From Lentisphaerota bacterium (lineage in GTDB: Bacteria; Verrucomicrobiota; Lentisphaeria; Victivallales; Victivallaceae), in assembly GCA_015061525.1 (NCBI GenBank), contig SUWK01000020.1, forward strand, positions 1 through 39,391: DNA of 39,391 nt. Direction: 5' to 3'. Below the pieces are notes generated by a model. The model had not been told where the DNA came from and searched no databases. It worked only from the letters and a program-made list of their open reading frames with translations. Both the position numbers and the translations under genes were made by a program. This document shows positions 1 to 39,391 of the stretch, one piece after another. Each line of letters begins with the position of its first letter. The first letter of the stretch is position 1.

Positions 1-1
1 G

Positions 2-88
2 ACTGCTTTAGCAGTAGCCAGTGAGCTTAATGCGAATGAAAATTCCATTCGGAGCCCGGATCGGGCTGCCAGTAAAAATGCCTTCTAG
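2..88 (+). CDS. 3' end of an unidentified ORF, possibly an IS transposase
   Basis: An open frame enters from the left edge and stops at TAG 86-88, giving about 28 residues that end in RAASKNAF. I do not recognise the peptide. It runs directly into hairpins that look like an IS200/IS605 right end, and in those elements the tnpB gene normally ends at this place. That context is the only reason for suggesting a TnpB/OrfB-type transposase. It could equally be chance open frame inside a structured DNA end. The upstream sequence would settle it. Confidence 0.3.
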   Translation, partial: TALAVASELNANENSIRSPDRAASKNAF

Positions 89-127
89 GCACAGTGCATA
101 CCACCAGCTCAGCTGGTGGTTTTGATT
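79..127 (+). mobile_element. Hairpin-rich end resembling an IS200/IS605-family right end
   Basis: Two hairpins follow one another. TGCCT (79-83) pairs with AGGCA (87-91). CCACCAGC (101-108) pairs perfectly with GCTGGTGG (112-119) around a 3-nt loop, and A100/T120 extend it. TTTTGAT follows immediately. Subterminal imperfect or perfect hairpins followed by a short TTGAT-like cleavage motif are typical of Y1-transposase elements. The sequence to the right is a recombinase gene fragment, which fits an element inserted into that gene. A Rho-independent terminator is the simpler alternative for the second hairpin alone. Confidence 0.4.
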
Positions 128-354
128 CGATCCTCGGAACTGATTCTGAGATCGCCGACAAATACTACACCCATGTAGGAGATTTCGCCCAAAGACAGGC
201 AGTTGAAGCCATTTCTGGAGAAAGTAAAAGAGATTGTTTAAAAAATCGAGTTCAGCAAGTTCTTGCATTGCTTGCTTCAAAACCGACTCCGACCCAAGAG
301 GTTCTTGAACAAGTGAAAAATATATTAATAAATGGTGGCAATAATGGACTATGA
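121..354 (+). pseudogene. Tyrosine recombinase (phage-type integrase), C-terminal fragment
   Basis: The frame reads SILGTDSEIADKYYTHVGD and then a charged helical tail to a stop at 352-354. This matches the last catalytic segment of tyrosine recombinases: the 'LGH.S...' turn, then the nucleophilic tyrosine before T-H-V (codon 166-168). Everything upstream, including the core-binding domain and the R-K-H-R part of the active site, is absent and is replaced by the hairpin-rich DNA. The fragment cannot be active. A GTG at 94 keeps the frame open through the hairpin, but those residues do not look like integrase. It marks the integrase end of the mobile element that continues rightward. Its end overlaps the next gene by about 10-20 bases. 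Confidence 0.65.
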
Positions 355-1087
355 TTTCAATACTGATCTTGACTATACTGGTTATGAAAAAATACTTTGC
401 GAGCGTCTTGCCCCAAATTTATTGTTGGCGCAAAAATTTTTTGATATATACCGGAATTTGGATCTGCCAAATAAAAAAGATATTTTTGACATTATTATTT
501 TGAAGGGTATCTTGCTTCGCGCTCCATTTGCATTGGATGTAGAAAAATTAAAATCTGTAATAGAAACATTGGATACTCTCAAAGCATCCGGACAATTAGA
601 ACAGGTGATGAGTGTCGTCAGTTTCTTTGTCGAACAACAGAAAAATCTTTACACAGCAAGAGAAGAGCAAAAGTGTAAAATTCAAACACAGAACGCGACG
701 AAAGCAAGACAAGATGATTCAATAGAGCGTTGCTTGGTAATCGAAGAGTTTTTGCAGCAAGTTGAATTGCTTCGCCATCCTCAACAAGAACCGCCTGAAG
801 AACAACCGAAGAGAAATGCGGCATACTCAGAAAAAACAGCTGTACGAACTGTTTTCAGACAAAACGAAGGTGATATCGTTGAAAAATTAAAAACATGCGG
901 CATTGAAAAAGAGTTTGAAAAAGAGTTTGGCAACTGCTTCAGATTTTATACAGATTTTTTTATAAAGCATACGGGAAAAACTTGCAGTGGTTATATCAAG
1001 GAAAAACGCTCTCCGCGTAGTGATGAATCCAAAAAACGTTCCAGAAATTCTGCTATAAACACATGGAAAAAGCGGCATAAAAATTAA
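332..1087 (+). CDS. Hypothetical protein, helical and charged (~250 aa)
   Basis: The product is not recognised. It has no signal peptide or membrane segment. The middle (about residues 95-155) is rich in Gln, Glu and Lys and probably coiled. The last 40 residues are very basic (KEKRSPRSDESKKRSR..., then WKKRHKN), as in nucleic-acid-binding tails. Two in-frame starts exist: ATG 332, and ATG 344 with a slightly better upstream GGTGG; neither has a strong ribosome site. The start overlaps the integrase remnant, so the pair was probably co-transcribed. A strong terminator lies 20 bases beyond the stop. An accessory protein of the mobile element is the likely class, by position only. Confidence 0.6.
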   Translation: MVAIMDYDFNTDLDYTGYEKILCERLAPNLLLAQKFFDIYRNLDLPNKKDIFDIIILKGILLRAPFALDVEKLKSVIETLDTLKASGQLEQVMSVVSFFVEQQKNLYTAREEQKCKIQTQNATKARQDDSIERCLVIEEFLQQVELLRHPQQEPPEEQPKRNAAYSEKTAVRTVFRQNEGDIVEKLKTCGIEKEFEKEFGNCFRFYTDFFIKHTGKTCSGYIKEKRSPRSDESKKRSRNSAINTWKKRHKN

Positions 1088-1105
1088 TAGAAAAAGTTAT
1101 AATGC

Positions 1106-1137
1106 AAAACCACAAGGCGTTACCTTGTGGTTTTTTT
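1106..1137 (+). terminator. Rho-independent terminator
   Basis: AAAACCACAAGG (1106-1117) and CCTTGTGGTTTT (1123-1134) form a perfect 12-bp stem around the loop CGTTA. The strand ends in seven T residues (1131-1137). It closes the integrase-fragment/hypothetical gene unit. Confidence 0.9.
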
Positions 1138-1181
1138 GTGTCAAAATTCTAAAGCTCATAGTTAAAGCATGACGTTCGTCA

Positions 1182-1220
1182 AAGTTTATAACATGCTGAT
1201 TGTTGTCATGTTACAACTTG
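1182..1220. promoter_or_regulatory. Imperfect inverted repeat, possible operator
   Basis: AAGTTTATAACATG (1182-1195) and CATGTTACAACTT (1208-1220) are inverted copies with one base missing and one changed. The repeat lies directly upstream of, and touching, the proposed -35 of the HTH gene at 1273. That position suits an operator for a regulator of the replication operon. Confidence 0.4.
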
Positions 1221-1247
1221 CACAATACTTGTTTGCGGAGTATTTTA
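1219..1247 (+). promoter_or_regulatory. Putative sigma-70 promoter of the replication operon
   Basis: TTGCAC (1219-1224), a 17-base spacer and TATTTT (1242-1247) give a plausible vegetative promoter. It lies 25 bases before the HTH start codon. The hexamers are imperfect, so confidence is limited. Confidence 0.4.
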
Positions 1248-1272
1248 TACAACGAAAAAAGGAGAGGCATTA

Positions 1273-1626
1273 ATGAACCATTCGGAAAAAACTTTGCGAC
1301 CGCAGACGGCACAACTGGTGTGCCGCCTGCTGGCTCCGTTGCTTGATTCCGGGTTGGTCACTGCTGATGAATTTTCAATTATAAAGCGTAACCTCGATGC
1401 TCTGGCGAAAACTGGTGAACTGGCTCCAGCAGTTCCACATAAACTGATCACACCGCAGGAAACAGCTGAAATGCTTGGCGTGAGTTACAGCCAGTTTCGT
1501 CAGTTAGAAAAAGACGGCGTTTTTGAAAGGTATTTCAAACGTCGTACAATTGGAGGTAAAACCGTCCGGTACTATCTGCCGGACATAGTTAAATATATGG
1601 CACAAGCAGAAGCTGAGGCCGAATAA
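1273..1626 (+). CDS. Excisionase/MerR-like helix-turn-helix protein
   Basis: This 117-residue protein has a helix-turn-helix in its second half: ITPQETAEMLGVSYSQFRQLEKDGVF, then a basic wing KRRTIGGKTVRYYLPDIVKYM. This is the layout of HTH_17/excisionase-type DNA-binding domains, where 'R.YL..DI..YL' closes the domain. The first 55 residues are helical and of unknown role. The start is set by GGAGAGG at 1261-1267, five bases before the ATG. It is first in a tight rightward run with the ParB-like and helicase genes, so it may act as operon regulator, excisionase or replication initiator helper. The fold is well supported; which of these roles it has is not. Confidence 0.75.
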   Translation: MNHSEKTLRPQTAQLVCRLLAPLLDSGLVTADEFSIIKRNLDALAKTGELAPAVPHKLITPQETAEMLGVSYSQFRQLEKDGVFERYFKRRTIGGKTVRYYLPDIVKYMAQAEAEAE

Positions 1627-1641
1627 ACGAAAGGAGGCGTT

Positions 1642-2343
1642 ATGCCGAAAAAAGAAGAAACTTTGAAAGACCAGCTGATGAAGTGTGAAAAAATCATCAG
1701 CGAAGCGCAGGCGGGAGCAGCCAATGCAAAAAGAGCATTGTACAAAATCCTGCAGGAAGAATTGTGGAAGGCAGAATTTGCTACCGAAGCCCAATACCTT
1801 AAAGCACGCGGGTACACGAGAGGTACAATCAGCCACATACGCAGTTTTGTGGAGTTGGTGGATGAGCTGAACATTCCGGAAGATCTCTGCCCCAGTGAAT
1901 TTGCGGTACGACCATTGGCGAAGAAGGCATTCGCCGAAGACCGGGCGGAGATTTACGGTACGGCATGTGAGTTTGCAAAAAAACGCTCGGAGGGAGCGAC
2001 CACAATTCCCACGTTGCCCGATATAAAAAAGGCGATCAAGGAATACTGCGACAATCAATCACAGGAGATCATACTCCGGGCGATCGATGTCAAAGTTCCG
2101 GCTGATACCGATTTTATTGCGGGGATTATCGGAGATCCTGCTATCGCTGAAAAAATAAAATCCTCCCAGCAGTTGTTAGCCGTGCTGAAGGATTTTTTCA
2201 GAAAAAAAGCGGCTCCGGCAAATGTTCGGGAAGCAACTGAAAATTTTTTGAGCACGCTTCGCTCCAGAGAAAATCAGGAATTGGATAAATTTTTTCAAAA
2301 GAAATCAAATCATGAAGATGGAGATACTGATAATGAAGAGTGA
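1642..2343 (+). CDS. ParB/KorB-like DNA-binding protein (tentative)
   Basis: The 233-residue product has a helical N-terminus. It then carries YLKARGYTRGTISHIRSFV followed by LCPSEFAVRPLAKK. This echoes the HTH of ParB/KorB proteins, where a recognition helix is followed by 'ES..RPLL'. No N-terminal ParB nuclease/CTPase motif (GERR-type) is visible, so only the DNA-binding part seems present. The C-terminal 100 residues are helical and end in an acidic tail. AGGAGG stands a few bases before the ATG. The 3' end overlaps the next gene, indicating translational coupling. Partition or regulation for the element is the likely role; the family call is tentative. Confidence 0.5.
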   Translation: MPKKEETLKDQLMKCEKIISEAQAGAANAKRALYKILQEELWKAEFATEAQYLKARGYTRGTISHIRSFVELVDELNIPEDLCPSEFAVRPLAKKAFAEDRAEIYGTACEFAKKRSEGATTIPTLPDIKKAIKEYCDNQSQEIILRAIDVKVPADTDFIAGIIGDPAIAEKIKSSQQLLAVLKDFFRKKAAPANVREATENFLSTLRSRENQELDKFFQKKSNHEDGDTDNEE

Positions 2344-2890
2344 GATGACATTGGAACAGTCCGGCAGCAATTGCCGGACTGTTCCCGACCTTATGACACC
2401 GGAAAAATGCCGGGCGACTGACAAACTGTGTTCCTTACTGATTCATCCAGGCGACTATTCTGCCCCTGCGATTGAAACCCGACGCCGGATTCATATCCTC
2501 GTAAAAAATCTCATACTCGATCCCGCCGGCAAAGAAATGGATTTCAGTGCGGAGACGCTGGCAAGATTGACCGCATGGTTTGATGCAATGCCTAAAAGTC
2601 TTGGATATTTATACTTGCCGACACTTGAGCGTGAAGCCCAAATATTGATTCCGAAGCCGATACGTTACCCGCTGGATAAAACAGAATTCCTTAACAGTGT
2701 CGTGAACTTTCACCTTAACGCGCAATATTTGAATTGTCCACAATTGATTATCGGCTTGTACATTATGCTGTTTTTTTCGCTCCAGAATTTTCAAATGCTG
2801 GAGTATGGATGGGGAGAATTCGTTGACAGAATAACCAAGCCGCTTGGGCTTGGATATGGAGGCGGCTATGGTTCGGGATTTAGAATTTGA
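2333..2890 (+). CDS. Hypothetical protein in replication operon (~185 aa)
   Basis: The family is not recognised. The frame is open from ATG 2312, but ATG 2333, with GGAG at 2320-2323 nine bases before it, is the better start. It still overlaps the end of the ParB-like gene. Residues near the middle are ordinary soluble protein. A hydrophobic stretch (LIIGLYIMLFFSLQNF) near residue 150 could be a buried helix or a weak membrane segment. The C-terminus is glycine-rich (GLGYGGGYGSGF) and overlaps the start of the next gene by 23 bases. Co-translation with the downstream genes suggests a role in element replication, but nothing in the protein states it. Confidence 0.55.
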   Translation: MKSEMTLEQSGSNCRTVPDLMTPEKCRATDKLCSLLIHPGDYSAPAIETRRRIHILVKNLILDPAGKEMDFSAETLARLTAWFDAMPKSLGYLYLPTLEREAQILIPKPIRYPLDKTEFLNSVVNFHLNAQYLNCPQLIIGLYIMLFFSLQNFQMLEYGWGEFVDRITKPLGLGYGGGYGSGFRI

Positions 2891-4673
2891 GCGGGACATT
2901 ATGTATGCGTCCAAATGTGAATTATTTCTCAATAACGCCGACATCAAAACTTTGCAAAAAGCATTGCCGGTAGTAAATGGTGAAAATAATTCTATGATTC
3001 TCAATGGGAAAATTGAAATAGAAAGGGATAGACCGGCTCGTCCGAATTTGCTTCCGATGTATGGTTTCGTTAATCAGATTCAGGGTTCTCAACCTCGGAT
3101 AAAATATTGCATAGATACAGATTTTGGACGTTGTACAGAGGTATTGCTCCCGTATGCCTGCAAGTTTCCTATGCTGAATGTTGTCGGCGACAACCTTCAA
3201 GATGTGCCGGATCAAGCGCTTCGTTTTGCCAGACAGATCGGTCCTGCTCTCGGAATATCTGACCAGTGGGATGACCGATTGATGAAGAATGCCGGAGCAT
3301 GGCAGGAGGCAAAAATAGAATATGCCCAATACGAAGTGGCTTTTATGTCAAAACAGGGTAGCGTTTTCTCTATCATGGATAATGCCGGGCATATTCGAAA
3401 TTTGATAATTAAAATTGATGTGAATATTCTCTCTTACATATTACTCCCGTTAACCTTTGCACAGCATCCGAACTTTCCTCAGCCGATGGTTTGTCATCAT
3501 GCATTCTCCCCAGACTGGTGGTTGTTTAACACAATTGGATTGAAATATAATCCCCATGCAGAGGTGATTATCTGCAATTGCTGGGAAATATGCGAGAAGT
3601 CATCGTGGAATGAAAAAAATGTTATCCTCGGCTACTTTTGGGGCGAAGGGATGATTCCGCATTTGCATTTGGAATGCCTTGTCGGACGGAAAGTGAGTTT
3701 GTTGCTAATTGAGTCGAACAATGACAAAATAACCCGGCAGAATCTATTGGAGGCTCTATTGTTGCAATCCCGGCTGAAATCAATGGATATAAATGCCGAT
3801 ATTTTACTGGCGAAAGAGAGGATGTTTTACAACGAGACACAAGAGTTCCTGCAAAGTGCGAAATCTATAACAACGGATGCTTTGGTAAATATGGCGAAAA
3901 GTTTCGGAATAGATATACCCGAAAACTTATCTCCGAATCGTTTCGGCAGACTGCAGCAGACATCCTGCCGGACATTGATCGGGGATTTTGCTGAATCCGG
4001 AACTCTTACCGCTGTAACTATTCATCATGGCGTTGATATTAATCTTGTCACAACAGCTATCCTCTACGGGATTTTACAAAATGAAAATATTTTTCCGGAT
4101 CATTGGTTATGCAAATATCAGATAATCCCCGAATGCTTTATCATCAGCAGTACCGTGAATAAGCATCAACGGCTGTTGAAGCAATTAACTCCAGAGTCGA
4201 CTTTTACATTTCATGGGCTTGATAATCTTAAAAAAGATGGTGCGGTAAAGTGTTTGAACGGGATCTGTCATGAAAACAAATCCGATATTTTCATTTTTTC
4301 CGGTCGAGAGATCATCAAAGAATATCAGGCAGAATTACAGCAGGCGTGTGATTGGGCAGTGAAAAAAGAAAAAGCGATGGTTGTTGTTACGTCTCACGAT
4401 AGTTCCGTTTCTGAAAATTTCATCGCAGATCACGCAGGGCGGGATATTCATGTTTGGAGCAGTGGAAAAAATCAATCCGAATACATAATAGAAGATCGTC
4501 CGTTACTCGGCGGCAAACCTTCATTTTTCAAAATTGAATACAAAGGAAATGCTTGGACAACAGCCGCCGCTTCAGATGATGAGATCAGAAATATAGACGG
4601 ACGTAATTTCAGTATGAAAAATACTTCAGAAAATTCCGGAGAAAAAGCAATCAATAATTATCGGAGATATTAA
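2868..4673 (+). CDS. Large protein of unknown function, partner of the SF3 helicase (601 aa)
   Basis: No family could be assigned. The start is ATG 2868, because GGAGG at 2858-2862 lies five bases before it; the open frame extends to a TTG at 2844. There is no Walker A motif, no obvious nuclease or polymerase motif and no signal peptide. A central part (HAEVIICNCWEICEK ... VSLLLIESNNDK) has alternating strands and helices that faintly recall a Rossmann or TOPRIM-like fold, but the DxD of TOPRIM is missing. The end reads SDIFIFSGREII and later AMVVVTSHDSS, again strand-like. It ends two bases before the helicase start. That helicase lacks a primase domain, so this protein is a candidate for the missing primase or loader; that is inference from position only. 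Confidence 0.6.
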   Translation: MVRDLEFERDIMYASKCELFLNNADIKTLQKALPVVNGENNSMILNGKIEIERDRPARPNLLPMYGFVNQIQGSQPRIKYCIDTDFGRCTEVLLPYACKFPMLNVVGDNLQDVPDQALRFARQIGPALGISDQWDDRLMKNAGAWQEAKIEYAQYEVAFMSKQGSVFSIMDNAGHIRNLIIKIDVNILSYILLPLTFAQHPNFPQPMVCHHAFSPDWWLFNTIGLKYNPHAEVIICNCWEICEKSSWNEKNVILGYFWGEGMIPHLHLECLVGRKVSLLLIESNNDKITRQNLLEALLLQSRLKSMDINADILLAKERMFYNETQEFLQSAKSITTDALVNMAKSFGIDIPENLSPNRFGRLQQTSCRTLIGDFAESGTLTAVTIHHGVDINLVTTAILYGILQNENIFPDHWLCKYQIIPECFIISSTVNKHQRLLKQLTPESTFTFHGLDNLKKDGAVKCLNGICHENKSDIFIFSGREIIKEYQAELQQACDWAVKKEKAMVVVTSHDSSVSENFIADHAGRDIHVWSSGKNQSEYIIEDRPLLGGKPSFFKIEYKGNAWTTAAASDDEIRNIDGRNFSMKNTSENSGEKAINNYRRY

Positions 4674-4675
4674 TA

Positions 4676-6088
4676 ATGACAGACTTTCAAGATATGGATT
4701 TCGGAACACCTTTTGTGGGTACAGGTGGTGCAATAAGGGTCAATCAGCGAAGCATTGCTAATGAATTCAGTAAAACGGCCCAATACCGCTACATCCGGTT
4801 TAACAAGCAGTTTGAAATTTACGACTGTAATACAGGAACATGGTCGGTTATTTCAGCAGATGAGATAAAAAATATGATTTTTACTTTTGCGTTATCTCTG
4901 CGCGATGAGTTGGATATAGATGATGTTTGTGTCGCTTTGACCGACAATGTTCTAAGTGCTATTGCCAGGCAGCTGCAGTGCATTGTCGGAGTAGATCAGT
5001 TTCAAGTTCCGAAACAAAGATGTATTCATTTGAAAAACGCCATGTTGGTTTTTGATGATAGCACCGGCGATTTTACTGAAACTGCATTCGCTCCTGAATA
5101 CAACAGCCGTTACCGGCTTGAGTTAAAGTATAATCCTCAAGCAACATGCGACCGGTTTATCAATGAATTGATTTTACCAATGTTGCAGGACAAAATGGCG
5201 ATTGAAATAATTCAGCTCTATTTCGGGCAATGCCTATTGCGGGAGAATATCAGCCAGACATTTATGATTCTTTCCGGTCCGGCATCTGTCGGAAAAAGTG
5301 TTTTAGTCAATATCATTGAAAAAATACTTGGAGAAGAAAATGTCGATGAACTGCATCCGGATCGTCTGAATAATCCCTTTGAAATGGTTGCGTACAGCGG
5401 AAAAAGTTTATTGACGGCAAAGGACGTTGAAAACGATGTTCTTTCAGCTAACAAAATAAACGCAATCAAGAAAATGACCGGCAATGACTTGTTGAGCTGT
5501 GAACAGAAACACAGCAACTTCAGAATCCAAGCTCGCGGATGTTTTAATATTATTATTACCGGCAACGGTGATTTGACATTGAATTACGGCAGTTCCAGAG
5601 ATGCTTTTAAAAGGCGTATGCTCTGGATTGATTGTGTGGTTCCGGAAAACTTCCGAAGAATCAATAACTTTGATGATGTGTTGATGTCAGAGGAAGGGGA
5701 AGGTATTCTGGCTTGGGCAATAGAAGGAGCCAAAAAACTTTTGGCAAATGGCGGCAAAATAATCAAATCGAAGGAACAAAATGATGCCATTGAATATCTC
5801 TTGGATGAGTCAAATCCGATTGACAGTTTTGTAAAGCAGTGCGTTTCAGTGGAAACAGATTATTCTGTAACTTCAGCTCAAATTGTAGAAATGTTTTATA
5901 AATTTGCCAATTTCTGTCATTGGAATAATGATACCTTATTGAGAATGACACAGCGGCAAATTGAACAAAAATTCCATCAGGCAATATTACGTTGGAGACC
6001 GGAAATAAGACCTTCGACCAATATTAGACAACCTGAAACCGGCAAATTATGTCGCGGATATCTGCACTGTCGAATTACTTTACCTTAG
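4676..6088 (+). CDS. SF3 helicase, phage/plasmid P4-type (primase C-terminal-like)
   Basis: This is a superfamily 3 helicase of the P4 alpha/D5 group, an ATP-driven replicative DNA helicase for an element origin. Walker A is GPASVGKS at residues 201-208. A strand with the Walker B position follows (LLTAKD, about 246-251). Motif C is IIITGN (292-297), and the arginine finger region is FKRRML (311-316). A helical D5-type domain precedes the motor. The usual N-terminal primase-polymerase domain is absent: the protein is 470 residues against 700 or more for fused forms. It is the last gene of the operon beginning at 1273, two bases after its neighbour. The assignment is firm; only the element type is uncertain. 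Confidence 0.9.
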   Translation: MTDFQDMDFGTPFVGTGGAIRVNQRSIANEFSKTAQYRYIRFNKQFEIYDCNTGTWSVISADEIKNMIFTFALSLRDELDIDDVCVALTDNVLSAIARQLQCIVGVDQFQVPKQRCIHLKNAMLVFDDSTGDFTETAFAPEYNSRYRLELKYNPQATCDRFINELILPMLQDKMAIEIIQLYFGQCLLRENISQTFMILSGPASVGKSVLVNIIEKILGEENVDELHPDRLNNPFEMVAYSGKSLLTAKDVENDVLSANKINAIKKMTGNDLLSCEQKHSNFRIQARGCFNIIITGNGDLTLNYGSSRDAFKRRMLWIDCVVPENFRRINNFDDVLMSEEGEGILAWAIEGAKKLLANGGKIIKSKEQNDAIEYLLDESNPIDSFVKQCVSVETDYSVTSAQIVEMFYKFANFCHWNNDTLLRMTQRQIEQKFHQAILRWRPEIRPSTNIRQPETGKLCRGYLHCRITLP

Positions 6089-6138
6089 CCGAAAAAGTTG
6101 AAAACTTCCGTATATCCGTATTTTTTATGCCCAAATGA

Positions 6139-6173
6139 CCACACCGTATTACCACCGCAGTAATACGGTGTGG
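6139..6173. repeat. Perfect 14-bp inverted repeat between convergent genes
   Basis: CCACACCGTATTAC (6139-6152) and GTAATACGGTGTGG (6160-6173) pair without mismatch around a 7-base loop. No T-run follows on either strand, so it is not a standard intrinsic terminator. It lies between the helicase gene and the leftward FtsK-like pseudogene. A factor-aided terminator, protein-binding site or replication/recombination site are all possible. Confidence 0.6.
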
Positions 6174-6234
6174 CAACTTCAATAAATTAAGCGTAAACAA
6201 CTCTCTTTATACCTACCACTTGACAATGCCTGTA

Positions 6235-6762
6235 TCATGTATTGGCTTGTTTGGAAACAAATTCCACGATCTTTCTCATACCGCAATTGGCAGTCAATGC
6301 CGCATTGATCCTTTCCAGACATTCATTCCCCGGAGTGATCATCAGAATATCACCGGAGACAGACAGCTTTTCGGCATCGGAAGCATCAAGCACGAAGCGA
6401 CTGTCGATCAGCGTTGCAGTCTGGAAACAAATCCTGCTCGGGAACAGTTTTTTTATGACACCGGAAACAACTTTGACATTGGCATTTTCAGTGGCGAGTA
6501 TCAAATGGATTCCCACATCACTCCCTTTTCGAGCAAGCCGGATAAAGTTATCATCCATTTGGCAAAATAACTTCAAATCGGCAAAATCCTCAATGATAAG
6601 TACGATTCGGGGCATTTTTTCGCGAGCAGATACCAAAGCATTGTACCCGGTCAGATCATCCACGCCAGCGGCGGCAATGATCCGGCGGCGGATTTTGATT
6701 TCATGGAGCAGCTCTTCAAAAGTTTCATCTGCCTCACCCGCTCGGCGGATCTTACAAATTAA
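6235..6762 (-). pseudogene. FtsK/SpoIIIE-like gene remnant (motor C-terminal half)
   Basis: The readable part has the second half of an FtsK-type motor: the Walker B strand IVLIIEDFADL, then GSDVGIHLILATENANVKVVSGVIKKLFPSRICF, DSRFVLD and GDILM. The order and spacing match the intact FtsK-like gene to its right. Upstream, an in-frame TGA at 6763-6765 (read on the minus strand) breaks the frame and no Walker A region in proper spacing is found. Downstream it stops at VEFVSKQANT, so the winged-helix gamma domain of the intact copy is missing. It is therefore truncated at both ends. It is a decayed tandem paralogue rather than a frameshifted copy of the neighbour, since the residues differ at many positions. 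Confidence 0.75.
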
Positions 6763-6822
6763 TCAATCCACATTAGACTTACCCTTTGCCGGTATCGTTC
6801 CGGCAGAGGGTATCTGTTTCCT

Positions 6823-6922
6823 TTGATACAAAAAATAAATAACCTCCGGATTTATACAGCATGAAAAATTCTCTGTATACCTCTGGCATTTGTTCCGAAA
6901 GTTTATTTTCTGTTTGTATCAA
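6823..6922. repeat. Spaced inverted repeat around the end of the FtsK-like gene
   Basis: TTGATACAAAAAATAAA (6823-6839) recurs inverted as TTTATTTT (6902-6909), five extra bases, TGTATCAA (6915-6922). The arms are about 60 bases apart. The right arm contains the stop codon of the FtsK-like gene. The repeat separates the intact FtsK-like gene from the remnant, so it may mark the joint of the duplication or a former insertion. Confidence 0.4.
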
Positions 6923-8520
6923 TGTGCTGTAAAAAACAAAATTTTATGTTTGTCTTCTCTCCCGGATGGAGATCCGACAACGCCGAACTCTTTCATAATT
7001 TCCGATAACTCGACGGCACGGTCGTAACTGATATTCAGTAGCAGCTGCAGATGGCTGGGGCTGGTTTTGCGTTCAAGGATGATCACTTCCAATGCCCGGA
7101 GCATGATGTCATCATCTTCCGGAAGCATATCTTCCAGAACCATATATTCATGAACCAATAAGGCAATTGAGGTATACTTTTCCGGGGAAATAATTTCATC
7201 CAAATCATCATCTGTTTCCTCCTCTGCATTTTTCGGATTCGCAGGTATGGCATTCATTGAATCGCGGCGAAGTGTAAAATTTATGATCCTGCGAACATCC
7301 TCTATTTGGGCAAAAGTTCCATGTACACGTTCAATTCCCATACAAGAATCGGTCACCGTCAACATATCACCATTGTCGCACAGATTTTCTGCTCCAAACG
7401 CATCAAGTACCACATGACTGTCAAACATAGAAGTCGTCTTGAAGCAAAGGCGGGTCGGAAAAAGATTTTTGATGACTCCGGAAATAACATTGATTCCAGT
7501 GTGCATGGTGGCTAAAATCAGATAAATTCCGACATTACTTCCCCGTTGAGCAATTTTAGCAATGAGTCTGATTGCCTCTTTCTCTGACATCAGTTTCCCT
7601 GCATTGTCAATAATTATTACGCAGCGCGGCATCGGATGATCCTGAAAAAAGTTGTTATATTCAGTCAAATCAGCCAATCCGGCATCGGTAATTTTTTCGT
7701 AGCGCTGATCAATGATGTCAACCAAATCCGAGAGTTCTTTCATCATTCGCTCCCGATGAAAATGAAACATCTGCATGGATGGCCAGGGGAATACTTTCCG
7801 GCAGATGCTTGCTCTGTGCTGCAAAGTGTATATTTTCAGCGTCAGTTCATTCGGGGAAAACTTGTGAAGCAGACTGATTACAATAGAGTTGAGAAGAGCA
7901 TTCTTACCGCAGTCTGCCGTTCCGACAATGAGCAGATGATGAATTTGCCCGAGGTCATAGATAACCGGTTTGCCGAAAGTATTTTTTCCGATGGCAAGCG
8001 GAATTTTGGCATTGGTATTTTTCCATTCTTCGCTTTCCAGAATCTGACGGATTTTCACCGGCTGAAAAGAACTGGTCGGTACTTCTATAATAACATGGTC
8101 ATCAGCCGAGAGCAATATCCGGACATTGCGGGAGTTCAAAGCAAGACAAATATCTTTTCGGAGCCTGGGAAAAGTATCAACATTTCCTTCCGGAGCAAGA
8201 GCAATTTTATAGTTGGTGAAATCGGAATTGGATATGCAGTCAACGATTTTGCCGGGGATGGAAAATTTTTGCATGAGTTTATTGATTCTCTGCTTGCAGG
8301 CATCGATGATTTCCGGGGATTCTCCGGCCAATCCGGTTGTTTTCGGAAGCAGATCCAGAGGAAATTTGCCAACTGAATCATGGGATTCAAATCCCGGAGC
8401 GAAAATCTTGGCAAGGTCGCTTTCTTTCAGAATACCTTTTTTGTAGAGCAGTTCAGTCAGAGCGATGATGTTTTGAGCATTTTGAGTTTCGGTTTCGGAG
8501 CAGTGGTTGTGATCAGACAT
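6919..8520 (-). CDS. FtsK/SpoIIIE-like DNA translocase with degenerate ATPase motifs
   Basis: The 533-residue protein follows the FtsK scheme: IPLAIGKNTFGKPVIYDLG, HHLLIVGTADCGKN at the Walker A place, IIIDNAGKLM at Walker B, GSNVGIYLILAT, VISGVIKNLFPTRLCF, VVLDAFGAE and GDML. A C-terminal winged helix of the FtsK gamma type follows (ALEVIILERKTSPSHLQLLL..., then MKEFGVVGSPSG). The N-terminal membrane segments of cell-division FtsK are absent, so it is cytosolic. Two key positions are changed: Walker A ends GKN instead of GKS/T (about residues 200-207), and Walker B reads DN instead of DE (about 305-306). ATP hydrolysis is therefore doubtful, while DNA recognition by the gamma domain looks intact. 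ATG 8520 is chosen over the upstream start for its AAAGGAA site. It is last in a leftward cassette. Confidence 0.85.
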   Translation of the reverse strand: MSDHNHCSETETQNAQNIIALTELLYKKGILKESDLAKIFAPGFESHDSVGKFPLDLLPKTTGLAGESPEIIDACKQRINKLMQKFSIPGKIVDCISNSDFTNYKIALAPEGNVDTFPRLRKDICLALNSRNVRILLSADDHVIIEVPTSSFQPVKIRQILESEEWKNTNAKIPLAIGKNTFGKPVIYDLGQIHHLLIVGTADCGKNALLNSIVISLLHKFSPNELTLKIYTLQHRASICRKVFPWPSMQMFHFHRERMMKELSDLVDIIDQRYEKITDAGLADLTEYNNFFQDHPMPRCVIIIDNAGKLMSEKEAIRLIAKIAQRGSNVGIYLILATMHTGINVISGVIKNLFPTRLCFKTTSMFDSHVVLDAFGAENLCDNGDMLTVTDSCMGIERVHGTFAQIEDVRRIINFTLRRDSMNAIPANPKNAEEETDDDLDEIISPEKYTSIALLVHEYMVLEDMLPEDDDIMLRALEVIILERKTSPSHLQLLLNISYDRAVELSEIMKEFGVVGSPSGREDKHKILFFTAH

Positions 8521-8616
8521 AGTTTTTCCTTTCGTTGTAATTGAGGGGTAATAATCGGTAATATATATCCCGCCATCGGACATTTTGTGTCCGACAGCAG
8601 AAAAATTCAGAAAATT

Positions 8617-9177
8617 TTACAAGTCGCAATGTTTTTCCAGAAGCTGCGTGGAAATATCGCAGATCCGGCGGCGCAGAGATACCGGAGAAATGATTGTGGC
8701 ATGGGGACAAAAGTGCATCACCCATGGGATAAGTTGGGATTGCTGAATGCGTTTGATACGGATTTCGCCGTTGTTATCGGATTTTACAGTAAGTTTCTGT
8801 TGGTGGTGCAGCGGATAGCGGCGGGCATAGCGGGTGAGGGTTTTATCACAGAGAATAACCACGTCATCCACAGTGTCGCTGCACAATTGATTTTGAAATT
8901 CCGGCAAAGCGGTATTACCACCCGGAAAACTCCATGAAAGATCGGTCAGAAAATAACCGTTGCGGGATGGATCGAATTCAATAGGGGCGTTGAAATCATT
9001 TTTCAACGTCTGGATGTCCCGGTAGATGGTTTTGGGAGTACAGGCGACATTGAGATTTTCCTCAATATCCAGTTTCCGCATCTGGCGGGCGAATGAAGAA
9101 CAATTAGGATACCGGTCACTCTTGAGCTGATCGGCAAGACGGATGAGACGAAGCAATTGTTTTTTTGCAATGGGCAT
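8617..9177 (-). CDS. Shortened WYL-type transcriptional regulator (HTH plus C-terminal WCX part)
   Basis: The N-terminal 80 residues form a DeoR/HTH_11-like winged helix (LLRLIRLADQL ... TPKTIYRDIQTLKNDFNAPIEFDPSRNGYFL), the usual start of WYL regulators. The C-terminal part (IPWVMHFCPHATIISPVSLRRRI) matches the WCX extension, where 'W.l.fg..a.v..P..lr..i' is typical. At 186 residues it is far shorter than the usual 300 or more, and the central WYL sensor module appears to be missing or reduced. Start ATG 9177 has a strong AGGAGG. It lies 20 bases after the small membrane peptide gene and before the FtsK-like gene. WYL regulators often control defence or damage responses in mobile elements; that role is inferred here. 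Confidence 0.75.
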   Translation of the reverse strand: MPIAKKQLLRLIRLADQLKSDRYPNCSSFARQMRKLDIEENLNVACTPKTIYRDIQTLKNDFNAPIEFDPSRNGYFLTDLSWSFPGGNTALPEFQNQLCSDTVDDVVILCDKTLTRYARRYPLHHQQKLTVKSDNNGEIRIKRIQQSQLIPWVMHFCPHATIISPVSLRRRICDISTQLLEKHCDL

Positions 9178-9197
9178 TAATACCTCCTTTTTTGTTT

Positions 9198-9290
9198 TTA
9201 GCATCCGGCAATAGCAAGCACGATAAGGATGAGTATCAAACACCCGCATCCTGCGTTATCGCCATCGTGATGATAAACGTGAATTGCCAT
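9198..9290 (-). CDS. Small membrane peptide (30 aa)
   Basis: The frame encodes MAIHVYHHDGDNAGCG followed by a hydrophobic run CLILILIVLAIAGC to a TAA. It is one soluble His/Asp-rich head and a single transmembrane helix bounded by cysteines. An excellent ribosome site (AAAGGAGG, seven bases before the ATG) supports real translation. The next gene's AGGAGG begins just after its stop, so they are co-translated. No family is recognised. Possible roles are a membrane anchor or sensor, a leader peptide, or a toxin-like peptide. Confidence 0.6.
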   Translation of the reverse strand: MAIHVYHHDGDNAGCGCLILILIVLAIAGC

Positions 9291-9333
9291 AAGTTACCTC
9301 CTTTGTGTTTATGAAATATTGTACTCCAGTTTG

Positions 9334-9702
9334 TTATTTTTGTTTGCAGAAAATACCGGTACCACCGCATTTGCGGCAAGTTTTGCCGGTTGGCTGATAG
9401 ATCCCGGTTCCATCACAGCGGAAGCATTTTCCGGTATATTCGCTGGAATATGTATTGAAAATCAATCCGCGTTTCCCATTGCGTTCACCGACTTCACAAC
9501 CATTGTCATCGTAATGAGTGGTTTGGTCGTGGTTGTCAAAGAAGCCTTGGTTGTGAGTATACTCTTTGATCGTGCCGGTTTTGTAATTATGAACGATGGT
9601 TTTCGGGTTGCCCCAAAAGTCGGTGGTCCGTTTTACCGAGGTGCCGGTTCCGAACAAACAGTTGAAAAAGTCTTCGATAAATCCAGTTTCGCGTCTCCCC
9701 AT
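9334..9702 (-). CDS. Small protein with C-terminal DnaJ-type zinc finger
   Basis: The 122-residue product ends in CFRCDGTGIYQPTGKTCRKC and then GGTGIFC. That is two CxxCxGxG repeats, as in the zinc-binding module of DnaJ, so one zinc ion is probably bound. There is no J domain. The first 80 residues include two short repeats of the 'G...tvhnyktGtikeyt.n' kind, resembling small antiparallel repeat proteins. ATG 9702 is chosen because GGAG precedes it at proper spacing; the open frame extends upstream without a ribosome site. It is the first gene of the leftward cassette, 43 bases downstream of a predicted sigma-54 start point. A chaperone-like or RNA/protein-binding role is possible but not shown. 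Confidence 0.7.
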   Translation of the reverse strand: MGRRETGFIEDFFNCLFGTGTSVKRTTDFWGNPKTIVHNYKTGTIKEYTHNQGFFDNHDQTTHYDDNGCEVGERNGKRGLIFNTYSSEYTGKCFRCDGTGIYQPTGKTCRKCGGTGIFCKQK

Positions 9703-9755
9703 GATTTGCTCCTTTCGTTGTTTTGTTGCTTTCAAGGTTTTGCACTCTTCTATTA

Positions 9756-9772
9756 AGCAATCCCTGTGCCAA
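9756..9772 (-). promoter_or_regulatory. Sigma-54 (RpoN) promoter
   Basis: Read on the minus strand the site is TTGGCACAGGGATTGCT. It has the -24 element TTGGCAC, exactly five bases, then the -12 element TTGCT. GG and GC are separated by ten bases, as required. It matches the family consensus (TGGCAC, N5, TTGCW) in nearly every conserved position. The expected start, near 9745, is about 43 bases before the zinc-finger gene. Such promoters need an enhancer-binding AAA+ activator; none is in the window. Confidence 0.7.
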
Positions 9773-9899
9773 ATCGTGTCAAACGGGTGTGTTTTTGGCG
9801 TCATACCGCTGAGAAATCTTTCCATCACGCAAGCAAACCTGTTTGTTATCAACGAGATAAAATTCTTTAATTTTTTTACAGCACGCATATTATTTGCAG

Positions 9900-9939
9900 T
9901 TGACACAATCCCCAAGAGGTGATATCATTATTAATGATA
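9900..9939 (+). promoter_or_regulatory. Sigma-70 promoter with palindromic operator
   Basis: TTGACA (9900-9905), 17 bases, TATCAT (9923-9928) is a near-consensus promoter for the RtcR-like gene. The -10 lies inside a perfect inverted repeat, TATCATT (9923-9929) / AATGATA (9933-9939), so a repressor bound there would block transcription. Confidence 0.6.
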
Positions 9940-9971
9940 CTTGTTAAATATACATAAAGGTTATTGATAAT

Positions 9972-10478
9972 ATGAGCACAAGAGTTCTGTTTTCCTGGAT
10001 CGGCTTTAGAGATTTGAATTTCATAGCCGACAAACTCAAGGACGAAAAATTTGCTGCAGCTCTAAAAAAAGCTAAAGATTCCAGACAAAAAGCCGGCAGC
10101 AATATCAGTGAAACTTCTAACTACAGTCCTGTTTACGAAATAATCAAAGATAAAATCCTCGGGGAGATCAAATCCGCGAAACCCCAAATCGATAAAGATC
10201 GCATGAATAGGTTGATTTTGTTTTGCGATCTGACCGATGACGTATTAATAGAAGGTGCAAAGAGTTATTTTGAAAATAATGTCAGTTTCAACGGCAAGCA
10301 TCAGGATAAAAAACTTTTTCAGCGTGTTGAAATAATTAAAATTTCTCCGAGAAACACTCATGATTACGAAGCTGTATTGACGGCAGTTACAGAGCAATGG
10401 AATATTCAGGAAAGACCTCAAAACATAATCCCTTATTTTAATAACTGCTGTCCGGTAAAAATTTCCGGAGTTGGTTGA
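9972..10478 (+). CDS. Stand-alone RtcR-N-terminal-like (CARF-like) sensor domain protein
   Basis: The 168-residue protein starts with a strand and turn (RVLFSWIGFRDLN). It continues with SPVYEIIKDKILGEI, RLILFCDLTDD and VEIIKISPRNTHDYEAVLTA, and ends YFNNCCPVKISGVG. The order recalls the N-terminal ligand-sensing domain of RtcR and other sigma-54 activators, in which a 'VEI.l.nP.DfE.v...l' segment precedes an 'i..TTGTh'-type loop. Here the loop position reads FNNCCPVK and the protein stops shortly after. The AAA+ and DNA-binding domains of RtcR are absent. It is thus a sensor without an output domain, or a truncated gene. It is divergent from a sigma-54 promoter. The fold call is from pattern only. 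Confidence 0.45.
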   Translation: MSTRVLFSWIGFRDLNFIADKLKDEKFAAALKKAKDSRQKAGSNISETSNYSPVYEIIKDKILGEIKSAKPQIDKDRMNRLILFCDLTDDVLIEGAKSYFENNVSFNGKHQDKKLFQRVEIIKISPRNTHDYEAVLTAVTEQWNIQERPQNIIPYFNNCCPVKISGVG

Positions 10479-10696
10479 AAACCGGGATTTGTCAAAGTTT
10501 AACAAGAAAATCCTGAATGATGCATTAATATAGCATATCTTCTCAACATGTCAACTCCCGCCCTGATGTCGTTTAAAAAAGACCGATATTGCGGTCATTT
10601 CACAGTGTGGAAACAATTCCTGACCTTGCAGCGTGATGGAGGTTGTCAAAATCCGGAAAAGTTGTTCAAAAACATCTGTATTTCAGGTTTCATTAT

Positions 10697-10724
10697 TTGC
10701 AAAAAATAATTATTGTGCTAAAGT
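10697..10724 (+). promoter_or_regulatory. Putative promoter of the GH106-like gene
   Basis: TTGCAA (10697-10702), 16 bases, TAAAGT (10719-10724) lies 32 bases before the chosen start at 10757. The interval 10479-10696 shows no gene and no strong hairpin. Confidence 0.35.
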
Positions 10725-10756
10725 ATACCGGACGGAAAATTGAACAGGAAAACATT

Positions 10757-13700
10757 ATGACGCACGTTGAAAATATTACCGGATTGTCAGAGGAAAAAAG
10801 AACGAGCTGCCGGCCGCTGCCGTTCTGGAGCTGGAACGATGAACTTGAACCGGAAGTTTTGCGTAAACAGGTATGCCGGATGCATTCTGCCGGTCTGGGC
10901 GGTTTTTTCATGCATGCTCGCGGAGGATTGAAAACTCCGTACCTTTCTCCCCGTTATCTGGAGTGTGTTTCCGCGGCATTGGATGAGGCATCGCGCTGCG
11001 GCATGTCCGGCTGGCTCTATGACGAAAACGGCTGGCCCAGCGGATTCGGTAACGGAGTCGTCAACGGTTTGGGGGAAAAATTCCAGCAGAAATCCCTCCA
11101 TTGTGACAAAGTTGCCGGTGATGAGGCGGAGCCTGGGAAAACCATCGCCTGGTATTCTTCAGAAGGTATTTTCCTCGGACGGGAAAAACCGGAAAAACCT
11201 GCGGATGAGCTGATTCGCTGCTATTACACGGTAAATTCCTGTTATGTAGATAATCTTGACCGGGAAGTGACAGCAGAATTCATCCGCTGCACTCACGAAT
11301 ATTATCTCAAAAATCTCCCCCCGGAATTACTGCCGTATCTCAAGGGGATCTTCACTGATGAGCCGCAGCTTCCCCGGGAAGGATTCCCCTGGTCGGCAGT
11401 ATTGGAAAAAGAGTATTTTGACCGTTATCACCGGGAACTGCTGCCGGATTTGCCGGGATTGTTTATGACTCTGCCGGATAGCAGGGCGATCCGCGTCCGC
11501 TTCTGGAATATGATCACCGCTCTATTTTGTGAGAGTTATATCCGCCAGATATCCCGGTGGTGCCGTGAACACGGCTGGCTGCTGACCGGACACCATCTGG
11601 CAGAAGAGGAACCGCTTGATCAGATCCCTGCCAATGGTTCATTGATGGCACAATATTCCGGTTATGACATTCCCGGAACAGACCATCTCTGCCGGATAAA
11701 GCCCGATCCGGTAGTTATGATACAGTTGGTTTCAGCTGCGCTGCAAAGCGGCAAGAAACAGATCCTTACCGAAAGTTTCGGTCTGGCGGGGTGGAACCTG
11801 AACTTTCACGGAATGTACTGGCTTTATCATCAGCAGATGACCTGCGGAATAAATCTGCTGTGTCAGCATCTGTCCAGTTATTCACTCCGGGGACTGCGGA
11901 AACGGGATTATCCCGGATCGTATTTTATCCACCAGCCCTGGTGGGAAGATTACCGTGTGGTCAATGAACATTTCGCTTTTGCCGGAGCGATGCTGACTTA
12001 CGGAAAAGCAGAAACCGATGTGGCGGTGATCCATCCGCTGTCAAGCGGCTGGTGCAGCTATACGGGGCAGGTTCGGAATTTTACTGCGGAGCACTGTAAT
12101 CATGCTTTACGGGAATTAACAACAGTTCTGCAGCAGGATTTTCAAGAATTTCATTTTATCGATGAGGTGGTATTTGCGGAGTCCGGCAGAGCAGACGGTC
12201 AATATTTGAAAGTCGGACAATGTTCTTATTCCACGGTGATAATTCCGCCATTGAACAACCTTTCCGGCAAACTGGTAAACGCGCTGATGGAATTTGCCGC
12301 CGCCGGAGGCAAAATCCTGCGGCTGCACAGCCCATGGGAAGCTGAAGCATTGACCATTGACGGAATTCCTGCTGAAAAAGATGTGTGCCGCTTTTTTGCC
12401 GGTCTGCCATTGTTGGGATCCGCCGGAGAATTGATACCTGTCCTTGACCGGCTGTATCCGGCAAGGATCAGAGTCGCGGAAAATGGTTCTGCCAGCAGTG
12501 CTTTTACCGGCATCTGCCGCCGGCTCGATCCGGAGATATTGGGCAGAAGCGGTAAATTTTATCTGATCGCCAATGGAGATTACCGTCAGCAACACCGGGT
12601 CACAGTTTCGCTGCCGGCCTCCGGAGCCGGAGTGGAGATCATCTCCCCGGACGGTTGCAGATTTTCTCCGATATCTGAAGCGGTCAGGACAGATGATTTC
12701 TGGCAGATACCTTACACCTTTGCTGATGGCGAAGCAGTGATGTTCTTTGTTCCGGATGAAATACTTTCTGATGCGGAGAAGATCTCGGTTGCCGATCCGT
12801 TTGAACTGCCGGTAGTAAAACATTTATCCGGGAAATTCCGGCTTGCTGAAAAACGGGAAAATCTGTTGCTACTTGACCGCTGCCGATATCGGGTCGATGG
12901 CGGAGAATGGATAAATGCGGAAGTCAATGTCATACATTCCCGATTGTTGAAAGAAGGGCGGGAATGTCATTTGGAAATGGAATTTGATTTTAATGTTTCT
13001 CCGGATTTTGATCTCTCGCTACCCCTGTCGGTAATTGTTGAAACTCCGGAAAAATACACCTTTACGCTCAATGGGGAAGGCTTTGCCGCAGTCGATCAGG
13101 GAGAATTGTTTGATCAGGCGTTCCGCCGTATCCCGCTGTCCGGACAAATCCGGCATGGACTCAATACGCTCGCTTTAGCCATGGACTTTTTTGAAACACC
13201 TGAAACTTACGAAATTCTGAAACGAGCTGAACTTTTTGAAACAGAATACAACCGGCTGACCTTTGATTCGGAGATCGAAAATATTTTTATCTGCGGAGAA
13301 TTCACCGTACAGCATTGCGGAGAAGTGGAAAAACTTGAGCGCAGCAGTCATTGGTATAAAGGAGAATTTTTCCTCGCTCCGCTGCCGGACTCCATGGAAA
13401 TCGACGGTGAAAATATTACCGCGGACGGCTTTCCGTTTTTTGCCGGCAAAATCACATTGACTCAGGAGTTTGAATTGAGTGCCGGAGAGGTGGAAAAGAT
13501 CCGCTTTTTACGTTTCGATCCGGCGGGAGCCAATTCTTTCCGGGTGCGGATCAATGATCAGGATGCCGGTTTCCTCTATGCCGGAAAATATGCGCTGCCG
13601 ACCGGCGATCTGCTGAAACCGGGAAAAAACCTGCTGGCACTTGAATTGACCACTTCGCTGCGCAATATGCTTGGACCGCACCATCTCAAAGAGGGCGAAT

Positions 13701-13822
13701 CTTACAAAGTCACCACTTTATCATTCAGTAAAGAAGCCAATGCCGTCGGCTGGAAAGGTCCGGAATTTGTGGAACATTACTGCATGATAGATGTCGGTTT
13801 GAGCGATCCGGAACTGGCATGA
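10757..13822 (+). CDS. Glycoside hydrolase, GH106-like (alpha-L-rhamnosidase-related) family
   Basis: The 1021-residue enzyme opens with RPLPFWSWNDELEPEVLRKQ, GLGGFFMHARGG and WLYDENGWPSGF. This is the start of the (beta/alpha)8 barrel found in GH106-related hydrolases. GIFTDEPQLP, near residue 200, offers acidic candidates for catalysis. Later sections are beta-rich, ending in a galactose-binding-like jelly roll (FRVRINDQDAGF ... LLKPGKNLLALELTTSLRNMLGPHH). There is no signal peptide, so it is cytoplasmic. ATG 10757 is chosen because conserved sequence starts right after it; the open frame reaches 10643. It is transcribed alone, convergent with the GH127 operon. The exact substrate is unknown; rhamnose or another deoxy-sugar linkage is plausible. 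Confidence 0.75.
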   Translation: MTHVENITGLSEEKRTSCRPLPFWSWNDELEPEVLRKQVCRMHSAGLGGFFMHARGGLKTPYLSPRYLECVSAALDEASRCGMSGWLYDENGWPSGFGNGVVNGLGEKFQQKSLHCDKVAGDEAEPGKTIAWYSSEGIFLGREKPEKPADELIRCYYTVNSCYVDNLDREVTAEFIRCTHEYYLKNLPPELLPYLKGIFTDEPQLPREGFPWSAVLEKEYFDRYHRELLPDLPGLFMTLPDSRAIRVRFWNMITALFCESYIRQISRWCREHGWLLTGHHLAEEEPLDQIPANGSLMAQYSGYDIPGTDHLCRIKPDPVVMIQLVSAALQSGKKQILTESFGLAGWNLNFHGMYWLYHQQMTCGINLLCQHLSSYSLRGLRKRDYPGSYFIHQPWWEDYRVVNEHFAFAGAMLTYGKAETDVAVIHPLSSGWCSYTGQVRNFTAEHCNHALRELTTVLQQDFQEFHFIDEVVFAESGRADGQYLKVGQCSYSTVIIPPLNNLSGKLVNALMEFAAAGGKILRLHSPWEAEALTIDGIPAEKDVCRFFAGLPLLGSAGELIPVLDRLYPARIRVAENGSASSAFTGICRRLDPEILGRSGKFYLIANGDYRQQHRVTVSLPASGAGVEIISPDGCRFSPISEAVRTDDFWQIPYTFADGEAVMFFVPDEILSDAEKISVADPFELPVVKHLSGKFRLAEKRENLLLLDRCRYRVDGGEWINAEVNVIHSRLLKEGRECHLEMEFDFNVSPDFDLSLPLSVIVETPEKYTFTLNGEGFAAVDQGELFDQAFRRIPLSGQIRHGLNTLALAMDFFETPETYEILKRAELFETEYNRLTFDSEIENIFICGEFTVQHCGEVEKLERSSHWYKGEFFLAPLPDSMEIDGENITADGFPFFAGKITLTQEFELSAGEVEKIRFLRFDPAGANSFRVRINDQDAGFLYAGKYALPTGDLLKPGKNLLALELTTSLRNMLGPHHLKEGESYKVTTLSFSKEANAVGWKGPEFVEHYCMIDVGLSDPELA

Positions 13823-13994
13823 ATTTTTATTTCGCTCATTTCCCGATAAGGGCAGATGATGCGGGGGACAAAAAACTTCTTTTCAAGAAAAGTGAGATTT
13901 TTTGCTCCCGTCTTATCCCGCCATAATTCGCAGAACGGCGGCGGATGGTCGCAATTATGTGCGATTACCTGTCCATATGATAAACAGCGCTGAA

Positions 13995-14043
13995 AATAAA
14001 AAATCTGCTGCCGGGTGACATTTCGGGCGTAGTCAGGCGGCAG
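13995..14043 (-). terminator. Probable terminator of the leftward WbsX/GH127 operon
   Basis: On the minus strand CTGCCG and GTCA-type arms pair (14038-14043 with 14008-14013, inner TGAC 14016-14019 with GTCA 14032-14035). A T-rich tract from the A-run at 13995-14003 follows. A smaller hairpin, CTTTTCAAGAAAAG with a T-run, near 13880 may serve the rightward gene. No gene lies in 13823-14055. Confidence 0.5.
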
Positions 14044-14055
14044 AACGTTTCCAGC

Positions 14056-16380
14056 CTAAGTGGTAAAAATATCGGCTCTGACTCCCCAGGCATTGCGGTA
14101 TTGTTCATAGAAAGTACCTTTGGCAACTTTTACCAGCAGAGAGTTGAATCCCTGTTTTACCGGGATCTTAAACCAGGAACCGATCGTGAATACAGCTTCC
14201 GAGCCCGGCGGCAATTCAAAACAGTATTTGCCATTTATCCAGCCCTGTGCCGCAGTATCTGCTCCGATGCAGAGAGTTGCTTCATCATCACTGTCCGACC
14301 AGAAACGCAAAAGGAGATAAGCCAGATGATCATCCAGTTTGCCGAAGTGGTGCAGCAAATCGTAATAACCGTCTTTTTCCGGAAAAATTTCGGTGAATTG
14401 CCGGCAAAGTTCCCGGGGATCTGTGGTTTCCGAAGCGAACGCCTGTCCGGCAAGCGGTAAATGCTCCCGGTATTCGAAAGCTTCACTGACCAGAGCCTGA
14501 TAGATGAATAAAGGTTTGCGTTTTTCCGCATCCGGGAAAGCTGTTATCCGCAGTTTGGTCTCCCGGTAGGGGATCAGCGTCAGCTCCTTTGCGGTTCCCT
14601 GACGGGAACAATACAACGGCACTTGAGGTGTATAACGGTTCTGTTCAAGTGCATCAAATCCGGAAACTTCAGAAGCCATAACCTTTACGACCGGGTATTC
14701 TCCTGAAAAACACAATTTTGCACCTCCCGGCAGCGGAGAATAATTCCACTTGGAAACCGGACGGTATGAACGTGGCGAGAAACGGTTGTTCTCACTTCTC
14801 TCTTCCAAATACTCCACCGGCATGGAAAAGAGCAGTGCGCCGCTCTCAAACCATTTCCAGTGGCGATCTTTTTTTTCGGTCAGTTCCAATGGCAGGATCA
14901 GGGTGACTTCATCTCCGTCGGAAATTTCATCCACCCGGAAAAAGGTCCCGGCAACGGCTTTCTTACCGATCGCCTTTCCATTGAACAGCACTTCGGCATT
15001 TTTGCACCAGTGCGGGATACGCCACATAAAGGGAATATATCCTCCCTTTACGGAGAAACGGAAAGAGATTTTTTCCTCGTAAGGATAAGCGGTTTCTTCA
15101 GTCACCTCAAATTCAGCGGCATGGCAGCTGCCCTGCCAGCTGGCGGCACTGTAAAGAATCGCCGCCGGAGTGCCGTCTGTACCGTACATGAATTGCGACA
15201 TAATGAAATTAGGCAAAACATGGTGGATATTTCCCGGACAGCACTGAGCACTGTGAGAAGGGCGGAATTCCATGACATCTTCGCCGCCGCGATAAAAAAA
15301 TGAGTGGTTCGATTCCGGTGCAGCAATGACCTGATTAGGCGAAGAAATATACATCAAAGCTGTAAAGTCGTCGGTAACACAGCCGCCGAGAGCATTGAAA
15401 ATGATCTTTTCGATCCGATCGGCATACTCAACTTTGCCGGTTGCCTGCAGAAAATAATTCAGTGCCCATGGGAAATCATTTATCAGACAGGTCTCGTATC
15501 CCTGCAAGGGATCTTTGCCGGAAAAAAATTCATTAGCACTCGGTAATCCGGTCAAAGTCTCATGCCGCTCCAGAACCGCTTGCAAGCCGGATTCTGCAAT
15601 CTCCAGATAGGATTTTTTTCCGGTATACATATAAAGCATGACCGGCAGTTTTACTCCTTCACTGAAAGTGACACCGTGAAGGATATGCTTATCCATTGCC
15701 GCAAGTTTGTCCATGTAAAGTTCGCGCAATCCATCCGGATGGCTGCGGAAAAACTCATTGTGCCGCAAGTAAGCAGCTTCGGCTTTTTCCAGAAGCGAGT
15801 GATCCTGCGACCAGCGGTAAGCGGTCAAGAGTCCTTCCAGATTGTTGATGTGCCGGAACCCGGTGCCGATCTCATTGATATCCAACGCCTGATAGTGACG
15901 GATAAAAGCCTGTTTGACCATGGCATCGGCTTCAAATTCAGCATACGCCATCGCCGCCCGGAAAAAAACCGCCATCGGCCAATGGATGTCGCAATGGCAG
16001 TAATTTCCGAGTTTGCCGTCTTTGTCCGGATGATCGATCAGGAAACGGAGATTTTTGCGAAAAACTTCAATGCCGTCCGGTTCTCCGGTAAGAATCGCGG
16101 TTTTCAATACTCCATCCAGCAAATAAGCCGACTGTTCATAGGGCCACCAGGCATCTTGCGAAGGGGAAGGAGTTTCTTCATCATTGTGGATGATGGGAGC
16201 TGATCTGATCACGCCGACGCCGCCGTCCCACATCGGTGTGTCAAAGGGATAACCGGAGGCCGCAAAGTTGCCGGTCAAACCATTCAGTTGTTTTTTCAAA
16301 AATTCAGCATTGCTTCCCTGCGGCAAGATTTCCCCCGGTCTGGCCGGAACAAATTTCGCAAATGGAGGTTTACTGGACAT
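14056..16380 (-). CDS. Beta-L-arabinofuranosidase-like glycoside hydrolase, GH127
   Basis: The 774-residue protein is a GH127 (formerly DUF1680) enzyme. These release beta-L-arabinofuranose using a zinc-bound cysteine. The metal/nucleophile residues are visible: Glu and Cys in GYETC (E296, C298) and the Cys pair in HSAQCCPGNIHH (C380, C381), spaced as in HypBA1. Other landmarks are YPFDTPMWDGGVG, DAWWPYEQSAYLLDG and FRHINNLEG. C-terminal beta domains follow; no signal peptide is present. ATG 16380 has AGGAG upstream and lies inside the end of the WbsX-like gene, an 11-base overlap implying coupling. It is paralogous to the GH127 gene at 27123. Family is firm; the substrate could be another glycan. 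Confidence 0.9.
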   Translation of the reverse strand: MSSKPPFAKFVPARPGEILPQGSNAEFLKKQLNGLTGNFAASGYPFDTPMWDGGVGVIRSAPIIHNDEETPSPSQDAWWPYEQSAYLLDGVLKTAILTGEPDGIEVFRKNLRFLIDHPDKDGKLGNYCHCDIHWPMAVFFRAAMAYAEFEADAMVKQAFIRHYQALDINEIGTGFRHINNLEGLLTAYRWSQDHSLLEKAEAAYLRHNEFFRSHPDGLRELYMDKLAAMDKHILHGVTFSEGVKLPVMLYMYTGKKSYLEIAESGLQAVLERHETLTGLPSANEFFSGKDPLQGYETCLINDFPWALNYFLQATGKVEYADRIEKIIFNALGGCVTDDFTALMYISSPNQVIAAPESNHSFFYRGGEDVMEFRPSHSAQCCPGNIHHVLPNFIMSQFMYGTDGTPAAILYSAASWQGSCHAAEFEVTEETAYPYEEKISFRFSVKGGYIPFMWRIPHWCKNAEVLFNGKAIGKKAVAGTFFRVDEISDGDEVTLILPLELTEKKDRHWKWFESGALLFSMPVEYLEERSENNRFSPRSYRPVSKWNYSPLPGGAKLCFSGEYPVVKVMASEVSGFDALEQNRYTPQVPLYCSRQGTAKELTLIPYRETKLRITAFPDAEKRKPLFIYQALVSEAFEYREHLPLAGQAFASETTDPRELCRQFTEIFPEKDGYYDLLHHFGKLDDHLAYLLLRFWSDSDDEATLCIGADTAAQGWINGKYCFELPPGSEAVFTIGSWFKIPVKQGFNSLLVKVAKGTFYEQYRNAWGVRADIFTT

Positions 16381-17503
16381 TTTCCGGGAACTCCTGTCTG
16401 ATGGCATCCAAATACGCATAACCGTTGCGGGTATCCGGCTCGATATAGCTGCCCTCGGTCCACTCGTTCCAGCTGTTTATGGAAATAAACGGATGTTTCG
16501 GATTCTGCTTTTCCAACCGGGATCTTATCATCTGCAAAGCTTTGGCAAACTCTGCAGGAGTATCTCCGACCACGACTGAAGCATAAGGATACGCACCGGT
16601 GCCGTCCCACGGCTGAACAGGCATGGTGCGCGGCGTGGTATCCCAGCCGACAGTGGCATTGGGAAAATACTCCAGCGGACAGTTTGCCATGGTTTTATCC
16701 CAGAAACTGAAATATGCGTCCCGCATTTCTGTATATGGATTCTGCGGAGCAGCACAGTAATAATGGTGCTTCCACACATAGCTTGCGACACTGTCAAATC
16801 CCAGGTCGACCGCCAGTTTTGCGGCATCCTGCGGAGTGTTTTCTCCCGGCAGGATCGGTTCCCCCCAGATGATGGCATTCAAATGCAGATCCGGGAAACC
16901 GGCATTTTTCACCTCGGTTCTGAACTCTGCCAAGGCCCGGCGGGTCTCATCGGCAGAACCGAAACTGGCAGCCAGAAGACTCAATTCATAAATGGAGAAA
17001 TACGGAGCACCGTCGATCGTGTAATATTCCGGCTGGGAAAAGTAGCGCCGGATATGGATATCCACGATTTTTTCAAAGGTCGCCCGGGTCACTTTGCCCG
17101 GATAGAGCAGTTTGCGATTGGTCAGAGGAGCCGGATGGATATCATACCAGTCATGATTTGCCCACATATTGCAGAATTTGATCCGTGAACGGTTGGGCGC
17201 ACCGAGGAAACCTTTTTCCAGAGCCTGTTCCAGAAACGGACCGTCATCATAATAATACCAGTCAAAAATAAAGACATTTACTCCGGCATCAGCGGCGGCA
17301 TCGATTTTTTGAGCCATGACTGCCGGATCTTTTTCATCAGTCTCTCCCCACAACGGTACCCGGGGCTGAACATGTCCGGGGAAACGGGGTATCGCCTTGC
17401 GAACAGGTTCCCATTCGCTCCAGTTGCTGCCGTGGACGATTTTGTTGCGGCTGTCGCCGGTATGATAGTTGGGAAAATAATAACAACCGATGTCTATTTT
17501 CAT
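16370..17503 (-). CDS. WbsX-like protein (GH99-like domain)
   Basis: The 377-residue product begins IGCYYFPNYH and carries GVNVFIFDWYYYDDGPFLEQ, KFCNMWANHDW, YFSIYE and, near the end, ISINSWNEWTEGSYIEPD. These are the hallmarks of the WbsX family (Glyco_tran_WbsX), now seen as GH99-like TIM-barrel proteins that act on or near mannose-type linkages. The last motif holds likely catalytic acids. ATG 17503 is favoured by GGGGAG just upstream. It is first in a leftward operon with GH127, headed by an AraC-box promoter. No signal peptide is seen, so a cytoplasmic hydrolase is likely; a transferase is the older alternative. Confidence 0.85.
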   Translation of the reverse strand: MKIDIGCYYFPNYHTGDSRNKIVHGSNWSEWEPVRKAIPRFPGHVQPRVPLWGETDEKDPAVMAQKIDAAADAGVNVFIFDWYYYDDGPFLEQALEKGFLGAPNRSRIKFCNMWANHDWYDIHPAPLTNRKLLYPGKVTRATFEKIVDIHIRRYFSQPEYYTIDGAPYFSIYELSLLAASFGSADETRRALAEFRTEVKNAGFPDLHLNAIIWGEPILPGENTPQDAAKLAVDLGFDSVASYVWKHHYYCAAPQNPYTEMRDAYFSFWDKTMANCPLEYFPNATVGWDTTPRTMPVQPWDGTGAYPYASVVVGDTPAEFAKALQMIRSRLEKQNPKHPFISINSWNEWTEGSYIEPDTRNGYAYLDAIRQEFPENVQ

Positions 17504-17550
17504 GAGAGACTCCCCATTTTTTATTTGAATTTTGCACTGTTCCATATTAT

Positions 17551-17615
17551 ATTATAGCATAAATGCAAGACGGAAAGAATAGTAAATAGTCCAGAAAAAA
17601 TATATTTTTGTCCAA
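17551..17615 (-). promoter_or_regulatory. AraC-type box and promoter of the WbsX/GH127 operon
   Basis: Read leftward, a 27-bp box (17615-17589) begins TTGGACAAAA and ends TCTGGAC, giving two GGAC half-sites 21 bases apart. Nine bases on is TTCTTT (17579-17574), then 17 bases, then TATAAT (17556-17551). The -35 is poor and the -10 perfect, as expected for an activator-dependent promoter. The box overlaps the start codon of the AraC gene at 17615. A matching unit lies at 18440-18504. Confidence 0.75.
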
Positions 17616-18424
17616 TGGATATGATCAACTGTTTTATTGACACCGGCAGTGAGATTTTAGCCGGCCGCAGTCAGCATCCGCAGGATTCACGCTGGCAGGG
17701 TTTTTCACACAACTGGAATTTTCTGCTCAGTGTCAAGGGTGAAGCACGTCTGCAATTCAGGGGGAACTATTGTGCCTTGCCGCGGCACTCTCTGATTCTT
17801 ATTTCACCGGACGGCATCAGAAATTTCACTACGGAAGAAGAGTGGGATTCGTTATGGATCCACTTTGAACGCAATCTCTATTTCAATGATGTGATCGAAT
17901 GGGAAGAGAAGATCCCGGGGGTCTGGGTACTGCCGTTGAAAAATGCGGATTTCCGGATAATGCACCATCTTTTTATTCAGATGGTTCAGATCGCCGCCCG
18001 CCGGGAACGTTTCTGGCGGCGGCTGATATACTGTCTCATCCAGGAGGCCGTCCTGCGGGGCAATATGATTTTCGGCAGAGCGGGGAGTTCTTTTGATACG
18101 GCACTGGCACATAAAATGCTTTCCAATCTGCAGGAAAATCTTTCCATGGATGAAATTGCGGAACGCTGCGGATTGTCACGGTCGGCATTTTTTGCAAAAT
18201 TTACCAGTACATTTGATGTTTCTCCCCGGAAATACCGGGAAAATCATCTTATGATCACGATCCAGACCCTGCTGGAGACTACGGATATGAGTATCAATGA
18301 CATCTGTCAGCATGTTCACATGTCCAATCCCTTTTATCTTTCGGCACGCTTCAAAGCATGTTTCGGCATCTCCCCCAGAGAATACCGGAAACGTTTTCGT
18401 GTGACCGTCACTTCAGGAGAGTGA
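17615..18424 (+). CDS. AraC-family transcriptional activator of the glycan island
   Basis: The 269-residue protein has an N-terminal cupin-like sensing half (LPRHSLILISPDG, then WIHFERN). The C-terminal AraC DNA-binding domain has two HTH motifs: MDEIAERCGLSRSAFFAKF and INDICQHVHMSNPFYLSARF, closed by FGISPREYRKRF. It lies between two operons that each carry the same 27-bp box and is the obvious reader of both. The ATG at 17615 lies within the left box and has no ribosome site; ATG 17621 is an alternative, and autoregulation is likely because bound protein would cover the gene start. The inducer is unknown; a sugar released by the island enzymes is the natural guess. Confidence 0.9.
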   Translation: MDMINCFIDTGSEILAGRSQHPQDSRWQGFSHNWNFLLSVKGEARLQFRGNYCALPRHSLILISPDGIRNFTTEEEWDSLWIHFERNLYFNDVIEWEEKIPGVWVLPLKNADFRIMHHLFIQMVQIAARRERFWRRLIYCLIQEAVLRGNMIFGRAGSSFDTALAHKMLSNLQENLSMDEIAERCGLSRSAFFAKFTSTFDVSPRKYRENHLMITIQTLLETTDMSINDICQHVHMSNPFYLSARFKACFGISPREYRKRFRVTVTSGE

Positions 18425-18439
18425 ATTGTCTTTTGCAGA

Positions 18440-18504
18440 TTGGACAAAATCATATGTTTTTTGGATAAAAAACTATTCTAAACAGCTGTCTCCTGACGTA
18501 TAAT
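18440..18504 (+). promoter_or_regulatory. AraC-type box and promoter of the rightward operon
   Basis: A 27-bp box (18440-18466) begins TTGGACAAAA and ends TTTGGAT. It agrees with the left box at 22 of 27 positions. Nine bases follow (ending ACTA), then TTCTAA (18476-18481), 17 bases, and TATAAT (18499-18504). The geometry is identical to the left unit. It drives the PHP gene at 18552 and probably genes beyond. Confidence 0.75.
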
Positions 18505-18551
18505 TAATAGTATGATATCAGAAAAGTGCATCGCAGAAAGGTTTATACTTC

Positions 18552-19736
18552 ATGAAACATCCGGAAAAACGTCTTGCCAAGAAAATAGATATGCCGGGCC
18601 GCTGTCAGGAATTTACTGATATGGTCTATTCCGGTGTCAACAGCATGGGGATGTGGCCGTTGTGGGAAAAGATCCAGAAAAGTGAACACAAATTCCATCC
18701 CGGTGAGAATGAATTCAAACCATTCATCGGTGAAATGCATGGACACTGCTGCATGTCAGACGGTATGCGTTCATTGACTCCTGAATTGTACTTTTCCCGT
18801 CTCCAGAGTCTGCCCGGCTTGGACTTCGCCGCGTTGACCGACCACGATCACGGCGGTGTCGCAACAGCTGAATTGTGGGATGAGGGCAAATGGGACAGGA
18901 TCCAGAAAGCGGTGCAGAAATATTACCAGCCCGGCAAATTTACCACCTTGTTAGCCTATGAGCGCGATTCCTATCCGTGGTATAACAACATGATCATCTA
19001 TTACAGAAATGATCATGGCGAAATGATCCGCGGCATCCGGGACGGTGAAATCACCGCCGGTGAATTAAAAGCGGTCCTTGACCGGGAAGATCTGCTGGTC
19101 ATTCCGCACGATACCCATTATCTCTCTTCCGGAGCGGATTTCTCCCGGATACCGCTGGAATTAATCACTCCCATGGTTGAGATCATTTCCGATGACAGCG
19201 GCTGCGCGGAATACTTCAATCATCCGCTCTTTTGTGATTCCTGCTGTGAGGGCGGCACCTGGCACGATGCTCTTAAACGCGGAGCAAAGATCGGGATCGT
19301 TGCCGGCAGTGATTCCCATGACGGCTCCGGCGGTGACCGCTTCAATGCCGACGGCAACCGGGTGGCTCTCACCGGTGTATGGGCAAAAGAAAACACCCGG
19401 GAAGCGATTTTTGAAGCCTTGAAAGCCCGCCGCACCTACGCTTTTACCGGCGGCAGGATGCAGCTGGATTTCCGCATCAACGGTCATTATATGGGCGAAG
19501 AGATCTCTCTGGCAAAAGATGAAGAGCGGGCGATCTACTATAAATTCACCTGTGACAGTGAGATCGAAAAACTTTTTGTGGTAAAAAATTGCCGGGATTG
19601 GGTCATATTGACCAAACCGGAACAACTTTTATTTGACTATCAACCGGAAAATCCGGTCGACTTCTACTACATTCGCGTGATTACCAAAGACGGCAGATGG
19701 TGTTGGAGTTCACCGATTTGGATCAGAAATAAATAA
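18552..19736 (+). CDS. PHP-type metal-dependent phosphoesterase/hydrolase (CehA/McbA-like)
   Basis: The 394-residue protein shows the PHP metal-binding series in order: GEMHGHCCMSDG, ALTDHDHGG, VIPHDTHY and GIVAGSDSHDG. These His and Asp residues bind two or three metal ions. A beta-rich C-terminal part follows, as in CehA/McbA-type hydrolases and DUF3604 proteins. There is no signal peptide. AAAGG about ten bases before the ATG is the ribosome site. It is the first gene behind the right AraC-box promoter, so it belongs to the glycan response. It might remove a phosphate or other ester from a sugar; the substrate cannot be read from the sequence. Confidence 0.85.
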   Translation: MKHPEKRLAKKIDMPGRCQEFTDMVYSGVNSMGMWPLWEKIQKSEHKFHPGENEFKPFIGEMHGHCCMSDGMRSLTPELYFSRLQSLPGLDFAALTDHDHGGVATAELWDEGKWDRIQKAVQKYYQPGKFTTLLAYERDSYPWYNNMIIYYRNDHGEMIRGIRDGEITAGELKAVLDREDLLVIPHDTHYLSSGADFSRIPLELITPMVEIISDDSGCAEYFNHPLFCDSCCEGGTWHDALKRGAKIGIVAGSDSHDGSGGDRFNADGNRVALTGVWAKENTREAIFEALKARRTYAFTGGRMQLDFRINGHYMGEEISLAKDEERAIYYKFTCDSEIEKLFVVKNCRDWVILTKPEQLLFDYQPENPVDFYYIRVITKDGRWCWSSPIWIRNK

Positions 19737-19785
19737 TGTAAACTTAAAAAACGTACCTTAAATTATCAAACCAAAGGAGAAAAAA

Positions 19786-20571
19786 ATGAAAAGATCTGCT
19801 GAAAATCGTTCCTCACGTATGAGAATGCCTCTCCGGAGATTCACTCTTATTGAATTGCTCGTAGTTATCGCCATCATCGCGATTCTGGCGGCGATCCTGC
19901 TGCCGGCACTCAATTCCGCCCGTGAGCGCGGCAGAAGTGCTACTTGTGTCAACAACAGCAAACAGATAGCGATGGCCTTGGCGATGTATCTGGGAACCAG
20001 TGATGACAACTTCCCCTTCGCTGATCCGACGCAATGGGGCAGTTATGCGGCTCCGACCACTAAGTGTACCGGCGTATACTGGAATGCATTGCTCTACCAT
20101 GCCAATCTGCTGGATGTGGATAAAGACGGTACTCTGCTGCGCTGTCCGACCATGTTTGCCAAGTTCACCACCGGTTCTCCTGCCAACTATCAGGCGGGTT
20201 TCGGACATGACAACTTCTCATTCGGCAACAAACAGACCTACGCGATTTCCGGTGCGATCGGTGCGGACAAACGGGTGGTCAATAACGGTCACGATAAATA
20301 CAACCGCCCGGCGAAATTGTCCGAGATATCCAGCGGCTCCACCACGGTGATGCTCTCTGAATTTGCTCTGGATACCGGAAGTGTGATAAAAGGTGAATGT
20401 TCTTTCATCTATGTCGGCGATCAGAATCCGGAAAACAGTTACTATTTCTTCACGAAAAAAACCTATACTCTGCATGGTTCAGGATTCAATGTCTCCTTTG
20501 TTGACGGCCATGTGGAAAACCGTGAGCCCGTAACTTTATGGGATACCAAATTTTTCAAATACCGGGATTGA
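19786..20571 (+). CDS. Type II secretion/type IV pilin-like pseudopilin with H-x9-DG signature
   Basis: The prepilin start is [17 protein letters not shown], with Phe at +1 and Glu at +5 of the mature form. One hydrophobic helix (about residues 19-42) follows. The soluble part ends [12 protein letters not shown], exactly H, nine residues, DG, which is the C-terminal signature of the DUF1559-like pseudopilins abundant in Lentisphaerota and Planctomycetota. The -1 residue is Arg, not the usual Gly. A perfect AAAGGAG precedes the ATG. It sits between the PHP gene and the large secreted protein in the AraC-controlled series. That suggests a surface or periplasmic role in glycan handling rather than a general pilus. 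Confidence 0.9.
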
Positions 20572-20631
20572 ATCCTGAAAAAATTTTCTGAATACTCTGA
20601 ACATTCAATTTTCAAGCGAGGAGAATAAAAT

Positions 20632-23600
20632 ATGTACAATAAAAAAGCATTGCTGCTGAGCGCACTGTTGACCGCTTCCGCAGCGATGGCGGCAAATCCG
20701 GCATACTATATTTCATTTGATGAAGTCGTACAGGCGGATTTCGGCGGCACCGGGTCGGCGGCAGTCTCCACCGACGACGGCAGCAAGGAAGCTGTCGGAA
20801 TGAAAGGCGTCCTCTCCAAAAGATCCGGCAAAGTCACCGCCGACAAACTGCTCGTGCCGGGTATCAAAGGCAATGCTTTTGCTTCCGGCAAAGATGGTTC
20901 CGGCAATATCCATACGCTCTTTTACAAACCGGTTCCCGCCATGCGGGGCAATGCCGGCACGATCAGTTTCTGGCTCAAACCGGAAAACTGGCTGGGCAAC
21001 GATAAAAATCAACATGTATTCATAACCGCCGCCAATGGTCAGCAGCGGCTGCTGATCTACCGCATCCCCTACGAATCACGTCTGGCAGTCTTTCTGGGCA
21101 GTCTGGACAAACCCGGACAGGCTACGGTCATATTCACCCGGGTCCCCTCATGGAAACCCGGCGAGTGGCATCAGGTCACTGTTTCATGGAATGAAAAAAT
21201 ACTCCAGCTGCATCTCGACGGTGTCAGCAAAGCAGCGGCAGTATTGAAAACTCCCATCACCAAAGATTTCACCACGTTGGGCGTGGGCGAACATTTCGGC
21301 AATACCGATCCGGGCAAAACGCTGATCGATGAAGTACGGATTTTTGACAGCAAATTAAGTGCAAATGATCTGGAAAATGAATATAAACGTCTCTCTTCAC
21401 GCCTCGAATCTGCAGCCGAACCGATCAAATTCTTCGTCGGCAAAAAGAAAGCGGTGGTCGACGGAAATATACATCCGGATGAATACACCTTTTCAACCGT
21501 AGGTGCCAGAGAATTGCGCACCCATACCCTCACTGCCGACCCCATTTGCTTCTTTATGAGCTATGACGATGAGAATCTCTATGTTGCATCGACAACTCCG
21601 GGCAAGGCTCTGGTTTCCAAAGCGCAGGGAGTGGACGGCAAAGTATGGCTGGATGATTCCATCGAGATCCTGCTCAATGACGATAAAGCCAAACCGATGA
21701 TCTATCAGCTGATCTTCAATGCCAACGGTGCCGTCTACGACTGCAAAAACGAAAGTGAAAAATGGAATGCTTCCGGATACAAAAGCGTTTCACAGATCAA
21801 AAACAACGTCTGGTATTTTGAAGCATCCATCCCGTGGAAATCTCTTGGTTTAGAGACTGTCCCGGAGGGAAAAAACCTTTATATGAATCTCTGCCGCAAC
21901 ACTCAGGCTGCCAGGATCTCACTTGCCGGAGTCATGTCCCGCTACAGTGAACCGGAACACTTCATCCCGGTGACATTTTCTTCTGAAGCTCCGGAGTTTC
22001 ATCTGACCTCGCTGGGCAAACCCGGAGACGGTAAGCTTGACTTGCGTTTTGAAGCTGTCGGCAATGGTTCTTTGAAAGTCCACGCCGAAGCCCCTGCTCC
22101 GCTCTATGCCTTTGATCGTGAAAGCACGGTGAAACTGACTCCATCCCGCCGGGTGAAAGGAGTTATCACCGGAGAGAGAATGCCGGAAAAACCGCTTCTG
22201 CATATTACCGCCCATCTCAACAATCAGATCATCTACCGCAACACTATTCCCTGCGGCACGGAACAGCCGGTGGTAAAAAGCCATCTGTTCACCGATATCG
22301 ACAAAAAAGAACTGGTGCTGGTTTTCAAAAATCAACGTCTGGATGCGGGAAAATGTCAGGTCAATGTGATCTTTTTTGACCGCAAAAAAACCAAAAAAAT
22401 CTACGAAAAGACCTTGAAAATCGATGACTCAATGCCGGTGACCAACACCCGGCTTTCCATCGCCCAGCTGCCTCCGGGAGAATACCATATCGAACAGCGG
22501 GTTCTTGATCCTGCGGGGAAATATCTCTTTACCGTGGAAGAAATATACATGATCCCGGAAAAAATGGGATCATGGGCGGGAACCAAAGTCGGTCTTTCCG
22601 ATGAAATCCCCCCGCCGTGGACTCCGGTCAAAGATGATAAAGGTACTTTCACCTGCTGGGGAAGAAGTTATAAATTCGGCGGCAGCGGCCTGCTTTCATC
22701 GATCAAATCCCAGAATCTGGAACTTGTCAAAGCTCCGGTGACTTTGAAATTTGACGGCAAAGCGATGAGTTTTGATGTGGTCAAAACCGTTGCCAAACCG
22801 GATGCTGTAACCTACACTCTCCGCTCCGGAGACAAGACGGTGGAAGTGACCGCCGTTGCCGAATATGACGGTGTGATCTGGTTCACGGTCAAACTTCCTG
22901 CCGGAGCGAAAAAACCCTCCTCGTTGAGTCTGGAGATCCCTCTTGACCGTCGATATGTCGATGCTTTTGATGACAATAACAACTGCTTTGAAAAGATTTC
23001 ACTGATCGGTAAAAAGGAGTTCAAACTGGAAATCGATCCGGTTGCCAATCCGTTTTTCTGGTGCGGCGGCAATCAGGTCGGCATCAGCGGCGGTACTCAC
23101 ACCCATCGCGGCCGTTATGTGAAAGACAAACGGCGCGCCATGAGCATCACCGGTAATAACGATGAAGTTCTGATTTCGGTCAAACTGGTCGATACCCCGA
23201 TCAAAGATACCAAAGAGCGGGTGATCAGCTTCTATCTGCAGCCGACTCCGACCAAGCCGCTCAATCCCAAACCGTGGAACATCCGCGACCGTATCAATAA
23301 TATGGTCGTTTTCAATGCTCCCCGCTACTTCAACACCACCCGTCCGGGACATCTGGATGATTTGAAAAAGTGGGATTATCACTATAAGATGATCATTAAA
23401 CCCCACACCGCCAAAGACGTGACCTTCCAGTACTACTTCGCCCCCAAAGGTGCAGGTTCATACACTGCGGAATGGAACTACTTCGGCAATCTCTGGCACA
23501 ATGACACGCCGAAACTCGGCAGCTACGCCGGAGCGACCAGTGATTTCAAAAAGAAACCCGACGGCTGGACATACGGCTGTCTCAACTGCCGCAACTATCT

Positions 23601-25248
23601 GGATTTCCAGCTGGATTCGGTTAAACATTATCTGGCCAACCCTTACTTTGATGTCCGTGATCTTTACTTTGATCTCTCCTGGCCCCGCAGCTGCGGCAAC
23701 AAACTCCACGGCTGCGTCTGGGTTGATGAATTCGGTTACGAATACCACGATAACGACCTGTTGGCTCTGCGTGAATTTTACCGCAGAGTATGGCACATGG
23801 TGCGTCAGAAAAACCCGGATACCTTTATCATCGGGCACCTGATTTCCACCCGTACCCCCGCCGACAGTTACTTCGATGTGATCGCCGTGGGCGAGCTGTA
23901 TCAATCCCGCATGCTTAAAGATGGCGGCATAAATTACTACGATGTCCTGGATCCGGAACTTATGCGCATTGCTTACGGAACCCGTATCAATGAAGCGACC
24001 GTGGCGATCATCGGGCAATTCGGCAGATCGATGCAGCTTTTCATGCCGGATAAGTGGCGTTCATTCTCCTTTAACGTACCGGAAGTAGACCATGCCGCCC
24101 GTCACTTCCTGACCTACGAACTGGTCTGCGGACTTTCGGCGTACTACTATTGCGGTGTCCGCCGCCCCGGCGAGATCTATGCCGCCTTTGACAGACTGGG
24201 CAAAGAACGCCCGGTATTCCATCCCTGGTGGGATAAAAATCCGGCAGTCAAAGCTGACAACAAAGCTCTGGCGGCACTTTACACCAATAAGGACAAAGCC
24301 CTCTGTGCCGTGCTTAATGATACCGATAAAACGGTCACGGTCACTTTGAATTTCCGTGCTGACATGAAACTTGCCGGATACCGTGCCGACGGTGTATTCA
24401 CCCAAAAAGCTTATCTGCTTGACGGCAATCAGCTCAAGTTGACCCTCGCTCCGCGCGAAGGTGAACTCCTTTTCATGGAAAAAAACACCGGCAAAAGCAC
24501 AATTCAGCAAAAAGCAGTAACTTCAACGGCAGTTCCGGATAAGAACGGCCCGGCGTATTATATCTCATTTGACCAAAACATACACGCTGATTTCGGCGGT
24601 GCAACCCCGGCAGCCAGCGGTATGAGAGGAGTGCTGAACAGCAGACCGGGAAAAACCGCTGCAGACAAACTGATCGTCCCGGGCATCAAAAGCAATGCTT
24701 TTACGGCAGGCAAAGATGCTTCTGGAAACATTAATACCGTTCTTTATTCCCCGATTCCCGCCGTTAGCGGCAAAGAATGTACCATCAGTTTCTGGCTCAA
24801 ACCCATTAATTGGATGGGCAATGACAAAAATCAGCGGGTCTTTATTTCAGCCTCCGGCCCCGGATCCCAGCGGCTGCTGATCTATCGTATCCCCTACCAG
24901 TCGCGCATGACTGTCTATCTCGGACCGATCGATAATGCCAAAGCCGCTACAGTGATTTTCACCCCTGTCCCGTCGTGGAAGCCCGGTCAGTGGCAGCACG
25001 TTGCGGTTTCCTGGGATGAGAATAATGTACAGCTGCATCTCAATGGCAAACGCATGGCAGCATCGAAATTGAAAACGCCGCTTCCGGGCGACTTCTCCAC
25101 CGTGGCAGTCGGGGAACACTTCGGGCCTACCGACCCGGGGCAAACGCTGATCGATGAAGTCAGAATATTCAACCGGAAACTTTCAGAGGGCGAATTGCTT
25201 CAGGAGTACAAACGGTCAGCTCCAGCTGCTGCTCTGCCGGAAAAGTGA
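20632..25248 (+). CDS. Large secreted GH123-like protein with LamG domains at both ends and a CBM9-like domain
   Basis: The 1538-residue protein has a signal peptide (residues 1-21: basic start, LLLSALLTASAAMAA). Next come a LamG/concanavalin-like domain (about 23-262, with TISFWLKPENW and LIDEVRIFDSKLS) and a CBM9/DOMON-like domain (about 265-450, VDGNIHPDEY ... WLDDSIEILLND). Beta linker regions follow, then a catalytic-like region (about 650-1290) beginning GLSDEIPPPWTPV, with DLYFDLSWP and CVWVDEFGYEY. This is the layout of the DUF6067/GH123-type hydrolases. The C-terminus (about 1304-1528) is a second LamG domain closely similar to the first. It is exported and probably binds and cleaves an amino-sugar or related glycan. 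Substrate and activity are inferred. Confidence 0.8.
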   Translation: MYNKKALLLSALLTASAAMAANPAYYISFDEVVQADFGGTGSAAVSTDDGSKEAVGMKGVLSKRSGKVTADKLLVPGIKGNAFASGKDGSGNIHTLFYKPVPAMRGNAGTISFWLKPENWLGNDKNQHVFITAANGQQRLLIYRIPYESRLAVFLGSLDKPGQATVIFTRVPSWKPGEWHQVTVSWNEKILQLHLDGVSKAAAVLKTPITKDFTTLGVGEHFGNTDPGKTLIDEVRIFDSKLSANDLENEYKRLSSRLESAAEPIKFFVGKKKAVVDGNIHPDEYTFSTVGARELRTHTLTADPICFFMSYDDENLYVASTTPGKALVSKAQGVDGKVWLDDSIEILLNDDKAKPMIYQLIFNANGAVYDCKNESEKWNASGYKSVSQIKNNVWYFEASIPWKSLGLETVPEGKNLYMNLCRNTQAARISLAGVMSRYSEPEHFIPVTFSSEAPEFHLTSLGKPGDGKLDLRFEAVGNGSLKVHAEAPAPLYAFDRESTVKLTPSRRVKGVITGERMPEKPLLHITAHLNNQIIYRNTIPCGTEQPVVKSHLFTDIDKKELVLVFKNQRLDAGKCQVNVIFFDRKKTKKIYEKTLKIDDSMPVTNTRLSIAQLPPGEYHIEQRVLDPAGKYLFTVEEIYMIPEKMGSWAGTKVGLSDEIPPPWTPVKDDKGTFTCWGRSYKFGGSGLLSSIKSQNLELVKAPVTLKFDGKAMSFDVVKTVAKPDAVTYTLRSGDKTVEVTAVAEYDGVIWFTVKLPAGAKKPSSLSLEIPLDRRYVDAFDDNNNCFEKISLIGKKEFKLEIDPVANPFFWCGGNQVGISGGTHTHRGRYVKDKRRAMSITGNNDEVLISVKLVDTPIKDTKERVISFYLQPTPTKPLNPKPWNIRDRINNMVVFNAPRYFNTTRPGHLDDLKKWDYHYKMIIKPHTAKDVTFQYYFAPKGAGSYTAEWNYFGNLWHNDTPKLGSYAGATSDFKKKPDGWTYGCLNCRNYLDFQLDSVKHYLANPYFDVRDLYFDLSWPRSCGNKLHGCVWVDEFGYEYHDNDLLALREFYRRVWHMVRQKNPDTFIIGHLISTRTPADSYFDVIAVGELYQSRMLKDGGINYYDVLDPELMRIAYGTRINEATVAIIGQFGRSMQLFMPDKWRSFSFNVPEVDHAARHFLTYELVCGLSAYYYCGVRRPGEIYAAFDRLGKERPVFHPWWDKNPAVKADNKALAALYTNKDKALCAVLNDTDKTVTVTLNFRADMKLAGYRADGVFTQKAYLLDGNQLKLTLAPREGELLFMEKNTGKSTIQQKAVTSTAVPDKNGPAYYISFDQNIHADFGGATPAASGMRGVLNSRPGKTAADKLIVPGIKSNAFTAGKDASGNINTVLYSPIPAVSGKECTISFWLKPINWMGNDKNQRVFISASGPGSQRLLIYRIPYQSRMTVYLGPIDNAKAATVIFTPVPSWKPGQWQHVAVSWDENNVQLHLNGKRMAASKLKTPLPGDFSTVAVGEHFGPTDPGQTLIDEVRIFNRKLSEGELLQEYKRSAPAAALPEK
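24550..25215 (+). repeat. Second copy of the LamG-coding segment (first copy about 20698-21390)
   Basis: Protein landmarks recur in order in the two copies: PAYYISFD, DFGG, GMKGVL/GMRGVL, DKLLVPGIK/DKLIVPGIK, GNDKNQ, RLLIYRIPY, VPSWKPG, VGEHFG.TDPG and LIDEVRIF. The segment was duplicated within the gene and has since diverged moderately. Confidence 0.8.
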
Positions 25249-25268
25249 TCAAATCATCCGTACAATGC

Positions 25269-25306
25269 AAGCAAATGTCACGCAATTTTTCGCGTGACAT
25301 TTGCTT
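25269..25306 (+). terminator. 15-bp hairpin after the GH123-like gene
   Basis: AAGCAAATGTCACGC (25269-25283) and GCGTGACATTTGCTT (25292-25306) pair perfectly around AATTTTTC. No T-run follows, so complete termination is uncertain. It may instead stabilise the upstream mRNA or reduce expression of the next genes. Confidence 0.6.
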
Positions 25307-25415
25307 ATTGTGAGGGAACTTCCGCTTCATGGAAAAGTGGTAAACGGTTCACAAAGGCGGAGTATGAAATCATACCGGAGAAAAAACCAAAAAATCAATT
25401 CAACTGGAGTTGCTT

Positions 25416-27050
25416 ATGTCATTCAATATTCTGGTCACGGACCGTGATGGAAAAATTCTGGAATGTTTTAACCGCAAAATATCTGCCGATATGCTCCGGC
25501 ATTGCGGTGGTCAATTGACTGTTTCGGCACAAATTCCGGCGGTGGAAGTCACCGCGATCTGGCATGCCGCGCTTGCCACTCTGCCGGAAATGAAATTGCC
25601 GTGGAATATCGAATTTTCATCCGGAAGCAGTCACGGTATGCCGCTGCTGGTATTCATGGATCAGAATTCCTCTGCAAGTTATGCTGTCGGTTTGACAAAT
25701 TGTATTGACGACTGCATGGTCTCCTGCAAAATGAATCAGGAACTTTGCTGCTTCGAGGTGAAGTTTGTTATCGCGGCAGTCGCCGGAAGTGAACCTTTTG
25801 AAATATTCGCCGACTGCTCCTCAAGGGAAATGACCGCAGTTCTGCAGGACTTCCGGCAACTTGTGATGACGGAGATCCCGGAATATCCCGCCGGTGCATG
25901 GGATGCCGTTTACTGTTCATGGTATGCCGTTCACACTGCCATTACCGGTAAATATCTCCGGAAAAATGCTGTCGAAGCACACCGACTGGGCTTCGGTACA
26001 TTCATTGTCGATGACGGCTGGTGCTTTGATGAAAATAAACGGGTCACACCGCTTACCCTGCCTGACTGGTACCGGGATATCGGCGACTGGCAGCTGTCGG
26101 AGAGTAAACTGCCGGAAATGAAACAGATCATTGCCGAAGCTCAAACCCTGGGGATGAATTATATTTTCTGGGTGGCTCCGTTTTTTGCCGGGCGGCGCAG
26201 CAAATTGAATGAGTCTGTAAGCAAGTTCCTCACTGAACTGCACGAAGGACAACGGATCTATGATCCGGCGGATGAAACTGCGGCCGAGCAGACAATGGCA
26301 AACATCTGCCGGATATTTGAAGAGATGGATTTGGACGGTCTGAAAATAGATTTTGTCGACAGCGTGATGCCCGATGCCGCCAATCCCCATTGCCGGGTGG
26401 TGAAAGAGTATCTGGAAAAACTTATCGGACGGGTACGGAAACTTAAACCGTCGGCATTGATCGAATTCCGGCAGAATTATGCCACGCCGGTAAATGCTTC
26501 GCTTGCCACGGCTTTCCGTGCGGGAGATGTTCCTTTTGATTATATGCAGAATTTCAGCAGCTGCATTCAGCTGCGGCTGATCATGGGGGACCGGATCCCG
26601 GTACATGCGGATCCGGTATATTTTCACCCCGGAGAATCATCTGCGGCTGTCGGCCGGCACATGATCGCTTCATTGGCTGGTGTTCCGATGTTATCCATGG
26701 AATTGACCGGTATTTCTCCTGAACATAAAGCTGTAATAAAAAATTATCTGGATTTTTACAATGCTCATCGGGAAACGCTTAATTTCGGACACTGGTCGCT
26801 GAAACTGCATAATGGTTTTGCCGCAGCGGCAATATGCAGCGGTGCGGACGAATCAATCGTGATCCTGAGTGATAAATCAGCCTTGACAGAAGCTCTGACC
26901 GCGTGCCGCAAACATGTGACCGTATTGAATATGTGCGCCGGAAATCTCTCCGTCGATGGTGAAATTTTCGATGCAGCAGGCAATGTGTATTCGGGAAATG
27001 ACGTACCATCCGGCGGCAGAGTGGAGTTGACGGCAGCATCCGAACAGTAA
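25416..27050 (+). CDS. GH36-like alpha-galactosidase (melibiase-type)
   Basis: The 544-residue enzyme has the GH36/clan D barrel: GTFIVDDGWCF, YIFWVAP, then DGLKIDFVDS with the likely nucleophile Asp 312, and FRAGDVPFDY with the likely acid/base Asp 371. A small C-terminal beta domain follows. There is no signal peptide, so it is intracellular. ATG 25416 is set by GGAG six bases upstream; a TTG two codons earlier also opens the frame. It is shorter than classical 700-residue GH36 enzymes because the N-terminal beta-sandwich is reduced. Its place between the secreted GH123-like protein and GH127 suggests removal of alpha-galactose or a related sugar from imported oligosaccharides. Confidence 0.85.
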   Translation: MSFNILVTDRDGKILECFNRKISADMLRHCGGQLTVSAQIPAVEVTAIWHAALATLPEMKLPWNIEFSSGSSHGMPLLVFMDQNSSASYAVGLTNCIDDCMVSCKMNQELCCFEVKFVIAAVAGSEPFEIFADCSSREMTAVLQDFRQLVMTEIPEYPAGAWDAVYCSWYAVHTAITGKYLRKNAVEAHRLGFGTFIVDDGWCFDENKRVTPLTLPDWYRDIGDWQLSESKLPEMKQIIAEAQTLGMNYIFWVAPFFAGRRSKLNESVSKFLTELHEGQRIYDPADETAAEQTMANICRIFEEMDLDGLKIDFVDSVMPDAANPHCRVVKEYLEKLIGRVRKLKPSALIEFRQNYATPVNASLATAFRAGDVPFDYMQNFSSCIQLRLIMGDRIPVHADPVYFHPGESSAAVGRHMIASLAGVPMLSMELTGISPEHKAVIKNYLDFYNAHRETLNFGHWSLKLHNGFAAAAICSGADESIVILSDKSALTEALTACRKHVTVLNMCAGNLSVDGEIFDAAGNVYSGNDVPSGGRVELTAASEQ

Positions 27051-27071
27051 GTAAGAACCGCAGAAGAATCA

Positions 27072-27092
27072 AAGATCCTTTCATCGGATCTT
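27072..27092 (+). other. Intergenic hairpin between the GH36-like and GH127 genes
   Basis: AAGATCC (27072-27078) pairs with GGATCTT (27086-27092) around a 7-base loop. No T-run follows. It may trim or attenuate the operon mRNA. Confidence 0.4.
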
Positions 27093-27122
27093 CTGAATTA
27101 TCAAACCGCAAAGGATAATCAA

Positions 27123-29477
27123 ATGTATCACGGAAAATTTCGCCAGAGCCGTCCCGGCACCAATACGCCGGCCGGTTTTTTAAAAAAATGGCTTAATATT
27201 CAGAATAACGGTTTGTCGTCACATTATGCTGCCCAGGGATACCCTTACAACACCCCGATGTGGGATGGCGGGGTGGGAAAAATCATTCCGGCATCTATCG
27301 TTTACAATGATAAAACCGCAACATCCCCCGATCAGGATGCCTGGTGGCCATACGAACAGACCGCGTATCTGCTTGACGGACTCATCCGGCTCGGGATCAT
27401 TGCCGGCGACAGGGAAAAGATTGAACTTTTCGAAAAAAATCTCCGTTTCGTAATCAATAATCCGGATCAGAATGGTCTGCTCGGTCACGCTTACGGGGTA
27501 TCGGATTCCGAATGGCCGATGGCAGTATTTTTCAGGGCGGTCATGGCATATTGCGACTCAACTGATGACCGGGAGGCAAAAGCGGCTTTTATCCGTCACT
27601 ATCAGAATCTGCCGCAGGAAAAACTTGCTCTCGGATTCCGCCATATCAATAATATTGAAGGTGTGTTGAAAGCTTATGAGTGGAGCGGCGACAAAGCTCT
27701 GCTTGACAAAGCAGTTGCCGCTTACCGTCAGCACGATGAATATTATTCACTGCATACCGAAGATGAGTTTGAATTGTACCGTTCAAAAATAACTTCCGGC
27801 AGAAACTATATTATTCACGGAGTATCTTTCAGTGAATCGATAAAACTGCCGGTACTGCTCTACCTTTATACCGGCGATGAATCTTTTCTTGCCGATGCGG
27901 AAAAAGGACTTGCCGAAGTATTGGAACGGCATGAACAGATCCCCGGTCTGCCGTCAAGTAATGAAGATTTTGCCGGCAGAGATCCCCTGCAGGGTTATGA
28001 AACTTGTGTGATCAGCGACTTTGCATGGAGTCTGGGATATTTTCTTATGGCAAGCGGTGACGGAAAATATGCCGACCGGATGGAAAAGATCTTTTTTAAC
28101 GCTTTTCCCGGATCTTTGCTGAAAGATTTCTCTGCATTGCAGTATCTTTCTGCCCCCAATCAGGTAATTGCAGATTCAGCATCCAACAACTCATTTTTCT
28201 TCCGCGGCTGTGCGGCTCTGCGGCAATTCCGATCCAATCACAGTGCCCAATGCTGTGTTGGAAATGTCCACCGGGTCCTGCCCAACTATCTGCTGCGGAT
28301 GTGGATGCTCAATGAAGATGATTCCCCTGCGGCGGTCCTTTACGGACCATCGGAATATACCGGAATTTTCCACGGCAGCAAATACACGATCCATGAGACC
28401 ACGGAATATCCCTGCAAAGAAACGGTCGAGTTCCGTTTTTCACTGGAGCAGGATTTGGAGATGCCCTTTACCTTGCGCATCCCCGGATGGTGTAAGAATC
28501 CGTCGCTCGTTCTCAACGGTCAGATGCTGACCTTGCCGGAAATTAAAAAAGGCTTTGCCGCAATTTACCGCAAATGGCAGAATGGCGATACTCTTGAATT
28601 GACTCTGCCGATGATGCCGATCCAGAAATTTGACCGTTACTGGTCGTACTTTGAATACGGAGCATTGGTCTTTTCACTGCCGGTGACGTATCAGCTGACC
28701 AGAGAAGATCCTTCGGCGTTTGCACCCTGCGCGATAATTCCGCAAAGCTCATGGAATTACGCAGTCCCGGAGGGAACTCCTGCGGAGATCATCCATAATC
28801 CCGGAGGAGATCTGTTCAGCGATGTGCCGCCGCTGACCATGAAAATAAAAGGGGTGAAAATCAGCAATTTTGATGAATTGGAAAATGGCCGTTATACACC
28901 GGAAGTTCCACTTTTTCATCATGCTGTATCAACTGCAGAGGAGTTGGATCTGATCCCCTACGGCAATGCCCTGCTCCGAGTGACCGCTTTCCCGGATACC
29001 GTGGATCGCAGGAGCATCAACTGTTATCAAGTGTTAAGTTCCCCGGTGTATCCGTATGATTTTAACCAAGCGCTGGATGAGCAGATCTTTTTACCGGAAC
29101 AGGTCGATCCGGAATCTCTTCTGGCATCATCCAAAATCATCGTGCCGGAAAGATCCGGCTACTGTGATCTGCTGAAATATTATCCGCAAGCAGAAAATTC
29201 TCTTGCTTATCTCTATTTCCGTTTTTATTCGGATTGCGAAAAAGAGGCGTTCTTTGCCTTGGGAGCCTCTTCCGGTGGAGAATTTTTCTTTGAAAATCAG
29301 AAGATCTGTGTTATCGAACCGGTTTTCGACGCGGAGTATATTGCTCCGGAAATCGTTCCGGTACGATTGAAAAAAGGTTACAACATTCTGACTGCCAAAT
29401 GCGTTTTGGGACAGACTCCTCTGCAGTACCGCAGAGTATGGGGCGCAATGGCACAAGCATTTTGTCTGGACAAGTAA
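27123..29477 (+). CDS. Beta-L-arabinofuranosidase-like glycoside hydrolase, GH127 (second copy)
   Basis: The 784-residue protein matches the GH127 at 14056-16380 along its whole length: YPYNTPMWDGGVG, DAWWPYEQTAYLLDG, FRHINNIEG, GYETC (E293, C295) and NHSAQCCVGNVHR (C377, C378). The zinc and nucleophile residues are thus kept. The copies diverge at many positions, so this is an old duplication or two separate acquisitions with related specificities. There is no signal peptide. AAAGGA precedes the ATG. It follows GH36 in the rightward series and precedes the MBL gene. Together the two copies suggest a substrate with more than one beta-arabinofuranose-like linkage, or stepwise removal. Confidence 0.9.
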   Translation: MYHGKFRQSRPGTNTPAGFLKKWLNIQNNGLSSHYAAQGYPYNTPMWDGGVGKIIPASIVYNDKTATSPDQDAWWPYEQTAYLLDGLIRLGIIAGDREKIELFEKNLRFVINNPDQNGLLGHAYGVSDSEWPMAVFFRAVMAYCDSTDDREAKAAFIRHYQNLPQEKLALGFRHINNIEGVLKAYEWSGDKALLDKAVAAYRQHDEYYSLHTEDEFELYRSKITSGRNYIIHGVSFSESIKLPVLLYLYTGDESFLADAEKGLAEVLERHEQIPGLPSSNEDFAGRDPLQGYETCVISDFAWSLGYFLMASGDGKYADRMEKIFFNAFPGSLLKDFSALQYLSAPNQVIADSASNNSFFFRGCAALRQFRSNHSAQCCVGNVHRVLPNYLLRMWMLNEDDSPAAVLYGPSEYTGIFHGSKYTIHETTEYPCKETVEFRFSLEQDLEMPFTLRIPGWCKNPSLVLNGQMLTLPEIKKGFAAIYRKWQNGDTLELTLPMMPIQKFDRYWSYFEYGALVFSLPVTYQLTREDPSAFAPCAIIPQSSWNYAVPEGTPAEIIHNPGGDLFSDVPPLTMKIKGVKISNFDELENGRYTPEVPLFHHAVSTAEELDLIPYGNALLRVTAFPDTVDRRSINCYQVLSSPVYPYDFNQALDEQIFLPEQVDPESLLASSKIIVPERSGYCDLLKYYPQAENSLAYLYFRFYSDCEKEAFFALGASSGGEFFFENQKICVIEPVFDAEYIAPEIVPVRLKKGYNILTAKCVLGQTPLQYRRVWGAMAQAFCLDK

Positions 29478-29519
29478 CTGCCGGATCATCCGGAAAAAAT
29501 TTTTCAGTGGAATAATGTC

Positions 29520-30275
29520 ATGAAGTTGCAGTTCATCGGCACGGGGGCGGCAGATTTTGATTGGTCGCGCTACGGTGAAGCAGGAATACTCGGCAGCAGT
29601 GCTACTTTGATCGACGGGCATATTTTGATCGACTGCGGAGTGACGGCGGCGAAGGCTCTGGAACATTTTCAGATCGCCCGCCAACAGATCTCCGATGTGG
29701 TCATCACCCATAATCACATCGACCATTTTGACCTTGAAGTTCTGAAAAAAGTGTCCGCCGGCAGAAGAGTGCGGCTGTTTGCGTCAACGCAGATTTGTGA
29801 AAAAGCTGAAAATATCTGTGATGTATTTCCGGTTCATCACCGGGATAAATTCAGCATTGGCGATTACCGCTTTACCGCCTTGCCGGCGGATCATCCGGTC
29901 GACGATCCGGCAGAAGAAACGTTTCTTTATACGGTCTGCCATCAGGGAAAGAGTTTGCTTTATGCGCTGGATACCGCCAATATTACCGCTGCCGCTTTCT
30001 CTTTGCTCGGGGAATGTGTCTTTGACGGGATCGTGTGGGATGCGACCTGTGCCAATGATGCAAATTTGTGGATGGATTTTTACCATTCCAATCCGGCAGT
30101 ATTCCGTAAGATACGCAAAGCTTTAACGGTGCTGGGAAAAATGAAAAGTTCCTGCAAGGTGATCTTTTCTCACCGGGCAAGGCAGTTCTGGCCCCATGAT
30201 CCGGAAAAACTTCGTGCCATCGCTGAAACAGAAAATGCCGTCATCCCTGCCGATGGCGAGATCGTGGAGATCTGA
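29520..30275 (+). CDS. MBL-fold metal-dependent hydrolase
   Basis: The 251-residue protein has the metallo-beta-lactamase fold. HNHIDH at residues 64-69 is the HxHxDH metal motif, with LIDCG before it, ADHPVDD near 120, YALDTAN and a late SHRARQFW. This set resembles PhnP-like phosphodiesterases and other small-molecule MBL hydrolases. The start ATG 29520 has only a weak upstream site. It is the last gene of the rightward series, 42 bases after GH127. With the PHP enzyme it would be the second predicted phosphoester hydrolase in the island, which hints at a phosphorylated or otherwise esterified sugar intermediate. Confidence 0.85.
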   Translation: MKLQFIGTGAADFDWSRYGEAGILGSSATLIDGHILIDCGVTAAKALEHFQIARQQISDVVITHNHIDHFDLEVLKKVSAGRRVRLFASTQICEKAENICDVFPVHHRDKFSIGDYRFTALPADHPVDDPAEETFLYTVCHQGKSLLYALDTANITAAAFSLLGECVFDGIVWDATCANDANLWMDFYHSNPAVFRKIRKALTVLGKMKSSCKVIFSHRARQFWPHDPEKLRAIAETENAVIPADGEIVEI

Positions 30276-30717
30276 TCATTCAGGCTGTGACCGGAGAGAT
30301 CTCCGGAGAACCATCGGCGGGGAGTATGAAACAAAGTGTGCCTGATCCATACAGCATCGCTTTTACATACAACTCCTTGCCGGTAAGGAGTATAACAAGC
30401 TCTTACCGCAAACGTTGTCCTGTTTCTGCTCAAGGAATGTGATGCAGCTGTCCGGCAGTGAAGATCATAAAACCGGCATATCCTTAATTCGCGAAGCGAG
30501 TGTTTCTCTTTCACCGTAAGCTGAAAAGCTTCACGCTGCACAGCGATGATCCACGCCGGACAACGCCCGGGACTTCACGGTGTTTACTCATCTTTTCATC
30601 GCTCCATCCAGTTCTGCCATCGTTTACAGCACGATGACGAATGGCCAGAATCATGCACGATCATCTGACTATGGACTGAGCAGAACTGAAAACTTCAAAA
30701 AAAGTTGGTTCCATTAC
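30276..30717. other. Gene-free interval
   Basis: No convincing gene was found. A weak hairpin just after the MBL stop (CCGGAGA/TCTCCGG, 30291-30306) may slow or end transcription. A second hairpin, ACTCCTT/AAGGAGT, spans 30372-30391. A 123-codon minus-strand frame here has no ribosome site or recognisable motif. The stretch may be a decayed gene. Confidence 0.5.
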
Positions 30718-30745
30718 TTGTATTTTAATAAATACAATGTATAGT
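30718..30745 (+). promoter_or_regulatory. Promoter with overlapping palindrome, aminotransferase operon
   Basis: TTGTAT (30718-30723), 16 bases, TATAGT (30740-30745) forms a promoter. A perfect 8-bp inverted repeat, TTGTATTT (30718-30725) / AAATACAA (30730-30737), covers the -35 and spacer, a typical repressor site. About 130 bases of leader precede the coding start. Confidence 0.55.
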
Positions 30746-30883
30746 AAATCAAAGTTACGAAATGGCGGTATTTCCTGATTCAGGCAACTGTTATCCGTAT
30801 TCAAGCGGCAGCAGGAACAGGCGGATCGGAAATCATCGAATGTGGAGTCAATTATAAACAAGAGAATGAAAGTGAGCGTGAAC

Positions 30884-32146
30884 ATGTCTGAAAAATTGGC
30901 AATTGATGGCGGCGCAGCATTGAATACGGAATCTTTTCCGTTGTGGCCGGTGTATTCTGAAAAGACGTATCAGATGCTTTCAGAACCTTTGCGGACTGCG
31001 AAATTGAATTACTGGAGCGGTCCTTACGGTAAGAAGTTTGAGGCGGAACTTGCCGCATGGCATCAGGCCGAATATTGTGTAAGTACGGTCAATGAATACG
31101 GTGCCGTTCATCTGGCTTTGTCGGCATTGGGAGTTGTTCCCGGCGATGAAGTCATCTGTCCCTGCTATATTTATTTCCCGCCGGTTTTTGCGATTCTGCA
31201 GCTGGGTGCGCTGCCGGTATTTTCTGATGTTGACTACTCTCATACGCTGGATCCGAAGCGTATTGAGGAAAAGATCACCGAGCGTACGAGAGCGATCGTG
31301 GTTTCCCACATGTATGGTATCGTAACTGATATGGGACCGATCATGGAGATCGCTGAAAAACACGGATTGCGCGTTCTGGAAGATTGCACCGAATGTTTCG
31401 GCGGTGTTTACAACGGCAAAAAGACCGGTACGATCGCTGATGTCGGCTGTTACAACCTCTGCCATACCAAACATCTGACCACCGGCGGTGAAGGCGGAGC
31501 GATCATCACTAACGATAAAGAGATCTTTGAAACCTGTTTCTCTCTGCGCGACTTTGGTTTCGATACCAGCAACGGTCTGGATATGCTCAGCGAAGAACAT
31601 CGCCGTTTGTATGTTCACAACCGCATCGGCTGCAACTACCGCATGACGGAGATCCAGTCCCTGATCGGCTCCTGCGAACTTGAACGTATGGATTCCTGGA
31701 ATTTGCCGCTGCGCAGAAGAAACGGCGAATATTTGATCAATGCCCTGAAAGATCACCCGCTGGTCAAAGTTTGTCCGTTTGACAGCAAAGAACGTAAAAA
31801 CTCCTTCTGGTGGGCGCCATTCGTCCTGGATGTTGACCAGCTGACCGTGTCGATCAAACAATTCATCGCGGCAATGGCCGCTGAAGGCGTACCTGTTTTC
31901 AGTGCCCTGTGGCCGGAATTGTATAAAGAAGATACTCTGCAGCAGAAAAATGGTGTCGGTCCGGATAACTATCCTTTCAATACTCCCGCCGCAAAAGCGA
32001 TGGATTACAGCAAGGTCGACTGCCCGGTTGCCAAATGGCTGGCAGAAAGAACCATTTCGTTCTTTGCTCATCCGAATTATGAGATCTGTCACCTTGAAAA
32101 ATATGTGGCTGCTTTCAACAAGGTCGCCAAAGCATATATGAAATAA
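30884..32146 (+). CDS. DegT/DnrJ/EryC1-type PLP-dependent sugar aminotransferase
   Basis: The 420-residue enzyme belongs to the DegT/DnrJ/EryC1/StrS family, which aminates keto-sugars or keto-cyclitols using PLP. The start MSEKLAIDGG, then WSGPYGKKFE, VPGDEVICPCYIYF, HMYG, EDCTE and the PLP lysine in NLCHTKHLTTGGEGG (Lys 196) are family landmarks. Met 30884 is chosen because it begins the conserved region; an earlier in-frame ATG at 30866 is possible. It is 28 bases upstream of a second aminotransferase. The pair could exchange amino groups in synthesis or breakdown of an amino sugar or aminocyclitol; direction is not determinable. Confidence 0.85.
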   Translation: MSEKLAIDGGAALNTESFPLWPVYSEKTYQMLSEPLRTAKLNYWSGPYGKKFEAELAAWHQAEYCVSTVNEYGAVHLALSALGVVPGDEVICPCYIYFPPVFAILQLGALPVFSDVDYSHTLDPKRIEEKITERTRAIVVSHMYGIVTDMGPIMEIAEKHGLRVLEDCTECFGGVYNGKKTGTIADVGCYNLCHTKHLTTGGEGGAIITNDKEIFETCFSLRDFGFDTSNGLDMLSEEHRRLYVHNRIGCNYRMTEIQSLIGSCELERMDSWNLPLRRRNGEYLINALKDHPLVKVCPFDSKERKNSFWWAPFVLDVDQLTVSIKQFIAAMAAEGVPVFSALWPELYKEDTLQQKNGVGPDNYPFNTPAAKAMDYSKVDCPVAKWLAERTISFFAHPNYEICHLEKYVAAFNKVAKAYMK

Positions 32147-32174
32147 GTTCCATCATTTACAGAAAGGTAGAAAA

Positions 32175-33536
32175 ATGAATTTTACAGATGCCGAAAAAGC
32201 CCGTTTGAAAGTCAGTGCCCGCAAACACGTACTTGGTCACTGGATGGACAATGCCGATCTTGACAAAGGTGTAAAAATCTTTACCAAGGGCAAAGGATGC
32301 CGCATCACCGATATCGATGGCAACGAATTTATCGATACTTTTTCCAACCTGATCACCTGTGCAGTCGGTCACGGCCGCGAAGAGATCCGTCTGGCGATCG
32401 ATGAACAGCTCCAGGATCTGGAATTTTTCCCGAACTACCACGACGGATTTTCCGCGCCGTTGGTCAGATTGGCGGAAAAACTTGCAGAAATCGCTCCCGG
32501 TGATCTGGAAGTAACCTTCTTCCTCAACAGCGGCAGTGAAGCTAATGAAACGGCCGTCAAAATGGCGCGTCAGTATTTCTGGCAGACCGGACAGAAAGGC
32601 CGCTATAAAGTCATTTCCCGCCGCGGCAGCTACCATGGCACCACGCTGGCAGCTACCAGCTGGACCGGTTTCTGCGCACTGCGTGAACCGGTTGAACCGT
32701 TGATGCCGGGCAGCATTTTCGCGCCCCAGGTCAAATGCAGCGAATGCGAAATGGGTCTGCGTCACCCTGAATGCCAATTGGCATGTCTGAAAGAATTGGA
32801 ACGCATCGTCGTTTCCGAAGGTCCCGATACCGTCGCCGCGATTCTGATGGACCCGCTTCCGGGCAGCAACAGCGGTTATCCTGTTCCGCCGAAAGGCTAT
32901 CTGCAGGGTGTCCGTGAACTTTGCGACAAATACGGTATTCTCCTGATTTTTGACGAAGTTCAGACCGGATTCGGTAAAACCGGTAAATGGTTTGCCTGCG
33001 AACACTTTGGCGTTACTCCCGACATTCTTGATGTCAGCAAGGCCATCACCAGCGGTTATGCGCCTCTGGGTGCCTGTATCACCACCCAGAAGATCGCATC
33101 TGCCTTCAGTGCCCCTGGCAAAGAATTCCGCAGCGGCAGTACCTTCGGCGGTCACGGCATCAGCTGCGCCGCGGCACTTGCCAACCTGGAGATCTTTGAA
33201 CGCGAACATCTGGTGGAACGCGCCGCAGAACTGGATAAAAAAATCCGCGCCAGACTTACTGAACTTTATGAATTTGATGTCGTCGGCGATATTCAGGGCA
33301 TGGGAACTCTCTGGGCGATCGAGCTTATGGATGATCGTGAAAAACGCACCAAACTCAAAGAAGAATACGGCGTCTTTATCCGTGACTGGTGCTATGAGCA
33401 CGGCATGATTCTGCGCAACAACGGCAATATGCTGGTGATCGCACCGCCGCTGGTCATTTCTGATGAAGAGCTGGATATGGTTTTGAACTATCTGCGTCAG
33501 GCTATCCAGGCTGCGATGAAGCATTTTAACCGCTGA
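32175..33536 (+). CDS. Class III aminotransferase (PLP-dependent)
   Basis: The 453-residue enzyme is a class III (ornithine/GABA/AGXT2-like) aminotransferase. It shows NSGSEANETAVKMAR, SYHGTTLAATSW, LIFDEVQTGFGKTG and the PLP lysine in DVSKAITSGYAPLG (Lys 289). A Cys-rich insert (KCSECEMGLRHPECQLAC) is usual in this subfamily. AAAGG precedes the ATG. It follows the DegT enzyme closely, so they are co-expressed. The amino donor and acceptor cannot be told from sequence; transfer between an omega-amino acid or amino sugar and pyruvate/glyoxylate is the family's general reaction. Confidence 0.9.
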   Translation: MNFTDAEKARLKVSARKHVLGHWMDNADLDKGVKIFTKGKGCRITDIDGNEFIDTFSNLITCAVGHGREEIRLAIDEQLQDLEFFPNYHDGFSAPLVRLAEKLAEIAPGDLEVTFFLNSGSEANETAVKMARQYFWQTGQKGRYKVISRRGSYHGTTLAATSWTGFCALREPVEPLMPGSIFAPQVKCSECEMGLRHPECQLACLKELERIVVSEGPDTVAAILMDPLPGSNSGYPVPPKGYLQGVRELCDKYGILLIFDEVQTGFGKTGKWFACEHFGVTPDILDVSKAITSGYAPLGACITTQKIASAFSAPGKEFRSGSTFGGHGISCAAALANLEIFEREHLVERAAELDKKIRARLTELYEFDVVGDIQGMGTLWAIELMDDREKRTKLKEEYGVFIRDWCYEHGMILRNNGNMLVIAPPLVISDEELDMVLNYLRQAIQAAMKHFNR

Positions 33537-33585
33537 AAAAAAATATGTATTTTTCAGTGAATAAATTTGCATAACAGTATAAATG

Positions 33586-33621
33586 CGTCCATATTATAAT
33601 GCAGCAATTATAATATGGACG
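33586..33621. promoter_or_regulatory. Perfect 15-bp inverted repeat, MarR operator
   Basis: CGTCCATATTATAAT (33586-33600) and ATTATAATATGGACG (33607-33621) pair perfectly around GCAGCA. Each arm contains TATAAT or its complement, so the site covers a likely -10. It is 19 bases before the MarR gene, consistent with autorepression. Confidence 0.75.
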
Positions 33622-33639
33622 TTAATTTTGGAGTAAATA

Positions 33640-34110
33640 ATGGCAGTTGCCCGACGAAAACAGCAGCAGTGGCTCAAAGCCTGTTTTTCAGCATGGAAAC
33701 AAACCGATGTCGCCTATTCAAAACTTGCGCACAGCCGCAATCTTTCGCTGAATATGGTTTGGGCTTTTGAATGTCTATCGGAACATCCTGAAGGTGTGGA
33801 ACCTGCGGTTCTGGCAGATGAAGCCAATTTATTGCGGCAAACGATGACGGTCGTACTCAATGATTTGGAAGATCAGGGGTTGGTTACCCGGAAATTTCAT
33901 CCGACGGATCGCCGTAAAAAGATCATTTTGCTTACTGAAGCCGGACTGCAGGTATGTTCTGAAATACTCAATACGATCGCCCGATGTGAATTGGAAGCCC
34001 TTTCTGAATTAAGTGAAGAGGATCAGCATTTACTATTCAAATTGACCACCCGTTTCTGTCAGGGATTGGTCAGTAAACTTTCTTTGTCAGCCAATGATGA
34101 TAATAAGTAA
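33640..34110 (+). CDS. MarR-family transcriptional regulator
   Basis: The 156-residue protein has the MarR winged helix: VWAFECLSEHPEGVEPAVLADEANLLRQTMTVVLNDLEDQGLV, then TRKFHPTDRRKKIILLTEAG, where the 'D.R.k...LT..G' wing is diagnostic. Helices at both ends form the dimer. TTGGAG precedes the ATG. A large perfect palindrome directly upstream is the expected self-operator. It follows the two aminotransferase genes and may respond to their substrate or product, though their own promoter carries a different palindrome. Confidence 0.9.
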   Translation: MAVARRKQQQWLKACFSAWKQTDVAYSKLAHSRNLSLNMVWAFECLSEHPEGVEPAVLADEANLLRQTMTVVLNDLEDQGLVTRKFHPTDRRKKIILLTEAGLQVCSEILNTIARCELEALSELSEEDQHLLFKLTTRFCQGLVSKLSLSANDDNK

Positions 34111-34238
34111 GGTTCTGTAGCTATTTGTTTCTTGAAGCTATCACAGGTCGGCTCAAACAGTATAGTTTGTACTGCGATAATCTAACAAATACGTTAATAA
34201 TATCAATTCAGCGGAACGGATGTTCGTTCCTATGTATA

Positions 34239-34550
34239 TCAATGTAACAGAAATTTGATCATCTTCTCCTTGAAGTTACCATCTGTTAAATCGAACTGTC
34301 CAGTTCGTTCTCCTCGTTGCAGTCTGATATGATTTTCCTCTATTTCTTGCGGGTGAACGATATGAACAAACTCTAGTTTGGATTCGAATTGATCATTAAG
34401 CAAGTCTAGACCAAATGCTTTATAGTTTTCAGTCCCGGGAATGATGAAAAACGCCGGAATTTCTAAACAGACATCGTATCCGCTCGAATACAGATCTCCT
34501 ATTACTATTTTGGCATACCTTAAATTATCTGTGATAGTTTTGTCCATCAT
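34239..34550 (-). CDS. Hypothetical protein (103 aa)
   Basis: The product is not recognised. It is soluble, mixed alpha/beta, with strands such as YAKIVIGDLY and KLEFVHIVHP and no membrane segment or motif. Two adjacent ATG codons (34550 and 34547) with GGGA upstream are usable. Composition is like that of true proteins rather than a shadow, since no gene occupies the other strand. A GGAACG/CGTTCC hairpin (34213-34230) follows its stop. It lies at the border between the metabolic island and the right mobile region. Confidence 0.55.
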   Translation of the reverse strand: MMDKTITDNLRYAKIVIGDLYSSGYDVCLEIPAFFIIPGTENYKAFGLDLLNDQFESKLEFVHIVHPQEIEENHIRLQRGERTGQFDLTDGNFKEKMIKFLLH

Positions 34551-34661
34551 ATATTCCCATTTATCCTATAGTTAATAAGTTTCAACGCTTTTGAGAAGGA
34601 TGTGTTAAATGTAGTCCCTTCTCTGATTGCTACTATATATTCCAGACCAGCAAAAATCAAA

Positions 34662-34759
34662 TTGCTTTTCAAAAATTTTAACCTATATATCACTATAGTG
34701 GAATAAGTCCACGATCAATATATGCCTCGCTGGTTCTTCGGAATCGGCGGGGCTTTTTG
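34662..34759 (+). ncRNA. Candidate short RNA: promoter, hairpin and UUCG terminator
   Basis: TTGCTT (34662-34667), 16 bases, TATATA (34684-34689) could start a transcript near 34696. It would run through hairpin GTGGA/TCCAC (34698-34712) and end at a 13-bp terminator stem (34724-34736 with 34741-34753) with a TTCG loop and five T residues (34754-34758). The transcript would be about 60 nt. No coding gene on this strand lies just upstream, so the terminator needs an RNA to terminate. The terminator itself is near certain; the RNA is inferred. It stands 30 bases before the clamp gene and could be an antisense, copy-control or attenuator element. Confidence 0.45.
34724..34759 (+). terminator. 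Strong intrinsic terminator with TTCG tetraloop
   Basis: GCCTCGCTGGTTC (34724-34736), loop TTCG, GAATCGGCGGGGC (34741-34753) form 13 pairs including three G-T wobbles, followed by TTTTT. Confidence 0.85.
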
Positions 34760-34790
34760 TCTTTAAACTCTAAACTTAAAAGGAGGTTTT

Positions 34791-35933
34791 ATGAGAGTTG
34801 AAAAGCGTGTTTTGAATGATGCCCTGCGGGTGCTGGGCAAGGTGGTGTGCCAGACTTCACCGGTGGAACTGTACCGGTCAGTACGGTTTGTCGGTGATGT
34901 CGATGGCGTTATGGCGATGGCGACTGATGGCGTGGAAACGGTTTCGATGGCGGTTGGTGTTTTCACAGAAACGGAGATCGACTTCTGTGTGCCGTTCAAG
35001 GAGCTGAAAGATCTGGTCAGAATCGGACGGAGTGAAACGATCGAACTCTCTGGAAAGTTCATTGAGTTTCCGGAATTGGAAGAACCGACAGCGGATGCGA
35101 TTTCTGCGATACTCCCGGTGAACTTTGGAGAACTGCTGACACAGGCGGTTTCGGTTGTTGATCGCTCAAACTATCGACGGTTGCTGCAGGGGATCAATCT
35201 TTCCAATGCCGGAGTAACGGCTACGGATGGCAAGCAGTTGCTTCATCTTCCTTGCGTATTGTCGCTGACCAAAGATGTTACAATTCCGTTTCCATCTGCG
35301 TTGCTGGCAGCGAAGACTTCTGAAATGGGCGTGCTTCAAATCTGGGACACTTTCTTTCAGGTCGAGATCGGCAACTTTTGCTGGCACGGTAAACTGTTGG
35401 AGGGGCAGTACCCAAACTGGCGTGGTGTAATCCCATCACCTGAAAGTCACGATTACAGCATTACCCTGCACGACCCCGAAAAAGTGATCGCATGGGTGAA
35501 GATGATCCCCAGTCAGAAGACCACCAACGGAATCGAATTGAATGTGATGCCCGATGGTTCAGTTACGCTTGTTTCGTGTATTCAGCCGAATTTTGAGCTG
35601 AATACCCAAGCCACCGTTACCGGCGTACAGCCCAGAGCGGTTCTGACTCTTGACCGTGAAATCATTTTGCGGATGCTGTTGCAGGGGTACACTACCTTCA
35701 AGGCACATTCAGACGGTCTGGTTCCGGTCATTGCCAGTGGCGGTGCCGGTCAATATATCGTGTTGAGAAAAAGTCATAATTCGTTGACATTCACCGCAAT
35801 ACAAACACCATCCATTAAAACGGTTTTTAGCCTTGGTTGGTGGGGCATATTTCGTTATTTCGCAACCAGTGACAACTCCTTGCAACTACTCCTATGGGAG
35901 TATAAAAACAAATCTCCATCGAATTTTAAGTAA
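34791..35933 (+). CDS. DNA polymerase III beta clamp-like protein, element-borne
   Basis: The product resembles the bacterial sliding clamp (DnaN). Supporting features are the clamp-like repeated domains, ATDGVETVSMAV, ATDGKQLLHLP and the LLEGQYPNWRGVIPSP segment typical of clamp domain 3. It is not next to dnaA or recF, so it is an accessory copy serving the mobile element. The end is odd: after AGQYIVL, where clamps end in an MPMRL-like tail, the frame continues RKSHNSLTF and about 45 residues unlike any clamp. A deletion or frameshift has probably replaced the true C-terminus, which normally closes the partner-binding pocket. AAAAGGAGG precedes the ATG. Confidence 0.75.
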   Translation: MRVEKRVLNDALRVLGKVVCQTSPVELYRSVRFVGDVDGVMAMATDGVETVSMAVGVFTETEIDFCVPFKELKDLVRIGRSETIELSGKFIEFPELEEPTADAISAILPVNFGELLTQAVSVVDRSNYRRLLQGINLSNAGVTATDGKQLLHLPCVLSLTKDVTIPFPSALLAAKTSEMGVLQIWDTFFQVEIGNFCWHGKLLEGQYPNWRGVIPSPESHDYSITLHDPEKVIAWVKMIPSQKTTNGIELNVMPDGSVTLVSCIQPNFELNTQATVTGVQPRAVLTLDREIILRMLLQGYTTFKAHSDGLVPVIASGGAGQYIVLRKSHNSLTFTAIQTPSIKTVFSLGWWGIFRYFATSDNSLQLLLWEYKNKSPSNFK

Positions 35934-36015
35934 AAATGTTGCCAAGGCACTTGCATTTTTACAATCGGTTATTATATTATATGTATAATTACATAACCTA
36001 AGAAGGAGATTTGAT

Positions 36016-36645
36016 ATGGGGTTCACAAATCAGGAAAAACAGGAACGTTTTAGAAAAAAGGAATATCTCAAAAAAGTTGCCGATAAAATTTTTCGCGACT
36101 GGCAATTTTTAGGATGGAGAAATTCTCAAAAAGATTCTAAAGATGTAAAAATGGAATTGGAAAAAATCGCAAATCTGCCGTCTGGATGGAGTGATGCCGA
36201 TTACGATCAGGCATTGAAAGCATTTCAGATCTTCAGTGATGAGCTTTATTCCGGGAATCCGCATTTATTGCAAAATGATATTTATGCCGGACGGAATAGC
36301 GTGTGTGATCCCATGACTTCACCGGATGGTGTCCGGTTGATCAGGGAACAAAAAAATGCTGTATGGCAAGCAAAAAAACTGGTTTCTCACATAAATTCTG
36401 CAATGGATTTGAGTGGCGGAGTCGCATCTGATAACGCTGCAGTTGTGATGGAATTAGCTCGAAACGCAGGTTTATCGTTGCTAAAAGAACGCATTGTTCC
36501 TAAATCCAAAGCCGCCGCAATTTGTTTATTGATGACCAATCCGCTGCAAAAAAAGCCGGAGTGGCTGCTTGATGAACTTGCTGCAATTCTGAAAGAACAA
36601 CTCGGTGAAGATGGCATAAAGCATCTTTGGAAAAAATTGATATAA
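36016..36645 (+). CDS. Hypothetical protein (209 aa)
   Basis: The family is not recognised. It is a soluble, mostly helical protein with a basic N-terminus (KQERFRKKEYLKK). The C-terminal half is helical (AKKLVSHINSAMDL ... WLLDELAAILKEQLGEDG). No catalytic motif is seen. AGAAGGAG precedes the ATG. The region before it is very AT-rich (TATAAT at 35984-35989), compatible with its own promoter. It is followed 12 bases later by the HNH gene, so the two are likely co-transcribed and may act together. Confidence 0.6.
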   Translation: MGFTNQEKQERFRKKEYLKKVADKIFRDWQFLGWRNSQKDSKDVKMELEKIANLPSGWSDADYDQALKAFQIFSDELYSGNPHLLQNDIYAGRNSVCDPMTSPDGVRLIREQKNAVWQAKKLVSHINSAMDLSGGVASDNAAVVMELARNAGLSLLKERIVPKSKAAAICLLMTNPLQKKPEWLLDELAAILKEQLGEDGIKHLWKKLI

Positions 36646-36657
36646 TGTGAGGATTTT

Positions 36658-37590
36658 ATGGTTGATATCAATGATTTTAATAAAGAGACTATATGTGAAT
36701 TTAAAGGGGAAACCTACTCTGTCAGAGATAATGGAGCAGTAATGCGTCATCCGAAAAAATCAGTTAGAAAAACAGATAATATTTGGACTTTTGGCAAAGT
36801 ATCTCAAGATAACGGTTATATGTTCATAGGAGCTGCCCGTATTCATCAAATTGTTGCGACAGCTTTCTATGGTCCCCGAGATACAAAAATTTATGTTGTT
36901 GACCATATCGACACCAACCGGCAAAACAATAGATTGGAAAACCTCAGATGGTTGACTCGCTTTGAAAATGTTATTCTTAACCCGATAACTTGCAAAAAAA
37001 TAGAATCATTGACTGGTTACAAAATTGAAGAAGTGTTAGTAGATATTTCAATATTACATGAGCAAAAATTAGAACCGAGTCTTTCATGGATGAAAACAGT
37101 ATCTCAAGAAGAAGCCATTCAAACATTACATACTTTGCAAAAATGGAGTAATTCTCCTGTTAACAAAAACACCGCAGGAAAGTGGCAAAAAGTTGATGAT
37201 AAGTGGTATCGATCTACCAATCAAAAAAATGCTGTCATTGATGCCGATTGGAATTCAAAAGTTGAACTTTTAAAATGCCCGTTAAAGATTACAAATTCAC
37301 CAATTGCAGCATATGCAGAAAATTTGAGTGTTGGAGAAAAATTCATTGTTTCCAATACAGTCTCAGGAATATGTGTTGACTTTGCTGTGCAAAAGAAAGA
37401 CAATCGGGAATTATTGTTTATAAAATGTGACTATGGTTCTGGTATTCATCAAACAGTATTAGATATCATTGTTATTGAATTTATTAATAATTGTTATGTA
37501 CATTGTTGGGATAAGTTTTATCCCTTTGTGAAGCGGCAGCCGGATGGAACATATACCTACCCATATCCTTGGGAATGCAGAGAAGATTGA
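36658..37590 (+). CDS. HNH endonuclease-like protein with long C-terminal extension
   Basis: The 310-residue protein starts with a homing-endonuclease-like module: YSVRDNGAVMRH, GYMFIGAARIHQIVATAFYG and VVDHIDTNRQNNRLENLRWLT. The last holds the HNH metal site (DHID, N, and the NLRW closing strand). This combination is usual for phage HNH nucleases that nick or cut DNA. The remaining 200 residues are of unknown function and longer than in typical stand-alone HNH homing enzymes. Weak GAGG precedes the ATG. It shares a transcript with the hypothetical gene at 36016, and a strong terminator follows. Homing, packaging or defence are possible roles. Confidence 0.8.
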   Translation: MVDINDFNKETICEFKGETYSVRDNGAVMRHPKKSVRKTDNIWTFGKVSQDNGYMFIGAARIHQIVATAFYGPRDTKIYVVDHIDTNRQNNRLENLRWLTRFENVILNPITCKKIESLTGYKIEEVLVDISILHEQKLEPSLSWMKTVSQEEAIQTLHTLQKWSNSPVNKNTAGKWQKVDDKWYRSTNQKNAVIDADWNSKVELLKCPLKITNSPIAAYAENLSVGEKFIVSNTVSGICVDFAVQKKDNRELLFIKCDYGSGIHQTVLDIIVIEFINNCYVHCWDKFYPFVKRQPDGTYTYPYPWECRED

Positions 37591-37628
37591 TCAACATACT
37601 ATCCGTCATAAGTCTGTCGCAAAAAGTA

Positions 37629-37677
37629 AATCCCGGTGCAGTACCATTTTTGATACCGCACCGGGATTATTTTTTTA
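37629..37677 (+). terminator. Rho-independent terminator
   Basis: AATCCCGGTGC (37629-37639) pairs with GCACCGGGATT (37658-37668) around 18 bases. T-rich DNA (37669-37676) follows. It ends the 36016-37590 unit. An A-run on the left side also lets it serve leftward transcription. Confidence 0.85.
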
Positions 37678-37681
37678 TCTG

Positions 37682-37861
37682 TTACGCTATGCCGAGTAAT
37701 TTGCGTTGCTCCTGCCAGTTATCGGGAAATCCGTACAAAACCTTTGTCAACGTCACGCTTTCGGGGGCTTTGCCGCTCATTACTGCCGTGACGATGTCGG
37801 GAGCAAGGTTGACCAGTCTTATACTGCACTCAACCGTTGCTTCGGCTTGGATGGTCACCAT
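37682..37861 (-). pseudogene. Serine-recombinase-type protein, C-terminal relic
   Basis: The minus-strand frame reads VNLAPDIVTAVMSGKAPESV and then TLTKVLYGFPDNWQEQRKLL to a stop. This matches the C-terminal end of large recombinase-family proteins, where 'L.LAP.Iv.ai..G..p...tl..ll..fP..W.eQR..lg' follows a helix-turn-helix. The catalytic resolvase domain and most of the HTH are missing; upstream the sequence merges into unrelated DNA that carries the ribosome site of the next rightward gene. It is a leftover of a recombination module once present here. Confidence 0.6.
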
Positions 37862-37881
37862 CCTGAACTTTGGAGGTAGAA

Positions 37882-38181
37882 ATGAATTGTCCAAAATGTA
37901 ATGAAAAAGCACGCATCTGTACGCAAACCCGTGGTGCGATTACGCTCCTCGGAGCCGGTGCGGGAGGTTATGTTGCCGCCACTGCCGGAGCTAAAACCGG
38001 TGCTGCAATTGGCTCGATTTTCTGTCCCGGCATTGGCACTGCTATCGGCGGTCTGCTTGGCATCCTTACCGGTGCCGCCGCCGGAGCTGTCGCCGGTAAT
38101 ACAGTCGGTAAACTCATAGATGAAAATGTCTTCCGTATTTGGCGTTGTGAAAACTGCGGCTATGAATGGAGGGCTGCGTAA
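37882..38181 (+). CDS. Small membrane protein: two zinc-ribbon halves around a glycine-zipper hairpin
   Basis: The 99-residue protein begins MNCPKC and ends WRCENCGYEW. The two CxxC pairs could join into one zinc ribbon. Between them lie two hydrophobic Gly/Ala-rich helices (ITLLGAGAGGYVAATAGAKTG and GIGTAIGGLLGILTGAAAGAVAG), a glycine-zipper pattern seen in membrane-inserting proteins. A perfect GGAGG at 37872-37876 sets ATG 37882. Its stop shares one base with the next start codon, so the two are translationally coupled. The function is unknown; a membrane-active or sensing role is possible. Confidence 0.75.
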   Translation: MNCPKCNEKARICTQTRGAITLLGAGAGGYVAATAGAKTGAAIGSIFCPGIGTAIGGLLGILTGAAAGAVAGNTVGKLIDENVFRIWRCENCGYEWRAA

Positions 38182-38267
38182 TGGATAGATGCCCAGATTG
38201 TAATTCAGGTGACATAATTCCGTGGGACGACGGTTATATCTGCCGTGATTGCGGATGTGAGTTCTGA
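38181..38267 (+). CDS. Very small zinc-ribbon protein (28 aa)
   Basis: The frame encodes MDRCPDCNSGDI, then a short loop, then YICRDCGCEF and a TGA. Two CxxC pairs spaced for one zinc ribbon make up nearly the whole protein. It overlaps the upstream gene by one base (TAATG) and has GGAGGG ten bases before its ATG. A strong terminator follows 12 bases on, which defines a two-gene unit with the glycine-zipper protein. It is too short for most gene finders. It may be a partner or regulator of its neighbour. Confidence 0.65.
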   Translation: MDRCPDCNSGDIIPWDDGYICRDCGCEF

Positions 38268-38279
38268 CCACAAACACAG

Positions 38280-38308
38280 AGAGAGTCTTGACCGGCTCTC
38301 TTTTTTTT
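38280..38308 (+). terminator. Rho-independent terminator
   Basis: AGAGAGTC (38280-38287), loop TTGACC, GGCTCTCT (38294-38301), then a run of T to 38308. Confidence 0.85.
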
Positions 38309-38315
38309 GCGTCCA

Positions 38316-38344
38316 TTGACAAATCACTAATGCAGTCATAATAT
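38316..38344 (+). promoter_or_regulatory. Strong sigma-70 promoter of the YfjJ/Gp2-like gene
   Basis: TTGACA (38316-38321), 17 bases, TAATAT (38339-38344) is close to consensus. A 10-bp direct repeat, AATGCAGTCA, occurs in the spacer (38329-38338) and again downstream (38372-38381), a possible regulator-binding pair. Confidence 0.7.
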
Positions 38345-38384
38345 GGATGGACTGAAAATCGTAAAACAGCCAATGCAGTCAATG

Positions 38385-38435
38385 AAAAATCGATTTTTTG
38401 TTTTGCAAAAAACTCAAGGTAAATGGTAATACCTT
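38385..38435. repeat. Palindrome and hairpin in the leader of the YfjJ/Gp2-like gene
   Basis: AAAAATCGATTTTT (38385-38398) is a perfect 14-bp palindrome. AAGGTA (38416-38421) pairs with TACCTT (38430-38435). They lie between the promoter and the start codon and could be an origin, operator or translation-control structure. Confidence 0.5.
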
Positions 38436-38470
38436 AAAATTCAACATCTAACAAAGAAAGATCATTTCCC

Positions 38471-39094
38471 ATGAAAACCACAACAGAAGAAACATTCAAC
38501 GGCTATCCAATTATGACAGATCAGCAAAGAGGATTAGCCTGTGATACCAAAATCCTTACAGAAATTGAAAGACAGTTCGATTACGCAGAAGAAAACAAGA
38601 GTAAGGTGTTCTTTATGAGATTAGATGTACGATTCCCGGAAGGATATACTCATGCAGATAATGGAGTCTTCAGAGAGTTCCAGTCCAAGTTTATGAAGAA
38701 CCTTTCCAGACAGGGATTGAAGCCCCAGTATGTAGCAGTACGGAAACAATCCAGAGAGAAGCACCAGCACTACCACGTGGCACTGCTTCTTGACGGTCAG
38801 AAAACCCAGAGTATTCATAACCATATCCAGACGGCTGAGAGATTATGGGACAGTACCCTTGGCTTACCGGCAAGAGAGAACGGTTACGGACTGATAGACG
38901 ACTGTACTACCAGCAGAACTGGAGATAAGCAGATCAACGGGGTTATGTTACGCCCCGATGATCCGGAAATCAAAAAGAAGAAAGATGACTGCTTCAGAAG
39001 AGCCAGTTACCTTGCCAAGACCAATACCAAAGGAAATGCTCCCAAAGGACAACGGGAGTTGTTTTCATCAAGAATACCGAAATCAAGCACTTGA
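38471..39094 (+). CDS. Inovirus Gp2/YagK-YfjJ-like replication-associated protein
   Basis: The 207-residue protein fits the YagK/YfjJ C-terminal domain family (also called inovirus-type Gp2). KSKVFFMRLDVRFPEG is followed by VFREFQSKFMKNL, then HQHYHVALLLDGQKT with an HUH-like histidine set, then AERLWDSTLGL and a C-terminal basic stretch. Such proteins occur in prophages and satellites and are thought to be Rep-like. The C-terminal quarter is short relative to some relatives. Codon choice is unlike the rest of the window: Arg is mostly AGA, suggesting recent arrival from an AT-richer, Firmicute-like donor. A consensus promoter and palindromes precede it; ribosome site is weak. Confidence 0.75.
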   Translation: MKTTTEETFNGYPIMTDQQRGLACDTKILTEIERQFDYAEENKSKVFFMRLDVRFPEGYTHADNGVFREFQSKFMKNLSRQGLKPQYVAVRKQSREKHQHYHVALLLDGQKTQSIHNHIQTAERLWDSTLGLPARENGYGLIDDCTTSRTGDKQINGVMLRPDDPEIKKKKDDCFRRASYLAKTNTKGNAPKGQRELFSSRIPKSST

Positions 39095-39118
39095 CATTGT
39101 GCGATTTTATGATAAATT
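39091..39118 (+). promoter_or_regulatory. Putative promoter of the AbiEi-like gene
   Basis: TTGACA (39091-39096), 16 bases, TAAATT (39113-39118). The -35 overlaps the stop of the YfjJ-like gene. Confidence 0.45.
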
Positions 39119-39143
39119 ATATATTGTAACAAGAGGTGAAGCA

Positions 39144-39391
39144 ATGAATACAATAGACCACAGACAGCAAATGTTTTTGAAAACTCATCGGGTTTTTAAC
39201 ACGGATGAGTGGGAACGCTATTGTTCATTATCCGGACATCACAGCCGCAACCGTCTTGTTAAATTGACTAAAAGTAATAAGATACGCAAGATACGCAACA
39301 GTTTGTATTCAGTCGTTCCAGAAGGTATGGAACATTTTACTCCTCCTGCATTACTGACTGCTGCTAAACTTACTCCTGATGCAGTTTTGGG
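39144..39391 (+). CDS. AbiEi-like antitoxin/transcriptional regulator, N-terminal part (cut by window end)
   Basis: The frame is open from ATG 39144 to the window edge (82 codons). It encodes a winged helix: VFNTDEWERYCSLSGH, RNRLVKLTKSNKIRKIRNSLYSVVPEG. The pattern 'F....e......s..tr...l..l.k.gki.rirrglY' is typical of AbiEi-type antitoxins and related regulators (DUF6088-like). AGAGGTGA eight bases before the ATG is a good ribosome site. In type IV systems the toxin AbiEii, a nucleotidyltransferase, follows; it would be just beyond the window. The remaining antitoxin C-terminus is not visible. Confidence 0.6.
   Translation, partial: MNTIDHRQQMFLKTHRVFNTDEWERYCSLSGHHSRNRLVKLTKSNKIRKIRNSLYSVVPEGMEHFTPPALLTAAKLTPDAVL

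Follow-up and report, generated by a model that had tools for sequence, protein, structure and literature searches.

In a 39,391-nt stretch of DNA from a Lentisphaerota bacterium (the window, meaning the whole stretch that was analyzed), a σ54 promoter stands back to back with a short reading frame resembling the sensor of a transcriptional activator. The first-pass annotation had taken this frame for a split sensor or decoy that regulates the genes behind the promoter. The question raised by the locus is whether such a free-standing sensor exists or whether the frame is what is left of a larger gene. Our analysis strongly favors the latter: in all probability, an activator gene was broken at an insertion sequence, and the σ54 promoter in front of a DnaJ-zinc-finger/WYL/FtsK cassette was orphaned. 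This corrects the tempting split-sensor or decoy reading to one in which an insertion sequence marks the break in the gene.

The σ54 promoter and the leftward cassette

An exact −24/−12 element, TGGCAC-N5-TTGCT, lies on the minus strand at 9771 to 9756 and reads leftward (TGGCACAGGGATTGCT); a search for TGGCACRNNNNTTGCW returned this site as the sole exact match in the window. When at most one mismatch to the consensus was tolerated, the window gave two sites versus 0.84 expected from shuffled sequences, so that in 39 kb the letters of the element are weak evidence by themselves. The whole assembled host genome (a metagenome-type assembly of 2.83 Mb in 122 contigs, 89.6% complete) contains two exact matches and one match to the reversed pattern, a count that is likewise weak by itself. 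In a set of 34 genomes from the genus, to which the host's own belongs, 122 exact sites were found versus 28 with the reversed pattern, which indicates that the genus uses this element. The window site is convincing because of its placement, 54 bases upstream of the ATG (9702) at which the leftward gene starts, on the other side of which a divergent gene belongs to an activator family with site-rich loci; most sites of the relatives lie at a similar distance, 59 to 108 bases, from a gene start. Thus, the σ54 promoter at 9756 to 9771 is very likely real. The first-pass annotation had proposed it and had tied it to an rpoN gene in the host and to conservation in relatives; rpoN is present in the host genome, and the nearest relative, the genus-mate G011, has an exact divergent site. 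The window and G011 promoters have no common word longer than 9 bases, and a repeat search over both gave no shared activator-binding motif.

The other exact site of the assembled genome is located at G000:C80:3023-3038 (L072 1501-1516), and the gene behind it is presumably dnaK-like. Among 17 loci of the genus with a called downstream reading frame, five more sites precede genes that we take to be dnaK-like and two precede genes that we take to be clpB-like. Divergent pairs of exact sites about 130 to 200 bases apart also recur in the genus (G032:C86, G005:C13, G007:C21, G024:C185, G026:C11, G009:C4, and G023:C8).

The first gene behind the promoter (9334 to 9702, minus strand) encodes a small protein of 122 aa with a DnaJ-type CxxCxGxG-like zinc finger, which matched Pfam DnaJ_CXXCXGXG (E 0.069) and TIGR02642 (E 3.1e-4 over 33 residues), both below the cut-offs. 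It is followed on the same strand by a WYL-family-like regulator (8617 to 9249; Pfam WCX 3.9e-6, PADLOC WYL 1.1e-6, HTH_11 below cut-off), an FtsK/SpoIIIE-like protein (6919 to 8583; Pfam 2e-18, phrog_1358 3.4e-51), and a shorter FtsK-like fragment (6235 to 6663; Pfam 2.5e-5, phrog_1358 4.3e-24). These zinc-finger, WYL/WCX, and FtsK families are what the leftward genes match; rtcA and rtcB are not behind the promoter, and the window's list of reading frames held no clear candidate for the membrane peptide that had been placed in the cassette. A search of 198 genomes for the zinc-finger protein gave, besides the host's own, two weak partial matches. The same protein had no match in phages or viral contigs, and the WYL protein had none in viral contigs or plasmids. 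A second copy of the sensor/cassette pairing, for which the first-pass annotation had suggested a genome search, was not found; other genes lie behind the relatives' promoters. The cassette may have a role in stress or defense. To its left, rightward genes at 332 to 6088 include a DUF5906 primase-helicase (phrog_864, E 1.5e-36) and an excisionase-like HTH protein, and the left 9.7 kb thus looks like an integrated mobile element. G+C content is 0.41 to 0.45 left of 9705 and 0.48 to 0.50 right of 10757.

A CARF-type reading frame that ends at an insertion sequence

The divergent reading frame at 9972 to 10478 encodes 168 aa resembling the N-terminal half of CARF-type σ54 activators. RtcR has a divergent gene layout, and the window shares with it a CARF-type sensor, a σ54 activator, and this layout. 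The protein is 38% identical to the N-terminal CARF domain of the full-length activator in G011, which was the one close relative recovered from genome contigs; no close relative was found in phages or viral contigs. A profile built from nine other N-terminal domains, with the window left out, matched the frame at E 5.8e-12, and we relied on this value instead of the 7.8e-29 given by profile A1, which includes the window row and is circular for it. The alignment covers model positions 2 to 116 of 176, the first two thirds only. Against Pfam and NCBIfam, PF06956 and NF038308 included, the frame matched no family. Its predicted structure contains three strands of at least three residues, with a fairly confident core (mean pLDDT 78.8) and a pLDDT below 50 for residues 157 to 168. 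Structural matches were weak, with none in the PDB at E 0.001 (Foldseek), and a PDB sequence search with profile A1 reached a best E of 0.03, at chance level, with CARF proteins (Csm6) at E 0.3.

Homology stops at codon 157, and from there on (10443/10444) the sequence is that of one end of a degenerate insertion sequence. Homology, profile, and model together delimit a 5′ activator-gene remnant of 157 codons at 9972 to 10442 on the plus strand, corresponding to the first half of the CARF fold. Codons 158 to 168 and the stop coincide with the insertion-sequence end: this foreign tail of 11 residues plus stop (10443 to 10478, plus strand) has nearly the same letters as the terminal repeat of other copies. 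The left end of the element spans 10444 to 10629, as judged from copies in genus-mates and in the host's own genome; its right terminal repeat was not found, which makes the right limit approximate. By alignment and model, the window copy is missing the strand with the SSGT motif, the later CARF strands, and the AAA+ part. Pfam detected neither a Sigma54_activat AAA+ domain nor an HTH in the frame, and no piece of them is in the window. The rest of the activator gene was found neither in the window nor in the assembled genome, and no strong activator match occurs elsewhere in the assembly. The break at the insertion-sequence end, the lost CARF and AAA+ parts, and the missing remainder therefore point to a broken activator gene. 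Judged on sequence, the homology of the sensor is real and the gene is broken. The claim of a stand-alone protein was not borne out, since the insertion sequence supplies the tail and stop and the domain is incomplete. The claim of a split sensor or decoy fared no better: in five intact relatives scanned, the activator is one chain, and in the window copy the break falls within the CARF fold, at the insertion-sequence end. Selection may nonetheless act on the remnant, whose frame is open over 157 codons.

A candidate σ70-like promoter for the CARF gene, TTGACA-17-TATCAT with a TG before the −10, was located at 9900 to 9928 on the plus strand (11/12 in the consensus scan); that scan found 12 sites versus 10.5 in shuffles and so supports the candidate weakly. 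An AT-rich palindrome at 9923 to 9939 overlaps its −10.

Origin of the locus and competing explanations

We infer the following history. The ancestral locus would have been a divergent pair, with a rightward gene for a CARF-AAA+ σ54 activator, related to RtcR without being RtcR, and a leftward small cassette with a σ54 promoter. Binding of a nucleotide-type signal to its CARF domain would have led this activator to switch on the cassette promoter. The activator gene would then have been hit by an insertion sequence directly ahead of the SSGT codons, and the remaining activator sequence, along with the right end of the insertion sequence, would have been lost later. Left over would be half a CARF domain without the σ54-driving part, plus an orphaned promoter, and the cassette would now be silent or served by another activator. 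Several observations speak against this history: 15 of the 22 CARF loci scanned lack an exact site, 2 of the 10 exact sites have no gene start nearby, the window and G011 promoters share no activator-binding motif, and the structural matches of the window model are weak.

We weighed three other explanations. The short protein could be a functional stand-alone half-sensor, acting as a decoy or inhibitor of another activator; its frame is open and begins with ATG, it has a candidate σ70-like promoter, and its core is predicted with fair confidence. However, the protein is without the SSGT-motif strand and all later strands, its tail is encoded by the insertion sequence, relatives with strong profile matches all sit in frames of at least 500 codons, and the assembled genome yielded no activator to inhibit; we regard this reading as very improbable. 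It is also very improbable that the contig was misjoined at the insertion sequence and that the true gene is intact elsewhere. The metagenome-type assembly in 122 contigs, the dispersed repeat at the junction, and the shift in G+C content would suit such an error, but the repeat copy has diverged. Other matches in the host's own genome reach 66% over 155 bases or are short (6 of 56 candidates scored), and a further repeat comparison gave 75 to 91% in pieces of 34 to 84 bases, plus identical ends of 22 bases; the assembly also has no strong activator match elsewhere. Contigs may still have been misjoined at the repeat, or the missing part of the genome may carry an activator gene.

The promoter could instead belong to a host σ54 chaperone regulon under a general activator, the CARF remnant being coincidental. 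The DnaJ-type finger encoded by the gene next to the promoter fits this picture, as do the sites before presumed dnaK-like genes in the host and before presumed dnaK-like and clpB-like genes in genus-mates. In the accessible part of one report, chaperone genes, DnaK included, are σ54 targets (PMC12316311). Against this, G011, G171, and G082 likewise have an exact site divergent from a gene for a CARF activator, as in the window, and the assembled genome yielded no activator for either of its sites. We thus consider a chaperone regulon unlikely and retain the broken activator gene as the best explanation.

Intact CARF activators and the promoters around them

The intact family is a more interesting lead than the broken copy. 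A profile search that included the window row, carried out at E 1e-5 over 197 genomes of the class including the host's own, matched 26 genes in 22 genomes, some of them weakly. We scanned 22 of these genes, the window's among them, over 5 kb on each side as far as contigs allowed; the four left out were weak matches (G105:C448, G146, G148, and G163; E 5.8e-8 to 4.0e-6). Among those that were scanned, several are also weak, and one (G002) is a true RtcR. The 22 loci contain 10 exact σ54 sites, compared to 0.07 from resampled sequences and none for the reversed pattern over the 194 kb scanned. At least one exact site is present in 7 loci and none in the other 15; when the window and G011, both seen beforehand, are set aside, six exact sites remain in 20 loci. 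A gene start lies within about 165 bases of 8 of the 10 sites, and no start is called within 1 kb of the other two (one in G171, one in G109). In each of the five intact relatives scanned, a single chain contains the CARF-type N-terminus and the Sigma54_activat AAA+ domain; Pfam detected an HTH in two, and the C-terminus suggests one in the other three.

The genes behind these sites include several linked to defense. At G011:C29 (L034 7351-14290), a CARF activator is accompanied by three exact sites; one precedes a viperin gene, and the other two precede genes for a membrane-like protein of 130 aa and a protein of 820 aa. At G171:C92 (L060 3944-11339), an activator again occurs with three exact sites, one before a viperin gene and another, beyond the 5-kb scan, before a gene for an 820-aa protein with a GHKL domain (E 5e-5). 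This protein and its 820-aa counterpart in G011 match each other over a stretch of 99 residues (E 2e-9). Both viperins matched pVip (PADLOC PDLC02903; E 1.9e-76 in G011 and 2.2e-77 in G171). In G187 and G092, the genes behind exact sites encode type I restriction subunits; in G082, the gene product matches TPR and HATPase families weakly. One-mismatch sites lie before cas10 in G139 and before a J-domain gene in G100. cas10 directly follows the CARF activator in G139 (L059) and is one gene from it in G196 (L063), where the scanned stretch has no site with one mismatch or fewer.

To examine viperin from the other side, we searched 387 genomes of the phylum for pVip at E 1e-30 and recovered it in 12, the window's own genome not being one of them. 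In the regions around the 12 genes (8 to 17 kb, in some cases shortened because the contig ends), a CARF activator occurs near viperin in two, G011 and G171, and the exact σ54 sites are in the same two; in the other 10, neither a CARF activator nor a σ54 site was found, even with one mismatch. The split is clean, and the numbers are small. No report of CARF-σ54 control of viperin was found among the titles and abstract beginnings listed, a scope outside which most subscription papers fall.

These observations tentatively suggest that the intact relatives in this class form an inducible immune regulon, a reading we hold a little short of probable. The CARF activator would sense infection through a nucleotide or an RNA end and fire several σ54 promoters simultaneously, those before viperin, a large GHKL-like partner, restriction genes, or the effector of a type III CRISPR system; the window would be a decayed member with an undescribed cassette. 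If true, immunity would be switched on at transcription and not through CARF nuclease effectors. Given the split among viperin loci, the idea that RtcR-like activators serve as infection switches can be tested directly. In the accessible parts of two papers, RtcR-like CARF-AAA+-HTH activators are described beside restriction systems (PMC4012209) and in association with CoCoNuTs (PMC11090510). As far as those parts go, the window frame and its intact relatives fit these activators, the relatives sharing their domain order, σ54 contact domain, and defense-gene neighbors. The differences are that the window copy is truncated and faces a DnaJ-finger/WYL/FtsK cassette and that the relatives also lie beside viperin and cas10 genes.

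RtcR itself is described, in the accessible parts of two reports, as a σ54 activator of RNA repair genes (PMC7790460, PMC9650030). PF06956 is absent from the window frame and from the five intact relatives scanned, and NF038308 scored 241 to 297 bits in four relatives scanned, compared to a cut-off of 650. With these results, and with rtcA and rtcB not behind the window promoter, RtcR in the strict sense was rejected for the window frame and its relatives. The label "RtcR-like CARF sensor" thus holds as far as a related CARF-type N-terminus is meant and fails for strict RtcR. A protein of the genus-mate G002 exceeds the cut-offs of both families (712 bits for NF038308). At G002:C38 (L112 164-5344), the gene for this true RtcR diverges from one whose 900-aa product matches TerD weakly, under the cut-off.
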